Source of the DNA: Diphasiastrum complanatum
Lineage: Eukaryota; Streptophyta; Lycopodiopsida; Lycopodiales; Lycopodiaceae
Assembly: GCA_029204225.1 (NCBI GenBank)
Contig: CM055092.1
Location: 79,308,527 to 79,372,526, forward strand
DNA length: 64,000 bases
Direction: 5' to 3'
Numbering within the stretch: the stretch's first letter is position 1; every line of letters begins with the position of its first letter. The position numbers and the translations under genes were made by a program. The notes beneath the pieces were generated by a model. It was not told the DNA's origin. It saw only the letters and a list, made by a program, of their open reading frames with translations, and ran no database searches. Positions 1-64,000 of the stretch are shown one piece after another.

Positions 1-3000
1 TTTCTTTGGATCGGGGTATCTTCAGATGGAAGCGATCTATGTTTCGTAGATCGGCATGCATATAAAGATCCATGTTATTCTGCAAATGAGATAATGCAAT
101 CACTCAGAGATGCCCCAGTTATTCAGCGGGATCAGTTTGAGAAGATAGGGTTTGATACAGAAACAGCAGTTTCTATGGGATTAACTATGGTTAATGTGCA
201 TTTTATTGGCATAAATCACCTGTTGATGGAGGAAATGCATCAGCAGAAACTTGCTGGGAAACGTTTATCGCTAGCAGAGGCAGCAACAGTGACTTCTTTT
301 GGATCTAGCTCCCAGCTTGGCAATAACAGTCATCCTTCTAGGGTTGGTGGATTCGAGGTTTACAAGTCCGGTTGCAGTCCCCCTGGTAGCTTTCCTTATG
401 AAATGTATCATTTTCTAGCAAGTAAAGTCACAAGTGCTGGTGGTGACACGGCAGAAAGAAGGCAGATGAGAAGGGACAGAATGCGGGCGCTGAGTCAGGG
501 AAAGCAGTTACCTGAACCTGAATATTTCGTAAAAGTGCTTCAATGCACTCCAACCAAGACGAGACCTCTCCAAGGCCTCTGGAAGGTAGTCTGATATTCT
601 ACCCAAAAGCTGGCCAAATTTTTGTAATTTATCTTTCAGGGCATTACATGTGATTTGTTCACTGGGTCATTGACTAGTACTTAGCCCTTGTCACAGCAGA
701 GGGACTGACCATCATACACTAGGTCACTAGACTATCCATTTCTATCGGAGCTCTTAGAACCTGGAATAATCAGGCAGCAATTTATATTCTGATACTTTGG
801 AATCGTAAATTTGATGCAAACACAACTGGAGACTCAATTGCAAAAATTTATTCCAAAGTGAAGGGGTACAAAGTGAAAAATGGGTCGATTGTCCAGAGGG
901 TCATGACAATATGGCAAGCTGCTTGCTAAGAACGATGGACACTGAGTCTAAATTTAGGCTCTCTTACCTATAGCTGCAAGCTGATTTGCAATGTCTTTGA
1001 GTCTTGTAAGGTGAACTGTAAAAGACTTGCTTGCACTCATTCTTAATATATGCAACATTGATCTGAGTGTGGTCGCTTTGCATCTTTGATGTGTGGGATG
1101 ATATTTAAGTGATTTATTCTACTTCCTTTGTCAAAACCTTTAGCCTCCTATCATGTATGGGGCCTAGTCTCTTCTTTGGGAATAATACCCCACAGATCCT
1201 TATCCACGAGAATTTTTGCATCTTAAATATCCAATGGTTGCAGTTTGGCCCTTCTAATTTGCTTGATTCATTGATTCATTAATTATTGCCATCCTTTGCT
1301 TGTATCCTGTAGTAGAACTTAGCTACCAATTTCTTTAACCTAAGGTTTGAAGTATTTTGAGCTTAGATGATCCTTTCAACACCAACTTGATGAAGTTGTT
1401 ATGGCTGCCGACAGTATTCCGTTTGGCTGGTTCTTCTGAAGCCAACTGCTTGTCAATTTAGTTCGATTCAATTGGTGTATTGAAACCTCGGGTTGTATGC
1501 CACCTGATATAGACATTCTGCTTTCAACACCCAACTTGTTGTGTGAAACGATGTCTATGCTCTCCGATATCTCAGGTTTGGATCTGGATCATGACATGTG
1601 TAAAGAAGTGCGACAAATCTTATAACCGAGTAATAAATGACAATTGCTAGTGGTTAGGCCACCACTCACCTACTTTATAGCCAAGTAATAACTGAAGGTA
1701 CATCAATGTTTACATTAATTTTGGCCATGAAACAAAATATAGTAAGGAACATGGAATGTTTCGGAATCTAATAATGATGATACGCAGCCTCATTTTGGAT
1801 CTCTTGGATTTTGCATGGAGTAAACCTGCCATTCTCAAGGTGTCCATATACTAGACATGGAGGTAGTTGAGTGCATGCCATAGACAATCATGGATGCAAT
1901 CTATGATTTTGAGCAAGCTGAAGATGTACATTTGCCTTATATTCCATGAGAACATAGGGACTTTGTTTTATTGCCTTTGCTCTTTAGTGCTAACCTTCAT
2001 CACGATTGAGTCCGCCCTTCACCTCTGGAGAAGTGATACAAACTTAGTACAATGGTCATTGAACAATTGTATGAAAGCTAATATGAACATATGTTTGTTT
2101 TGTGACTTCCACCTACTATAGGGCACTAATCATGTGAGTAGGCATTTTCTAGCATTTGGCTCACGCTTTGCATGATGAAGTTGATGGTCTAAGACTTTGT
2201 GGCTAGACTCCATAGGGTTGAAGATTGCACATCTCCTTTGTTATGAGGGTTTTATCCTAGACATAACCTTGATATGCAATCACATTATTTCATATTAATG
2301 AAGCATAAAACACTATAAATGACAATTAAATAGTAATCTCCCACAAAAAATGGCTAATGACATCGCATATAATCAATGGCTAAATTCCTACAAGCAATGG
2401 TAATGAATTCTCCCACGAAGAGCTTAAGGAGTTTTAATATCCAAAGGAAAGATACGACATCTACGCTCTACCTTCTCAAGTTTAAAAACCATTGAACAAT
2501 GGATGCAAGACTGATGGAAGAGAATTTCTTCCAAGAATATCAAAAAATTTTAGGCCCTTACCACAAAGACCTGCGTTGAGGACAAAGTTCAGTGCGTTAT
2601 TTATGGATGTTTTTGGCTATGCAAATTTGATTAAGAAACACTAATGTGGTTTGGCATGTGTAGGCATAAGGTGTACCTCCATGAATATGCTAATGCCAGA
2701 AAAGATGAACCCATGATAAGCTAAAGACTAGTCATGGTTCTGATGTGTAGCTACTCATAGAGTGCCTAAGATGAGGAGCCATGGCCAAAGAACAAGAACT
2801 CAAGAACGGGTACCCAAAGAAGAGCGGTCCTCGTGAGCATAAGAAGGGTTTTTGACCTTAAGAATTGGTATCCCGTTAATGGAGTGATTTGGCCTATCTC
2901 TATTGTCTCTTCCTCTTCACTTATGGGGACTACATTTGTCTCTCTTGTGAAGGAAAACTAATCTTAAGAGGAGTTAGAATGTATGCATGGTTGAATGAGA

Positions 3001-5963
3001 AGTTGAAATGTAGGCATACTCGTTCCATGATATTTTTAAAGATCAAATACCTATTGGGATTGTTAGTCGAATGTCTTTTTGAACAATTTGGATCGGTGGT
3101 TAATTGCATAACGAGTTTTCCCTAATGTGGTGGGTAGTGTCCCATTGTGACTCCTCTATTTGAGTCAATATGTGAATGCTTTGATGAGATGTAGAGTTCT
3201 ACTATTAGCATTCTCTATTGCATGTACAAGCTCTCATTTCCATCAATATGTTTCAAGTTCTGTGCAAGAAGCACATGTTATCTTTTCACAAGTTGTAGTA
3301 ATTAATAAGATATGGTACTTTTGCCAAGTTGGTTCACATTAAGCCTATATGGTTGGTGTGGTCTTTGATTTTTTGTGGGAAAGTTGTTATGAGCTTCTTT
3401 AGCCATGACATTCATTCGAATGCCTTTGTTTGGCTGTCTTCGTCCATGCGTTTAGTAATGTGATCTGTAGTGAGCCAATATTCCTGTGCTGTTCCAATTT
3501 CCCAGCTTCTTTTGCAGTGTGTACATTTTTGTGGATTTTTTCTATATATATGACAGGTCACAGTATACTGTATTCTAAGATGCGTCCTGTTCCGGAACGC
3601 AGCGTTCTGGAACGGTTCCGGAATTCTGCAGCGTTCCGGATCGGAACGCCCCAATTTTTTTTTTTTTGTTTTTCGTGGAAAGTTTTTTGGAAACATGTAT
3701 GGAGTGGGGAAAAACAACATATAGCCTGTAAAAAAAATTTCAAAGACATTGCAAGTTTACAAAACAGATTAACTAACTAACTGACAGTTAAAACTTAAAA
3801 CTGAAACATGAAAGGCAATCACAGAGTGCGTATTACAGACTGTATTTAATATGTATATTCAGGCATTGACATCTTTATTGTGATGGTATCATAGAACCAT
3901 AGAATTAATGAACCGTGGTGAACTGTACCGATTAATTAATTAAGTTTTTTTTTAGTTTCCCCCCAAAAAATAACCCAAAAATATGCGAAAAAAGAGCCAA
4001 AAAAATCTTTGAATTCTGTGAAATCATTTGTGAAATCTGTCAATCATCTGTATCATCTGTCCAATGACTCAAATCATCTGTATCATCTGTGAAATCATCT
4101 GTATCTTCTGTCAAATCATCTGTACTTCATGACACAGATTTCACAGACAGACACTTTTTTTTTGGCCCTTTTTTTTGCATATTTGTAGGCTGTTTTTGTG
4201 GGTAGGAACAAAAAAAAAAAATTAATTAATTAATTAATTAGTACGGTTCACCACGGTTCCCCCTTAAATTTTCTGAGAACTGTATGGTTCACTGTACGGT
4301 TCTCAGAATCGTAGTGAACCGTACACAGTTCATTAATTCCATGGGTACAGGAATGGAATCGGCATCTCTTTTTGTTTTTTACTGTTTTGATTGCTTATAT
4401 AGTTGCAATTTTTTTTTTAAACTTGAAAAAAATTGGATTTTATGGCAAAAACAGCTTTATCTATGTATTTTAGCATATACATATAAATTTATAATATATA
4501 TAAATGAACCAAAAAAAAGCAGAATCCATAATAGCACGCCGTCCAAAACGCTCACGTTTCAGAACTACTAAGAACTCATAATAGCATTTTAAACAGCATA
4601 CCGCTGTCTGGAACGCTCGTTCCGGAATGCAGACGCAGCGTAATGCGTTCTGCTGCATCTATGGTACGTACGTATGTGTATGTGTTGTGTGTGCATGCAC
4701 GCGTGCGCGCATGTTTGTGATATCAATGGATTCTATTTAAATATGTATATTGAGGCATTGACATCTTTATTGTGATGGTACTGACACTTTTGTTTTTGAA
4801 GCTTGTACCTTTCTTATATACTGAATCCTGATAGTGGGAACATTATTTTTCTGGAGGGAGGCTTATAGGAGAAATATTATGGTAGGGACATCTATAGTCC
4901 CTGAAGTTGCACTTTTATTGTTATTCGGACCATATAGTTTTAAGTTTGGTCACTCAGAGTTCATTCATATTTTAATTTTTTATTCATCATCATGTAATGA
5001 TTATTGGGCTGTGATTGCCACTTGCAGATTTGGACCCTCACAGTCAATGACTGGGGTTTGTGACTTCAACATCAGTGGTTGATTCGTAGATGAATTTCTT
5101 AGTTCTGGTAGATGAGCTTCAAAGTTTATCTTGTGTAGATTAGATTGATTCTAGGTATACCAGGATGTCGTTATTCTCTCATTAATTATAGCTGTTCTTA
5201 CACTAATTATCACAGGTGTTGGTTCTGTGTTTTGTTGTGATGCTCTGTAGGTGAAAACAGCATGGCCCTTAGGATAGTGTTGAGTGTCCTTCTAATTAAC
5301 ATGTGAACTTGCTGTCTAGTGTTTGTGAATGTTATGTTTTTCGTATGCCGTACTTGCATCAACTTTTTTATTATGATCTAATTTCAGACATGATGACTTT
5401 GACAAATGCATTTTATGAGTGAAAGTAGGCCAACAGTAGGATTCTCATGAGAAACATGCTGCTATTTTTTGTAGGGCCTTTGCCATTGTATGAGTTTGGA
5501 CTTTATTCTACTTTCCTATGACGAACAAGGAGGTATTGTTTGTCGGAAAATAAAAGAATGCTCTGGAATAGCTTCGGGAGGACCAGTTTACTGGACTGCC
5601 AGACCACCCATCTGCAGCAATGTGCCTCTTTCACCCGAAGAACAAGGCTTTTATGACAACTGTCTGCATGTCAAACCAAGAATCTTAGGTAAGGTTCCGG
5701 AGATGCTCGGACCTGGAAACCTTACAAATGCAGATCATATAGACAATTTTATGGCTGAGGAAGTTGTAGGAATGCTTCATGTTACTCCAGATAGAGATCA
5801 TTGTTGTTTTTTGTCCAATATTACATCTGAGCAATGTAAAGAAGGAAGAGTTTGGTTGTATGAAAGTGGAAGATTTGGTTATGGAGTGCTACATACAAAT
5901 TCTATCACTGATTTTAGACTGATTACATCAAGAGGATGCTTGTTGGACGTTGTGGACAAATAG
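1..5963 (+). CDS. F-box protein (At3g12350/At5g39450-like), C-terminal part, two exons
   Basis: The reading frame is open from base 1, so upstream exons and the F-box itself lie outside the window. Exon A is 1-585 and ends AAG|GTAGTC. Exon B is 5475-5963, opens after TTTTTTGTAG, and ends in TAG. The joint is phase 0 and reads LQGLWK then GLCHCMSLDF, which continues smoothly. Visible motifs are RRQMRRDRMRAL, PLQGLWK, SLDFILLSYDEQGGI, a SPEEQ block and the tail EGRVWLYESGRFGYG. This order matches my memory of the C-terminal region of plant F-box proteins such as At3g12350. F-box proteins choose substrates for SCF ubiquitin ligases; the substrate here is unknown. No frame break is seen in the visible 357 codons. 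The family name rests on recognition, not a search, and the intron could contain an alternative exon. Confidence 0.68.
3587..4660. mobile_element. Possible non-autonomous element with GTTCC-rich inverted ends
   Basis: The left end (3580-3650) carries GATGCGTCCTGTTCCGGAAC and several GGAACG/CGTTCC units. The right end (4609-4670), read on the minus strand, starts with a related GATGCAGCAGAACGC block and again has CGTTCCGGAA-type units. Both ends are followed inward by T- or A-rich tracts. A second pair with the same design sits at 7085-7925. The ends and any target-site duplication are not resolved, and a foldback element is nested inside. Confidence 0.35.
3843..4780 (+). repeat. Direct repeat pair of about 46 bp flanking the foldback element
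   Basis: Copies at 3843-3888 and 4734-4780 share a nearly identical block containing GGCATTGACATCTTTATTG and ending TGTGATGGTA. They sit either side of the foldback element, 845 bp apart. The length is too great for an ordinary target-site duplication, so a segmental duplication or a template-switch event around the insertion is more likely. Confidence 0.7.
3890..4346. mobile_element. Foldback / MITE-like element
   Basis: The left arm (about 3893-4010) and the right arm (about 4190-4346) are reverse complements in the same order: an AATTAATGAACCGTGGTGAA block, an (ATTA)n tract, a T run, then the ATATGCGAAAAAA and AGCCAAAAAA blocks. The right arm has extra copies of the TGAACCGTAC block. The loop is a CATCTGT repeat tract. 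No ORF is present. This is the architecture of a non-autonomous foldback or MITE element carried within the F-box intron. Confidence 0.65.
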
Positions 5964-6571
5964 TTGGTGCAATGTGCAGACTCCTTGCACCTACAGGGTT
6001 CAATTCTTTCACAATTTTTAAATAATCTTTAAGATCTATCTGTGCATGTTGCGACCATAAACTTGCTGTGGATTGTGGCATTTTCCATCCTTTAAGATTG
6101 TGAGGATCCTCTGGACACCATGCATGATGCCTGTTCAAGCTTTTCTTTTTTCTCTCTTTATAAAGAAGAAAACTTGGATAATTGTAATAAGTCCTCAAGA
6201 AGCAAATTCTTTTTGGTGCCAGATATAAACTTTAATAAGCTTGTTCGTGATTGGAACATGCCATTCTGGTAGAGCTCTTTTGAAAATGTTTGGGTATGTC
6301 CCTGGATCTCCAGTGTCTGCCTGGCTCTCCTGCAAATCACTGTTACTTGCAGCTATTGCAACCCAGTAAGTTGGTTGCAGCTATTTCATAAACTCGTATA
6401 TTGCCATGTGACAACTTTTCTGGAAGAGGCTGTCCTTTAATTGATGATTAGCCAATGATTTCACGCTTTTTATTGATGAATCACTCCAACAAATCAAACA
6501 AGTTGATGCCTGGTTGGCAGTTTTGCAGTCGCTAATGCTCATTGGCCTTGTATGAAACGATAACCCAAGAA
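5964..6571 (+). other. 3' flank of the F-box gene
   Basis: AT-rich sequence follows the stop codon. AATAA-type words near 6186-6235 could serve polyadenylation, but no single signal stands out. No other feature is seen. Confidence 0.3.
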
Positions 6572-6697
6572 AAATACCACAAACAGTGGTACAAAAGTAG
6601 CTCTAGTAGATAGAAATACCACAAACAGCAGTACAAAAGTAGCTCTAGTAGATAAGAATACCACAAACAGTGGTACAAGGTATCTCTAGTAGATAAG
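6572..6697. repeat. Three-unit tandem repeat, period about 43 bp
   Basis: Three successive units each contain AATACCACAAACAG, GTACAA and CTCTAGTAGATA. The third has a short internal deletion. A minus-strand ORF with a repeated peptide here is only the product of the repeat. Confidence 0.85.
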
Positions 6698-7084
6698 CTT
6701 GAGGGCAATATTTGACACATCCCACAACCTATTTTATATGGTTTGTAATTTGGGCCTTAATAATTAAATTTTCATATTTCCCTCCAAATCAATTAAAGGG
6801 AGATAGTCTTGCTTAGTAATAGCCACTAAGGTTGTTATGCGTTTGGATTGAGCTCTTTATAGGGAAATTCCATCTTTGTTGGAGATCTGCCTGAGCTTTC
6901 AGCAACCTTTGATTTTATTAGTCTTCTTTCTTGGAGAATGCTTGTGAATGATTTTTTTTTTGTGCTTGGAAATGTGCAAATGAGGTAAACTCTCTTTCAG
7001 TATAAGCATATCTTGTGCTATGATCTGTTGGATCAATTCAAGGGAAGAAGTGTATGTGATAACTTCAGCCGATGGATTGTCTGT

Positions 7085-7925
7085 ACCTGGAAGCTTAGAA
7101 GCTCGTTCCTACCAAAATGGGTCGGAACGTTCCGTTCCGTACGTTCCGAAAGGAACTGGGTCGGAACGATTTTTTGTAAGTTAAAAAAAAATGTAAAACG
7201 ACCCTGCTGGCCCGCGCTTTCTGCATTTGCATTTCACAGATAGCGAGTTGTCATACTTCTAACGAGGACACGAAGGTGCCATGGAAGCCAATGGCCATAA
7301 CGCACTCTGGAAGGAAGCTTCACGGAGGCGATGTACTCCAGCGAGTCTTCCTTGAAATTGAGCAGACTTTTCTGTACATCGATGACTGACATATTTTATG
7401 CTCATCTTTAAGTATAAAATATTTTATGCTCATCGACGTCTGACATATTTTCTAATTTTACCTGATGCTTCAAAAAGCAATTGCTTTCATGAAGAGATTG
7501 ACATTCTTGCTCGAGAATCGCCCTCTCCTGAATTCATCAAGAATAGATGAGGTGAATACTGAAGAACTGTCTATATAATCTACAATGCAGCTCAGTCAAA
7601 CTGACTCAAAGGAAAAAGAACAGTAAATCACTCAGCAAATAAATGACAAACATCGATTGGACATAAATAGCACAATCACCAAAAAATTACGTAAAGAGCA
7701 TATCATGGACATGGTCCAGGAGTTCCAGCGATGGTGAGCTTGCGGAAAGAAAGCAGGAAGCCTTGTGGACGTTCACCTTTGATTGGACACACACCTTAGA
7801 TGCTCCTCAAGCTTCCTTAGATATTATGGTTTTTTTTTCCTTTGTAAACAAACGTATTTTTTGAGGGTCTCGTTCCAGAACGGAACAAGTTCCAGAACGC
7901 GTTCCGTTCCGGAACGGGCAACTAA
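7085..7925. mobile_element. Second GTTCC-rich inverted-repeat element
   Basis: The left end (7103-7172) and right end (7867-7922) are packed with GGAACG/CGTTCC units in opposite order, each followed inward by a T- or A-rich tract. The interior of about 0.7 kb contains no long ORF. It resembles the pair at 3587-4660, which suggests a non-autonomous family. Exact termini and target-site duplication are not resolved. Confidence 0.4.
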
Positions 7926-8207
7926 GCTTGGAAGTAATATCCTTGAGGTGGTTGAACAGAAATTCCAGTATCAATATTGAACGAAAGCAGATTGGATACA
8001 AAAGATGGCTCTCAGAGGATTGAGGAGCTTTGCACTATGCTACTTGCTATTTTTCATGTTGAATGATTGCCCTATAATATTTTGCATAATATAGGGCCCA
8101 ATTTTTAAATATTATTTTTCTATATGCACCTTGCATACGTATTAGGGCCCTTGTGTACTGCGCGAGAGAATGTCAGCAGTGATGGAGAAAAAGCGTTTAT
8201 TGCGTTT

Positions 8208-8318
8208 TGATTGGGCCATGTTTGCCCTAGAACTTTGGTGATGGGCAGTTGAAGTGGGATTGTTGATTGGGCCATGTTTGCCCTAGAACTTTGGTGATGG
8301 GCAGTTGAAGTGGGATTG
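8208..8318. repeat. Perfect tandem duplication, period 56 bp
   Basis: The block TGATTGGGCCATGTTTGCCC... at 8208-8263 is repeated at once at 8264-8318 without a visible mismatch over about 54 bp, so the duplication is recent or has been gene-converted. Confidence 0.9.
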
Positions 8319-8443
8319 AACGGCAAACACGTGGATTTTAGAAAGAGAATGTGTGCTTTTGGAAACTTTTAAAAGGAGAATTTTCGAGAGGGAGAAAGAG
8401 TGGGCTAGCGATGGATCCAGAGAATTCGATGCTAGAGAGGGGT

Positions 8444-8449
<6 letters not shown>

Positions 8450-8477
<28 letters not shown>

Positions 8478-8848
8478 AATGGATAGCGATGGTAGAGAGA
8501 AAGGGGGAGACAACCATGGATTTCATCTCCACACTGTTCTACTATAGAGCAGAATGGAGGCCGATAATATCAGGATGATGATCATGGCTTTTGATGAGCT
8601 TCTGTATCCTGGATCGTCCACCTGAGGCATCGATAGTTAGTTTGTTATGAATTTTATTACAGACCAGTTGTTGATGGATGGACATGGGAGTGGAATCATG
8701 GAGCTGTACCATGTAGTCCTTTGAGGCTTGGACGACTATTTTGCTCAGATGAATTCATTTATGGATGGTTCTCTGCATCGTCACCGTGAGGATTGCGAAC
8801 CGAGACCTGAAAGATCATTCCTTCAAAGAAAAATGTCTATACATATGA

Positions 8849-8883
<35 letters not shown>

Positions 8884-9180
8884 GGCAGCAGCAGCAGCGA
8901 GGCCGACAATGATGATCCAGAGCTTGGAAGGACAACAATCTGGCCAAGAACAAGCGATTGAGAGTGAGGTGTGCGATTCATTCACGAATGAGAGGATCTT
9001 GAGGACGAGGTGAGTGAGAGAGAGATACGTGAGTTAGAGGAGAGAGACAGACGAGGAGTCGTGAGAGCGCATGGAGATGTGAGAGGAGAGAGGGTAGAGA
9101 GAGAGGACGTGTCGTGAGTGGAGGGAGAGAGAATTTTTTTGGATTTAGGGTTAGGGTTTCTATATGAAAATAGCAATACT

Positions 9181-9237
<57 letters not shown>
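8450..9237. repeat. GA-rich tract with several (GA)n microsatellites
   Basis: (GA)n runs occur near 8450-8476, 8853-8879 and 9185-9237, within a generally GA-rich stretch. A short CAG/GCA tract lies at 8882-8900. ORFs here are repeat artefacts. No gene is seen. Confidence 0.85.
9144..9159 (+). promoter_or_regulatory. Interstitial telo-box
   Basis: TTTAGGGTTAGGGTTT is two plant telomere-type units in a row. Such telo-boxes occur in promoters of plant translation and cell-cycle genes. No gene start is visible next to it, so its role here is open. Confidence 0.4.
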
Positions 9238-9238
<1 letters not shown>

Positions 9239-9306
9239 ATTAGCTCAAGCTTCGTAAATTTCCAACATCGCGCATTAGCTCAAGCTTCGTAGATATCCAG
9301 CATCGC
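9238..9306. repeat. Two-unit tandem repeat, about 35 bp
   Basis: GCATTAGCTCAAGCTTCGTA occurs at 9238 and again at 9273, each followed by a similar TTTCCAACATCGC or TATCCAGCATCGC end. It abuts the 3' side of a GA run. Confidence 0.85.
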
Positions 9307-9314
9307 TTGGCTTC

Positions 9315-9690
9315 ATGAAAGCCAAGAGCTCCATTATATGAAATATATGCAATGGGAGATTCCATTGCACCTTCAACTGCAGCGTCCTGCCAAGACATTT
9401 ATAGAAGACAACAACATAGTGTACTGCAAACCTTGAAAGCATAGTAAAGGTAATTGATTGCAATGAAGAAGAGGCACTTTCAACGGAGCTATAGAAGACA
9501 ACAACAGAGCAGAGTGCAATGCTTAAGGTCTAAACAAGTACGCTGCTCGCAACTAAAAAGAGGCGCCTCCAATACAATTGTAGAAAATTGTAGCTGAGTG
9601 CAGTGCAATCCTTGAGAGCTATAAACAATCAAACCGCCTGCAACGAAGAAGAGGCACTTCTAGTTGAAGCGCATAAGACAACAACAGAGT
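9315..9690. repeat. Degenerate tandem repeat, about four units of 90 bp
   Basis: Units start near 9401, 9491, 9580 and 9669 with TAGAAGACAACAACA or a worn form, followed by a TGCAA..CTTGA block and GAAGAAGAGGCACTT. Divergence between units is marked. A further (GA)n run follows at 9741-9763. Confidence 0.7.
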
Positions 9691-10130
9691 ATAGTAAAAT
9701 AGTTAAATGATAAACAGCTAACTGCCAGAAAAGAAGAAGAGAGAGAGAGAGAGAGAGAGAGAGACATGGAGATAGACATAGTGCACGATAGAGGAACATA
9801 AAAGAATAAGACGAACTTCAATTATGTGAGGTAATGAGCAATTGGTCGGGCCATTACCACTTATAATATAGTCCCCAGAGCAGCTTTTGGCCTCCACGAC
9901 TCTCTGCTCGGGTCTTGGATCCCTCAATGGCCATTACCTAGTACTTATTTGACATTAAACATAACTTATCGTTTCTTCAAAAAATACATGAGAGATTTAA
10001 GCTATACTTGATGAATATCTCTTCTTCACACTTACTAGGTCTAATTGCACACCCACTAGATACGTACCTTTCACATTTTTATTGAAATACTATTTCTTTT
10101 TTTATTTAATTACATTGCTTAAAAAAATGA

Positions 10131-10245
10131 GGCTATGAGAGCCCTTAGTATCTATTCACACCGTGTGATGGGCATGTACTGTAAATGGGCTACAAGAGCC
10201 CTGAATATCTACTTACATCGTGCGTTGGCCATGTACTGTAAATGG
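10131..10245. repeat. Two-unit tandem repeat, period 57 bp
   Basis: Both units run GGCTAnnAGAGCCCT, a TATCTAnT(T/C)ACA block, and CATGTACTGTAAATGG. The rest of 9764-11550 shows AT-rich and T-rich sequence with no gene or element I can name. Confidence 0.75.
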
Positions 10246-11559
10246 CCAACATGCCCTTCACACTATTTTGACGCTAGTTCCATAGTGTCAACTTATTGTT
10301 GGTGAAGTTGGGTGGTGTTGTTGATGAAGTTGGGGACTTGCTGGCACCATGCTGAGTGGGGATAGATGAGCTTTCATCGTGGATCTGTTGGATTTGCTTG
10401 ATTCATTGAATTGGCTTGGATCTGCTTGGATCTAGATATGGGTTGGAGTGCCACTACAAGTGGAGTGTTGACATATTGGTGAAAGTGAGTGTGAAAAGAG
10501 AGGGGGGATTTTAGAGGGGGAAAGAGAAAATGGCAAAGGTGCTAAAGAAGGTGGGCTTGTCTTTTTCTTTTTTTGAATAGCCCTTCTAGCTAATAGGTTA
10601 GAGGGGGGGAGTGCCAGGATGGCAAGAGCATGCACATTGCATCTAGTCTGAAAGAATCGAAAAATAAGGAACAAGAAAAATCAAGAAAGTAGAAAAGGAA
10701 AAAATATTGGAAAACAAAGGAGGAAAAATGAGTCCTTTGGATTTATTTTTCTTGGGCTTCTTTTATTTTCTTTTTATGTCTTTCTTTTTTTGAAAGATAT
10801 AATACAGTGGAAGAGATGGGTCACTTATTCTTTAGCCTATGTGGCAATACAATCAAGGCGTTGATGCTCTTGCTCCCGATTCTTCCTGATTTGGGCAGAG
10901 ACCATCTAGGGAAATTGTTGATGAAGTAGAACACGTATGACAAAATTTTATAGCAAATGGAGGATGCACAAATCAAAGATCTAGATCCAAACTATGAGCT
11001 AGAATCAAGACTAGTTACCAAAACTAGCTAATTTGGCATTTAACTCCACAATAGGCACATAGATTTGATCAAATACACTAAAGTGTAGCAAGCTTCTCAG
11101 ACCTATAATCAACTTTAGTACCTTCCAAATCAAGTAACTAATGCATAGAATCACTCACATCCAATAGCTATAACTCGCCACCCAAAGACAATGTTGATAG
11201 AAGTGGAAAATACGATTTTTTTTCATATTTGGATGGAGATCCCATCATACATTTATACATTTCAAGCTTGGATCTGAATGTTTTAGGGCATCTTTGTACT
11301 TATCATAACCTAACCCTAACATCTAACATTGGATCTACCTTAATATGGGATCAAGATCTCAAGAATAAAAAACAATGTAAAACATGCTATTTTTAGCTCC
11401 TAGAATTTTTCTATCTTATCTAAGCACACATTGGCCGCATTTCAAAGATGCTATCACAATGTAATATGAGGAATGAAATCTTGGGAAAGCATCCTATGCT
11501 ATTTGGCACGTGTGGCATCTATTTACATGGCCATCTTGCCAATTACAATGCATGTGACC

Positions 11560-12990
11560 AAAATCGGTCAAGCTAGAATTGTGAAATTTCAACAATATAG
11601 ATGTCATGTCTCAAAAATTGGTCCACGAACTTGATCTTGGTAGAGAATTGGACCTCCCTTGCCATTTTGAACTTGACAAAGACATCAAACACCGCATTTT
11701 TGCTCTTTAGTAGATACACCCAACAAAATCTACTAAAATCATCAATAAATGTCACATACACCATTGCTAATTGTAGTAATGGTGGTGCTAAGTTGTATGG
11801 GTCACAAGTTCAAAAAGCTTACTTGATCTTGATGTAAATCTCTTGTAAGGTAACCTATGTGACTTTGATAAATCACATTGAACACAAACATGATTCATGC
11901 TAGTTAGAGATTTGGGAAGACCAAAAACAACTTGTCTCTTTGCCATCACCTCCAATGACTTGTAGTTGAGATGCTCCAATCTCTTGTGCCATACCTCTTG
12001 CATTGACAATTGCTCCTTTTCCATACATCCAACTTGGTTAGCAACAACACAAGCATCAAGTTTGAACAATTTACCTTGTCTCTTTCCTTTTGAAATCAAT
12101 TCACTTTCCTTCTTGATCAAACAAGCATCACCATCAAACTCCACCTTGAAACCAAGAATTTGACTCACACTAAGAAGATTCTTAGTGATAGATGGAATGA
12201 ACATTCCTATTGGTATAGAGAGAGATAGGAATTGTGCCAATCCCTTTGATTGGACACTCACCATCATTGTTTGTCCATGTAGATCACCTTCTTGTACCCT
12301 TCAAATGCCATCGATGATGAATAATACTCCTTATGAAATGTCATTATGTGATGTAGCTCCACTATCAATCCACCAAGGATCAATATCTCCATGATTAGCC
12401 AACAAGCATGATGACATAACAAAATCACCATTTGAAATTTGTTCATCAAAACCATCTTCATCAAGAGTTAGATTGGTCTCACCTTGATCTCTTTTCTTCT
12501 TCAAAAATGCAAAATATTGAATCAAGCAAAAGCTATATGCAAAAGCTAGAACCTTGATACATCTACTAATAGAATGCAAAACCCAAAATCATGAGCAATT
12601 TTTGTCTCCACATTCCAGTAAGTGAATTCAAAACTTGGCCTACTCCAAGTGATTTGACCTAAAATGATGCTAGGATCACAAAGATCCACTTTCTACAATT
12701 GAAAATGCTCGATTTGAGCTAGAAACCACTCCAATTCACGCTATAATTGATGGTGCCCTCAAATCCACCTCTAAATTTGGCAAATCCACCAACTTTAGCC
12801 TGAAACTTGTTTTGATGCCATGTGAAAAATTCAGATCCAAAACACACATAATGGCTTATCAAAATCTTGGCTAAATTTGGATGCACATCTAGAATCATTC
12901 ACAAGCTAGAATTCATCAATCTACACATGCCAAATACATGTAGATTTGATCATATCTGATCAAGAACTATCTTGTAGAGTTAGCCTACTA
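11560..12990 (-). mobile_element. Degenerate Ty1/Copia retrotransposon fragment (protease to integrase)
   Basis: Read on the minus strand: a primer-site-like TGGCATCAAAAC (about 12809-12820) after a TTTTCACA end, then a protease core WWIDSGATSH near 12395-12360, the KNLLSVSQ region, a GAG_pre-integrase block with VWHKRLEHLNYKSLE near 11990, and the integrase start VTFIDDFSRFCWVYLL near 11750. Gag is missing, the frames shift at least twice, and the element is lost after the first integrase motif. The line of descent (Copia) is clear from motif order; exact ends and the LTR limits are not. Confidence 0.8.
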
Positions 12991-13035
12991 TCAAGGTATA
13001 AGAAGAAGATCTTGAAATTAACTTGTGTTGCTCTA

Positions 13036-13522
13036 CCTTATTCATCTCTTGAGGTGGTCGTCTTGTCATAGGATACTCAATAACATCAGCTAACCACTCA
13101 GGTTATGCGTTTGCCATGAAAATGATTGCATTTGGTAGTTCATCTGGTATCTCCTTACTAGGTAGTACATTGTGGATCCTTGAAAAATGATCTGCTAAAT
13201 AGTGTTGCTTACCCTTGCGTACTACGATCCGCAATTGAAATTCCTATAATAGCAACAACCATCTAGTGATTCATCCCGTGGTACATGGTTGGTTGACAAG
13301 ATACAAGAGGGCTTGATGATCAACAAAAAATACAAAGAGGTTGGCAAGTAGATAATGGTGATATTTTTTCACACTGTAAACCATGGCTAGAGCCTCTCGC
13401 TCAGTGGTGGTATAGTTGATCTTAGCTTGTATCAAGTATTGACAAGAAAAGTGGCTAAAAGCATGGTTTGGTGGTACAACATGGACTGTCAAGGACACTA
13501 CCTTTTTTGGGTAGAAATGCAC
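13036..13522 (-). mobile_element. Ty3/Gypsy pol fragment (RNase H region)
   Basis: The minus strand encodes NYTTTEREALAMVYSVKKY, then FVDHQALLYLV, and beyond a TGA codon TRWLLLL, then after a further stop RKGKQHYLADHFSRI. These are the conserved steps of the Gypsy RNase H domain, followed by the usual tether toward integrase. At least three in-frame stops are present, at positions that usually hold Arg/Ala, Gln and a variable residue. This is a dead fragment with neither LTR nor integrase. Confidence 0.85.
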
Positions 13523-13664
13523 TCAAAAAAAGATTTATTGTTTAACATTCTAAACTGGGTCCACTAGAGATGAAGAGACTATGACTGTTTGTAATAGATT
13601 TGTAGGTGTGTATTTCTAATTATTGCTTAATAATTACTTCTGTTGTGGGACAGTTGACCGCTGG

Positions 13665-13859
<195 letters not shown>

Positions 13860-13904
13860 CGCAAGATTTCTCAATATTGGTCTTCGTGCTCTTTCTGATC
13901 GCAT

Positions 13905-14824
13905 TGTGGCTGATGCAGATCTTTCTTGTTGATCGTGATTTGTTTGATCGAATTCTTTGTCAAATCGACTAGTCTGTGCACAGAATAGTAGACTATCCCA
14001 TCATGGATAGTCTTCAGGGCAATAATATATATTTCACATATTCAATTCTAGATATTTGAGCAGTTTTTCCTACAATGCATGAGACGTACGCAAGTGATCC
14101 CAACATGGAACCTCGTCACTGCGCCAACAAAGCTGCAATGAGGGACTATTGGGTTGGTAAAAAATGGGAACAGAGAATGATTTTTTTTAGGAGGCTTGGA
14201 GATCAACCTTCAGTAGATGACGTCAAAACAAGAAAACGAATAACTATGGAAAAATATTGGCAAAGACATACACAAAAATTCTCAATAGGTATTCTGTTAG
14301 CTCTAGCATCTTCTTTGTCAGCTAGAAACGATTTGCCTCACAGAACCTGCTTACCAACGACCAGCCATGTTGCAGTAGGATCTCTCATGAATATTCCTAC
14401 TAAGGATGGCATCTACTCAGTTGTCACAACTTCCGCTGAATGTTAGCAATGTTTAGCAATGGTTCTTTGTCTGAATGTTAGCTTGATACTATCTGACAAA
14501 GATTCAGTTTGGCAAGAATTCACGTGACTACAAATCTATATGCAATGGCTCAGTCACGTAATCTATTTTGCAGTATAATGGTGTTGTACGTGCCTGTCAA
14601 AGGCACAACGACAACATGATTTTGGTCCTTTATTGACAATGGTAGCTCATCTTGGATATAGGATCTGTCAAGAACTTGTTCTTCTACTTTCTACAGACTG
14701 CTTCAGTTCTTGCTTTATTGTTACAGACTGCAGATTATTACTAAACTAATCTAAGCAAGGAACATGGAATTAAACTTAATCTACTCCTACTGAAATCACA
14801 GAATCAACACAACAACCTTTAACT
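13905..14824. other. Unassigned sequence with a 123-codon ORF
   Basis: An ORF at 14075-14446 on the plus strand starts with MHETYASDP and is basic in its middle. It matches nothing I recognise and could be chance or an exon of a decayed gene. Nothing else is seen in this stretch. Confidence 0.2.
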
Positions 14825-15345
14825 GAAATCTCAAAACCTACAAAGTGTTTCTTACAACTATCACTCAACAGTTGTAAGAACAACTCCTCAGAGAGCCAAA
14901 AACCGGGAAACATCAGCAATCAATGGAATGGTGGATCAATCTCCAAGTCTTGCACATCTACCTAGTGCTAACACAAATGAAAATCCTACAAAGTGCTTGT
15001 TACAAATGTCACTCAACAGTTGTAAGAAGAACTCCTTAGGGAGCCAATAACTAAGAAGCAACTAAACTGAGTAGAATGATGGATCAGCCTCCAAGCCCTG
15101 CACATCTACCTGATACTAATCCCAAACCAATCATTAAAAGAGAAATGAACAACAACAAACACATTCATACATCAATACCCAAACTATATGCATGAAGATG
15201 GAGCATGGAAAGAAATGCAAGTCGTAGTCTTAAGCAACAACATTTCAGTACATAACAGCAATTGCCTACGTAAAACCAAGAACTTAATAATTGATATCGT
15301 CGCACTTCTCGACAACACTTCAAAGTCACAACAGATTATCAAGAT
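14825..15345. repeat. Dispersed repeat, copy 1 (related to 18228-18860)
   Basis: The block ACTCAACAGTTGTAAGAA, the ACTCC..AG(A)GAGCC block, TGATGGATCAGCCTCCAAG and GCAATTGCCTACGTAAAACC occur here and again at 18228-18860 in the same order. Within this copy the first part is itself duplicated (14830-14950 and 14995-15110). The right end, read on the minus strand, overlaps the methyltransferase-like coding remnant found at the second copy. Confidence 0.8.
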
Positions 15346-16340
15346 AGCCCTGCGTATTCGAGAGTCTCTTGTTGGTTCTTTTCAGCTTTCTTTTTGTCAA
15401 GAGACTTTTCGCAGCCTATCTCCTTTCCGATGGGTTCAAATGTGATGAATTGCATTTTTATGCCCAACGGAATAGGTCCCAGATAAGGCCTAACCATTGG
15501 TATAAGCTTGTATGTATACCAGCTCTACCTTTGGATCTTTTCTTTGGATTTCTCAGACAATTCTCTCGTAAGTCTTGCCAAATAAGCATGAATTGCCTTG
15601 GCACTCTTTGTATTCTCCTTTATGCTTCTGGGTGTTTCCTTAGTTCTTCTTCTAGTCGAAGTCCCGGCCTCATTGACACTCTTGTCTCGACGAGAAGAGT
15701 AGAACGTTCAATTGGTAGGTCACACAAACCTTGGGTTATCAATCTTTAAGGAGGTTATGAAATTGGTGATAGAAATAGATTGGAACAAATAGGTTGATGA
15801 AGGTAGGGAAACATGATGAGGGGTTTGGTGGAAGGTGAAGGAATTGACAATATTATAGTTGCAGCTTTAGATCTTTGTAGTGTCAAGCCTTGATCACCAA
15901 TTACTTGGTATGGAACTCACTTTATCCTGCAAATCCACTGGTGTCTTCATCTTTTTCTTTGATCCGTTATTTGTTGAGACTCGGCATGGATCTCTCAGAA
16001 ACTCGGATATGCACAAATATCCTAAACTCTCTACAAGGTGATCTGGAGATGGATAGATAAATAAAAATTTTGTTCTTGAGCTATTCTACAAGTATGACTT
16101 GTCGTATACAGAGAGTCGATAAATGCATAGTGCTTGTCAAACAAAAATTTCATGCATTAGAGAGTGGATGTCAGATAGTGCCTATGGTGGAAAACTTCGG
16201 TTGAACCTCTCGATCGAGGAGACTCGGTTTGAGTTCCTTAGTAAAGATTCGGTGAAGAGTTCGGTGAAAGAGAGTTGGCTCAAAACATTTGAATGGAAGC
16301 CTCAGCTAAAGATCCTTGGTTTTGACTTTTAGTTGGTTCT
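15346..16340. other. Unassigned sequence
   Basis: Minus-strand 15730-15400 can be read as a Lys/Glu/Arg-rich peptide stretch (for example TRRRTKETPRSIKENTK) with few stops, which could be a further decayed exon of the duplicated gene. On the plus strand a 69-codon ORF at 16123-16332 has no known motif. I assign no function. Confidence 0.2.
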
Positions 16341-16359
16341 AGTAGAATATAAACCATCA

Positions 16360-17080
16360 GATATAGCATCGGATGTAAGATAGAAAGATGATCATCGAAT
16401 GTTTTTCAATCAATATAAAATATTCAAACATCAGATATAAAATCAGAAATGACGAGGGATTGAGGAGTCGGATATAAAATGTGGTGACTTGCGGATGTGC
16501 TGTCCAGATATAACTTTTGATAACAGTTTAGAGGCTTGTTGGATCTTCTATTAATTACGACTTCGGATGTACTTGGTCATGAATGGACATGTCTTAGATT
16601 GTTTTATCATTGACTGAATCGTATACCAGAATTAGATTAGCAATATGGGATTCTGTATTGATTGTTTTACAGATATGATTGAACTGATAGAATATGATTG
16701 ATATGTCAAATTAACCATAAAAATCTGAGCAGTGGTGAAGAACTGTGATAACTCATCGGATGTATTCTGAAGCTCGTCGGATGCCAACTGTGGAATGTAG
16801 GGTCGAATGTAACAAAATGCACTAACGGATGCAAATGTGTCGGATACAAATGAAGGTATAGGGCGTCAGATGAAGATTGGCGGATGCAATGGGCATCAGA
16901 TGGACAGGGAGTCAGATGGAACTAAGATGGAAGACGTCGAATGGAACTGATGAGAAAGAGTGTCAAATGCAAATGAAGGTGGAGGGTGTCGGATGGAAAT
17001 GAAGGTGGAGTGCGTTGGATGCAAACTGGAAATGGGTGTCAACGGATGCAGGATAGGTATCAGATGAAACGGACGGATTA
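16360..17080. repeat. Degenerate minisatellite built on (T/A)CGGATG(C/T)AA
   Basis: The words CATCGGATG, TCGGATGTA, TCAGATGGA and GGATGCAAATGAAGGTG recur at irregular spacing of roughly 15-35 bp, denser from 16780 on. No ORF is conserved through it on the plus strand; a hydrophobic minus-strand ORF is a by-product. Confidence 0.65.
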
Positions 17081-17194
17081 AAAGTAGGTCCGAAAAAAAT
17101 ATGGGTAAAAGAAAAATGACAATGGCTCGAACAATTATAAGGGACCGCAAAAATTATACCAAAAAAATTATAAGGTATCGAAAATATAACTGAT

Positions 17195-18220
17195 CAAAAA
17201 AATTAGGGATTGAATAAAACTAGAATTGAAAAATAAAACTCGAAAAATGAACTCAAAAAATAAAACTTGAAAAAGGAACTCGAAAAATGAAATTCGAAAC
17301 GAGAAATTTGAAAAATAAAACTTGAAAAATAAAAACTTGAAAAATGAGAACTCGAAAAAGAGAACTCGAAAAACTAAAATTCAAAAACTAAATTCGAAAG
17401 ATCAGGGCTCGAAAAATCTATTATTGAAAAATAATATATGAAAAAAATCTAGACTCGAAAAAGTAATGGATCAAAAAATTAATGACCCGAAAAATAGAGG
17501 CTTGAAAAAACAAGGGCTGGAAAAAATCGAGGATCAAAAATTTGATAAGTATCAAAAAAATAATGTCTCGAAAAATTATTGGATCGAAAAAATCTAGGCT
17601 CGAAAAAATCTTTGATCGAAAAACTACAAAATATCAATAAAGTAACAATGACTCAAAAAAAACTTGGAAAAAATTGAGTCGATACAGTATTGAAAAAAAT
17701 CTAATTTTAGATATTGAAAAATTTCGGATTGTTCGAGCCGATACAGTATCTGAAAATTCTAGAAAACATCGAGTCGCGTATCGAAAGTCTCGAGTATGGA
17801 AAAAAAAGTCAAGGGACTGAAAAATGTCAAGTATCGAAAAAACCATAAGGTATCGGAAAAACCGAAAAAACTGAAAAAAAAACTTGAAAAACTCAAAAAA
17901 CTGAAAAACTCAAAAATAACTCGCAAATTGAGAAAATTTGATAAATGCGAAAAACAACCCGAAAAAATTCGAAAATCTTAAAAACACGAAAAACTCGAAA
18001 TTATGAGAAAGTCGAAAAAAAATCTCAGAAACAAGGTCATTCCCCAGACTATAGTCAAATGTTTTTTTTAAACAAGGTATCAATTGTGAGGATAGAAACA
18101 CGTCTTGCTCACTAGGACTCGGCTCACTCGAAAAACTTGAAAAACGTGAAAAAAAAACTCGGAAAAACCTGAAAAACTCAAAAAATTCTGACAAATTAGA
18201 GTAGAGTATCGAAAAATTGA
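17195..18220. repeat. Degenerate short-period array built on CTCGAAAAAnnn
   Basis: Dozens of units of about 10-14 bp of the form (A)CTCGAAAAA(T/C), TTGAAAAAT and TCGAAAAAA follow each other for about 1 kb, broken once near 18025-18115 by unrelated sequence. Low complexity makes any ORF here unreliable. Confidence 0.75.
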
Positions 18221-18227
18221 AAAGTAG

Positions 18228-18860
18228 GACCAATTTGCAAGTCCCGCACATCTACCTGATGCTAACACAAATGGGGATCCTACAAAGTGCACGTGCTGTT
18301 ACAACTGTCACTCAACAGTTGTAAGAAGAACTCCTTAGGGAGCCGAAACTAAGATGCATCTGAACTGAGTAGAATGATGGATCAGCCTCCAAGCCCTGTA
18401 CATCTACCTGATACTAATCCCAAACCAATCCTCAAAAGAGAAATGAATAACAACAAACACATTCATACATGAGTACCCAAATTATATCCACATTCATACA
18501 TCAGTACCCAAGTTGAGATAGTCTAAATTGCTAGCTCCCACATGGCTATCCATCTTTCGGGAATTACCATGGGGCTCACAATTGTACATTTTAGTCTAGC
18601 ACTAATAGTTATCGTGCTCTCAGACTCGACTCTCAACTTCCTCTCTGTTGGAAACCCTTTTTGGGTGATGAGACACTGTATTGACACGTCAAGGGCATGA
18701 CATCAGCTAACATTATCCTCCCCCTATAGTGTTGCAGGTCCCATTGCAATGCCTCAGCTTACACGCTTGATTCTTGGAAAGGCATGGATCAGCAATTGCC
18801 TACGTAAAACCAAGAACTTATTGGTTGATATTGTCGTGCTTCTCGACAACACTTTAAAGT
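18228..18860. repeat. Dispersed repeat, copy 2 (related to 14825-15345)
   Basis: Same block order as copy 1, with an extra segment of about 300 bp (18490-18780) before the GCAATTGCCTACGTAAAACC block. Copy 2 runs directly into the ParB/methyltransferase-like pseudogene on the minus strand, so copy 1 is best seen as a detached duplicate of the downstream part of that locus. Confidence 0.75.
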
Positions 18861-21374
18861 ACAACCTTTTTCATCTTAGTATATTTAAAAGAGTGATCAT
18901 CATTCAACAAGCCCACCAGTTTAAAGTCATAAAGAATGTCTGCGATGCAAAGAGTGTACGGTTTTCTTTTCACAAACTTCATGATTTCTCTTGCATCGCC
19001 TTGTTGAAATGTATAAGAATAAGGCGGATCATCAACAGACTTCAGGACAAATGTCTCCTTTGGATCATCGTCAATGCTTGAGTCTCGAGCATGTTGACTC
19101 TCCCTTCATCTCCTCACAGCTTTTGCCTTTTGAAAATGGGTCTTAAATTGCTCAGAAAGTTGTCCACTCTGCTTATCTTCAGAACTCTGTGAAATATAGA
19201 AAAATGGAATATATTTAAATGCACTTATATTTAGCATGGTTACAACATTTCAAAATCTTAAAATCAATAACTCATGTGAGAATCTTATGTTGAGCATGGC
19301 TAAAGTAGTTGGAAAAAATGTTTATAAAAATATCTGTAAAGATAAATACTCATGCTCAACATAAACAGCTCTTTTACAATCTGAAAGGTAAGCATACCAT
19401 ATCTCTAAACAAAATAAAAAATCTTTGAAGCTCCTCGTCCTTGGAGCTGTTTGGGTACAAAGCTTGGCATTCTACCCAATCTTGACAATTGAGGCTCTTG
19501 ACCATGGCCTCTTGCACTTTCATGAAAAAAAATGATATTTTTAGTTCATCAATTATATAGTGACTGAAATTAGAAGAGATATAAAATTAAAAATTATTTT
19601 TGAAATTCTTTTCCCATTTTTGCAAGGTTGAGTTGTCCATCTACCACTCTTGAAAGACCGCTCACAACGACATCATGGGACATGTTCTTCCACTTAGATA
19701 TTTCCATATCATGGGGGATGTAAACAAGTGCCGATTGAGTTGTTTTTTTCTCTGTATAGGACACCACTTTTGAAATTTTGTCTTTTAATTTCAAACTTAT
19801 CTCACTTATCAAAATTTTGTCCACAAAATCCCAAATTTGAAACCAAAATTATTATGTAAATATCAAACAATGAAAAATTGGGAAGAATTCAATTAATAGA
19901 TTCAGAGAGAATTAAAACTTTTGAAAATCACATGGCCAGTACAGAAGGCCAACTGAAAAAAATTATCATATTCTATCAAGGAGTAGGTTGGATTCTTCTC
20001 ATCAAAAGAAAGTCCAGTCTTTTGTGCGTAGAGACACTTTAGCTGAATGTTTGTTGTGTCGTCCTCTTTGTGGAGTCTAAAATACTCCTTATAAAATTAT
20101 CTGACTCTTTGAATTACAGTCATCTTGAGTCTGTAGTCCTTATCAATGTTGTGGTCCCAAGCAAGGAGCTTGGCCTCCTCAACACTCAAGCCAACAAAAA
20201 CTATTGCACTAACTAGCCTAAATGATAATACATGGGGATGTTCTACAAACAACTCTTTTCTAGCTTGTAAACTATGGATCCTGCCTAAAACAAAAAAAAT
20301 TATAAGAATCAATTGGTTTTACATCAAAATCTACTATTGTGGGGCAGATAGCAGGATCAACGAGAACAATAAAAGACATTACTATAGCTTGAGTGTGGTC
20401 TTTAAATTTTATTTTTAAGTTATGTACATGGGAGCTTTTCGGCTCCCTAACCTCCATAGGCCTATTGCCAGTGTATGGGTCAATGGGTGGCCTCTCACAT
20501 TGTTCAATGTCTAAAATAAATGTCATTTCTTGAACTTTCTTGTTTTCATGAATTAGTGTTCACATTTTTGCAACATCTCTGCTGGCTGCATCAAGCTTAA
20601 TGGTGGCCCCGGGTAGATTCAGATTACTTGAAGGAGGAGTGGATATTTTTTTTTTAAAATTTTGGACCAATGCCTTTGGGAGTCATGGTTTTAAATTTTC
20701 TAACTTTGTGTACTGGAGAGACAGAATCATCAATAGATACAATCTCCAAGAAGGTATGTTTTATCTTTGGGAACGAGAGTAGTGATGTATCTTTGGAGGA
20801 GTCAAGGGGTTGGAAATCCTTTTGTGAGGAGAAGGGCAAGCTCTTGGGAGAGGACGTTGATCTTACAGACTTTGGCAAAACATGATCCTCTTTCGCAAGT
20901 GCCTCAACAACGATCAAAATTGAAGCTTTTCAAGGTCTAAAAAAAGTACAACAATGACAATGCTTTAGGTAAACCCATGCCCATCATAAAGATGAACAAG
21001 ATTACTAAACATAATCTGAGTGAAAGCAAAGAAATAACTTACAATGGTCTTCAAAGCTTCATAAAAAGTTTTTCACTATCGCATAAGCACGAAGGCGTAT
21101 CTTCATGAATCCATTTTCCACAATATACAAATAGACTTTTTTGTCAATGGCTTTTATGGAGATGTTTGTAAAGCCTACGTCATTATTAGCCACCGTCACT
21201 TTGTGAAGCACATGACCTTGTGCTACAAAAGTAGACGACCCTTTGTCAACAGTCTCTGTTGTCTAGAGAAAAAGTTCTGTGAGTTTCCATCCATCGTAAC
21301 CCTTTGTAAAACAAAACATATGGTTCGTCATGTCAACTTTTTGAAGATTTGCTGGATTAATTGGTGGACGAACT
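18770..21374 (-). pseudogene. Degenerate multi-exon gene: ParB-like domain plus DNA-methyltransferase-like domain
   Basis: Coding-like blocks follow one another on the minus strand. Block a (21374-21043; MTNHMFCFTKGYDGW, FVAQGHVLHKVTV, MKIRLRAYAIVKNF) ends at GTAAGT. Block b (from 20936) includes LDIEQCERPPIDPYTGNRPM and IVLVDPA. Block c (20284 to about 19950) carries GRIHSLQARKELF, IVFVGLSVEEAKLLAWDHN and TVIQRVR, which resembles the GxHR..A..EL to helix pattern of ParB-like proteins. Blocks d and e (about 19850-19594 and 19540-19399) are Lys-rich. Block f (about 19190-18860) carries FQQGDAREIMKFV then LCIADILYDF, like the GD..EI...ADPPYG core of N6/N4 DNA methyltransferases with P to L and G to D. 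Stops: TAG 21263-21265, TGA 21059-21061, a TGA near 20555, a TAA near 20092; a poly-A frameshift near 20650. Domain names are pattern recognition only. Exon limits are approximate. Confidence 0.45.
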
Positions 21375-21607
21375 CTAATTTGAACGATGTTGAAAAGATA
21401 TGAAAACCAACAAGTAGGAATATTAACAATGATAGAAGATGCAAACACAAAATATATGCTCAACATAGGTCTAGCACAAAGTTTAATGGACACATGCATG
21501 ATGATTTGGAAATTTCTAGTTAGAACTAGTACACTTGTTAAAAGTTGGTAGAATTTCATGCATGACAAGTGACAAATGTCACATAGACTCTAGATGTCAC
21601 TTTAGAT

Positions 21608-22017
21608 GTCATTTTGGAATGGCTAGATATGGTTCTACCTCGAGCTACCTCAATCTCCATAAATATGTGTAGCTCTCCACACAATCAATGATGAAGAACC
21701 AAAGCTTTGTAGCTATCTCATGCCATTTTGGATCTAAACAAATATTGCTTGTTATCTCTCTAGCTCTCTCTCTCTCTCTCTCTAACTCATGTTGAGGCTA
21801 ATGCTCATACATTGAAATCTTGTATTTTTATTCATTCTTTGATTCATTGCTATTATATTCTGTTGATTAGCATACTAGATTGTGGATTAGCCATTTCTTC
21901 TGAACTAGATTTTGTTGATCAATCTAGAATCAGGTTATAGTGCCAATCACAAAGCTTAATTAAGATTAGTCACTCTTGTGGACATTCCCCACATGTGTGA
22001 ACTCTGGAAATTTTGTC
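21608..22017 (+). mobile_element. Copia-type LTR, 3' end well defined
   Basis: About 390 bp are clearly related to the 5' LTR at 57992-58372: the CTACCTCGAGCTACCTCAA block, GATGAAGAACCAAAGCTTTG, ATCAATCTAGAATCAGGTTA, then CCCCACATGTGTGAA and a final TTTGTCA. The left limit is a guess, placed at a TG near the edge of similarity. No primer site follows; the LTR runs straight into integrase coding sequence, so the junction is a deletion or recombination product. Confidence 0.7.
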
Positions 22018-22228
22018 AAAAGGAAGAATATGACTTTATGTGAAAGTGCTAAAGCTATGAGGTTAAGTTCTAATCTTGACAAACCATTTTGGGATCAAGC
22101 TTTGTTGTGTGCCAATTTCTTGTGCAATAAGTGGCCGAGTGCTATTTTGGATGGAAGGACACCTTTTGAGATGCTATTCAAGAGGAGGCCGAGTATCAAC
22201 TTTCTAAGAACCTTTGGATGCACATGCT
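22018..22228 (+). mobile_element. Copia integrase fragment trapped between two LTRs
   Basis: Encodes KNMTLCESAKAMR, KPFWDQALLCANFLCNKWP, TPFEMLFKRRP and FLRTFGCTC, the C-terminal part of a Copia integrase. It begins directly after an LTR end (22017) and stops directly before another LTR start (22229). Only 211 bp remain. Confidence 0.8.
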
Positions 22229-23004
22229 TGTTAAAAATATCACTTACAACTTGATGTACTTTGTAGATCTTAAGATATTTTGATCTTGATAGGATCTCAC
22301 ACATGTGGAGCCTATTCCCACGTGTGTAAGAATGTACATAAGTCACTTTTATAAATTTAGATTGATTTTAGGTAGATCTACACTAGTGTGAAATTGACCT
22401 TTGAGTAGAATCTTGAAATTGGTCAAATTGGTCAAACTTTATGTAAATACATGTGAATGAGTTATTACTCACACATGTTAAGATACCATTCACACGTGTG
22501 GATAAGCTTCTAGGTGATAAGATAGGAAGATTCCATTAGATGCTATTTTATAGGGAATATTCCTATAAATGTGGAAGACTAGCTTTTTGTTTTCTAGCCA
22601 AAGAGAATAGTCAACTTTGGGAAATGAGCACATATGGCTCCCATTGGTGGATCTGGATGACTAGGCACTCTTCACATGTGTGAAGGCTTGCTAGATAGTA
22701 CACAGCTCATGGATGTACTTGATCTATAAAGGGATCAACCAAATCAATGAGAAGTTGATGAGACATTGGCAATTTCTAGTTTTGCTTGTATTTTCCACAT
22801 TTGTCTTGTGTTTTTGTGATTGGAATGCATTTCTAGGCTTGAGTACTTTACTATTTGTTTACAGGCCATACATGTACTATTTGTTTATAGGCCATACAAG
22901 TACTATCATCCACATGTGTGAGGCCGCTCGTCTAAGATTTTAATCATTTGATCCATTGCTCTTGCTTAAATCATAGTGTAATGCATCTAGATCAAGATCT
23001 AACA
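22229..23004 (+). mobile_element. LTR with TGTTA...TAACA ends (776 bp)
   Basis: The ends TGTTA and TAACA are perfect inverted repeats. A second copy lies on the minus strand at 62390-63134. It contains several CACRTGTG near-palindromes (22301, 22318, 22491, 22672, 22911), including a perfect CACACGTGTG at 22491-22500. It is followed by a leader of about 320 bp and then a gag ORF, so it is probably the 5' LTR of the next element, although no clear iMet primer site follows. Confidence 0.65.
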
Positions 23005-23327
23005 CCTGAAACTTGATAGTATTGAATGCTAATGATCAAATAGTGTTTTGATTCATTGAAGCAACTCATTTAAAATCATTAGATCAGATCTATGAGGCTG
23101 ATTTGTTCAGATCTTAAGTGTGTGTGAAATATCAGTCAAAATTGTACTAGAATCAATATTTTGGAAGAGTGACTTGCTAGGATATTTGAAGTAGATCTAT
23201 TATACCATCATCCAAGTTGAACTAGGTTGATTGGGTTGAGATTAGAGGCTTCTTGGAAAGCTAGAAATCTATCTTAGATCACTCATTATCAAGAAATCTT
23301 TGTGCATCTTATAGGCTTTCATTCACA

Positions 23328-24700
23328 ATGTCATCCATGGGTGGATATTTGTTAGAATCTAGTGAGAAGCTAACTAACACAAACTATTCCATTTGGAAAG
23401 TGAGGATGGAATCTCTACTTGTGATCCACGATCTCTTTGATATTATTTTAGGAGTTGAGGCGGAGTCCCAAGCTGTCCAAGAACAATTGAAATACAAGAG
23501 GAGGGCTAGATTAGCATTACCTTGCTTAAAGTTGAATGTAAGAAATGACCTCTTGAAGGAGGTGGCTTCTTGTGCCTCATCAAAAGAGGCCTGTGATTCA
23601 CTAAAGAACATTTATGAATCCAATAACACTTCAAGAGTGCTTATGCTAAGAAACTTGATCTTGCAAAGCATGAGGGGAAGTGGAGAAAATGGACAAGAAT
23701 ATGTCCTAAGGATAAAATCTTTGAGCAAAGTATTGGGATCTATAGGAGAGAAGATCCAAGACAATGAGCTAGTACAAGTAATTATAAATGGATTAGGAGA
23801 TGAGTTCTCTAATTTAGTTCAATCTTTTTCTACTCAAGACCAACTTCCATCAACTGATAAATTGCATAATGTTCTTGTGGCCGAGGAGAGTAGGCTTCTA
23901 CACCTCAAAACAAGAATGGGGTCCTTGTCACTACATAATGGTGATGAGAAAGCAAACTTCACATCAAAAGGCAAAAAGAAGACTCATCCTTTAAAGAAGT
24001 TCCAAGGCAAGGAGGCCGAGGCAAAGGATGGAGGATCTACCTCCAAAGGGAAGCAAAAGAACAAAGCCAAGCTTAAGTGTTTCTTTTGTGGGAAAAAAGG
24101 ACACTTTGCTTCTGAATGTTATAAGAAGAAGAATGCACAAGGGAATGAAGATGAAGGCAACCTTGCACAAGGGGAGGAGGAAGATGATGGCTTCAACACA
24201 TCCTTGATGGTAGCATCTACACCAAGATCAAGCCAAGAGACATGGTGGATTGATATTGGGGCTAGTTCCCACATGTCATTCAACAAGCATTATTTTTCTA
24301 CTCTACTTTCTTGTAATGATTCTAAGAAGTCAATCTACACTGCTAGTGATCAAGAATGTAAGATAGATGGCATAGGATCTATTCCATTATGCTTAGGATC
24401 ATCTAAGAGCATAGATCTTGATAATGTTTGTATGTTCCATCCATTACAAAAAAATTTGCTTAGTGTTGGTCAATTAATGGACAATGGACTAGATGTACAT
24501 TTTAGGAATGGAGTGTGTTCCATCTTGAAAAGTAACAAGTGCATAGCTAGTGGCATTAAGCAAGAAAGGCTCTTTAAGTTGGATGCTAATGTGGCTATTG
24601 AAAGTGTGAATATGGTTAGGGAGGAGTTGACTCAATGGATCTTTGGCACAAAAGATTAGGCCATCCTAATCTTCAATCAATGGAATCCATGGCATCAAAG
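23328..24700 (+). mobile_element. Copia gag-protease (truncated element)
   Basis: A 443-codon ORF (23328-24659) opens with GGYLLESSEKLTNTNYSIW, the usual Copia gag start, and runs through a UBN2-type gag domain to a zinc knuckle CFFCGKKGHFASEC (C-x2-C-x4-H-x4-C) near 24080. The protease core reads WWIDIGASSHM: the catalytic Asp (24252-24254) is kept, but the following Ser is Ile. The frame then shifts near 24630, where LWHKRLGHPNLQSMESM begins the pre-integrase domain, and all of it ends at 24700 against a minus-strand LTR. Integrase, reverse transcriptase and RNase H are absent. Confidence 0.85.
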
Positions 24701-25315
24701 TGATGAATTCACACGTGTGGGATGCCCTACACATGTACTTTTGATCTCCTAAGCCCAATAATACCATAAAGATCAGACTGGCATTGATTGAAAATAGGAA
24801 AGCTAATCATACAAGAAATATTATTGTGTTACAAGCAAGATCTGTCAACAAAACATGAAACTAAGCACAATAAATGCCTCAACTCGGCTAGAGAGAGAAA
24901 ATGAAAGTACAAAACTCGAGTAGAGAGAGAGAGGGCACAAAGAGATTGTCTCCAAATTTGCATTACACACAAATTTCATCATATTCTTAATGAGAGTACA
25001 TCACATATATATAGATCCATGGACTCTCCTCCTACTTTGAGTTGAATTGGAATTGTGAATCCACCTCTCAAGCTATCTAGACTTATTCAAGCCACCTTAC
25101 TATGTCTAAGTGTGCCACCTAGTCTTTTCATGCATTAAATGTGACATGCAAAGTACAAATGGCAATTCCTATGGTAGCTCGAGTTTCTACTTCTACATAC
25201 CTTGAATATTTTATTCTAAGATGGGTCTTTACTAAGCCAAAAGAGCTTAATTCATCTTTGGCATTTTTAGGAACCCTACTCACAACATTAGATAGATTTT
25301 TCCAATATTTTGACA
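24701..25315 (-). mobile_element. 3' LTR of a minus-strand Copia element
   Basis: In plus orientation it starts TGATGAATTC and ends TTTTGACA, so the minus strand gives TGTCAAAA...TCA. The polypurine-like AAGGAG lies just upstream on the minus strand (25316-25322). CACACGTGTG is at 24710-24719. A TATATATA stretch near 25010 may belong to the LTR promoter. Length 615 bp. An alternative, shorter LTR could start at the TGTCAA at 24843. Confidence 0.6.
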
Positions 25316-27548
25316 CTCCTTACTAAAAATGTATCTAATGTGGATCAAGCATCGATCTTGAGATAAGACCAAGATTAGATCTATGCTTTGAGAAGGCACT
25401 TTTGCAAAGTGGCTTTGTGAGAAGATCAGCAATACATGAAGATGTGTCAACATGTTCCAAGCTGATTTCACCTCCAATGAGCTTTTCCCTTACAAAATGG
25501 TGTGCCACTTCTATATGCTTGCTTCTTGCATAAAAAATAGGATTGTTTGCAAGAGCTTGGGCCAATATGTTGTCACATTTGATCAAGGGAAGATCATCCT
25601 CTTTGATGCACTTTAGCTCCATGATTAACCTCTTCATCCAAAGCACCTCTTTAGTTGTTGTAGTGAGTGCTTTGTACATGGCCTCACAAGAAGATAGAGA
25701 TATGGTATCTTGCTTCTTTGAAAGCCAAGACACAAGATTGCCTCCAAGAAAGATAGTATATGCATTAATGGACTTTCGATCCATTTTATCACTTGCAAAA
25801 TCGGAATCCGAATAGCCAACAATGGTTAATCTTCATTCTTGTACAATAAACCATAATCTTGAGTAGAAGATACATATCTTAGAACTCTCTTGGCCATCTT
25901 CCAATGTTGGATCTTAGGATCTTGCATAAATTGACTCAATTTGTGCACACAATAGCTCAAATCGGATCTAGTGATAGTAAGCCAAATTAAAGAGCCTATA
26001 AGTAAAGTGTGATGTCCTCAAAGGATCTTTCATCACCTTTAATAGGATCTTTTACATGTTGCTCCATGGGAGTATCTATGCCTTCACAATTTTGCATATT
26101 GAATTTTCTCAACATAGAAAAGACATATCTAAATTGACAAATAAAAGCATACTCTTCATGAAAATCAATCTCAAGGCCTAAAATGTAATGGATCTCTCCT
26201 AGATCTTGCATTTTAAATTCTCTTCCTAATGCATCTTTAGTTTCTTGAACTAGCATCAAACAACTTCCACTAAGAATAATGTCATCTACATAGATTAGAA
26301 GAATGACAATATTACTACCATCAAACTTTAAGTACATAGGAGGATCATAGTCACTAAGCACAAATCTTAATGAAAGTAGAAAGTTGTTGAGTCTTGAATA
26401 CCATGATCTAGGTGCTTGCTTCAAGCCATAAAGACTTCTAAATAGAAAACACACCTTAGATTTATCCTTGACAAATCCTTGAGGCTGCTCCATGTATATC
26501 TCCTCCTCAAGATAGTCATTCAAAAATGCGTTGGAGACATCAAGTTGAAATAGTTTCCACTTAAAAAATAAGGCAAGAGAGATAATGATTCTTATTGTCA
26601 CCATCTTTGCTATAGGAGCAAAGTTTTCTTCATAGTCAAGGCCATATATTTGTGCAAAGCCTTTAGCACATAATCTTGCCTTGTACTTGTTGATGGAGCC
26701 ATCATGATTGTACTTGATCTTGAACACCCACTTGCATCCAATGATATGCATGTTAGGTGGTGGATCCATTAGCTCCCATGTGTGGTTGGTGATCAAGGCA
26801 TCATATTCAATCTTCATGGCCTCATACCACTCCTTGGTATTGAGGGCTTCTTGGACATCTTTGGGCTCCTCGTGAGAAACAAGATAAGCATAACTGGAAT
26901 CAAGATCCACTTGTTTTCCTTTGTCATCATAAGTGAGCCTCTTAGGCTTGGATCTCTCCCTCATGGATCTTCTAGGAGTCAAAATCCCAGGACTTCCATC
27001 TTCAAATTTTGACTCTTCCATATGTTGATTGTCTTCAATAACAAAAGGTGATACATTTTGAGGTTGCTTGATCTCGGCCCCTCCAAGATTGGACTTCTCT
27101 TCTTCATGAAAAACTACATCTCTACTATCAATTACTTTAGAAGTAGAGAGCATGTAGATTCGATAGGCTTTCTTGTTGGATGAATATCCAACCAATACTC
27201 CTTTGCTTGCACAAGGATCATCCTTCTTCTCATTTCCAAGGGAATATGGACAAAGCATATGCATCCAAATACTCTAAGGTGATCAGCCTTAGGTTTCTTC
27301 AAATAAAATGCTTCATATGGTGACTTTCCTCCAAGTTCAACATGAGGGAGTCGATTGCACAGATAGTTTGAACAATTGATGGCCTCACCCCAAAAGTCTT
27401 TTGGCAAAAATGCCTCAATTCTAATGGTTTTGGCACATTCACACAATGTTCTATTCTTTCTTTCAGCCACCCCATTTTGAGATGGTGTATATGCACAAGA
27501 AAACTCCCTTTTAATGCCTTCAAGCTCACAACCCAATATCCATGTCAA
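25316..27548 (-). mobile_element. Copia pol: integrase C-terminus, reverse transcriptase, RNase H (broken)
   Basis: Minus strand: integrase part from 27548 (EGIKREFSCAYTPSQNGVAE with the last catalytic Glu, then HLRVFGC), a frameshift near 27260, a 422-codon frame (27264-25996) with the RT domain (GCKWVFKIKYN, QLDVSNAFLN, SLYGLKQAPRSWY, YVDD at 26281-26292), a break near 25996-25820, then RNase H (KKQDTISLSSCEAMYKAL, HFVREKL) ending near 25335. The first two integrase catalytic Asp motifs, protease and gag are missing upstream of 27548. It forms one family with the fragment at 35795-36697. Confidence 0.9.
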
Positions 27549-27641
27549 GGATTATTGTGATTCCTTTATGCCAAACATGGATGTAACATTCTTCTCTCCT
27601 TAAACTACTTCTATCCTCAACAACATAATTTAGGAAAGTTC
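27549..27641 (-). other. Junction sequence with a polypurine-tract-like word
   Basis: The minus strand reads AGTTTAAGGAGAGAAGAATG, nearly the same as the polypurine-like word on the plus strand at 40932-40947. This suggests the 3' end of a Gypsy-type element wedged between the truncated integrase and the next LTR. Confidence 0.35.
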
Positions 27642-28503
27642 TGTTAGATTTCTTATGCTCAGCCTTAAAAATCGTTAAGTAATGAGCATCTTGAAAACAG
27701 AAGGCCGACAACATGATTTCGGACCTTCACATTTTTTCCTTTAAGTTTTTTTCATTTATGCCTTAAACGATTTAAGTCACCTTTGCTTTTTACCTTCCTC
27801 GCCCTTTTTCGTGCCTTCACGAAAAAAGCGACACACTGGCCAGAATGACTTAAAAACCATTTTTGGACCACCTTTGCCTTTTTCGCCTCTTTGCGAAAAA
27901 TGCGACACTAAACCCAGAATGCCTTAAAACCATTTTTTGGGCACCTTCGCCTTTTGCCTCTTTGCGAAAAATGCGACACTAAATCCAAAATGCCTTAAAA
28001 CCATTTTTTAGGCACCTTCGCCTTTTTCCACCTCTTTGCAAAAAATGCGACACTAAACCCAGAATGCCTTTAAACCATTTTTGGGGCACCGGCACCTTTG
28101 CCTTTTTCACTGCCTTAAACTAAGGCACCTTCGGCTTTTTTGCATTTTTCTACATTGGAAAACCGACATCGGATATTTTCTCTCTTGTAAATCTCTATAT
28201 TAGCTGAATCAAGCTATGTGAGCATTAAGAAGAATTTGGAATATCTCTTTCAATCAGAGTTATCTGTAGCCAGCATAATCACGCTCAACAAGCTGAAGTT
28301 ATTACTTCAAACCATTGTACTCACTGTTGATATATTTTATCATAGTGCAATTTTTGTCTCACTAATGCATCGTTCTTTTGCGTAAACTGTATGAATTCTT
28401 CTACTTGAATATTTCTGCTGCTAATTGTTGCGTTTTCGTTCCTACACGCCTACGCTCTGAGCAACCGACCCTCCGCTGCGCTCACGACCACCGATTTATG
28501 ACA
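27642..28503 (+). mobile_element. 5' LTR of Copia element 1 (862 bp)
   Basis: Begins TGTTAGATTTC and ends GACA just before the primer site. The same LTR recurs at 32640 (partial) and 33470-34359 (full). Its middle (27838-28110) is a tandem array of about 3.5 units of 73 bp containing CTCTTTGCGAAAAATGCGAC and ATGCCTTAAAACCATTTTT. The array is shorter in the other full copy. Confidence 0.9.
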
Positions 28504-28515
28504 TGGTATCAAAGC
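28504..28515 (+). promoter_or_regulatory. Primer binding site of Copia element 1
   Basis: TGGTATCAAAGC immediately follows the LTR. It matches the plant initiator-tRNA-Met type site TGGTATCAGAGC with one change; the sister copy at 34360 keeps the standard form. Confidence 0.85.
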
Positions 28516-31500
28516 GGGCATTTCAATAATCTGCATTTCTACTGTGGATTATTAGTTTTGTTTCTACCAAGACGTCTTTCTAGCAAACGCGCAGCCAATA
28601 GTATTCCAACAATCGTTGTTTCTACCAACGATCTAGTCCAACCAGAATGGATCCGTCATCTAGTTCATCTCTCATTGACAAACTCGATAGAGATAACTAC
28701 CATACCTGGAAATTCAAGATGAAGGTTATACTTCTAGCCAAAGAACTGTGAGACATCGTTGATGGCACATAGCTCAAACCAGAAAGTGATGCAGCCATCA
28801 TCACCAAGTGGAGACTGAGAGATGGCAAAGCATTTGCCATGATCACCCTCAATATCAAGGACACTCAAATCAGCCACATACGTGCTACTCAGATCGCTAA
28901 GGATGCATGGGACATCCTAGCAACTCTCTATGACATTAGAGACGTTACATCCAAGCTCCATCTGAGGAAGAAATTCTTCAACCTCAAAATGTCTGAAGCA
29001 TATAGTGTTTTGAGTCACCTCAACACTTTCAAAAATCTTATGGAGCAGATGACTGCAACTAGCTCAGTTATAGAAGATTCTGATGCACTCATGACTCTAT
29101 TATCGTGTCTACCTAAAACCTACGAAAATTGGGTAATGGCAATTTCTACCCAGGAGCACCTCACTCTATCAAGAGTAATTTCGTTGCTCCTACAAGAGGA
29201 GATCAGAAGATCAGTATCCTCTTCAGGCTCAGGATCGGATCCTCAAGCTCTGTATTCAAAAAATCAGAGTTTAGATCCAAGAGATCTATAAAGTCAGGCT
29301 ATACTGATAAGAAGAGCAACATGTAGTTTGGACCAAATTCTGGTCCAGGATCGAATTCAAGCTCTTCATCATTCTAACATGTGCAGAAACTATTCTGCAG
29401 ATACTGTAAGAGCACTGGCCACGAAATCAAGAACTGCCAAACTTTGAAGTATAACAACAAAAAGAAGAAGCAGTTCCAACAACAAGCACATAGTGCTACA
29501 ACCAGTCACTCAAATCAGTAGCAAGAAGAAGAGGAAGATGAAGCATCTTTCATGACCAAAGTTGGAGAACAACAGGACATCGATTCTTGGTATCTAAACT
29601 CCGGAGCAACTCAACACATGACTCACCATCGCGACTAGTTCAAAGACTACAAGTCATTCACCCACTCTCGAGTTGTGCAACTTGGAGACAACTCATCACA
29701 TTCAATCAAAGGTGAAGAAACAATCAGAGATGAATTCAAGAGAGGTGAGGTCAAGTCCAACGTTCTCCATGTTCCAAATATGACCAAGAATCTGCTCTCA
29801 ATTAGCAGAATCACCGATTCAGGTCGGAGGGTCGAATTCGATACAAAAGGTTGCACAATCCTTGACAAATACCGGAAGGTTCTAGCCTACGGAAGAAGAA
29901 GCGGCTATCTTTACAAACTCAGCCACTGCTACTCTTCTAACAGTCAAGCTCTTCACACAACCACTTCTGAATCAACTAATATGTTGTGGCATTTCAGACT
30001 TGGCCATCTTAACTACAACAGTATTCAGCAAATGTCAGTTCAAAGTCTGGTACAAGATCTGCCTTCAGTCAGCAAGCCAACTTCTCCATGCGAAAGATGT
30101 ATTATCAGCAAGCATGCTAGAAGTCCTTTCAGTTTAGGCTCAGTTCATACGCCCAAGGGCTTGCTTGACCTTGTACACAGCGACATTTGTGGTCTGATGC
30201 AGACTGCTTCCACAGGGGGAGTTCTCTATTTTCTAACCTTCATTGACGACTTCTCTCGAAGGACTGCTACCTACAATATGAAGAACAAATCTAAAGCATT
30301 CAAGTTCTTCAAGCAGTTCAAAGCTTCTGCAGAAAACCAGACCCAGAGGAAGATCAAGGGTCTACGCACAGATGGAGGGGGAGAGTACATCTTCACAAAA
30401 TTCAAGAAGTTCTACAAGGCCAACGAGATACTTCAACAATACACAACCAACTACTCACCTTAGTCCAATGGTGTAGCTGAGCGGAAGAGCCAGACACTCA
30501 TCGAAAGTGCCAAGAGCATGATGGCCCATGCCTCTCTTCCAAAGAAGTTCTGGATAGAAGCTGTTACTATAGCTGCCTACTTGCAAAATCGATCCATCAC
30601 CAAAGCCCTAAATGGCAAGACACCTTATGAGGTGTAGACAGGATCAAAACCATTACTCAAACATATTCGAGTGTTTGGATGCATCGCTTTCGCTCAGATC
30701 TCTGAGGATCTAAGAAGAAATATAGATGACAAGAGCGAAAAAATGATCTTCATCGGCTATTTCCCAGACCACAAGGCATACAAGCTCTACAATTTGAATA
30801 CCGAGAAGACATTCACCAGTAGAGACATCATTTTTGTGGAAGACCAGTTCATCGACCACAAAGGAAAAGCTGCTGATAAATCTGACTCCGGGATCGAGCA
30901 ACTAGTCAATTTTGATCCAGAGATTCAACTGTAGAATCTCGACGCTGACTTAGACGATGAGTCAGAACCTCAACGAGTTAACCCACATCAAAGGATCAAG
31001 GTTCAACCTAGAAGTTTGAACAGGTCCAAATAGCCTCCATCCAGATTTATGGATGATCCGGCCTGCAACTTTGTGTGGGAACCGACCATAGTTTCTGAGG
31101 CGATGTCTACTCCTGATGCTAACCAGTGGAAATCAGTGATGGACACCGAATTTAATTCTTTGTTGGAAAATCAAACATGGACACTCACTGAGCTACCAAA
31201 AGACCGAAACCCAATTCCATGCAAATGGATATTCAAGGCGAAGTACGACGTTGAAGGAAGCTAAATCGCTACAAGGCCAGGCTAGTCGCCAAAGGCTTTT
31301 TCCAGATACCAGATCTAGATTATTTAAAAACCTTCAGTCCAGTCGTCAAACATGTTTCGATCCGTCTACTCCTCTCCTTTGGAGCTACAGCAGATCTTGA
31401 AGTCCATCGGATGGATGTCCAGACCGCTTTCCTCAATGGAACCATCGAAGATGAAATCTATATGACACAGCAAGAGGGATACGAACTCAATGGCAAACAA

Positions 31501-32639
31501 CAGCACCTTGTATGCAGAATTCACAAGGTGCTCTATGGGCTGAAACAGTCACCCAGATCCTGGTTTCAAAATATCAATGCATTTCTAATTGAGAATGGTT
31601 TTATTCCAAACTTAGCAGACTTGAATGTTTACTTCAAGTCTGTATCAGAATACTTCATCATCATCACTCTCTATGTTGACGATACACTCTTATTTAGTAA
31701 TAATTTGAATTTGAATCTAATGAAGGATACAAAATGCATGCTGGCCCAGGAATACAAGATGACTGACATGGGTCCAGACCACTATTGTCTCGGAATCCAA
31801 ATTCAACGAGATCGACCTAGTAGACTGACCTTTATCAGTCAACAACGATATCTCAACAACGTGCTGGAAAAGTATGGAATGGCCAACTGTAAACCCAATC
31901 TCTTTCCACTTGACCCTAGACTAAAGCTATCAAAGGAACAGTCTCCTCAAACTGAGGTAGAAAAGGAGAAAATGAAGCACTACCCATTTCAATCCATCAT
32001 CGGCTCACTAATGTACGCAATGATCTGCACGCGACCAGACCTTGCATATTCGATCAGTACACTCAGCTAGTTCTTGTCAAATCCAGACGTAGTTCATTGG
32101 AAAGTGCTATTAAAGGTCATGAAGTACATCCAAGCAACAAATACTCTCAGCACCTACACAGATGCGGATTGGGCAAGAGATGTCGACACCAAAAAATCAA
32201 CTTCTAGATTTGTATTTTTATACAACCAAGGCCCAATTTCATGGAACAACCAGAAGCAAACCTTAGTTGCATTATCATCAACAAAATCCGAATACATAGC
32301 TACCACAAATGCAACCAAAGAGGCAATCTGACTAAGACAACTTCTCGCAGACCTGAACCTTGCACAACCGCTTCCTACAACAATCTATTGTAACAATCAA
32401 AGCACAATAGCACTTTCTCTCAATCCGAGATTTCACTCTTGAAGCAAACATATAGAAATCAAGTATCATTACCTTAGAGAGAAAGTGCACAACAAGGAAG
32501 TAGAACTGGTTTTCTACAGAACAAACTACATGGCAGCAGATTACTTCACAAAGGCTCTATCAAAGGAGCAACATCTCAGATTTAACAATATGTTAAATCT
32601 GATTATAAAAGTTTTTCATGATCCTCATTAAGGGGGGAG
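28504..32639 (+). mobile_element. Internal region of Copia element 1 (near-complete, dead)
   Basis: Domains in order: gag from ATG 28647, zinc-knuckle region near 29395-29440, protease LNSGATQHM near 29597 (catalytic Asp is Asn), pre-integrase MLWHFRLGHLNYNSIQQMS, integrase with SDICG, LRTDGGGEY and NGVAERKS, RT with MDVQTAFLNG, YGLKQSPRSWF and YVDD (31672-31683), RNase H with ADWA and KSEYIA, and a polypurine tract ending GGGGGGAG at 32639. Stops break every domain: TGA 28749, a TAG near 28770, TAG 29323, TAA near 29373, TAG near 29518, 29635, 30462, 30637, 31032 and 32068, and TGAs near 32329 and 32440, plus a frameshift near 31262. Most are C-to-T or G-to-A. Internal length 4.1 kb is normal for Copia. 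Confidence 0.92.
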
Positions 32640-32947
32640 TGTTAGATTTCTTATGCACAATTTTAAAAATTGTTAAGTAATGAGCATCTTGAAAACAGAA
32701 GGCCGACAACATGATTTTGGACCTTCACATTTTCTCTTTTAAGTTTTTTCCATTTATGCCTTAAACGATTTAAGGCACCTTTGTTTTCTACCTTCCTCGC
32801 CTTTTTTTGTGCCTTCATGAAAAAAGCGACACACTGGCTAGAATGACTTAAAAACCATTTCTAGACCACCTTCGTCTTTTTCGCCTCTTTGGGAAAAATG
32901 CAACACTAAACCCAAAATGCCTTAAAACCATTTTTTGGGCACCTTTG
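32640..32947 (+). mobile_element. 3' LTR of Copia element 1, truncated
   Basis: Starts TGTTAGATTTC right after the polypurine tract and follows the 5' LTR for about 308 bp, then loses similarity after GGGCACCTTTG. The missing part is replaced by the unrelated block 32948-33469. Confidence 0.85.
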
Positions 32948-33469
32948 TAGGCAGCTAGCCCAAAGGTTTTGCATCTTTTGCAACACCAATAACCATGATA
33001 CATCAACATGTATCTATAATCCGAGAATACAAGCCGTTGCATGACAATACCAATGGAGGATGCAACAACAGGGTCCCCAAGTTACAAGTTATCAGAGGTC
33101 CATATTCCAACAGGCACCCCAACCACGCCTAGCGCTACCTTTATTAAAGGAGAGCCAAGACCACAAAACTAGAAGCCCCTACCTATGTTCAGACACAAGC
33201 CCAACGATTGAAAGAACCTCCGGTTGTAGTGAGAGCATTGAATGAGGAGCACAGTCAACCCCACATCGTGAGCCATTACACTAAATCCACTGGACCAAGA
33301 GAGTATCCCAACCCTCAGAAGGAGAAGGATAGCTACATCAAGGTAAGAGAGCACACCCATGGGCCCAAAAGGATTTATCCATCCAGAATTCAACAAGGAA
33401 CACTTCACTTCTCTAGAACTATAAGGAAGTGAAATCAAGGCCTTAACCACCCTACTATCTAGTCAAGTC
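32948..33469 (+). other. Unidentified coding-like block between two LTRs
   Basis: The third plus-strand frame has a Pro/Gln/Lys-rich stretch, with pieces such as APTYVQTQAQRLKEPPVVV and a 74-codon ORF at 33208-33432. It resembles the linker of a Gypsy gag in composition only. It has no LTR of its own. Confidence 0.3.
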
Positions 33470-34359
33470 TGTTAGATTTCTTATGCTCAGTCTTAAAAAT
33501 CGTTAAGTAATGAGCATTTTAAAAACAGAAGGCCGACGACATGATTTTGGACCTTTTCATTTTTCCTTTAAGTTTTTCCCATTTATGCCTTAAATGATTT
33601 AAGGCACCTTTGCTTTTTGCCTTCTTTGCCCTTTTTCGTGCCTTCACAAAAAATATGACATACTGGCCAAAATGATTTAAAAATCATTTCTGGGCCACCT
33701 CCGTCTTTTTCGCCTCTTTGCGAAAAGTGCGACACAAAACCCAGAATGTATTAAAACCATTTTAAGGCACCTTCGTCTTTTTTGCTGCCTTAAAACTAAG
33801 GCACCTTCGGCTTTTTCGCTGCCTTAAAATCTAAGGGAGTCTTCAGGATTTACATACCTTCACTCTAACGGACACCTTCGGGTTTTTCGCATTTTTCTAC
33901 ATTGGCAAATCGACGTCGCCAAATGTATCAGCAACCCTAAAAACAGCTGGACAACCAGATATCCAAAAGGCGGTGAAGCGGTTACCAACTTTTGTACATA
34001 TGCAAAGACTAGCATAAATAGGCTTAAAGGCTTGTAAGATATTTTCTCTCTTGTAAATTTCTATATTAGCTGAATCAAGTTATGTAAGTGCTAATTGGAA
34101 TTTCTCTTTCAATCAGAGTTATCTGTAGCTAGCGTTATCACGATCAGCAAGCTGAAGTTAATACTTCAAGCCATTGTACTCACTATTGATATTTATCATA
34201 GTGCAATTTTTGTCTCACTACTGCGTCGTTCATTTGCACGAACTGTATGAATTATTCTACTTGAATATTTCAACTGCTAATTGTTGCATTTCCGTTCCTA
34301 CACACCTACACTCTGAGCAACCTAGCCTCCGCTGCGCTCACAACCACCGTTTTACGACA
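33470..34359 (+). mobile_element. 5' LTR of Copia element 2 (890 bp)
   Basis: Full copy of the element 1 LTR: TGTTAGATTTC start and ACGACA end. It has only about 1.5 of the internal 73-bp units, but carries about 190 bp (33835-34035) that element 1 lacks. The iMet primer site TGGTATCAGAGC follows at 34360-34371. Confidence 0.9.
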
Positions 34360-35611
34360 TGGTATCAGAGCGGGCATTTCAGTAATCTGCATTTCTACTG
34401 CGGATTATCAGTCTTGTTTCTACCAAGACGTCTTTCTAGCAAACACGCAACCAACAATATTCCGACAGTCATTGTTTCTATCAACGACTCGTTCAACCAG
34501 AATGGATCCATCATCTAATTCATCTCTCATTGACAAACTTGATGGAGATAACTACCATCTCTGGAAATTCAAGATGAAGGTTATACTTCTAGCCAAAGAA
34601 CTGTGAGACATCGTTGATGGCACAGAGCTCAAACCAGAAGGTGATGTAGTCGTCATCACCAAGTGGAGACTGAGAGATGGCAAAGCATTTGCCATGATCA
34701 CCCTCAATATCAAGGACACTCAAATCAATCACATACATGTTGCTCAGACTGCTAAGGATGCATGGGACATCCTAGCAACTCTCTACGACATTAGAGATGT
34801 TACATCCAAGCTCCATCTGAGGAAGAAATTCTTCAACCTCAGAATGTCTGAAGTAGATAGTGTTTCAAGTCACCCCAACACTTTCAAAAATCTTATGGAG
34901 CAGATGACTGCAACGAGCTTAGTCATAGAAGATTCCAATGCACTCATGACTCTATTATCGAGTCGACCTGAAGCCTACGAAAATTGGGTAATGGCAATTT
35001 CTACCCAGGAGCACCTCACTCTATCAAGAGTAATTCCGCTGCTCCTACAAGAGGAGATCAAAAGGTCAGTATCCTCCTCAAGCTCAGGATCGGATCCTCA
35101 AGCTCTATATTCAAAAAATCATAAGTTTAGATCCAAGAGATCTACAAAGTTAGGCTATACTGACAAGAAGAGCAACATGCAGTTTGGACCAAATTCCGGT
35201 CCAGGATCGAATTCAAGCTCTTCATCATTCCAACGTGTGTAGAAACTATTCTGCAGATATTGTAAGAGGACTAGCCACGAAATCAAGGACTGTCAAACTT
35301 TGAAGTATAACAATGAAAAGAAGAAGCAGTTCCAACAACAAGCACATAGTGCTACAACCAGTCAGTCAAATCAACAGCAAGAAGAAGAGGAAGATGAAGT
35401 ATTTTTTATGACCAAAGTCAGAGAACAATAGGATATCGATTCCTGGTATCTAGACTCCGGAGCAACTCAACACATGACTCACCATTGCGATTGGTTCAAA
35501 GACTACAAGTCATTCACCCACTCTCGATTTGTGCAACTTGGAGACAACTCATCACATTCAATCGAAGGTGAAGGAACAGTCAGAGTTGAATTCAAGAGAG
35601 GTGAGGTCAAG
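34360..35611 (+). mobile_element. Internal region of Copia element 2 (gag to protease, truncated)
   Basis: Collinear with 28504-29750 of element 1. Gag starts at ATG 34502. It shares with element 1 the TGA (34604-34606) at the position where a Trp is expected. Extra stops: TAG near 35237 and 35429, each CAG in element 1. The protease Asp is kept (LDSGATQHM, Asp at 35453-35455), unlike element 1. Similarity stops near 35611, so integrase, RT, RNase H and the 3' LTR are absent. Confidence 0.9.
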
Positions 35612-35794
35612 TTGTTGTCCAACATTGTGGGATCGAAGATCTCTCGTAGTATAGCCCTTTCGCCTGTCAACAAAGTTTAGATCACTGGATAGGTGCCTAA
35701 CTATGCATAGATGCTACTTTTAGTTAATTTCCTACTCACCACTATACTACTCCTCTTTAACTCTACTCCTCTACACTAACATTCATCATAGTTT
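35612..35794. other. Unidentified 183-bp block
   Basis: Starts TGTTGTCCAACATTG, which looks like an LTR start, between the break of Copia element 2 and a minus-strand Copia fragment. Too short to classify. Confidence 0.2.
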
Positions 35795-36697
35795 TGGTTA
35801 TCACTTGCAAAATCCGAGTCAGAATAACCAACAATAGAAAGATCTTTACTTTTATACAATAAACCATAATCAAAAAGATGAAGATATATATCTAAGCACT
35901 CTCTTGGCCATTTTCCAATGATAAATAGTAGGATTTTGCATAGCCTGGCTCAACTTATGAGCACTAAAGTTTATGTCAGGTCTAGTTATTGTGAGCCAAA
36001 TCAAGGAGCCTATAAGACTCCTAAAAAGTGTGATGTCCAGGAAGGATCTTTCATCACCTTTGTTAGGGTCTTTTACATTTTTCTCCATAGGAGTTTCTAT
36101 ACTTTTACAATCTAACATATTGAACATTTTTAACATTGAAAGAGCATACTTGGATTGACATACAAAAGCTTTATCTTTAAGAAAGTCAATCTCTAATCCT
36201 AGAATTTAGTGAATTTTTCCATGATCTTGCATCTTGAATTCAATCTTGGTTTCCTCAACTAACTTGATACAACTTCCTGTTAGAATGATATCATCAACAT
36301 AAATAAGAAGGATGACAATATCTTTACCAAAACTTGACATACAAGAAAGGATCATAGTTACTAAGATTGAATCCTAGTGACTCAAGAAAGGTGTTAAGTC
36401 GAGAATACCATGACCTTGGAGCTTGCTTTAGTCCATATAGACTTTTGAAGAGCAAGCAAACTTTGTCTTTGTCATGGATGAACCCAATAGGATGATCCAT
36501 ATAAATCTCTTCTTCTAGATATCCATTTAAAAATGCATTAGAGACATCTAATTGAAGAACTTGCCAATTGAAAAAACAAGCAATAGAAATTATGATTCTA
36601 ATTGATACCATCTTGGCAACTGGAGCAAAAGTCTCCTCATAATCAAGTCCATAAACTTGAGCAAAACCTTTAGCACAAAGTCTAGCCTCCCAGATAG
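35795..36697 (-). mobile_element. Copia reverse transcriptase / RNase H fragment
   Basis: Minus strand: ARLCAKGFAQVYGLDYEETF, QLDVSNAFLNGYLEEEIY, SLYGLKQAPRSWYSRLN, then after a frame change near 36324 YVDD at 36290-36301, and further on a clean frame with SLIWLTITRPDI and HWKMAKRVLRY. Close relative of the element at 25316-27548. It starts and ends inside the RT/RNase H region, so both sides are truncations. Confidence 0.88.
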
Positions 36698-36857
36698 GCT
36701 GCAGAGGTGTCCAGTGAGGTGTCACAGTGCACTACTAGTGGTGCATGGGCCTTGGAGAGTCTAAGTATACCTATTGGGCTCTCACTAGTGTATCCTTGAT
36801 TGTGAGACTAGTAGTCGTATGCTGCTGGTGTGATGCCTCATTCTTCTTTGAGATTGA
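36698..36857. other. Unassigned junction sequence
   Basis: 160 bp between the RT fragment and the next repeat; contains the word CTAGTAGTCG and no ORF. Nothing recognised. Confidence 0.2.
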
Positions 36858-38535
36858 TGTCATATAAATTACTACTTGTGCAAATAGACTTGGAATTCAA
36901 ATAAATTCTAAGGTTAAAGTGTTTCAATTTCTCTTTTGCGTAAATGGATTTTGATGGAATGGTGGTTTCTGCAACTCGTGTGGAAAATATTTGAAGGAAA
37001 AGTCTTGTTTGTAATAGAGTGAATCTTTTTATGGAATGCACTTCTTACTGACTTTTCATGGATTTAGATATTTTCATATGTCGTCTTTCCAGTTAACTTT
37101 TATATAACTTGCTAAATTTTTTTTTAAATAGGGGTGAAGTGATGGGATAAAATTCTATCTAAGGATCTATTGGTTGCATAGTTTTTGGAAGAGAACCAGT
37201 TGTGGTATAGAAATGAGACTTTTTCTGAAAGTAATTTTGGACATATTCAGAGTAAGATACATAATTGGAACTTTTTGAATAAGAGAAATTCTTTAGGGAT
37301 TGTCTGGACAATCTGGAACTAGAACATGTTTGAAATTTAAATCATCATCTATAAGTAGTACAATGAAAGGTCAAAAGTTACTAATTCCATTTTGATTGGA
37401 ATAGGAGTAATTTTGATAAAGATTTAAATCTGAATGTCTTTATTAAATCAATGTAATCTTAGTTTGAGTACTAGGATCAGAAAGGGGTTGATTGAGTGGA
37501 AGAAATTATGAGATTAGAGGAAATTGGATTGGAAAACTACTGGGAATGAATTTTATTCGTCTCAAAGATTTTTCGGATATGTTATTTACTCATGAGAAAT
37601 AGAAATTATTTCGTAGCTGAGTTACAAGATCTCAATGAGATATGTGAGTAACATATGTGGATTTTGGATGAATCTGTCAGATAAAAACGTGTTTGTGTGC
37701 TGGGTCATAGTGAGATTATTCACATATGTGCACAATTAGTCCTGCATGAATCTACTGTGTATTCCTGGCTACTAGGGTTATTTGGTGCACTTAACCTAGT
37801 CGGTGAACATAAGCATATGATCAAGTATTCTTTTGACAGGTAATTGCAGAGTTAACAAATCTTTGTATGGAAGATTTATGGATTAACTTATAAATGATTT
37901 GGGTAAGGATCTAAATGTGGTATCATACGAGTATAATTGAATTCTTCACCTATACATCTAAGATTTCTAATTCATTGGCAATTAACTTGAGTAGTTAATT
38001 ACTCCAAAATAAAAATAATTGGTAAAACGATCAGTGTGATGAGGAGTCACCAAAAACTCATGGTTTTGAACTATATTACTTATAAGACGCATGATTAGTG
38101 GATCATCAGGATTCAATCAGTTAAAATTTTGTGCATTGGATATACAATATTCTTGGTATAGGGCATTTCTTAGTTAAGGGATAAGACTTAGATCATTAGT
38201 GATTGTATCCCAGAGAGCTCAATTGGATAGCGAATCATAATGAATCCAAGAATAATAACTGAATTGACATTCAGCAGGACTTTGGGTATCTAGATTTGAT
38301 TCTAGATGTTAATCTAAAGTTTTTGTGATTGAAGATGATTGTCATTATCATTTTGGTATGCTTTCTGTCTTTAATCACCAGTGGCATATAGAACTTGAAT
38401 ATCTAACACTTCTGTCAGAGAATTCTGTGTGGAGAATGTTCTTAAAATCCAATATCTTCCTAGTGGGAAAGATTTTGGAATGATTCTTACTTTTCCTGAG
38501 TTATGTTGGACATATACTTCAGTATCCCTATACTG
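36858..38535 (+). repeat. LTR-like direct repeat, copy 1 (long form)
   Basis: Starts TGTCATATAAATTACTACTT. The same start, and later the block GATTGTATCCCAGAGAGCTC and the TTTTGGAATGATTCTTACTT end, recur in copy 2 at 39454-39985. Copy 1 has about 1.1 kb (36896-38027) that copy 2 lacks. AT-rich, no ORF. The placement either side of a short ORF suggests LTRs of a non-autonomous element. Confidence 0.65.
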
Positions 38536-38655
38536 ACGTTCATCACATATCAGAACTGCTCTATCATTCTATTCTCTAAGCAATCCAGATTCTTACATTA
38601 GCAATTTTTATATTGTTCATCGTATTTTCTTTGTTGGGGTAACGGCCTTATTCCG

Positions 38656-39189
38656 ATGCGGCCTATCAGACCACCCTGTGTGTCTCAGTCATTCCCAACA
38701 CTTGCTAAGCCTTTGCTCATGGCAATGGGGACCCATGAGCATGCCTTTTCAAACAAAATAAATATGGAGTTTATTAACATGGAATTTAGCACTTGGAATG
38801 AATCCAAGGCTAGATTTTATATTAACTTTCAGGGAGTCACTGACAAGGTGCGGGTCATTAAGGCCGCCCTTGCTGCCATAAGTACCACTTCTGGGCCTCG
38901 ACAAATCTCATCTCATAAACATGCCAAGTCCATTATCTAGCCTTTTGTTTATATTACCCTCAATCAGTATCACACGAATGATAGTTACCTGCTAGAAGCC
39001 ATTAGAGATCCCACCCCCCATGTTGTTGCACAACTTCTGAATAACTTCTTGATGGTTGGCAAGCTCAAGAAAGAAAGGATCTCTTCCCAGATCTTCCATC
39101 GCTTGGTTGACTCTAACTATGAGTTAGAAAAGAGGACCGTGCAACTGGGTTTTCTGGAAGGAAAAGCTGATGGTATGGGACATCAGTAA
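38656..39189 (+). pseudogene. Unknown ORF of a low-coding element (one internal stop)
   Basis: One frame of about 177 codons with a single TAG (38938-38940, where CAG is likely). Visible pieces are KARFYINFQGVTDKVRVIKA, ITLNQYHTNDSYLLEAIRD, HVVAQLLNNFLMVGKLKKER and a Glu/Lys-rich C-terminus likely to be helical. No retrotransposon enzyme motif. It lies between the two LTR-like repeats. The sequence from its 3' end onward (39141-39441) recurs in reverse at 61688-62000, so it belongs to a repeat family. Gag-like function is possible but not shown. Confidence 0.4.
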
Positions 39190-39453
39190 TTTTTGGAAAG
39201 GAAATTCTAGGATTGTAAAGATCTGATGATCAATGGTGTGTTTAGTACCTAGTCGCGATATGGGAAAGAAGAAAACCATTAGATCAAATGTGGGGTATTT
39301 TGGAAAATTTTGAAGTTGAATCTAGATCCTAATATGGTATCTCATTATTTACAAAATCATAGGCCCTCAAATCTATTTCTCACTTTCTTAATTAATCCTT
39401 AAACTATTTATTGATTCTTCCCAGCATGAAGTTATTCTTCTGAAAGACTGTTA

Positions 39454-39985
39454 TGTCATATAAATTACTACTTGTGTGAATAGACTTGGACTTTGTGTGA
39501 TGTGGATTCACCGAGAATTGATGGTTTTTTATTTATATTGCTTGTAAGACGCATGATTAGTGAATTATTTGGGTTCATCAGTTGAAATTATGTGCATTGG
39601 ATATACAATATTCTTGGGATAGAATATTCCTTAGTTAAGAAATAGACTCAGCTCATTAGTGATTGTATCCCAGAGAGCTCAAATGGATAACGAATCATAA
39701 TGAATCCAAGAATAACAACTGAATTGATATTCAGTAGGACTTTGGGCATCTAGATGTGATTCTAGATTGTAATCTAAAGTTTTTGTAGTTGAAGATGATT
39801 GTCATTTGGTATGCTTTCTGTCTTTACTTACTAGTGGTTTATAGAACTTGAATATCTCGCATTTCAGTTAAAATCCTGATTGGAAAGTATTCCTAGAATC
39901 CAGTATTTTCCTGTTGGAAAAGATTTTGGAATGATTCTTACTTTTCCTGAGTTATGTGAAACATATACTCTAGTATCCTGTAAAT
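39454..39985 (+). repeat. LTR-like direct repeat, copy 2 (short form)
   Basis: Collinear with copy 1 (36858-38535) apart from the 1.1-kb deletion. Shared words include GTGCATTGGATATACAATAT, ATGAATCCAAGAATAA and GATGATTGTCAT. Preceded by no clear polypurine tract. Confidence 0.65.
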
Positions 39986-41430
39986 GATTAAATATGATTT
40001 TGATTCCAGAAAATTATGATTGACGAATCATATGAATCTAAATATATATGGTTGACGAATCATAAATAGATACTTAATTATTGTCAGAGGATTATAAGGA
40101 ATTGTAATGATTCTTAAGTTTGATGATCAATTCTTGATCTATTATTTGAGTAAGAATTCGAATCATTGTTTTTGAATCTCTCTACTCCAATGTTATATTT
40201 GAGGACCTATGGATCTCACAGACATTCCACAAGATAAGTTATCTTATTTGTGGAGAATTAATTAGTCTAGTGGATGCTATTCTACTACAGTTTATGGTCT
40301 GCAGATGCGTGAGTACAGTTCTTCATCTGATTGGATCTCCAAGTTATCATAGGAGACATACAAGTATATTAAGGTGAATGAATGCTATTTTCTTGCATTT
40401 GGTGCTAGAAACAGGAGCATTTAACTCAAAAGAGTATCTGGGGTACTCAGAGTTGAGTTTTAATAATTCTATATCTTAGTGATTCTCCTAGAGATTCTAG
40501 CTAAATGAATTATCATATCTTAGAATTTGGATTCTCAGGATATTTTTACTTGAAAGCTAACGAATTATCTGTTAGAGTTGTGGATAATTTCAAACTGTAA
40601 TTGTAATTATTTTATTATTTCTTTAACTTTAATCTCTTAAGTTAGGTTATTTCACCCAGTGTTTCATGTAAGTGTTTTACATGAAGATGATGTTACTAGC
40701 TTGTGATGAATATAACCCAGATGGAAAATTTATCGCTTAGTATACTTTTCAAACCTGAGTTATACTCCAGTGTAGAGAATATCATTTGGAAGATAGGATT
40801 ATCTCTGAGTACTTGTTTGAAGTGAAAGTTTAACTAAGGATAATGATTTTTTAGGTTGATACTTAAAGTTAAAAGAACTGTTCATGTTATTCTTTCTTGT
40901 TTAGAGAGCTTCTAAGGATGGAATCAGTTTAAGGAGGGAAGAATGTTATGTTCATGGCCAACAAGTAGGATTCAGTATACTCCTAGTCTTGGATACACGG
41001 TACTCCAGTAAACAAGCTGTTAGTTATGCCACGTCATACTGGATGTGACCCGAAAGTAACTAATATCCTTGTGAGGCCCAGAACACACTAAATGGAGTTT
41101 AGACAAGGTTTGAGACAGTGTATGCATGTTATCAATAGCAATTCTATGAATAAGTGGTCCATGCTTAGGACTCTATTCTAGGTGAATCTATGTATAGGGA
41201 ACTTAGGGCTATGCATGGCTATGTGCCCAGGTTGCTTTTGGCTCTATATATTGAGGCCAAACTCGCCCTACTCCTCTTTGTGATCATGGATTCATTGCCA
41301 GGGTTTCACTCTACATTCATGCCTCTTATTCCTTGGCTTGGGGGTGAAGCTTCTAGAGTTGATTGGTTACTTCTACTTGGTTGGGTGGTTGCTCCATAGT
41401 GTGTTTTCCATTGTGGTTTATCTTGTAAGC
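39986..41430 (+). other. Non-coding repeat-like sequence with a polypurine tract near 40932-40947
   Basis: AT-rich and without ORFs up to 40930. AGTTTAAGGAGGGAAGAATG then TTATG looks like a Gypsy polypurine tract and LTR start; a near copy is on the minus strand at 27549-27641. 40948-41430 may be that LTR. A 69-codon hydrophobic ORF at 41190-41399 is likely chance. Confidence 0.35.
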
Positions 41431-42701
41431 AGGATCAGATTCATGATGGAGAGCTTGTACAAATTGTCCTTAATGGTCTAGGAGATGAGTTTGCAAATTT
41501 GGTCCAAAGTTTTGCCATCCAAGACACTTTGCCAACTATAGAAAAACTTCACAGTGTATTAGTGGCTGAAGAGTGTAGGATGCTCCATGCAAAATCTAGG
41601 ATGAGTTCCTTGTCTTTGCAAAATGGTGATGAGAAAGCCAATTTCTCATTCAAGGGCAAGATCTTGGCAAAGTGTGATCTTGCTTGCATTGAGGAGGAGC
41701 ATCAAAAGGAGGAAGATCTTGAGGATCAGCCTCAAAGCATGAGAGTTCCAAGGGAGTCCTCAATGACAATGGCCAAGTCATCAAATTGCATGCAAATTGT
41801 CCATTCAAGTGTGCATCTTGCAAGGGTGGTGAGCATTGGAGAGTCTACTATCTTTGAATACTTTTTGGAAAGTATTAGTAGACATGAGGTGACTTGTTTC
41901 TTACCTTTAAGATTCATGGTGTTTATTACTTTGTATGACAAGACAATGAAATGGGATGCTTTGAAATCTACATTTGTTGTTGATAAAGCAATTTCATTGG
42001 ATAGCTATTTTTGTAATAGTTTGAATAGAGTCATAAAAGATGAAACATCATTTTCTTTGGAAATCTTTGTGTCCACATGCTTTGTGCATGATCATTCCAA
42101 TGTAAGGACCAAAGATTATCATATTTCAAAGTAGTGTTTTGCTCTTCAAGTAGAGATTGTAGAATCTACTTGTTTTCAACCAAAGAATTTGTCAATGGTG
42201 AAAATGTGATCTTTCAAGAGTGGAAGATTTGTAAACTTGAAGAAGCACCTTTGGATCAACACCATATTCAATTCATTGATTTTTTGGAGTCAAGTCAAGT
42301 GGAGGAGCAAGCTCAAGACCCAAGGACTCCAAGAAGAACCTTGAGTATCAAGATGGAGCCATCTAGGCTCAATCATATGGATCAAGCAAGGCAAGTTGTC
42401 TTTGGCAACATTATGTATGCACTTAATAGTTTTATTGATGTATCTTCAAGTGCACAAAATGCCTTGGAATCCATGGCTTGGCATGATGTATAGTTTTTGA
42501 AGTGTGCTACATGTATATAGACACATTTGTGGAACATCTTGTAAGGGATCCTTTAAGAGGTGGTGAAAGATCCTTCATGGACATCATTCTCTATTGGAGT
42601 TTCAAAAGTTCCTTGTTTGTAGCTGGATTTTCTAGACACTTCTAAAAGCTTTCATTCATCTATCAAGAGAGTTGTAAATAGATCAAGCTAAATTTGGGGA
42701 G
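41431..42701 (+). mobile_element. Shrunken Copia derivative with a 211-codon chimeric ORF
   Basis: Gag part at 41431-41660 (ELVQIVLNGLGDEFANLVQS, KLHSVLVAEE) matches the gag at 23328. From about 41661 to 42120 the same frame stays open through sequence that shows no Copia motif. Then 42134-42490 resembles the linker between integrase and RT (YLFSTKEFVNGENVIFQE, a PRTPRR motif), and the polypurine word TTGGGGAG ends at 42701. Protease, integrase, RT and RNase H are absent, so it could move only with help from others. Confidence 0.6.
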
Positions 42702-43403
42702 TGTGAAGAATTGCCAAAAATTGGCAAATCTAGCTTGATCAAAAACCATGTAGTATAATGTAAATTTTGTACATAAGTGGATTCCACACATGTGAGGCCA
42801 AGATGCCACGTGTCAACCCACTCCTAATGTAGGTGAGGTCAAGTCCATAGGGTTGGTCATGTCATTTTGGTAGTGATTCCTAGTTTATAGGACCTAAATC
42901 CTAGATTTAAGGTGAAAATTTGACCAACTAGCTATCTATCAAGCATGACTGTAGGAAACAGACTAGGGTTTCATTTTAGGTCAAGGAGGGTGAGTTAACT
43001 TCCTTTTTACATGCTGGAAATCCACCTAACTTCAAGAAGGAAGTCGAATCTGCTATGTATTCCCTCTCTCCATAGTGAGAAGATAGAAAATTTTTGGAGC
43101 TCATTGGCAATCTCAAGCTAGTTCACTATGTACATTGAGTTTTTGTGATCCAAATGAAACCAAATCAATTTCTACTTGTTTCTCAGGTTGAAGGCCGTAC
43201 TACAACCTGTAGTACACATGTGTGGGCTCGGATTTCAATGTTTATCAATGCTTTTGATTGTTAATGCTTGTTGTTTGTCAAATTGCCAATCTAGATCAAC
43301 TTTTTTGTGTCTAGTTTTTTGATAGATTGTTAAGCAAGCATCCAATCACTCTTGTGGATCTTTTCTAGACCCATTTATGGTCCTAAAGTATAGTACTTTC
43401 ACA
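42702..43403 (+). mobile_element. 3' LTR of the shrunken Copia derivative (about 702 bp)
   Basis: Begins TGTGAAGAATTGCC directly after the polypurine word and ends, by my choice, at TTTCACA, giving matching TGTGAA/TTCACA ends. Contains ACACATGTG near-palindromes at about 42786 and 43221. The right end is the less certain one. Confidence 0.5.
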
Positions 43404-44181
<778 letters not shown>

Positions 44182-44379
44182 CATGAAATAAGTAGGTAGG
44201 TTGATGCTTATCACCAAGCCTTGATCTATTCAAAACTTTGAATAATTTCTAGTTTTTTTAGTTGCTTTATGGGTGAAACTTAAGAGTTGGAGTGTATCCA
44301 TGATCTAATAATTTCACACTTAGACTGTTCAATTTAAAAAAGCTAGTTTGTTGTTGCCCAATAATTCAAATACTAAAGA

Positions 44380-46480
44380 AATTGAGCAAATATGTGCCCA
44401 ATCCTATCACACGGTACGTAGTCAATCTTTTTCTTCTCTCGAATCACCAATGCCGCACATTGGCTTGTTGTTTTTGTCTCTTGTGGCCTCATATCACATC
44501 AAGCCAAGTGTTTTTTTGACCTCTTGCATGTACATATGTACCCACATCACTTGTCGTTACCAGTGTAGCGGTTCTCAATAATCTTAAAGCTTGGCAATTT
44601 TCAATTTGTCGATTATTAATCTATCAAGAACTATTGGGTCCTGTATGAGGTTCTCGACATATATTATTTGGGTAAATAATAATTGCAATAATAAATATTT
44701 ATGTTTAAATTTTTATGAAGAGCAAGAACATCTTAAGAGTTTTGGCCAACATTGATTGTACATAAAAATCACACCGTACTTCACACTACAATCACTTCTT
44801 TAGAAATTTCTAATAAAATCCTTGTTGCCCACTATTTACTTGTTGGCCCACCACTTGTTGCCCCCCTCCACAAGCTTGTAAGAAAAGTTTGATTTTTAAA
44901 ATTCGTTGTAAGGTCAATCAATCCTAAAATTGTACCCCCCCTCCATAGGATGATATGGTTTTCAACTTCAATCCAGGGCTTAGAGGGACCCGATAGTCCT
45001 TGACCATGGTCAGTTGCCACAAAAATCCATACCCATCAATTATACGTAGGAGCATGTTCCTAAAAAACAACATACCCGTCAGTTAGGGTCTCTAGAAGCG
45101 GCTTGAGAATTGGCCAAAAAGTGAATACTCGGCCAACAATGGTCGTTATCTACATCTAATGTTCAATGCTTACTTGTTTACTAATCCATTAGGTCATAAA
45201 CAAGTTGGTTCGACTCTTAATTTTACGGTTTTCAAGGTTTGGACATTGAAGTTGTACAATTGCAAAAATAGAAGGTGATTTGTTTTCGCATATGCTTGGT
45301 GGTAATCATGATCGATGGCTTAATTCCATGATATAAGTAAAATTTTAAATTTATTCTTGGTGATAATGATGATCAATGGTGTAATTGATTACACACTTTT
45401 AAAATTTTTAGGCACTCCATATTCAAATTAAGTAGGAGATATTGGGTTCAATAACACATAACCAATTATCAACTTTTTTGGTGTAGTAGAGAGGACTTGT
45501 GAGTTTTGCCGCTAGGCCCACTAATCTAGCTAGGCACAATGCGAACTAATGATGCGACAAGGTGTGATTTCTAGACTTGTCACTGAACACTAGCCTCACA
45601 AAGGGTTTCCCCATCTGTTGACTCCTCATGACATTCCCTCAGAAGTGTGGTAGGCATCTCAGACTTTCTTGATAGAGGTTGCGTGGGGTTTGCATCCACT
45701 AAAAAACATTGATGGAGGCTATGTCGCCATCACTTAGTTGGTGCAAGTAGTCCTAGTCTTTGATCAACCCCAAAGTTGTCACCAGACCAATAAAGAGATG
45801 GGCCCTTAATGTGCACCCTGGTGACCGTGGGTGGCAACATTTAGAGCATGGTTGCCCCAATTTGCGTTAAGCGGCCACTGCCCAACACTCCATACCCCAT
45901 CCGTTCGAAATTTACCCACACTTATTGGGGTTATGCCGTAGTGGTAGGGACTCATTATGAGGGGTTGAATTACTAAGTTATCTATGTAGGTAATGGTTAA
46001 TAAATAGTGAGAGTGTACCACCACCTTGCAAAGCTTATGCACCACATGGTGCAAAGTCTCAAGGGGGTTTGGTTGGCCACTCCTCAAGAGAGTGCAAGCT
46101 ATTGTTGCAAAGACTTTATTATTCTAAACTAAGAGTGAGTCACAATAGTCAATCTTTTTTCTTTGCTTGGATGACACATGCCTCACAATGGCGTAATGTT
46201 TTTGTCACTTGTAGTCACATCAAGCCATGTGTTTTTTTTTAAGTCTTACACAAACATCACTTTCTCATACTAGTGCAGTCATTACCCACTTCTCACGTTC
46301 TACACTGTTTAATAACTCACAAGGTCACAACCAAGCCGGTTTGACACTCGATTTTAGGGTTTTCAAGGTTCAATCACCAGGATAATATAATTTAAAAAGC
46401 ATTGAGTAATTTTGTTCCTCGTGTGCTCGATAACAATCATGATCGACCATGTAATTCCTTAATATAAACAAAAATCTAAC
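44380..46480 (+). repeat. Diverged direct duplication
   Basis: The block AGTCAATCTTTTT, then a TTGTTTTTGTCTCTTGTGG-type word, then CATCAAGCCA at 44405-44520 returns at 46148-46240. The block GGTCATAAACAAGTTGGTTC with TTTTCAAGGTT and ATCATGATCGA at 45190-45330 returns at 46325-46470. Order is kept, but the spacing is shorter in the second copy. No coding function is seen anywhere in 44179-46500. Confidence 0.6.
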
Positions 46481-46499
46481 ATCTCGTCCTCTCAAAACT

Positions 46500-47696
46500 T
46501 TAGGAAACCTTCGATGAAATTTTAAATAATCTACATAATTTTGATTCTCTTAAACATTTAAGTTCTTTTAATCAAGTGCTCCGAAGGAAATTAATTACGA
46601 CGTACCGAGTAAGGATACTACACAACCCAATTTGTGAAAAAATTTGGTGTCCCAAAGAGTACCTTTTTCCTTTAGAATTCTTAGACTAAAGAGCACAACT
46701 TAGACCAAGACCAGAGAAAGTGTTGTTTTTCTTTTAAAGTTTGAAGGTCAAGTATGTACTCGAGACCAAGTCATGGTTTTGGGCCGGGGTCCACGCGCTC
46801 TCCCTTCTTTTTTGACTTGAATAAATCAGCAGCAGGAAGGGCAACTTCCTTCTTGTGTACTGCAGGGCACTGATTTTGACGGGGGCCGCGCGTTCCAAAG
46901 TGACAGTTTCTAGATGCAGTCGTACTCAATATGACTTTCAAAGCCTTGAGGGTTCTCCATGACTTTCAAAAGGTTCATTTCAAAGTGAAAGGTCGTTGAT
47001 CATCTTAGACCATGACTTTCAACGCTTCTAATTTTCCCCAAAGGGTGAGGGCTTCAAATTTCAACATTACCTACAATCGTCATTCCACAAGGTGTTGGGA
47101 CTAGGGCAAAAAGCTTCAATATCACTCTATGTATTGAAGAGGGTTGATTGTTGGTTGGGATTTGGCATGCCTTTGAGGGGAGGAGTGTTGTAAAGGAGAG
47201 CTTTTATAGTGGAGAGCAACGAAGGGGTGTCAACTTTTGTTCCTTATCTGATCGAAAGATGTAAAAAGAATAATAGAATTAATTTCTAGTTCAAACTCAC
47301 CACAGAGAGGCACGTCGTCACGTCGGAACATATGATTGTGAAAGCTTACTACCGCTTTGTTGCAAAGCTAAAAAAACTATGACCAAGACCAAGAGCATAT
47401 TTGTCGGGGAGGTTGGAGAATGAAAAGAAAAAGTCTCAATTTTCAATTCAAAGTCACCTAGGAAAATATTTGGTCAAATTTAAGAGGATCATGATTAGAT
47501 CAAAGGTAGAATGGAGTACTTAGTCAAATTGAGATTTCTTAATTCTGGAGTCTTTGACATCTTACTCCTCTCAATAGTTGGAAAGTTCCTTCTTTTTGCA
47601 TATATAGTTGGGAATCCTTGGGATTTTACTCAGATCTCTATGTCTCTACCCCACTCTCTCTCTCTCATATTTTTTTTTGGACAACACACATAGGAG
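46500..47696 (+). promoter_or_regulatory. Likely upstream regulatory region of the WRKY gene
   Basis: W-box cores (TTGACT/TTGACC), the binding sites of WRKY factors, occur at 46812-46817 (plus) and as complements at 47472-47477 and 47522-47527. TATATAG at 47601-47607 could be a TATA box, which would put the transcript start near 47635 and give a 5' leader of about 540 nt that includes the minisatellite. All of this is inference from short words; no coding feature is seen here. Confidence 0.35.
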
Positions 47697-48110
47697 ATGC
47701 AGAGATTGCTAAGAACATAGTCTGATTGCAATTCAGGGAAAACCCATCCTGGAACAATAGAGAGAGGGAGATATAGAGATTGCAAGAACATAGTCTCATT
47801 GCAATTCAGGAAAAACCCATCCTGGAAATATAGAGAGAGGGAGATATAGAGATTGCTAAGAACTTAGTCTGATTGCAGTTCAGCGAAAACCCATCCTGGA
47901 ACAATAGAGAGAGGGAGAATATAGATTGCTGAGAACAGAGTCTGATTGCTGGAACAATAGAGAGAGGGAGAATATAGATTGCTGAGGACAGAGTCTGATT
48001 GCAGTTCAGGGAAAACCCATCTTGGAACAATAGAAGAGAGGGAGATATAGAGATTGCTAAGAACATAGTCTGATTTCAGGGAAAAACCCATCCTGGAACA
48101 ATAGAACAAG
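47697..48110. repeat. Six-unit minisatellite (about 75 bp) in the WRKY leader/promoter
   Basis: Units begin near 47699, 47776, 47849, 47925, 47976 and 48049. Each reads GAGATTGCTAAGAACATAGT, then CTGATTGCAATTCAGGGAAA, then CCCATCCTGGAACAATAGAG. The fourth unit has an internal deletion and the sixth is trimmed. The array ends 68 bp before the WRKY start codon. Confidence 0.9.
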
Positions 48111-48112
48111 CT

Positions 48113-48174
48113 ATGGCCAAAGAAAGAAGACCTTGATGTGCCTTAGAAGCCCTAAGGTTTTGAGGGAAGGATAG
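48113..48174 (+). promoter_or_regulatory. Two overlapping short uORFs before the WRKY start
   Basis: uORF1 (48113-48136) encodes MAKERRP. Its TGA shares the final A with the ATG of uORF2 (48136-48174; MCLRSPKVLREG). uORF2 ends three bases before the main ATG. If the transcript includes them, they would lower or condition WRKY translation. Confidence 0.5.
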
Positions 48175-48177
48175 AAA

Positions 48178-50371
48178 ATGCTGGGTTTTGAAAAAAAGAT
48201 TTTGAGGGCAGAAGAGTGCAAAGGTTTGATGGGAAAGGAAGCAAATCAAACCCACATTTATCAGCATGTTTTGGAGTATGATAGATTAGTGCGATCGGAA
48301 GTGATGCGTGGGTGTCAGCAAGTCCGAGAAATGGAGCATAGATTGAAGCTTGCAGATCCGGGCTGTTTGGGCTTCAGTGACAGCAGCAGCAGCAATGTCA
48401 AGGCACTGCGTGCAAATCTAATGGGTTCTGCAGCGGCAATTGTGTCCAATTTTAGCAATGTCATCACCTTCCTCAATGCCAATCCATTTGCTGCTCAGCA
48501 GATGTCGCAAGGGGTCGGCATTTCTTTTGGAATAGAAAGCATGAATGTAACCGCAACAATTGGCAAAGGCGAGCAGGCTGAGATGCACTTCAATGCAGAA
48601 GAAAAGAAAATCTGTACAGAGGGAACAAATCTTTCCTGTCAGAATGTGGAAAGCCCTATTTCAACAGCTAGAACTGCAGAAGCTCGTTCTCCTTCGCCCT
48701 CTCCCTTGCTTGTTGGCAGCAAACGCTCCCCCCAACGGAGGTATGGCGCTTTGACTGATCGCGCTTTGACTGATCCCACAATGTCATTGAGTCTAGAAGG
48801 AGAGACACCAGCAGATGAAATTATGCGTGGGAGTGGAGGAAACGATCAGGCCGACAGTTCTCAAATCAAGCAGACTTCGGCTGCAAAGAAAAGGTAACCG
48901 TTTGGCATTGTGTTTGTGTGCTTTTTTCCATTCTGCAGCGGCAGCATCAGAACCCATCTCCACAATCAATCTGGAAATGAAAGATTGCTTGAAAATTCTG
49001 GCTGACGTATTAGGATCAAAGGTGAAGTTGTGTAATTACTCGCTTCTTTACGTTTTGCAGGAAGTTCATGCCAAAGTGGACATTCAAGGTGCCTATTGAC
49101 AGCGCAGAGAATGGGAACGAGATGCCTCCGGCTGATGGCTTCAACTGGCGCAAGTATGGGCAGAAAGACATACTTGGATCACGCTATCCCAGGTATTTTT
49201 CTTCTCTTGTCAACAAGCTAGTTTTGGATGTTGATGAAATCTGATCAAATTAATGCTGGCGGCTTTCCTCAAGTTAATTTTGGAGCTTGATCAAGCTTGG
49301 TGTGCTCTCTGTAATAATACGCTGAGATCTCCCTCTATTTGCAGAAGCTACTATAGATGCACCAACAAGACAGAATTTGGCTGCCCCGCTATCAAATATG
49401 TGCAGAGGTTAGATGAAGATCCTCCTGTTTTTAATGTAACTCTCAAAGGGGAACATACTTGTCCAGCTTCAAGGAATCATTGCCCTTCACTATCCTACTT
49501 CTACCCTGCACTGGCCACTGATTGTCTGCAGAGGGCAATTTTCCCTGCTGATGCCAACTTTCTGACAAGGAGCAGTATCGATAGCTTTACAAATCCCTCT
49601 TCTGCACCTGATATGAAGGTTCCTAGTATCTCACCTCCTTTAAGTGCTTTTAAGTCAGGATTTGACAGACATGGAAACCCAGTTTTCAAATCATCTTCAA
49701 TTCTGTCACCTAATATTGTCACGCCAAGGTTTGGCTTCAATCCCTATTCCGTACAATCAAGCCAAGCTGGTGTTTCAAATCAGAATGAAGATTTTGGATT
49801 AAGCCTGCTTGATTCAGGACCAGATATTCTTAGTGGGTTATTTTCTGCCCATCAGTGCAATGGAAACAGCTCCATTCAAGCTGCCGATGAAATCAAGGGT
49901 AATCTGAAGCAAAAGTATGGGTGTAAAGCTGAAGCCACAGAGTTACCTGAATGCATATCTGCTCCAAGCATGTCTGGAATGCGAACTTTGAATGAAATCT
50001 TAGACTTTGAAGACATCTGCTTTCATTTTCCCCATCCAAAAGGTTCCACTTTAAACTCGTTTGCTAAGGAAGCAGAAGCTGAAACCTCTAGAGAACTCCA
50101 GTCTCCAGCAACCTCTTCAGTGGTCTCAAACTCGTTGCTATCAAGCACACTGCACTCCACCATCTCAAGTGTGTCATTGAGCCACAGCACGGCCCAACCT
50201 AATGTTCCCACACCAGAGTCAGAATTTTCAGAAGTTGTGGCTGAGCATACTCCAGCTTGTACATTCTCTCTGGGTTTTATGCTGGATAATGAAGGAGTTC
50301 AACAACATGTCTATGGTGTGGATTATGAACCTGTTTCCTTCACCAATTCATTACTATTTGGCTCAGAATAG
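48178..50371 (+). CDS. Group III WRKY transcription factor (three exons, intact)
   Basis: Exons 48178-48893, 49061-49192 and 49345-50371 (GT..AG introns, both phase 2) join into 624 codons. The N-terminal part (about 1-60) is helical and charged (EYDRLVRSEVMRGCQQVREM); a Ser/Pro-rich linker follows, then KKRKFMPKWTFKV ahead of the WRKY domain. The domain has WRKYGQK intact and a C-x7-C-x23-H-x-C zinc site, which defines group III. Intron 2 splits the Arg codon in YPR|SYYRC, the conserved R-type intron of this family. The C-terminal 280 residues are Ser-rich with acidic patches and may activate transcription. It should act in the nucleus on W-boxes (TTGACC/T); group III members serve defence and senescence responses in angiosperms. 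The start is the first ATG after two uORFs. An unspliced reading of each intron meets stops. Confidence 0.93.
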
Positions 50372-52318
50372 ACAATGTGATGGAGAAGCTCTTGGCTATC
50401 TGTTCAGAGTCCAAACGCGTCTTGCATCAAAGGAGACAAGTTTTTGTTCTTGAATCCCCTTTTCAGAGAAGAGAGAATTTAAACTGTTCCATATTTCTGC
50501 ATGATGTTAGAATGCTGAAAATACACAAGCAAGAGCAAGACCGAGCAGTGTTCCAAAGCTAAGATCACATCACCTATTAAAACTTATCAGATGGAAATAT
50601 AATCAGCAAGCTGGTATATCCTTTTGGGTCAATTATTGAATACTCCATTCCATATTCCATGCAATTGATACTCCTCCCTAACTATCTGGATAGCAATGAT
50701 CTCTTGTCGTGCCCATTCCCTCAGTTGGAATTTTGTATGCACAAAAGTCTGCCATGGTGGAACTATTATCTAGTCTCAAAAGTTCTTCGTGTTGAGGGCA
50801 GCTCATGTTAAACAAATGCTACAATCTAGCATGGAGCTATCCTACTTTTAATTGTCCACAGGAGGAAGGACGACTCCTAGCTTTTTAGTGTAGTCTAGTT
50901 CTGAGAGAAGAACTTACTAAACGTTCTAGATATACTGCTGTTTTTACAAGTTTTGGAAGGTGCTGAAGTATCTGGATGACAGGATGAGGCCATAATAGGC
51001 AATACATTCTACAGCAACAAATGCAGCACAGCTGATGTACTTACCTTAGCCAGAGATTCAAAAAGAATACTAGCTGATTGTAAGTTTGCCAAGCACTCCA
51101 CCAAGCTGAACAATTGAAAAGTACTCCAAGGCAAATTGCTCAGTATCCTAATAGTGAAATGGGTTTATAGAGGACGAGCTTCAAAGGTGCTAGAAATGGA
51201 TTAAAAAACTGCATTCCTTCACATTTCAGGTTGGTTAAGGATGCTCCAAAAGTACTAGGAGATATGTGCAGGAACATTTACTGGACCATCACTGTAATAT
51301 GCAAATGGTATTCAAGGAAAGAGGATAGGAGGATTGGGACTGGACCAAAATGTGTGAATGCATCCAAATGATTCTTGCATTTCTGAAATTGCTCTCTTAT
51401 AGCATGGAGCTTAAAGATGCAAAAAAGCAAAAGCAGTGCTCCAGTAACTAGCGAGTTTGTTAGGACTTCCTTTCCTCTCCATGAGGTTTGGGGTTCTACT
51501 CCAATCCGCCACACAAATGAGGACATACAAGAGAGAGAAAAAAAAGCAACAAAACCAACTAAGAAAATGGATCATGAGCAAGTGAAAGAGTTTGCACACC
51601 AACTTGCAAGATTCTTCTTCTTATGCTCCACCAAGCTTTCCTAGTTTTGTAAAAACCTAAATAGCATGTGCCTAAGAATGGCATTAAGAGTCCACTAAAT
51701 TAATTGGCTTTTACCCTCTTCATGTGTGCCTCGTTACTGGAAACAGCCAAGCATATCCAAGTTTTAATTCAATGCATCATTGCCTACACAATCATCAATA
51801 CATATGTAGTGAGTCTCACAAAGAATATGTAAGATAATGTGTTTTTTCTAGTATCCTCCACTAATGTGAGCAAATTCTCTTCAAGAAAAGTAACTTTCCC
51901 ATTGAAAATGCTTGTGAGACACATATGTCCTCGATTCTATTTTTTTACCGGAGCAAAGAAAACTAGATGTCTTAAAAAATTGATTTAATTTCTTGTCTCG
52001 ATTTAGCATAAAATATCACTCATCGTTTCTAAGAATCATTGCATTTCCATATAATCCTCTAGTAATAACCAAGTACATATCTATGATCTATCAATCATAA
52101 ATATCTAAGAATCATGATTTTTCAATCATAAATTGCTAGATTCCCTTGTCACACTCGATCATTAGAGAACATAGGAGTGCATGTCCAAATACACACAACT
52201 TAGGAAACATAAGAATCATTTTAAAGTCTCTTTCCATAGGAAAATTATAAAACTTCATGAGTATTCATCAAACTAGATTCTTCACAAGAAATATGAGTCA
52301 TCCAAATTCTTCGTTTAA
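50372..52318. other. WRKY 3' flank and intergenic sequence
   Basis: An 83-codon overlapping frame to 50453 and other small ORFs are chance. No clear polyadenylation signal stands out, although AAATATAAT near 50597 is possible. The rest is AT-rich with no recognised element. Confidence 0.3.
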
Positions 52319-54693
52319 TTCTTTGAGAAACATTTAATTCCGTATCCAATTCTATGTATAGCAGTGCATGATCATGCACACAAGAGAAGAGTTATTGTTA
52401 CAACCCATATCTTCTGAAAACCCAATGAGCTCTAGGCGATCCATTGTGTTCTTGATCACTTCCCTCCTGTCCAAAACTTCATTGTCCTACAAGCAAATCA
52501 ATCCTAGTAGAAATTAAACTTTTTGATCGGCAAATCGTTCTTTGTACCCTTCATTGCCCTTCTTTCCCTTTGTATCCTGTGAATTTCTTTCTTTTACCCC
52601 CACGTTGGCCTGAGATAATTGAGCTAGGGTTGTTGAGGTTAAAAGTGCCAGTTCTTTTGTTGGAGTTTTGGAAGAATTTGTCTTGTAGTGTAGAAAAGCT
52701 AGGCCTTTTGAGCAAACGTTCAATTTCTCTAATATTTTCGACATCGCCTAGATTTGCAAGGAGTTTAGTAGAAGGGTTTGCGGCAAGCTCAATGGATGCA
52801 TCTATCATGTATTGGCGTAAGAAGAGAAAAGTCAGGTGTGCTTTGACAATTTCCCTAGCAAGCTTTTGTAGCCAAAGAAAAAAGGCATTGAGTTGGTTAT
52901 GTAAACAGCACCAGGGAAGAATTTGCTTAGATTATTCATCATGTACCGGACGACATGATCAAATCAGATAATGGAGGACTGATTTTTGCATTTGTCACCA
53001 CATCTACATTTGAAGAATGGTCTTTTCTAGTTCCAAATCTTGGCTTGGTGGAGATTCATTCTATTGAAACCAGTGTCAAAATGTCCACGAATTCGTGCCC
53101 AGGTTTGCTCAGAGGGGCAACGGGAAGGCTCAAACTTGTTCATGCGTATGATATTATCGAAGACAATGGGAGACTCAAGAATGAAGTTTTTGTTTAAGAC
53201 AACAAGTTTGCAAGTTTGTACTTCTTTCTCAATAAGATGTGCAAGAATAATCCAAAGCTCAACAGGTAGGGGAGCAAGAAAATTGACAGTGGGCAACCTC
53301 CAAAGCTTGTAAGAAATACCAGCAGATTCGAATTCAATAGTACGTACTGGGACCATAGGGACTTGGCAATTTTTGGATTGGCGGAATTCAAAAGTGGATT
53401 GATCACCAATGTCACAGATGTCTTGAGAGAAAATTTCAAGTTGCGAGGCGCTATCTTCGTCTAGTTCATCTAAGAAGATGAGAGGATGTGGAGATGGTGA
53501 TAAATCAAATAAAGCAAGAGTGGGTTCAGCAGAAAGAAGGTCGTTTTCTTTTTCAAGGCAGGAAAAAACTTTCTAATATGGGAATTATAAAATCTCTCTT
53601 TTCTCATACTTATCAACAATCCCAGCCTAGTTAGCAGCAAAATTTTCAATGACACCCAAGGGATCAATCTTGCTTTTACCATATTCCATGTAAATCTTAA
53701 TCCCATGTATCTAAAAGGTCAATAATACATAGCACCTTATCTTCAGGTCCAGCAGCGTTACAGGTAGCACGATCTATTTTGATAATAAAACTATGCAACA
53801 TGACAACTCTTTCCATGCAACTTATCAAAGTTTGAATGAATAGATTAGAGGGAGGAAGGGGCGCTCCCATAACCCAGGTCAATAGCATCCTGATACCATC
53901 ATGAGGACTAATCATAGCAAAAGAAACTTATGTTAGCTTATGAATCCAAGTAAGGGGTACTATCAAGACCAAAGGATAGTTGGATTTACACCTCAAGGAT
54001 GCATAAAGAGAGATTAATAGAACAAAGCTCCTCTTGACAAGTCAAGACCAAACTTTTTTAAAACCCTTTATTTATAAACCAACAAGGAAAAACATAGCTG
54101 AAAAGCATACAATACTAGTAAAGCACCGTAAAGCAAAACATATTTCAAGACATCTAGTTGGTACCTGCCACCATCCCACCACACAAAACCACACAAGTTA
54201 GCTAAGTGAGGAAGACAAGTGTCAATGCTGAATGTCAGTTGTTATCCATGTACAAAGTAAGTTTACTTAACTAATCAGCAATGTAAATGTAATTTTATAG
54301 TCTAGTCTTCCAATACTGGCCGAACCATATCTTTATCATATCAGGGCAAGTGCCATGCTGATCAGTGTGATGGTTGTGGTCATTATCTTTTTGATTTAAT
54401 ATATCGTTATGCATTTGAAGATGAGTTGTATGAGATATGTAGTAAATCACAAACAAATAAGTAGCTTGGACCGATACATGAACTGTGGGGCAAATGTTGT
54501 AAACAAGTAATGTACAGTTCTCGTGACTTCTTGAGCAAATCCATGCTTTACAAGAGCCCACAAGCTATGCTTTTGAATGTCTTCGAGAAACGTTTAATTC
54601 CGTATCCAATTCTATGTATAGCATTGCATAATCATGCGCACAAGAGAAGAGTTATTGTTACAACCCATATCTTCTGAAAATCAATTTAGCTCT
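52319..54693 (+). repeat. Direct repeat pair of about 114 bp, 2.15 kb apart
   Basis: Copies at 52319-52433 and 54580-54693 share TTTAATTCCGTATCCAATTC, TATGTATAGCA and GTTATTGTTACAACCCATAT, with about ten differences. They bracket the coding-like relic at 52514-53915. They could be short LTRs of a small element or a duplicated target region. Confidence 0.75.
52514..53915 (-). pseudogene. Coding-like relic, unidentified
   Basis: Several minus-strand stretches read like protein but are broken: 53915-53697 (PHDGIRMLLTWVMGAPLPP, then CNAAGPEDKVLCIIDLLDT), 53356-53027 (APLPVELWIILAHLIEKEV, then FEPSRCPSEQTWARIRGHF) and 52808-52551 (Lys-rich end). Stops and frame changes separate them. I do not recognise the family. 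Position between direct repeats suggests cargo or an internal region of a retroelement. Confidence 0.35.
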
Positions 54694-54915
54694 TGTTATG
54701 CATAGATTTGAGAACAACGGTTAAGAGAATTATACATACCTTCTCTTGTTGTTTATTGGAACTCAATGATATGATTCTAAAATTCGTGCTCCATCGCTGC
54801 TATACTGTGAGAGACAGAGATGATAGCGAGTATCATAAAAAAACATATGTTTTTAAAGAGCTTTTCATGATAAGTGAGAGCAAACACTCAAAAGCAATAG
54901 GTAGCTCATCACTGC

Positions 54916-55058
54916 GGACAACATACACTCAAAAAGCATATACTCATCGTTGGACATCATACACTCAAAAAGCATATACTCATCGTTGGACATCATACAC
55001 TCAAAAAAATACACTTATCGCTGGACAACATACATTCAACAACAATAGTAGCTCATCG
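54916..55058. repeat. Four-unit tandem repeat, period 36 bp
   Basis: Units start at 54916, 54952, 54988 and 55023 with GGACA(A/T)CATACACTCAAAA and end CTCATCGTT or a worn form. The second and third copies are almost identical at the start. Confidence 0.85.
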
Positions 55059-56282
<1,224 letters not shown>

Positions 56283-56364
56283 CTCCCCCTACTTAAACAT
56301 TTTTGTCCTAAAAAATGAAGACGCTTGTCTGATCAGCTGGATCGCCTTGGTTAAGTAGTCAAGA

Positions 56365-57868
56365 TTAATGAGAATGTGTCGTCCACAAAATTATTGTCTC
56401 ATTACAAATCCCAAAGCTGTCGAATTGAATCCATTTTGCTAGCTTCAGACTATAATCCTTGTTCCCATGGAGGAAAATTGATGGTCGAAGAAGAGTTTGA
56501 TGAAGCACCATATTGCTTGTTGGTAACCAATCTGTATGGAATGGACAGAGTGCATCACCACAATATCCTCTTTTGTCTGCTTCCTCGACATCATAACAAA
56601 TTGGATGCTTATCCAATTCCCTTGGATTCTTGGTTTTGTGTTGCATCTGGCTCTTCTACCGTAGCTGGCAATCCATGTTGTTTAACCAACTTGATGAAGA
56701 ACATTATAATTCTTCCATGAGCAATGGTAGTCATGAATTGTTGTTCAAATATAAATGCTCTATACGAAGTAGTCGGCATGAATATTGAATCTCGGTCATA
56801 TGATGAAGCATATCTCTGAGCATATTGTTGACCAAAATATATTTCTTCAAGTTTGGTCAATACCTCATTCATAGGTGGTAGTGAAAATTTGAATTGATTG
56901 ACCTCAAATATGGAATCTCGTCTCGAAATATAAATTTTGCAGTCGCCCATATAAATCGTTGAAGCACCAATCCCAAGTAATGAAAATACATTCCAAAGTT
57001 GAACCAGGGATTTGATGTTTTGATTGTTCCAAATAACCATTGATGGTGAACAATCATTGTTGACATTACTCAATTGAAGATTGATCACATTAGAGTCCAC
57101 TGAGCAATGTAAACCTCTCCAAAGAAACTGATATAGATTGATGGAATATTTTAAAATCAGCTTCCTATAGAGTGTTGGTTGATTGAGAGAATGTTCCCAA
57201 TCATTATTCACATCCATACATTCTGAATGTGCACATGAATTACAATATGGCTTCTGAGTTCTAGAGAATCCATAGGAGTAAGGTTCTCCAACAAAAGCCA
57301 CTTGAAGCTCTTGACTAATGGATCCATGAGACGTTGAACAATAATCCAAAGTATTGATACAAGTAGAATTTCCATGGATTAATGAAATCTCTTCATTTCT
57401 ACCAGTATCCATGTTGAATACCTCATACTCCCTTAGATCATTGTCAAAAATAGAATTATTCTCAAAAGCTCCCATATCAATTTGACATGGTTCGTAGATC
57501 GAATCCTGATAATAACCACTCAATTTCAAATCATGGAATATCAGTGTCATATAGTCCTTAATCTGAAAGTTTGGTGAATGCCTTGATCGACTTTCCTCGA
57601 GCATAGCAATATTCTCAATCTGACGATCCATAGTTGCTTGTTTATTGACCAAATTAAGGCATTGATGTAGGTCAAGTTCCAGACTTTGATGGTCGAAGTG
57701 AAACTCAAAAGGATGTTCAATTATCTTCACATCTTGATATGCGGCTGCGATGGGCAAATGCGATGTGTGGAAGTGGTAAGGAACTGCTTCTGTCTGGGAC
57801 ATATAGAACTGCGTCGGTTGAGATTTGAAGCAGATCCCATCGGTTGAGATTTGGTCCTCAGCTCTCAT
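56365..57868 (-). CDS. Intact 419-codon ORF of unknown function, with overlapping 93-codon ORF
   Basis: ORF 57868-56609 opens MRAEDQISTDGICFKSQP and ends EEPDATQNQESKGIG. It has no stop in 1.26 kb of AT-rich DNA, unlike nearly all retroelement frames around it. Composition is balanced, with many Asn, Ile, Ser and Tyr; Cys occurs in a YCNSCAHSEC cluster near residue 215. No transmembrane run or retroelement catalytic motif is evident. A second ORF (56646-56365, MQHKTKNPRELDKHPICYDV...) overlaps its end in another frame, so a frameshift, programmed or mutational, may extend the protein by about 80 residues. It lies just inside the polypurine tract and 3' LTR of a minus-strand element, so it is either an extra ORF of that element or captured host sequence. 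I do not recognise it. Confidence 0.5.
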
Positions 57869-57991
57869 ACTCGGCTCTCAGTCTTCGTTCGTCTTGTCTT
57901 CTCAAAGACCTCCTCGGTCTAAGGTGAGAGGTGCTCTTGAGTTGCTCTATCTGAGTATCTTGGGGATTTGACAGAATCAGCCAACAATGGA

Positions 57992-58372
57992 TGTGATTCT
58001 ACCTCGAGCTACCTCAAACTCCATAGATATGTGTGGCTCTCCTCATATTTTTTGATGAAGAACCAAAGCTTTGTAGCTATCTCATGCCATTTTGGATCCA
58101 AACAATTTTTGCTTGTTATCTCTCTATCTTTCTCTCTCTAACTCGTGTTGAGGCTAATGCTAATACACTGATATCTTGTACTTTTGCTCATTTATGATTC
58201 ATTGCTATCATTCTCTGAAGCTTAGCATGCTAGATTGTGGGTAAGCCATAACTTCTGTACTAGATCTTGCTAATCAATCTAGAATCAGGTTACTGTGCTA
58301 AACATAAAGCTTAATTAGATCTATCATACTTGTGGATCTTCCCCACATGTGTGAATTCTGAAAATTTCGTCA
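57992..58372 (+). mobile_element. 5' LTR of a Copia element (381 bp visible)
   Basis: Ends TTCGTCA directly before the primer site. Related over its length to 21608-22017. The left edge abuts the end of the unknown-ORF element and may be truncated. Includes CCACATGTGTGAA near the 3' end. Confidence 0.75.
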
Positions 58373-58385
58373 TGGTATCAGAGCC
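58373..58385 (+). promoter_or_regulatory. Primer binding site (initiator tRNA-Met type)
   Basis: TGGTATCAGAGCC follows the LTR end with no gap, the standard site for priming reverse transcription in plant Copia elements. Confidence 0.92.
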
Positions 58386-59141
58386 AAATTGAGCCTTGCA
58401 TGCTAACATCTCTGATTGTACAAGAGATTGAGAGCTAAATCAAGCAAAAAAACAGTTTTGCACTTTTTCTTACCTTTCTTTGAAGTGTATTTGGATCAAA
58501 TCGGATTGGAACTGAATTTTCAAACATGAAAAGTGGTAGTACGGAATTTTGGAATTCCGCACGTGTGAAAATCAGAGACTTTCAGTCCCTTCTATCTCCT
58601 TGCTTGTAGATCCGAAGATAGTGGTGTTATAGCTTGATGGAAAGTTATGATCTGTACTTTTCATAGAAATTGAAACCAAATCAATCTAATTTGTCTATCA
58701 GGAGTTATAAGCTCTTAAAGAGGATAGGGATAGGTCCAAAATCTGAGTGACAACATTTTGATTTGATTCAACCTTGCTTTGTTTTGAATCCATTGCTTTG
58801 AGCATCCTACACAAGAAACTGAAGATCAAGACTAAGTTTAGAGTAATTGAACACCCTTTGAGCCTTTTGTGTGTCAATAGTGTTCTCTTTTGAAGCATTT
58901 CACATGTGCCAAAGTAGGATTCAAACTAGCCAAAGTGTCTCAATCCACTTTGTGTGTCTGATCTAAATAATCTTGTCTTGTGGAATATTTGAGATCCATC
59001 TCAAATACAGTTGCAAGTGTTTCACATGGGAAGGTAGAATATCCTTGAAAATACCTATAGTGAAAGAGAGCAGCAACTTTAAGTCTGATTGGAACAAGCT
59101 CAAACATATTGCAGTCCAATAACTAAGAAGTCTTCATCTAA

Positions 59142-61687
59142 ATGGCACCTCTGGGAGGATATCTTCTAGAAGCAAATGAAAGACTAAATACTTCTAATTA
59201 CTCAATTTGGAAGTTCAGAATGGAGTCTATTTTGATACTCCAAGATGTTATGGATATTGTGCTTGGTGTTGAGGAGGAGCCTCAAGCACATACTGAAATT
59301 CTTAAGTATAGGAAAAGAGCTAGAATGGCTCTACATTTCATTAAGATTAATGTATCTAATGAAAATTTGAGAGAGATAGGATCTTGCACTACAGCCAAAG
59401 AAGCTTGGGATGCACTTAAGTCCATCTATGAAGCAAAGAATACTTCTAGAATACTCACTCTTAGGAATCAGATTTTCCAAAGTTTCCAAAGAAGTGATGA
59501 GAGTGCATCAAACTATGTTCTGAGAGTTGAAGATTTACATAGAGAGCTTTCCTGTGTTGGTGTCACTATTAACCAAGATGAGCTAGTTCAAGTCATTTTA
59601 AATGGCTTGAAAGATGACTATGATAATCTTGTTCAGTCTTTTGCCATTAAGGATGAGTTGCCTAATCTAGAAACTCTCCAAGGAATTCTTATTTTTGAAG
59701 AATCTAGACAAAGCTATAAACTTTTCAGGATGAACAAACTCGAGCATGGTGGAAGTGACAAAGCCCTCTTTGTCAAACACAAGCATAAAGGAAGAAGTAA
59801 GAACTAGTTCTCTCAAGCATCCGACAAAGACAAAGCCAAAGATCGAGACAAAGATGGTGAAGATGATGATTCATCTCATCCCTCTACTTCAAAGGCCAAC
59901 AAGAAGAAAGTGAAGTGTTTCTTGTGGCAAGAAGGGGCACTATGCCTCTAATTGCTTTAAGAAGAAAAACCAACTCAAGCAAGCTAATCTCTCCAAAGAT
60001 ATTGAAGAACATTATGTTGCAAGTGATGGAGAAGGATCACTTATGGTGTCCAGTTTTTCTCATCACCTTTCAAGAAAGATGGAGCTTGGTACATAAATAG
60101 TGGAGCTTCTTCACATATGTGCTGTTCAAAGGAGTCATTTGACTCAATTGTACCTTACAAAGGACTCAAGAGATCTATTTACACTGCTAATGATCATGAG
60201 TGCTCTATAGAAGGAATTGGCAACATTCCATTGAAACTTGCTTCTTCAAAAGTTCTCGCACTTTCTAATATTCTATTTATTCCAAAACTTACAAAGAACT
60301 TGATTAGTGTGGGAAAGTTGCTTGATAATGGTTGTGATGTAAAGTTCAACTCCAATACTTGCTTTATCAAGAAAAATGATGAGATCCTAGCTGATGGATC
60401 TAGATGTGGTGGAATTTTTGAGTTGAATTCTTATGAGAATGCAAATCTTTGTGAAGTTGCTTTGTTATCTAAGGAGGAGTTATGGCATAGAAGGTTGGGA
60501 CATCCTAACTTTAAATCTATGTCTTCTATGGTCAAGAAAGTGAAGGCTATTGGTCTTCCAAAATCTCTTTCCAAAGATTTCAAGCCTTGTGAGGCTTGTG
60601 CTATTGCAAAATCACATGAAAACCCATATCATAAGTCTTTTATCAAGACTACTCATCCTTTGGAGCTTATACACTCGGATGTACATTTTTCCTCTTCTAA
60701 AAGTATTGGTGGTGCAACATGTTTTGTCACCTTTATTGATGACTTTACTAGATATACTTGGTTGTATCTACTTTCTTCAAAAGCTATAGTATTTGATCAC
60801 TTCCTAATCTTCAAAGCTTATGTTGAGAAACAGTTTTCTTTCAAAGTTAAAGCTTTAAGATGTGATGGAGGAGGTGAATACATCTCCAACAAGTTTCATG
60901 AATATTGTGAAGTTGAAGGAATAAAGAGAGAGTTTTCTTGTGCTTATTCTCCATCTCAAAATGGAGTTCCTGAGAGGAAAAACAGATCTTTATGTGAATG
61001 TGCTAAAGCAATTCGAGTTGAAGCTTCTTTGCCTATTAAATATTGGGGTGAAGCTATAAATTGTGCAAACTATTTGGGCAATAGATTACCTCACAATGCA
61101 CTTGCTAGAAAATCACCTTTTGAAGTCTTGTTTGAGAGGAAACCTAAGGTAGATCACCTTAGAGTTTTTGGTTGTGCTTGTTTTGTTCATGTGCCCTTGG
61201 AAACAAGGAAAAGAGATGATCCTAATTCTATTAAAGGGATCATGGTTGGATATGCATCCAACAAGAAAGCTTACAGAATCTATGTTCCCTCTACCTCAAC
61301 TACAATTGAGAGTAGGGATGTTATATTCCATGAGGATCAAAAATACATTCTTGAGGAGGCTGAGATCAAAGATTCTCACAAAGATACTCCAATCATCACC
61401 CTTGAAGACTATCATGGAGACATGGGGCCGAGAATTGAGGAGGAGTCACCTCGAATCTTTTCACCAAGGAGATCTCAAAGAGAAAGATCCGAGCCTATGA
61501 GGCTTACTTATGAAAATAGAGGCAAGCAAGTGGAAATCAGCTCCACTAATTTTGCTTATTTTATTTCACATGAGGAGCCAAAGGATGTATATGCCGCACT
61601 TAACTCAAAGGAGTGGTACCTTGCCATGAAGGAGGAATATGATGCTTTGATGGCCAACAAGACATGGGAGCTTGTGGACCTTCCGTC
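59142..61687 (+). mobile_element. Copia gag, protease, integrase (3'-truncated)
   Basis: Gag ORF 59142-59807 (GGYLLEANERLNTSNYSIWK) ends at a TAG in place of a likely CAG; the frame continues to a zinc knuckle near 59917-59960 broken by a 2-base loss in its CFLCGKKGH motif. Protease reads INSGASSHM: the catalytic Asp is Asn (60096-60098). A 543-codon ORF (60117-61748) carries ELWHRRLGHPNFKS, the integrase with HSDV, RCDGGGEY and NGVPERKN (all three catalytic acids present) and HLRVFGC, then the RT start (EEPKDVYAALNSKEWY, ANKTWELVDLP). At 61687 it is cut by a reverse-oriented repeat, which supplies the last codons. RT, RNase H and 3' LTR are missing. A leader of about 750 bp separates primer site and gag. 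Confidence 0.9.
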
Positions 61688-62000
61688 AAAGAATAACTTC
61701 ATGCTGGAAAGAAGTCCGATGTCTAATATTCGAGAAATTACTAAGTAGTAAATGATTAATTAATAAAGCGAGAAATCGATCTGAGGGTCTCTTATTTTGT
61801 AAATAGTGAGATATTACATTGGGATCTAGATTAAACCTCAAAATTTTCCAAAATACCCCACATTTGATCAAACGGTTTTATTTTTTCCATATCACGACTA
61901 GGTAATAAAATACACCATTGATCATCAGATCTTTACAGTCCTAGAATTTTCTCTTCAAAATTACAAATATCCCATACCATCAGCTCTTCCTTCCAAAAAA
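61688..62000 (-). repeat. Reverse copy of the 39141-39441 repeat
   Basis: AAGAATAACTTCATGCTGG at the left end and CCCATACCATCAGC near the right end are the complement of the sequence from the end of the unknown ORF (39189) to just before the LTR-like copy 2. Divergence is moderate, with small indels. Sequence 62001-62389 is unassigned. Confidence 0.8.
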
Positions 62001-62389
62001 TTCTTAACCGTCTTATCTGATATTCTAGAGATCAACTGATCATCTAGCTATCCTATAATCCATATAGGATATTATATTTTGTTCCCAAAAACTGGAGAAT
62101 CCAATCATTTGGATGACTTGCATGCCTACCAGATGGATACCACAAATCCACATCTAATCCTGTGATTTAAATAGAAGAATTATTTTGGTTTAAGCTTACA
62201 TTTTGATCCTTCCAAGTTAGTGATAAGCTTTGAAACCCTACTGATGCATCAAATCTAGGGACAAGCTTTTGTCAACTAATAGATCCAATGTAATCCATGT
62301 CAATTTTAAAAAAAAAAGGACAACTTTGATTGTACAAAACAATCATTAAGAGTTATTGATTGCTTAATCCAATGATCTATCAAATTTTG

Positions 62390-63134
62390 TGTTAGATCTT
62401 GATGTAGATGCATTATACTATGATTTAAGCAAGAGCAATGGATAAAAAAAAGAGCGACCTCACACGTGTGGAGGATAGTACATGTACAGACTATAAACAG
62501 AGAATAAAGTACTCAAGCATACAAAAGCATTCCACTCATCAAAACTCAAGACAAATGTGGAAAATACAAAGAAAACTAGAATTTGCCAATGTCACATCAA
62601 CTTCTCATTGATTTGGCTGGTCCCTTTATAGATCAAGTACATCCATGAGCTATGTACTATCCAGCAAGCCTTGACACGTGTGAAGAGTGCCTAGTCATCC
62701 AGATCCACCAATGGGAGCCATATGTGCTCATTTTCCAAAGTCGACTATTCTCATTAGCTAGAAAACAAAAAGCTAGTTTTCCACATTTATAGGAATATTC
62801 CCTATAAAATAGGATCTAATGGAATATCTCTATCTTATCATCTACAATCTTATCCACACGTGTGAATGGCATCTTGACATGTGGGAGCATTTACTCATTC
62901 ACATGGAAGTGCATTCTATTTACAAAAGTTTGACCAAAATGACTCGTTTCTAGATTCTACTCAAAGGTCAATTTCACACATGGGTAGATCCATCTAAAAT
63001 CAATCTAACCTTATCAGAAAAAAGTTATGTACATCTTTTCACACGTGGGAACAGACTCCACACGTGAGATCCTATCATGATCTCATATCTCAAGATTAAC
63101 CAAGTATATCAAGTTTGAAGTGACATTTTTAACA
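62390..63134 (-). mobile_element. LTR with TGTTA...TAACA ends, second copy (745 bp)
   Basis: Reverse complement of the LTR at 22229-23004 over its whole length, with the same TGTTA/TAACA ends and several CACACGTGTG palindromes (62461-62470, 62855-62864). Flanking five bases do not match each other, and no internal region is recognisable, so it is a solo-like LTR without an intact target-site duplication. Confidence 0.8.
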
Positions 63135-63843
63135 ATCCACGTATCAGATTCCACTTCTAACATCACAATTGACATCCAAAACTACGAATAATTCAATGCT
63201 TACAAAGATATCATCTATGAATTCCACTAAATGAATTTAATCCAGGAAATTAATATCGGGTATTAAGCAATTATTTACAGGGATGACCGAAATCCTAACT
63301 GCGAAATACATTTCCTGATCACACTTACTACCACTGATGTCCACTATTCTTCTCCCCTTAGGATTTTCAGTCCCCTAAAAATCTATTTCATCTAAGGTAC
63401 TAAGAAGACATAATGACATTAGTAAATGTCTAAAGTTAATTACTATAGGAGAAATTCTGAAACAAATGCTATACAAAATCATCTACTAGTATGAAAAACA
63501 GTACTAGTCTGATATTTTGCATATAATTCACCGTAGGATTCAACCGGAAATGAAATCAGTTTTTTACTTTTGATCAGTTCCTATCAATTACATATTTTTC
63601 AATAACATTGGATTGTTTTTTATTTTTATTGATTGGTTTGGCATTGCTCCGTTAATACGGACAAAAACTATCCAAACTCAAAATATGAAATTACATGAAT
63701 GGAAATAGGATTTTAGTAACTCTTAAACTGTATCCAAACAAGATTTCACTATCCGGATAAAGAGTACTATTGCCACTCATTTTCTTTGGTCGTTTCATCT
63801 TGTTTGACGGTTTTAAATTCAAGTTTGACGAGTATCATGTACA
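63135..63843. other. Unassigned sequence
   Basis: AT-rich, no ORF above 60 codons, no recognised repeat. It may be the decayed upstream part of the Gypsy fragment that follows. Confidence 0.3.
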
Positions 63844-64000
63844 AACGAAAATATGCTGCGAGCATATGTGGGCCATCGATAGTCTGATTGGAAAAATTAC
63901 CTTCCACTAGTGGAATTTGCATATAATAGTGCAAAACATTCAGCGACCGGATTCAGCCCTTTCATGCTTATGTATGGTTGTCAACCTCGATCACCGATCA
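63844..64000 (+). mobile_element. Ty3/Gypsy integrase fragment, runs off the window
   Basis: The frame reads LRAYVGHR, a TAG, then SDWKNYLPLVEFAYNSAKHS and FSPFMLMYGCQPRSPI. This is the end of the Gypsy integrase core and its GxxPF...YG signature. The TAG stands where Gln is usual. No upstream integrase motif is visible before 63844, so the 5' side is truncated or decayed. Confidence 0.88.

What the first reader, a model, noticed from the sequence alone, without database searches (positions are those of the whole stretch)
18770..21374. A plant locus with a ParB-like domain joined to a DNA-methyltransferase-like domain
The minus strand carries spliced, protein-like blocks: one with GRIHSLQARKELF and IVFVGLSVEEAKLL (ParB-like layout) and, further on, FQQGDAREIMKFV...LCIADILYDF, which reads as a worn GD..EI...ADPPYG methyltransferase core (P to L and G to D are both C/G transitions). 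ParB-like plus methyltransferase is a combination known mainly from bacterial and phage genes; a spliced copy in a plant chromosome would be unusual and could mark a domesticated or transferred adenine-methylation system. The locus here is broken by stops and a frameshift, so an intact paralogue elsewhere would be the one of interest.
Basis: partly seen in the sequence, partly recalled or inferred. Interest (0 to 1): 0.8.

Follow-up and report, generated by a model that had tools for sequence, protein, structure and literature searches.

The report
Plant jumping gene carrying bacterial-type DNA methyltransferase
The spot is a dead, cut-off copy of a gene that a large plant transposon carries: the gene encodes a bacterial-type DNA methyltransferase with a possibly ParB-like front part, and it suggests that this jumping element may chemically mark DNA in its plant host.

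Summary
The blocks are real. Window 21388-18860 (minus) is a decayed copy of a spliced gene with at least 151 matches in the same 1.74-Gb plant genome. Better copies confirm the methyltransferase: motif IV ADIPYG, and a motif I exon (LDLFSGSGTT) hitting N6_N4_Mtase, PF01555, at 2.6e-11. The window copy reads ADILYDF and is cut at 18861, so its motif I half is missing. The ParB label is not proven: sequence, profile and AlphaFold tests failed or were inconclusive; only the motif layout fits. It does not look like a lone transferred or domesticated gene. In two end-to-end copies (9,108 and 8,794 bp, both with stops) it lies with a divergent DUF7869 gene between short inverted ends, with 4-bp target duplications; 816 left ends occur in the genome, 0 for a backward control. 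Between two subfamilies, differences are far rarer at amino-acid-changing than at silent sites. Best reading: a DNA transposon, DUF7869 probably its transposase, carrying a prokaryote-type amino-methyltransferase that may modify the element's own DNA. Activity is untested. No such element turned up in ten paper searches; Repbase was not available.

The parts
21038..21388 (-). Exon 1 remnant (MAQLKVRPP... in L009; here start codon lost, one stop, frame shift near the end); donor GT at 21042-21041
   Evidence: tblastn with L009 exon 1, 60% identity, E 9e-39; sequence
19920..20936 (-). Exon 2 remnant with the ParB-like stretch (IHSLQARKELF...GLSVEEAKLLAWDHN); acceptor AG at 20938-20937; frame shift between 20297 and 20287, a TAA stop further on
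   Evidence: tblastn with L011 exon, 74-78%, E 5e-84; frame continuous in L010, L016, L017
19597..19848 (-). Exon 3 remnant, limits approximate (KISKVVSYTEKKTTQSALVYIPHDM...)
   Evidence: DNA similarity to L004 over 20986-18861, 77%, and reading of L005
19398..19523 (-). Exon 4 remnant, 5' limit approximate (MKVQEAMVKSLNCQDWVE...FRDM); GTATGC follows it
   Evidence: same as above
18860..19186 (-). Exon 5 remnant with methyltransferase motif IV, ADILYDF (ADIPYGF in L005); one stop; acceptor AG at 19188-19187
   Evidence: tblastn with L005 exon, 71%, E 7e-45; sequence
18790..18865 (.). Another repeat that starts where the gene breaks off; second copy at 15256-15332 (90%)
   Evidence: self comparison; similarity to L004, L005 and L013 ends at 18861

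Best explanation
The locus is a dead, 3'-truncated copy of the second gene of a DNA transposon family in this plant. The full element (about 8.8-9.1 kb) has short imperfect inverted ends, makes 4-bp target duplications, and carries two divergent genes: a DUF7869 protein, probably its transposase, and a spliced protein with a ParB-like middle part and a permuted (motif IV before motif I) N6_N4-type DNA methyltransferase. Most likely mechanism: DUF7869 cuts and pastes the element; the second protein binds DNA and puts a methyl group on adenine N6 or cytosine N4 in or near the element, helping it to be expressed, moved or kept. Shown: two genes, ends, target duplications, copy number, methyltransferase family. 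Inferred: transposase role, ParB-like role, methyltransferase activity and its benefit to the element.
For: Copy number: 151 matches, 150 rows listed, 150 of 1740 candidates scored. Ends: similarity of X24, X28 and X17 begins within one base of the same place; right ends of X24, X28, L016 and L029 agree. 4-bp target duplications in 3 of 3 copies in which both ends were found among the 10 scanned: AACT (X24, 9,108 bp), TTCC (X28, 8,794 bp), TTTA (a 2.7-kb shortened copy in L029). Rejoining the X24 flanks with one AACT gives an in-frame reading like a Ty3-type integrase (integrase motif recalled). 816 left ends against 0 for the backward control. Of the first 100 left ends listed, 11 have a ParB-like hit 3.7-8.5 kb inward, each on the same strand, 0 outward (about 0.08 expected, some contig lengths estimated); 5 have DUF7869 1.3-1.9 kb inward, each on the opposite strand, 0 outward. 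Methyltransferase: PF01555 2.6e-11, PDB MboIIA 1.7e-5, hhalign to 86 phage and bacterial ParB-methyltransferases or relatives E 5e-8, 0 of 100 shuffles as good; the motif IV exon aligns ADIPYG on TDPPY, E 0.01, 1 of 100 as good. DUF7869: 1.3e-51 (blended query), 9.5e-53 on L036 read through its stops, 150 of 150 scored places over the cut-off. Selection: between subfamilies, median share of changed silent / replacement sites 0.84 / 0.23 for the ParB-like exon (40 pairs), 0.88 / 0.29 for the motif IV exon (5 of 6 pairs), 0.70 / 0.22 for the motif I exon (12 pairs), 0.84 / 0.15 for DUF7869 (2 pairs).
Against: The window copy belongs to a second subfamily whose ends I did not find; its link to DUF7869 rests on one divergent pair 11.6 kb apart (C4:15977459 / 15989055). 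Only 11 of 100 listed left ends have a listed ParB-like hit (both lists are truncated). Of 4 ParB-DUF7869 pairs within 12 kb on C1-C8, 3 are divergent and 1 is not. In L029 the ParB-like hit lies outside the shortened element whose ends I used. X24 and X28 carry stops in both genes or exons. ParB tests failed. DUF7869 has no sequence match in the PDB and is not named a transposase. Within subfamilies some dN/dS medians approach 1 (motif I exon 0.76 and 0.69, DUF7869 0.98 for one pair), as expected for dead copies but no support for function; only stop-free pieces were used, which biases the values down. The empty-site search did not complete.
Confidence: 0.72

Rival explanations
1. A plant gene of bacterial origin, captured by and amplified with an unrelated transposon as a passenger, with no role for the element (Pack-type capture).
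For: Most listed copies are decayed: 120 of the 150 rows listed, the window's own among them, have at least one stop inside the match, 30 have none. No RNA evidence.
Against: The gene in its full extent, from start to stop exon, sits in the same place and orientation in X24 and X28; both subfamilies keep it with few replacement changes although silent sites are saturated or nearly so.
Confidence: 0.15
2. A domesticated or horizontally transferred adenine-methylation gene of the host.
For: The methyltransferase is of a prokaryotic kind.
Against: At least 151 copies and an association with transposon ends. I did not look for a single conserved host copy by synteny or expression; no tool offered it.
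Confidence: 0.05
3. The middle domain is not ParB-like at all; the protein is an amino-methyltransferase with an unrelated domain.
For: PF02195 finds nothing in the genome; no ParB family among Pfam or NCBIfam hits of 15 copies (only weak unrelated ones, best 0.0057 and 0.018); 26 of 150 column shuffles score as well as the real profile; HMM scores lie within those of shuffles.
Against: With the whole exon, hhalign put GGIHSLQARK on the phage GHxRxxAAK box in its best alignment, and so it did with the trimmed core against the ParB part alone; but against the full profile the trimmed core went elsewhere. The predicted order of strands and helices fits loosely (low confidence).
Confidence: 0.4

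Closest known systems
Fungal DNA transposons that carry TET/JBP dioxygenases (PMC12730594, passages seen)
   Same: DNA transposons that carry a DNA-modification enzyme besides the transposase
   Different: There a dioxygenase acting on methylated bases; here an amino-methyltransferase and a DUF7869 gene
Retrotransposons with cytosine C5 methyltransferases in dinoflagellates and charophytes (PMC5890265, abstract and outline seen)
   Same: Mobile element carrying its own DNA methyltransferase
   Different: Retrotransposons and host-derived DNMT; here a DNA transposon and a prokaryote-type amino-methyltransferase
Bdelloid N4CMT (PMC8885841, passages seen)
   Same: PF01555 permuted methyltransferase of bacterial kind with introns in a eukaryote
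   Different: A host gene with a chromodomain; here a multicopy transposon gene in which Pfam found no such domain in the exons scanned
Phage and bacterial ParB-N6_N4 methyltransferase fusions (PMC12704722, passages and section 6 seen; loci L038-L046, L053-L132)
   Same: Order: candidate ParB stretch, motif IV, motif I
   Different: ParB box clear there (GHxRxxAAK), unproven here; one open frame there, introns here

Membership tests
N6_N4-type (beta, permuted) DNA methyltransferase, PF01555 | AdoMet-binding motif I and profile match over curated cut-off | tested here: met
   44.3 bits in L024 against cut-off 26.7; 35.5 bits in L022. The window copy lacks this exon.
N6_N4-type (beta, permuted) DNA methyltransferase, PF01555 | Catalytic motif IV ([DNS]PP[YFW]; pattern recalled), upstream of motif I | tested here: inconclusive
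   Several relatives read ADIPYG, so D-x-P-Y rather than DPPY; aligned to TDPPY by hhalign; Pfam did not cover this exon. Window copy ADILYDF.
N6_N4-type (beta, permuted) DNA methyltransferase, PF01555 | Methylates DNA | not testable with these tools
   -
ParB_N / ParB-CTPase fold (PF02195) | Profile match | tested here: not met
ParB_N / ParB-CTPase fold (PF02195) | P motif (Box II) arginine | tested here: inconclusive
   In the alignment the R of GHGR faces S of IHSLQ, so the arginine looks lost, but that alignment is not significant; passage names the arginine
ParB_N / ParB-CTPase fold (PF02195) | Fold | tested here: inconclusive
Cut-and-paste DNA transposon | Inverted ends and fixed-length target duplication | tested here: met
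   3 of 3 copies with both ends, 4 bp; inverted ends short and imperfect (11 bases)
Cut-and-paste DNA transposon | DDE-type transposase | tested here: inconclusive
   DUF7869 gene present; invariant acidic residues in DN..RENKN and GHTH...DQ in 6 sequences; no fold or activity test
CACTA/EnSpm-like (CMCT) clade | 5'-CA..TG-3' termini in most cases, 2-5 bp duplications (passage) | tested here: inconclusive
   Ends read AACA..TGTT, so CA..TG is not terminal; a 4-bp duplication would fit; transposase motifs not compared
Domesticated host gene | Low copy number | tested here: not met
   At least 151 matches

The most novel reading that the evidence does not exclude
A hitherto undescribed lineage of plant DNA transposons (DUF7869 transposase) that carries, and maintains by selection, a prokaryote-type amino-methyltransferase joined to a ParB-like module, and uses it to write 6mA or 4mC on its own DNA in a land plant.
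Probability: 0.35. Interest if true: 0.87.

Novelty: new variant of a known kind. Interest (0 to 1): 0.7.

Why it matters
The AMT1-6mA pathway is reported lost in plants (PMC12695648, passage), and whether any plant element writes amino-methyl marks is, as far as I know, open. A multicopy transposon with its own amino-methyltransferase makes that directly testable, gives DUF7869 a likely function, and adds another kind of DNA-modifying enzyme to those known to ride on mobile elements.

Tried and rejected
ParB homology by Pfam, PDB sequence, NCBIfam, PHROGs, own HMM with shuffles, and profile-profile comparison with 86 ParB-methyltransferases or relatives: none significant. PHROG hits (0.0018 and 0.0026, families of unknown function) were not repeated with better copies and are dropped. 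Relatives in viral contigs: none confirmed. Phages with the window block: no match. A 45-nt intron before GRIHSLQ, my first idea, was rejected when relatives showed a continuous frame. Literature: ten searches, of which I saw the listings; DUF7869 is in 0 papers; no listed title or abstract start describes a plant transposon with this gene; Iyer et al. 2016 is not held. A WRKY domain in the window supports a plant. dN/dS pairs dropped: 52 were saturated beyond the correction (40 ParB exon between subfamilies, 2 ParB exon within subfamily 2, 5 motif IV, 3 motif I and 2 DUF7869 between subfamilies), and 5 were too short.

Full report
What is at the locus. The minus strand from 21388 to 18860 carries remnants of five exons of one gene. 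Peptides from other copies match exon 1 (60%), the ParB-like exon (74-78%) and the motif IV exon (71%) with E-values of 9e-39, 5e-84 and 7e-45. The copy has lost its start codon and has stops and a frame shift. Similarity to L004, L005 and L013 stops at 18861 in each, where another repeat (18790-18865, second copy 15256-15332) begins, so the last exon with methyltransferase motif I is missing from the window.

Copies. The ParB-like block has 151 matches in the window's genome (1.74 Gb, 5176 contigs); 150 of 1740 candidates were scored, so the number is a lower bound; of the 150 rows listed 30 have no stop. I fetched 20 copies with flanks and 6 upstream stretches for 4 of them. Better copies read DSYHFFVLGGIHSLQARKQLSQEYP and GLTVEEAKLLAWDHNIDQDYRMKMT, TLCIADIPYGF, and LDLFSGSGTTSACAVQK. 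Two subfamilies appear, 63-67% identical in the ParB-like exon by comparison with L010; the window is nearer to the second.

Methyltransferase. The last exon of L024 matches N6_N4_Mtase at 2.6e-11, solved MboIIA at 1.7e-5, phage methyltransferase families at 4e-10, phage and plasmid DNA at best 4e-7 and 6e-6 among the rows listed. Profile comparison with 86 ParB-methyltransferases or relatives of phages and bacteria (7 of alignment A2, the rest from the 80 loci by a length filter) gives 5e-8 for the motif I exon (0 of 100 column shuffles as good) and places ADIPYG on TDPPY for the motif IV exon (E 0.01, 1 of 100). Motif IV precedes motif I, the permuted order.

ParB. The same kind of test for the ParB-like exon fails. 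Best alignments of the whole exon put GGIHSLQARK on the GHxRxxAAK box, but 26 of 150 column shuffles score as high for the trimmed core, and against the full profile that core is placed elsewhere. Scores from an HMM of ten ParB sequences lie among those of shuffles. PF02195 finds nothing in the genome. AlphaFold models have mean pLDDT 46 and 52. So ParB-like is a fair description of a motif layout, not a membership.

The carrier. X24 and X28 span 9,108 and 8,794 bp that begin with AACACRATGAC and end with GTCATCATGTT, flanked by AACT/AACT and TTCC/TTCC. A shortened copy of 2.7 kb in L029 has TTTA/TTTA; the ParB-like hit of L029 lies outside it. These are the 3 copies, of 10 scanned, in which I found both ends. 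Rejoined X24 flanks read through in frame like a Ty3-type integrase (motif recalled). The 31-base left end occurs 816 times with up to 3 mismatches, 0 for the backward control. Of the first 100 places listed, 11 have one of the 43 ParB-like hits listed on contigs C1-C8 3.7-8.5 kb inward on the same strand and 0 outward; 5 have one of 60 DUF7869 hits inward on the opposite strand and 0 outward; of 4 ParB-DUF7869 pairs within 12 kb, 3 are divergent and 1 is not. The window holds no such left end.

The neighbour gene. A divergent gene in the left half of the element belongs to DUF7869 (with a blended query; in X24 itself 2.9e-48 at C17:38164916; broken pieces in X28; 9.5e-53 for L036 read through its stops). 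The genome holds 150 scored places over the cut-off out of 2953 candidates. Invariant DN..RENKN and GHTH...DQ stretches in 6 sequences look like a DDE-type core, but this is inference; the PDB gives no sequence match.

Selection. On stop-free pieces, median dN/dS is 0.36 (45 pairs) and 0.10 (4 of 6 pairs) for the ParB-like exon within subfamilies 1 and 2, 0.45 and 0.31 for the motif IV exon (3 pairs and 1 pair), 0.76 and 0.69 for the motif I exon within subfamilies (3 pairs and 2 of 6 pairs), 0.17 between them (9 of 12 pairs), and 0.98 for one close DUF7869 pair. Other between-subfamily pairs are saturated at silent sites; their uncorrected shares of changed silent and replacement sites are 0.84 and 0.23 (ParB-like exon, 40 pairs), 0.88 and 0.29 (motif IV exon, 5 pairs) and 0.84 and 0.15 (DUF7869, 2 pairs). 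Choosing stop-free copies biases these values downward, and pairs are not independent.

How it may work. Shown: gene, family of its methyltransferase, element ends, duplications, copy number. Inferred: DUF7869 moves the element; the second protein methylates DNA; the benefit to the element. The aspartate in motif IV hints at adenine rather than cytosine (passage: DPPY for bacterial N6A enzymes), a weak hint.

Known relatives. Fungal transposons with TET/JBP enzymes (passages), retrotransposons with DNMTs (abstract) and the bdelloid N4CMT (passages) are the nearest in kind. I saw no plant DNA transposon with an amino-methyltransferase in the listings of ten paper searches, which cover open-licence papers only.

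Noticed in passing
window 49238-50371 +: WRKY domain (PF03106, E 3e-12): a probable host gene between the repeats.
   Followed up: partly
window 23265-24659, 25996-27273 (-), 29639-32070, 59142-61748: Copia-type gag-pol pieces; RVT_2 E 7.9e-68 at 25996-27273 and integrase parts at 60027-61748; the others by reading only.
   Followed up: partly
window 17130-18200: A/T-rich stretch with repeated units around AAAAACTCGAAAAA, starting some 660 bases beyond the broken gene end.
   Followed up: no
window 14933-15192 and 18227-18490; 15256-15332 and 18790-18865: Paired pieces of one repeat (89-90%) on both sides of that stretch, one of them meeting the break of the gene.
   Followed up: partly
L003 (contig C508): Copy of the ParB-like block identical to the window's over 122 residues on a small contig, perhaps the other haplotype.
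   Followed up: no
L047, L051, L052: A second DUF7869 group (DNCWRENKN or similar) only 26-28% identical to the group found with the methyltransferase; what it carries was not examined.
   Followed up: no
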